From positions 1 through 7,044 of the forward strand of contig JAFOKI010000117.1 of the NCBI GenBank assembly GCA_017419895.1: a stretch of DNA of 7,044 bases. The letters run 5' to 3'. Source of the stretch: Eubacterium sp. GTDB taxonomy: Bacteria > Bacillota > Clostridia > Peptostreptococcales > Anaerovoracaceae. Below are positions 1 to 7,044 of the stretch, in pieces (position 1 is the first letter of the stretch; every line of letters starts with the position of its first letter). The notes below the pieces were generated by a model. It made no database searches, was not told where the DNA came from, and saw nothing but the letters and a program-made list of their open reading frames with translations. The translations under genes were made by a program, and so were the position numbers.

Positions 1-1
1 C

Positions 2-2269
2 ACCAATAAGAGAACAGACGAATACGGCGGAAGTTTTGAGAACCGCATGCGTATCGTGCTTGAGATCATTGAAGACATCCGTAAAAAGTGCGGCCCCGAC
101 TATCCTCTCGGCTGCAGAGTATCTGTAGATGAGTTCCTTAACACTATCGGCGTGAATGAGGATTACATCCACATCGAAGACGGTGTCAAGATCTGTATGA
201 CTCTCGAGGCAGCCGGAGTAGATTTCATCGACGTCAGCTGCGCTCTCTATGAGACAGGTCTGATGGCGGTAGAGCCGATCTCCTTCCAGCAGGGATGGAG
301 AAAACCGTTCGTAAAAGCTATCAAGGATCATGTCAAGGTTCCTATCATTGCGGTATCCTCGATCCGTGAGCCTGAAGTCGCGGAAGCATTCCTTGAAGAA
401 GGCGTTGTTGACTTCGTAGGCATGGGCCGTTCGTGGCTCGCAGATCCCGAATGGGGCAAGAAAGTACAGGAAGGCCGCGTGAGCGAGCTCAAGAAGTGCA
501 TCAACTGCCTGAGATGTTTCGAGACGCTGATGGCATGGAACTCGCAGGCTATCCCGTTCCAGTGCGCAGTAAATCCGTGCACATGTAACGAATATAAGTA
601 CGGCGATCTTGAACCCGTTACGGGTGATTACAAAGTCGTCGTAGTCGGCGGCGGCCCCGGCGGAATGACAGCGGCTGAGACTTTGGCAAAGAGAGGCGTC
701 AAGGTCACTCTGATCGACCGTCAGGAAGCGCTCGGCGGAACAGTCAACCTTGCAAAGAAACCTCCGCTCAAAGAGAGAATGGAATGGATCATGGACTACT
801 TCAGAGACAGCCTTGGCAAGCTCGGAGTAGATGTCCAGCTCGGAAAAGAAGTCACAGCGGATGACATCGCCGCGCTCGCGCCGGATGCAGTAGTCCTCGC
901 GACCGGTTCGAAATCGATCATCCCGGCTTCGCTCCCCGGCGTTGACGGAGACAATGTCTACACGATTGAAGAAGTCCTGACAGGCAAGAAGGACGTAGCG
1001 GGCAAGTCAGTCGCTATGATCGGCGCAGGTCTTACAGGTCTTGAAGCCGGTGAATATCTCGGCGACAAGGGCTGCAAGGTCACCTTTGTCGACATGCTCA
1101 AGGCTGCCGGCACCAACGCTTACAAGAACAATGTTCTTGACATCATGACCAGACTGAACAAGATGGACGTCGCATGGGCTCTCGGCCACGCGCTCAAGGA
1201 GATCCAGCCGGACGGCGTGATCGTTGAGAACGTCGATACAAAGGAAGAGAAGAAGATCGATGCTGAGGCAGTCGTTCTCTCGCTCGGCTACAAACCTGAC
1301 CAGAGCCTGAAGGCAGCCCTCGAGGAAAAAGGCATTCCTGTCAAACTCGTCGGCTCCGCAATACAGGACGGAACGATCGGCCCGGCTACCACAACAGGTT
1401 ACCTGGTCGGTGCGGAGCTGTTCAAAAAGCCTGCTAAGAGCTTTGTTATGCCGAAGGAAGATCTGATGGATTTCTGCAAGATTTCCTACATGAACGGACA
1501 GGAAGGTGTTTACCTCGCATACACCACTTATCCGGAAGCCATTGCCAAGATCCTCCCGGCACCGCTCAAACCGTTCTCGATCCCGGTCGTTTCGATTTCG
1601 TGCTGCCACATCAAGGATCCTTCCTTCGCGGATAATTACTATGAGACGATAATCGGTATTTACTGCACGTTCAACGGCCAGCTCGGTATGTATCCGGTGA
1701 GCATGCTGCTCGGCGGAGAAGGAGCTGAGATGGCTACATATCTCGGCCGCGACAATTCGTCCTATGCTAAGAAACTCGGCGCGGACTTCTTCATCCGCAA
1801 GACCGACGACGGCAAGGTAAAAGTCGGCGTGACCAGACGCGGTGAACAGGTACTGGATGTCGAGATGCAGCTCGGTCAGTACAACCACCCGCTGACACAC
1901 ATGCTCTATCAGGCACCGGCTCCGGGTAAGGAAACCGCAGGATCGGCGTATAACTTCCACTTTGACCGTCTGCCTGACGAGAACGGAGTCTGGAGATACA
2001 CCAACACATGCCTCGTTTCTACTCTGATTAAGTACAAATATGATTCATGGGCGCCGGGCTACATCAACAAGCTCGAGGTCAATTCCACAACGGACGATCC
2101 GTGGGGCTGCCTGCCCGTCAACACGATCATTGGCGGCGCGTATGCGGAGAACAACCTCCTCATCACCAATCTCACGAAACTCGCGGATGTGGATGCTGCG
2201 GAGCTCATGCCGATGATTATGCCGGCATGGTATGACCAGACCACATTCATGAAGACCGGACGCAAATAA
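2..2269 (+). CDS. OYE/2,4-dienoyl-CoA reductase-type flavin/Fe-S oxidoreductase fused to an acetoacetate decarboxylase-like domain (5' partial)
   Basis: The frame is open to the left edge and begins with the Old Yellow Enzyme signature NKRTDEYGGS just before the Met at 47, so that Met is internal and about 170-180 N-terminal residues (expected from the family) are missing. In the 755 visible residues: the end of the OYE barrel (1-160); four Cys for a [4Fe-4S] cluster at 166, 169, 172 and 188; an FAD Rossmann motif GGGPGG at 216-221 (nt 647-664); a second dinucleotide motif GAGLTG at 341-346 (nt 1022-1039); and an acetoacetate decarboxylase (ADC)-like domain from about 485 to 755. There is no stop or ribosome binding site at the junction, so this is a genuine fusion. 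By family, NAD(P)H electrons pass through FAD and Fe-S to FMN to reduce an activated C=C bond in the cytoplasm. The GD motif usual near the end of the FAD domain reads GS (Ser452). In the ADC part the KK pair is at 590-591. The reductase class is secure; substrate and ADC activity are unknown. Confidence 0.9.
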   Translation, partial: TNKRTDEYGGSFENRMRIVLEIIEDIRKKCGPDYPLGCRVSVDEFLNTIGVNEDYIHIEDGVKICMTLEAAGVDFIDVSCALYETGLMAVEPISFQQGWRKPFVKAIKDHVKVPIIAVSSIREPEVAEAFLEEGVVDFVGMGRSWLADPEWGKKVQEGRVSELKKCINCLRCFETLMAWNSQAIPFQCAVNPCTCNEYKYGDLEPVTGDYKVVVVGGGPGGMTAAETLAKRGVKVTLIDRQEALGGTVNLAKKPPLKERMEWIMDYFRDSLGKLGVDVQLGKEVTADDIAALAPDAVVLATGSKSIIPASLPGVDGDNVYTIEEVLTGKKDVAGKSVAMIGAGLTGLEAGEYLGDKGCKVTFVDMLKAAGTNAYKNNVLDIMTRLNKMDVAWALGHALKEIQPDGVIVENVDTKEEKKIDAEAVVLSLGYKPDQSLKAALEEKGIPVKLVGSAIQDGTIGPATTTGYLVGAELFKKPAKSFVMPKEDLMDFCKISYMNGQEGVYLAYTTYPEAIAKILPAPLKPFSIPVVSISCCHIKDPSFADNYYETIIGIYCTFNGQLGMYPVSMLLGGEGAEMATYLGRDNSSYAKKLGADFFIRKTDDGKVKVGVTRRGEQVLDVEMQLGQYNHPLTHMLYQAPAPGKETAGSAYNFHFDRLPDENGVWRYTNTCLVSTLIKYKYDSWAPGYINKLEVNSTTDDPWGCLPVNTIIGGAYAENNLLITNLTKLADVDAAELMPMIMPAWYDQTTFMKTGRK
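1454..2266 (+). other. ADC-superfamily domain within the fusion protein
   Basis: This is the C-terminal domain of the preceding gene, about 270 residues against 244 for Clostridium acetobutylicum acetoacetate decarboxylase (Adc). Compared with that sequence from memory, YTTYPEAIAKILPAPL matches the early helix and loop, and GRDNSSYAKKLG matches GRELSAYPKKLG around the Schiff-base Lys115-Lys116. The KK codons are at 1769-1774. The Glu in YYET (codon 1643-1645) aligns with Glu76. Adc Arg29 and Glu61 appear to be replaced by Gln (codon 1499) and Ser (codon 1598). An amine-forming Lys is therefore likely kept, while the pocket differs. ADC-superfamily members with other chemistry (aldolase-dehydratase type) are known, so decarboxylation is not assured. 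Confidence 0.75.
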
Positions 2270-2284
2270 GGAACATAATTGTAA

Positions 2285-2318
2285 CGGCGCGCCGGGACAT
2301 TACCGGTGCGTCGGTTTT
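2285..2318 (+). terminator. Intergenic GC-rich hairpin with short T tract; possible attenuator
   Basis: The left arm CGGCGCGCCGG (2285-2295) pairs with CCGGTGCGTCG (2303-2313) over 11 base pairs, two of them G-U, around a 7-base loop. It is followed by TTTT at 2315-2318. The stem is very stable, but the T tract is short and interrupted by CGG. It lies between two co-directional genes and ends a few bases before the second gene's ribosome binding site. It could be a partial terminator that lowers expression of the downstream gene, or an RNA-stability element at a processing site. Confidence 0.5.
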
Positions 2319-2320
2319 CG

Positions 2321-2329
2321 GAAAGGGGA
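2321..2329 (+). promoter_or_regulatory. Ribosome binding site of the SDR gene
   Basis: GAAAGGGGA lies 8 bases before the ATG at 2338. It is purine-rich and complementary to most of the 16S anti-Shine-Dalgarno sequence, and it supports that ATG as the start. It begins only three bases after the T tract of the upstream hairpin. Confidence 0.65.
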
Positions 2330-2337
2330 CCAGTAAA

Positions 2338-3219
2338 ATGAAAGATTTTAAGGGCAAAGTAGCGATCATCACCGGCGCCGCTTATGGTTTCGGTAAAGAA
2401 TTCGTAAAACAGGCTGCTGAGCGCGGAATGAAGATCGTCGCTGTCGACATCGTTGGTGATGAACTGGCTAAAACAGGTGAACTTGCAAAAGAACTTGGAG
2501 CTGAGGACATAGTATGCATCACAGCCGATGTAGGTATCTATGCCGACACCGAAAAAGTCGTTAACGAGACGATGGAGAAATTCGGACAGATCGACCTCCT
2601 GATGTGCAATGCGGGAGTTGCTGTTCCGGGAGCCGGCATCAATCTGCCGCTTCGTGACTGGGAATGGATCGTTCAGACCAACCTCATGTCGCAGATCTAT
2701 TTCATGCGTCAGGTAGTGCCCATCATGATGAAACAGGGATGGCACTGCAATATCATGAACACCTGCTCGGTCGCGGGCGTTATCAACTTCACAGGTATGG
2801 TTCCGTATTTCACAACAAAGCACGCCGCTGTCGCGCTCAATGAGAGCCTGAACTATGAGCTCCAGGCTATGGGCGCAGACATCGCGATGGGCGTATTCTG
2901 CCCGGGCTATGTCCAGACACACCTCGACCACTCCGAGGAATACCGTCCCGAGCGCTTCAAAGCACCCGATGATCCATATTATGCGAGCGAAGAGTTCGCA
3001 AAGGGCCAGGCTGCCGCTAAATTCGTTATCGAGACAGGTTATCCGCTCGAAGGATTCGGCGCTACAGTATTCAAAGCGATCGAGGATGATCAGTTCTACG
3101 TCCTGACTCACAGAGAGTATGACGGAATGCTTCAGCTTCAGACTATGGAAAAACTCAAGATGAAAAATCCGAACCTCGCTGAACTCGTGGCTGCAATCAA
3201 CGCTGCGAAAGAAAAATAA
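2338..3219 (+). CDS. Classical short-chain dehydrogenase/reductase (SDR), probably NAD(H)-dependent
   Basis: This 293-residue cytoplasmic oxidoreductase should interconvert a hydroxyl and a carbonyl group. The cofactor motif TGAAYGFG is at 12-19, NAG at 91-93, and the catalytic tetrad is Asn115, Ser144, Tyr157 and Lys161 (YFTTK). The CPGYVQT motif follows at 189-195. Asp37 at the end of the second strand normally favours NAD(H) over NADP(H). At 293 residues it is longer than the usual 250, with an extended substrate loop near 196-226 and a C-terminal helix. It starts 68 bases after the reductase-ADC fusion on the same strand and is followed by a strong terminator, so the two are probably co-transcribed and act on one substrate series. 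The family includes hydroxysteroid dehydrogenases, but nothing in the sequence proves a steroid substrate. Family call is firm; substrate is unassigned. Confidence 0.93.
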   Translation: MKDFKGKVAIITGAAYGFGKEFVKQAAERGMKIVAVDIVGDELAKTGELAKELGAEDIVCITADVGIYADTEKVVNETMEKFGQIDLLMCNAGVAVPGAGINLPLRDWEWIVQTNLMSQIYFMRQVVPIMMKQGWHCNIMNTCSVAGVINFTGMVPYFTTKHAAVALNESLNYELQAMGADIAMGVFCPGYVQTHLDHSEEYRPERFKAPDDPYYASEEFAKGQAAAKFVIETGYPLEGFGATVFKAIEDDQFYVLTHREYDGMLQLQTMEKLKMKNPNLAELVAAINAAKEK

Positions 3220-3236
3220 CAGTTAGTTTGTCATAA

Positions 3237-3257
3237 CGGTCCCCGTATGAGGGACCG
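3237..3257 (+). other. Small hairpin in the 3' untranslated region
   Basis: CGGTCCC (3237-3243) and GGGACCG (3251-3257) form a perfect 7-base-pair stem with a 7-base loop. No T tract follows, so it is unlikely to terminate by itself. It may protect the 3' end or act together with the terminator 25 bases further on. Confidence 0.5.
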
Positions 3258-3281
3258 GAACAAAGGTCTGTATGTATTAAC

Positions 3282-3328
3282 AAAGCCCCGCGGCGGCATC
3301 TTTGATGGGATGCCGCCGCGGGCTTTTT
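3282..3328 (+). terminator. Strong rho-independent terminator of the reductase-SDR pair
   Basis: The arm at 3285-3300 pairs with 3309-3323 over 15 base pairs with a single bulged C, almost entirely G-C, around an 8-base loop. TTTTT at 3324-3328 follows, and three A's before the left arm can extend pairing into the T's. It sits 65 bases after the SDR stop codon and separates the enzyme genes from the secreted-protein genes. There is no comparable T tract on the minus strand, so it should act mainly on + strand transcripts. Confidence 0.93.
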
Positions 3329-3399
3329 ATGTATAGGACTGCCTGCAGGCCCGGCAGGGCTTTGTTGTGAAATGAATAAATACAGCTATGCTCAAAATG

Positions 3400-3428
3400 A
3401 GGACAACGGGAGCGATATTTGATATAAT
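3400..3428 (+). promoter_or_regulatory. Sigma-A-type promoter with extended -10 for the first secreted-protein gene
   Basis: TATAAT at 3423-3428 is a perfect -10 box and is preceded by TGA (3420-3422), giving the extended TGnTATAAT form. AGGACA at 3400-3405 matches four of six bases of TTGACA at the ideal 17-base spacing. Transcription would start near 3435, leaving a leader of about 38 bases before the ATG at 3473. Confidence 0.8.
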
Positions 3429-3461
3429 ACAGTTATCCGATAAAATCAGGATTATTGGAAT

Positions 3462-3466
3462 GGAGA
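3462..3466 (+). promoter_or_regulatory. Ribosome binding site that fixes the start at 3473
   Basis: GGAGA lies 6 bases before ATG 3473. It argues against the in-frame TTG at 3455, which has no ribosome binding site at a suitable distance and would put six extra residues, including Glu and Trp, before the Lys/Arg-rich signal peptide start. Confidence 0.7.
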
Positions 3467-3472
3467 GTGGAA

Positions 3473-5389
3473 ATGAAAAGAAGAGTATTACTTATCACTG
3501 CAGCTGCACTAATGGCGCTTTTGATGGGAACGGTCATGGCGCACGCTGCAGACATGTCGTATGACGCGGCGACGCATACTTATACGCTTAATAATACAAC
3601 TTTGACCGAACCGATAGTACTCGAGGCGGACTCGACTATAATCGTTACAGGTAACAACTGGATCGATGACGGAGCAGGTCGTTGTATCGACGGCGTATAT
3701 GATGAAGAAACATATAGGCCAAAATACAGCGTGACCATTAAAGGCGGTGGAACTCTGACTCTTTCCGGCCAGCTCTATGCGAAGGATTTCACATTAAACG
3801 GCGGAACCAAACTTGTTTGTGAGGGCCCGCCGGGAATCATTATGTATGGAGTTGCTACAGTTACGGATTCGGAACTTATACTAGAGCATGGCGCCATCAA
3901 CAACTCCTCCTCCGGGTTGAAGAACACTTTCACGAATTCCAAAATAGAAACCAATCTGATGCCAGGGATATGTATGGGTGGTGACACGGTTCTGACGGAC
4001 TGTGTCGTGTCAACGAACGATTCATGGATCTCGGTGAATGGGTATGGCTATGCGTTGTACATAATTGGCGGAAAATATAGTATCTCGAATGGTCGATCTC
4101 ACTCCCCGGGTTTATACAGTTATTCAGGTAAGATTGTGATACAGGGTGCTGAAATCAAAACAGATACCTTCATGCAAGCCAAGGAACTCGAGATGACCGA
4201 TACGACGTATGATGCGGCGATGTTTTCAGTTCATGACTACGGCATCCATATTTACGGAGATTGTGTTATTTCGGGGAGTACGCTCAACCTCAGCGGTGAG
4301 AATATGACTCACGGATTATATAGCGACGGACCTCTGACGGTAAAAGACGGAACAGAAATGACCATAAGCAGCAATATTCTCGGGCTCGGCAGTGACAAGT
4401 CTGTTACTATTTCACATTCTTCAGTTGACGTCAAACTCACAGGCGATCTCGTGAGCGGGGTGCTGTTTTCGAAGTGTGAACCAAGCTCGATCACGCTCGT
4501 TGAAACCAGGTTCACTAAGCCTGCGAACTGTGTGATAGCTACAGCTCCCGGCTCTGAATCTGCCACGGTGCTTGATGCAACCACTAACGAAAGAATAAGA
4601 GAAGCGACCTTGACCGCCGATCACAAGTGGGATGCCGGTACGGTAACAAAGCCCGCGACAACCACAGCGGACGGTGTCAAAACATACACCTGCTCTGTTT
4701 GTAAGGCGACAAAGACCGAATCTATCCCCAAGACAGGCGGAAGCGACGGCACAGCTTTCGGCCAGGGAGCCGATGCATCGGCAGCAGAAGCCGCGATCCT
4801 CGCTCTTAAGGACGACAAAGACCCGAAGGGTACGGCGTTCGGAATCCTCCAGCTTAAGGCTTCCAAGATTACCAAGAGTAGCATCAAATTGACCTGGAAG
4901 AAAGCCCCCGGTGCCAAGAAATACATAATCTACTCGAATGCCTGCGGCAAGGGAAAGAAATACCAGAAACTGACGACTGTGACCGGCAAATCGACGACTA
5001 TCAAGAAAGTTGCCGGAAAGAAACTTGCAAAAGGTAAATACTACAAGTTCCTCATGGTAGCAGTCGACGCGAACAACAAGGTCGTTTCGACGTCCAAGAC
5101 AGTCCATGCAGCGACGACAGGCGGAAAAGTCGGCAACCCGACTAAAGTCACTACCAAAGCCAAGAAGAACAAGGTAACGGTCAAGGTCAAGAAAACGTTC
5201 AAGCTCGCAGGCAAGCAGGTGGGCAAGAAAGTCAAGAAACACCGCGCTGTAAGCTACGAAACATCGAACGCTAAGATTGCTACAGTTTCCAAAAAAGGCG
5301 TGATCAAAGGCGTCAAGAAGGGCACCTGCAAAGTCTACGCTTACGCCCAGAACGGCGTATGCGCTGTGATAAAAGTGACTGTAAAATAG
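3473..5389 (+). CDS. Secreted beta-helix-like surface protein with H...CxxC module, FN3-like and Big_2 domains
   Basis: This 638-residue exported protein begins with a Sec signal peptide: MKRR, a hydrophobic core, and AHA before a probable cleavage after Ala25. Residues 26-375 are rich in Thr/Ser/Gly and short alternating strands (repeated 'VTIKGGGTLTLSG', 'LTVKDGTEMTIS' patterns), suggesting a right-handed beta-helix or carbohydrate-binding solenoid. A module with His384, Cys407 and Cys410 (DHKW ... YTCSVC) follows. Residues 432-455 form a short Ala/Asp linker, 459-550 resemble fibronectin type III (LTWKKAPGAKKYIIY), and 556-638 a bacterial Ig-like group 2 domain (VSYETSN ... GVIKGVKKGTCKVYAYA). 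The tail is strongly Lys-rich. There is no LPXTG, SLH or terminal membrane segment, so the protein may be released or held by charge. It has its own promoter. Likely role is adhesion or glycan binding, by analogy only. Confidence 0.88.
   Translation: MKRRVLLITAAALMALLMGTVMAHAADMSYDAATHTYTLNNTTLTEPIVLEADSTIIVTGNNWIDDGAGRCIDGVYDEETYRPKYSVTIKGGGTLTLSGQLYAKDFTLNGGTKLVCEGPPGIIMYGVATVTDSELILEHGAINNSSSGLKNTFTNSKIETNLMPGICMGGDTVLTDCVVSTNDSWISVNGYGYALYIIGGKYSISNGRSHSPGLYSYSGKIVIQGAEIKTDTFMQAKELEMTDTTYDAAMFSVHDYGIHIYGDCVISGSTLNLSGENMTHGLYSDGPLTVKDGTEMTISSNILGLGSDKSVTISHSSVDVKLTGDLVSGVLFSKCEPSSITLVETRFTKPANCVIATAPGSESATVLDATTNERIREATLTADHKWDAGTVTKPATTTADGVKTYTCSVCKATKTESIPKTGGSDGTAFGQGADASAAEAAILALKDDKDPKGTAFGILQLKASKITKSSIKLTWKKAPGAKKYIIYSNACGKGKKYQKLTTVTGKSTTIKKVAGKKLAKGKYYKFLMVAVDANNKVVSTSKTVHAATTGGKVGNPTKVTTKAKKNKVTVKVKKTFKLAGKQVGKKVKKHRAVSYETSNAKIATVSKKGVIKGVKKGTCKVYAYAQNGVCAVIKVTVK
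4616..4738 (+). repeat. H...CxxC module, copy 1 (shared with 6786-6905)
   Basis: The codons from ADHKWDAG to IPK are repeated in the downstream paralogue at 6786-6905, with the same spacing of His to Cys (23 residues) and Cys to Cys (3). DNA identity is lower than protein identity because third positions differ, so the duplication is old and the protein sequence is under selection. Similar modules recur, as I recall, in secreted proteins of anaerobic Firmicutes; a metal-binding knuckle is possible but unproven. Confidence 0.7.
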
Positions 5390-5450
5390 CAGGCTGATGC
5401 AAGCGAATCAGTATTTTCGACAAAATTTATAAACAAAGTCTTCCTGCAGC

Positions 5451-5557
5451 AAAAAAGTGGGGACTTTTCCAACGATTGCCGGCTCCGGTTATGAGCCGCT
5501 TCCGGGTCTGATAGAAATCAGGTATCGGAACCGTTGGAAAAGTCCCCACTTTCTTTT
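5451..5557. repeat. Long palindromic element with 21-base inverted arms and two internal hairpins
   Basis: The arms 5454-5474 and 5532-5552 are perfect reverse complements over 21 bases and contain GTGGGGACTTTTCC. Between them, CGGCTC (5480-5485) pairs with GAGCCG (5493-5498), and CTGAT (5508-5512) pairs with ATCAG (5517-5521) around AGAA, giving a branched fold. A run of six A's precedes the left arm and CTTTCTTTT ends the right arm, so T tracts follow the stem on both strands. It may serve as the terminator for the gene ending at 5389, which has no other. Its form also fits a REP/MITE-like mobile repeat with GGGGAC-type ends. No transposase is present. Confidence 0.85.
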
Positions 5558-5603
5558 GTGTTTAGGGATTTGGTTATGGATTTAGGCAGTTACGGCTTTG
5601 TTG

Positions 5604-5645
5604 TGGAGTCAGTATGACACACGTTTTCTGGAGTCTATGGACTCA
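5604..5645. promoter_or_regulatory. Cluster of GAGTC repeats upstream of the second promoter; possible operator
   Basis: TGGAGTC occurs at 5604-5610 and again at 5629-5635, 25 bases apart. An inverted copy GGACTCA (5639-5645) gives a GAGTC-TATG-GACTC palindrome with the second. The cluster ends about 44 bases upstream of the -10 box, where activators commonly bind. The repeats are short, so this is suggestive only. Confidence 0.3.
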
Positions 5646-5685
5646 TTGAAATGTTTTTCTGTCACTGTAACTCGCATTTGGTTTC

Positions 5686-5694
5686 TGTTATACT
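5686..5694 (+). promoter_or_regulatory. Extended -10 promoter for the second secreted-protein gene
   Basis: TATACT (5689-5694) differs by one base from the consensus and is preceded by TGT (5686-5688), the extended -10 arrangement. The -35 region is poor (TGTAAC at 17-base spacing), which an extended -10 can tolerate or an activator could compensate. Transcription would start near 5701. Confidence 0.6.
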
Positions 5695-5700
5695 GAAGGT

Positions 5701-5846
5701 GTTCCGAAACATTCTTAAGAAACAGAGCGTGGTAAATTCGGCAACCCGATTAATTGTTACCCGGTATTTGTCGATTAGATGGGACACAGGGACGGATATC
5801 CTGTTATCCAAGCATTATTTTTTCAGTTAAAAAAGGAGTGTATGAA
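5701..5846 (+). other. Long 5' leader of the second secreted-protein gene
   Basis: About 146 bases separate the predicted transcription start from the ATG. Visible structure includes the palindrome TTCTTAAGAA (5712-5721), an imperfect stem in which GGCAAC (5740-5745) pairs with GTTACC (5756-5761) with one mismatch, and two mutually exclusive small hairpins near 5786-5809 (ACAGG with CCTGT, or GGATA with TATCC). I recognise no known riboswitch consensus. No reading frame of note is present. Confidence 0.4.
5832..5838 (+). promoter_or_regulatory. Strong ribosome binding site for the second secreted-protein gene
   Basis: AAAGGAG lies 8 bases before ATG 5847. An earlier ATG at 5842 is only three bases from the site and meets TGA after one codon (ATGAAATGA), overlapping the real start. 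ATG 5847 is therefore the start. Confidence 0.85.
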
Positions 5847-7044
5847 ATGAAAGGATCAAACCGCATCGCATCCTGCCTGGCAGCAGGAATCGTCTGCCTC
5901 GTCCTTCTGTTTCTGTTCGCCGCTTCGGAAAACGTCTTTGCGGCCACGGGAACCATGGAGGAGAAGGACGGGGTCATCACGCTGACAAATTATAAAACTG
6001 ACCAGCCGATCCAGATCGCCCCGGAAACTACCATCGTGCTCAATGGAGAAAATGAAATCAATCTTTCACAGTCGTCGGGGGACTATTGTCTTGTGCGCAG
6101 TGGCGGCAACTATGTTGAAAAACTGACGATCAAAGGGAGCGGCTCGCTAAAGACGAACGGTAAGCTGATTCCTTCGAACGAACTGGAGATCAATGGCGTC
6201 AAGGTCACGATCGATCATCCCTATGCGGGGTCACTGAGCTTAGACGACACCGTCATGGCAGCAAATAAAATAACGGTCTCAGGAGCGGAAGTAACGGTCA
6301 CTACAGGGAATATGGCCGCCATGGGCTTTCCGGATGAATCTGTGGAAGTTGTGATCAAGGATCATTCTGTAGTGAATCTGAAAACAGATCTGTCATCGTA
6401 TAGTTTTTTGGGAGGTGCTCTGACTGTTCAGGATTCCGATTTAAACGTGACCATGACCAGTAAAGGGGCTGAACTCATAGAGGGCAGTTATATTTGTGAG
6501 ACTGTGTGTTTTGGCTCCATCAAACTCAAAAATGCTGATCTGAAAGTGAAGGGAGTTAATGTTATTTTCGATTCTTTCTATAATCATGAGATCGACCATT
6601 CCAGCCTGGTGTTAGAATGCGAAGATCAGAAGAACCCCCTCGTTTTCATTAACGGCGAAAATAATCTGATCTTGAAGGACGCATCCCTCGTTGAGCCTGC
6701 AGGAGGGAAATTCGTTGTGTCAGGGTATGAAGACTATGTATTGGCAGATGCAAATGGAAAAGCAGTAACCAAAGTGATCATTGAAGCGGATCATAAATGG
6801 GATGCCGGTAAAGTAACAAAGGCGCCTACCATGAATGCGACAGGAGTCAAGACTTACACGTGCGCTGTCTGCGGTAAGACCAAGACTGAAGCTATTCCGA
6901 AGCTGTCGTCACAGGACAACTTCAAGCCAGGTGCGGACGCATCTGTGGCTGAAGCCTGCATCCTCGCGCTTCCCAACGATAATGACCCCGCGGGATCGCA
7001 TTCGGACTTCTCCAGCTCAAGGCTGCCAAGACAACAAAGTCTTC
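5847..7044 (+). CDS. Secreted beta-strand-rich surface protein, paralogue of the preceding gene; 3' partial and apparently frameshifted
   Basis: Translation from ATG 5847 gives a Sec signal peptide (MKGSNR, hydrophobic stretch, VFA before a probable cleavage after Ala32). About 280 residues of Gly/Ser/Asn-rich alternating strands follow (TIVLNGENEINLS, LTIKGSGSLKTNG). Next is the same module as in the upstream gene: His316, Cys339 and Cys342 in ADHKWDAG ... TYTCAVCGKTKTEAIPK, about three-quarters identical to the paralogue across 39 residues. The linker PGADASVAEACILAL is also shared. At about 6996 the match jumps frame: in-frame translation becomes unrelated (HSDFSSS...), whereas the frame beginning at 6998 reads AFGLLQLKAAKTTKS, matching AFGILQLKASKITKS upstream. 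One base seems missing. The frame then runs open to the right edge. A Lys-rich FN3/Big_2 tail is expected beyond it. Either a pseudogene or a sequence error. Confidence 0.8.
   Translation, partial: MKGSNRIASCLAAGIVCLVLLFLFAASENVFAATGTMEEKDGVITLTNYKTDQPIQIAPETTIVLNGENEINLSQSSGDYCLVRSGGNYVEKLTIKGSGSLKTNGKLIPSNELEINGVKVTIDHPYAGSLSLDDTVMAANKITVSGAEVTVTTGNMAAMGFPDESVEVVIKDHSVVNLKTDLSSYSFLGGALTVQDSDLNVTMTSKGAELIEGSYICETVCFGSIKLKNADLKVKGVNVIFDSFYNHEIDHSSLVLECEDQKNPLVFINGENNLILKDASLVEPAGGKFVVSGYEDYVLADANGKAVTKVIIEADHKWDAGKVTKAPTMNATGVKTYTCAVCGKTKTEAIPKLSSQDNFKPGADASVAEACILALPNDNDPAGSHSDFSSSRLPRQQSL
6786..6905 (+). repeat. H...CxxC module, copy 2
   Basis: This is the counterpart of the module at 4616-4738. 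It keeps His, both Cys and the Trp of HKW, while the preceding beta-rich regions of the two proteins are much more divergent. It marks where the conserved C-terminal part of the paralogues begins. Confidence 0.7.
6993..6998 (+). other. Probable single-base deletion (frameshift site)
   Basis: Homology to the upstream paralogue runs DPAG in the start frame up to 6995 and resumes as AFGLLQLK from 6998, with only TC left where a Ser or Thr codon is expected. The resumed frame keeps at least 14 residues of clear similarity to the window end. No slippery heptamer that would suggest programmed frameshifting is visible nearby. Confidence 0.75.

Follow-up and report, generated by a model that had tools for sequence, protein, structure and literature searches.

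An ene-reductase fused to an acetoacetate decarboxylase-superfamily domain, a possible enzyme of two-step reductive breakdown in gut and rumen anaerobes

The stretch of DNA analyzed here (the window, 7,044 nucleotides) carries a gene in which a reductase of the OYE superfamily continues without interruption into a domain of the acetoacetate decarboxylase (ADC) superfamily. This OYE-ADC fusion is real, with three domains in a single protein. We tentatively propose that it allows anaerobes of the gut and rumen to break down unsaturated keto compounds reductively in two steps, as part of a catabolic unit formed by a PucR-type regulator, the fusion gene and a short-chain dehydrogenase/reductase (SDR) gene, and that it has a single origin and is now present in Bacillota and Actinomycetota. 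Both halves belong to known superfamilies; no description of their combination was found in the open-licence literature, to which the literature search was confined.

The 3' part of the fusion gene occupies positions 2-2269 of the forward strand, an open frame without a stop that encodes 755 residues and runs off the 5' edge of the contig. The 5' part is missing because the window is one whole short contig (G000:C140). The full-length protein, P0002, has 937 residues and is encoded on a contig of 16,893 bases; its residues 183-937 are identical to the window protein, letter for letter. Pfam places Oxidored_FMN, Pyr_redox_2 and ADC in one frame, at residues 1-160, 210-447 and 496-727 of the window protein and at 4-342, 392-629 and 678-909 of P0002. 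The first match is the C-terminal half of the FMN-binding OYE domain (2..481, forward strand; PF00724, E 1.6e-26), the first 182 residues of the protein lying beyond the contig edge; in P0002 it reaches E 1.1e-74. Four cysteines in a CX2CX2CX15C pattern follow (497..565, forward strand, codons at 497, 506, 515 and 563), predicted to be [4Fe-4S] ligands, and then the FAD/NAD(P)H module (629..1342, forward strand; PF07992, E 2.5e-33). Judged by its sequence, the reductase part is a member of the OYE superfamily, an Fe-S flavoprotein of the FadH/BaiCD type.

The linker between reductase and ADC part (1430..1486, forward strand) extends from the end of the fold match of P0002 to 2-naphthoyl-CoA reductase, at residue 658, to the start of the Pfam ADC match at 678. 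In the predicted structure of the full-length protein (pTM 0.70), the linker block 661-670 has a pLDDT of 59. The fold-match list of this model was filled by the OYE part, and the ADC part was therefore folded separately; the resulting model predicts an ADC fold, and Pfam PF06314 scores above its cut-off. The domain lies at 1487..2182 on the forward strand (E 1.2e-33). The initial annotation had claimed an uninterrupted frame leading from an OYE/FadH/BaiCD-type reductase into an ADC-superfamily domain, and an unusual length of about 930 residues; each of these points is borne out, the last by the 937 residues of P0002.

The architecture is widespread. A protein search with the ADC part, restricted to 0.55 to 1.75 times the query length, found 266 proteins at E <= 1e-3; 120 of these were listed, and 51 of near full length, picked for spread, were aligned. 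All three Pfam families are matched in each of the 51, and 49 are 935-938 residues long. A scan of one genome per species yielded 73 loci from the best 80 of 105 matches, which are not independent of one another (L019 and L028 overlap on one contig, and many are close relatives). Upstream of the ADC match, 64 of these 73 have at least 600 codons without a stop; six others are cut by the locus edge and three (L047, L048, L058) hit a stop. The fusion loci come from Mogibacterium, Lachnospiraceae and other bins from goat, sheep and roe deer intestine, from RUG-named bins, which we take to be of rumen origin, and from the isolates Mogibacterium timidum, Clostridium cadaveris, Robinsoniella peoriensis, Oscillibacter ruminantium, Acetobacterium paludosum, Olsenella profusa and Tractidigestivibacter scatoligenes. 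Closer to the window, a search with the ADC alignment found the fusion in one of 17 genomes of its genus, with no match to the alignment in the other 16; across 391 genomes of the class, ten had any ADC match and two (G000, G147) had long fused frames. Among the matches listed for 61 near-kin genomes, none outside G000 extended beyond query residue 487, that is, into the ADC part. The initial annotation was right about the unusual length, and the fusion is a conserved family with recurring SDR and PucR-type neighbours rather than an isolated oddity.

Between the window and six relatives, dN/dS is 0.09-0.18 for the ADC part; for the reductase part it is 0.06-0.07 against four of them, dS being saturated against the other two. 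In trees of hand-picked rows, the fused sequences make up a single clade for OYE (25 of 47 rows, 100/100) and likewise for ADC (16 of 37 rows, 100/99); several long-branched unfused rows are of unsure placement, and the bootstrap of the ADC tree had not settled. Atopobiaceae (Actinomycetota) and Bacillota occur together in both fused clades, for which a single fusion followed by transfer between lineages is the simplest account.

In the window, the SDR gene (2338..3219, forward strand; PF00106, E 1.1e-41) begins 68 bases 3' of the fusion gene. Behind the SDR gene, a pattern scan found a terminator-like hairpin with 16 pairs (3287..3322, forward strand); terminator-like sites number five in the region, against an average of 1.3 in shuffles. 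Beyond the hairpin lie two neighbouring genes, at 3455-5389 and 5847-7043, whose products are probably secreted and share a motif of the type HKWDAG..TYTC.VC..TKTE.IPK; a Big_2 domain lies towards the end of the first, and the second runs off the contig. These genes flank a 27-base inverted repeat at 5451-5555 (arms 93% complementary, 51 bases between them). Partial copies of an arm also occur elsewhere in this genome, on contigs C155 and C216, and the element is perhaps a small mobile or regulatory repeat.

The SDR and PucR-type genes recur at the fusion loci. Among the loci from the best 80 of 105 matches, 70 have room for an SDR gene up to 1.2 kb away in one direction or the other, and 54 of them have one; across all 73 loci, 68 SDR matches lie no more than about 1.5 kb from the fusion, compared with 13 in the other 913 kb. 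Of the 65 loci with room for a regulator up to 1.5 kb from the start of the fusion, 55 have one of the PucR type, a family tied to catabolic genes, and it is mostly divergent; Pfam confirmed HTH_30 in three regulators of this type (L056, L133, L161). The SDR is lacking despite room at 16 loci (L018, L020, L021, L022, L033, L034, L048, L050, L054, L056, L058 and L085-L089), and at L086 a zinc alcohol dehydrogenase stands directly upstream in its place. The regulator is lacking within 1.5 kb despite room at ten (L020, L021, L022, L033, L034, L069, L085 and L087-L089); all four Atopobiaceae-type loci (L085, L087-L089) are without both. A comparison of the SDR partners found them too generic for naming a substrate. 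Several loci (L036 935-12732, L039, L040, L042-L044 and L049) have two fusion genes around one PucR gene; beside one copy there is an SDR gene, often together with a 3-hydroxyacyl-CoA-dehydrogenase-like gene, and beside the other copy a doubled SDR.

Related genes also stand together unfused. In the family of G239 (40 genomes), 14 genomes have an ADC match; five carry the fusion, and five others an unfused ADC gene beside a related OYE gene. The gene order is OYE-ADC-double SDR at L108 and L109, OYE-SDR-ADC at L110 and L111, and glycyl radical enzyme-activase-ADC-OYE at L090. In the same family, G473 (L112) has a weaker ADC match beside a more distant OYE (31% identity), and in G348, G454 and G455 a weak ADC match adjoins an SDR match. 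The more distant Bacillota genome G495 (L133) has the layout of a fused locus with the genes separate: PucR on the opposite strand, then OYE, ADC and SDR. From this identical layout we infer that the fusion joined genes that were already adjacent. In six more genomes of the G495 family, the best six other matches among 197 genomes, PucR is divergent to ADC-SDR with no OYE between them. These six loci (L159-L164; e.g., L161 6881-10163) represent a minimal version of the unit. ADC genes of other kinds mostly lack a neighbouring OYE: in a sample of the phylum (L116-L130), only L121 (again G495) has an OYE match beside ADC, and L091 and L092 have no OYE match beside the ADC gene. ADC and SDR thus look like the core, which OYE joins in some lineages, OYE and ADC having become one gene in one lineage. 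A further 37 apparent stand-alone relatives of the window's ADC part were not taken as unfused genes, because many come from contigs roughly as long as one gene and resemble fragments.

Some of these loci have features of their own. At L090 (3109-9762), a glycyl radical enzyme and its activase precede the unfused ADC and OYE genes; the glycyl radical enzyme scores 986.7 bits, just below the 1000-bit cut-off for sulfopropanediol dehydratase, and the locus may represent another use of the ADC/OYE pair. At L091 (4372-9063), an ADC-family gene of 283 residues lies between larger proteins with no Pfam match or a weak DUF362 match. In the window's genus, related OYEs occur near a gene of the PF04199 cyclase family, with no ADC (L132 3967-6913, by Pfam; L131, by eye).

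The residues expected to carry out catalysis are conserved in both parts. In the OYE part, His168, His171 and Tyr173 of P0002 (HxxHxY), whose codons sit upstream of the window start, are invariant in 51/51 aligned homologues, as are C348, C351, C354 and C370 between the two reductase modules; in this family four such cysteines are the [4Fe-4S] ligands. Arg29, Glu61, Glu76, Lys115 and Lys116 have known roles in acetoacetate decarboxylase, the Schiff-base lysine being a hallmark of the family. In the alignment with 3bh2, the places of Lys115 and Lys116 are taken by Lys-Lys (window residues 590-591; 1769..1774) and that of Glu76 by Glu (residue 548; 1643..1645), which are Lys772, Lys773 and Glu730 in P0002. 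The place of Arg29 holds Gln (residue 500; 1499..1501) and that of Glu61 holds Ser (residue 533; 1598..1600). All of these codons are on the forward strand, and each residue is the same in 51/51. Lys590 of the window (Lys772 of P0002) is the predicted Schiff-base lysine, with its lysine neighbour beside it. The unfused ADC versions carry the same Lys-Lys and Glu, and four canonical ADCs (L116-L119) retain the Arg29 and Glu61 residues. Because of the changes from Arg29 to Gln and from Glu61 to Ser, acetoacetate is probably not the substrate of the fused domain, and a true acetoacetate decarboxylase has become a less likely identity for it. The replacements could also mean that decarboxylase chemistry has been lost.

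We consider it quite possible, if short of probable, that the protein is a bifunctional enzyme, first reducing an enone at its C=C bond and then acting next to the ketone carbonyl through a lysine Schiff base, likely by decarboxylation or by cutting the chain. Electrons from NAD(P)H would pass through FAD and the [4Fe-4S] cluster to FMN and on to the enone, with the His pair holding its carbonyl and Tyr donating the proton. Lys590 would then form an imine with the reduced product, a keto acid likely larger than acetoacetate, and this imine would serve as the electron sink when CO2 is lost or a retro-aldol-type cut takes place. The adjoining SDR may interconvert the matching alcohol and ketone, and PucR may sense the substrate and turn the unit on in its presence. 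Breakdown is favoured over synthesis because the ADC part is closer in sequence to ADC than to the aldolase-dehydratases, and because of the PucR regulator. The wider proposal of a catabolic unit with a single fusion origin is put forward a little more cautiously than the bifunctional enzyme itself.

The fusion is read as functional coupling mainly because related OYE, ADC and SDR genes stand together unfused elsewhere. The initial annotation had suggested coupled C=C reduction and Schiff-base chemistry on one carbonyl substrate, possibly with channelled transfer of the intermediate; of this we infer the coupled chemistry, from the adjacency and from the catalytic residues of both parts, invariant in 51/51. 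Against tight coupling stand the 16/70 loci without SDR and the 10/65 without PucR, and the six Bacillota genomes with PucR and ADC-SDR and no adjacent OYE indicate that the ADC step does not always go with reduction. Moreover, the unfused partner OYEs are not a group of their own in the OYE tree, where L003 and L004 of the window's genus, which stand near a cyclase-family gene and not ADC, fall among them.

Retention of Lys-Lys and Glu alongside the changed Arg29 and Glu61 places would also suit an ADC part with other Schiff-base or acid-base chemistry and no loss of CO2, such as opening of a ring diketone, retro-Claisen cleavage or tautomerisation. The PF04199 family, near whose gene related OYEs of the window's genus are found, includes ring-opening members, although nothing tested gave support for a ring substrate, and the PDB entries closest in sequence to the ADC part carry acetoacetate decarboxylase annotations; we regard this alternative as rather unlikely. 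Less likely again is an aldolase-dehydratase that joins a keto acid and an aldehyde to an enone, which is then reduced (a reductive aldol unit). The fold is common to both groups, but with the sequence profile of the fusion family no aldolase-dehydratase in the PDB was matched at E <= 1, and only a single locus of the L090 type was seen. The Gln four residues before the lysine, common to L120, Sbi_00515 and MppR, is absent from the 16 fused and five clostridial unfused rows, which have Ser, Gly, Asn or Asp at this position (column 111). It is highly improbable that the ADC part is non-catalytic, a substrate binder or oligomerisation module of the reductase: ADC is itself an oligomer and two of its site positions are altered here, but the lysine pair and Glu are invariant in 51/51, dN/dS is 0.09-0.18, and the unfused versions keep the same residues. 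An assembly or frameshift artefact or a misbinned contig has a negligible chance. The bin is fragmented, at 303 contigs with completeness 83.55 and contamination 5.88, and the gene is in one of 17 genus genomes, which leaves wrong binning a slight possibility, but in-frame homologues at 64/73 loci (best 80 of 105 matches), named isolates included, refute a frameshift or assembly artefact for the fusion itself, a second contig carries it as P0002, and the window's repeat has partial copies on C155 and C216 of the same bin.

The bifunctional enzyme that we favour resembles known systems in its parts. BaiCD, 2,4-dienoyl-CoA reductase (FadH) and 2-naphthoyl-CoA reductase are of the same Fe-S flavoenzyme type as the reductase part, and differ from the fusion protein in its extra C-terminal ADC domain of about 270 residues. 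The full-length protein scores 473 bits against a cut-off of 825 for the BaiCD model (NCBIfam NF041087) and 413.8 against 750 for the long form of bilirubin reductase (NF045599), and likewise falls below the cut-offs of the mycofactocin models; on these curated cut-offs, BaiCD or bilirubin reductase proper is ruled out. Compared with acetoacetate decarboxylases of the Clostridium acetobutylicum and Chromobacterium type (3bh2, 3bgt), the ADC part has Gln and Ser in place of Arg29 and Glu61 and is joined to a reductase; the superfamily would gain a branch with altered pocket residues. The aldolase-dehydratases (Sbi_00515, MppR, Swit_4259) share the fold and lack a profile match at E <= 1, and the Gln that precedes the lysine in Sbi_00515 and MppR is missing from the fused ADC part.

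The fusion proteins are currently named '2,4-dienoyl-CoA reductase', 'oxidoreductase' or 'acetoacetate decarboxylase family protein', and this naming hides a combined activity. The closest parallel is a 5beta-reductase of gut bacteria that is reported to be naturally fused to a 3beta-hydroxysteroid dehydrogenase/isomerase in 61 of 257 homologues and pointed to gut steroid metabolism (PMC12238238). A second type of OYE fusion, from gut and rumen bacteria, would in turn offer a short list of testable reactions and an entry to a reductive route, for which the unfused versions name the partners: ADC, SDR and PucR. The two fusions are alike in having an OYE-family ene-reductase with the partner enzyme C-terminal, in gut bacteria, and they differ in the partner, which is a Rossmann-fold dehydrogenase acting on steroid substrates in the 5beta-reductase fusion (PMC12238238) and an ADC-fold domain here.
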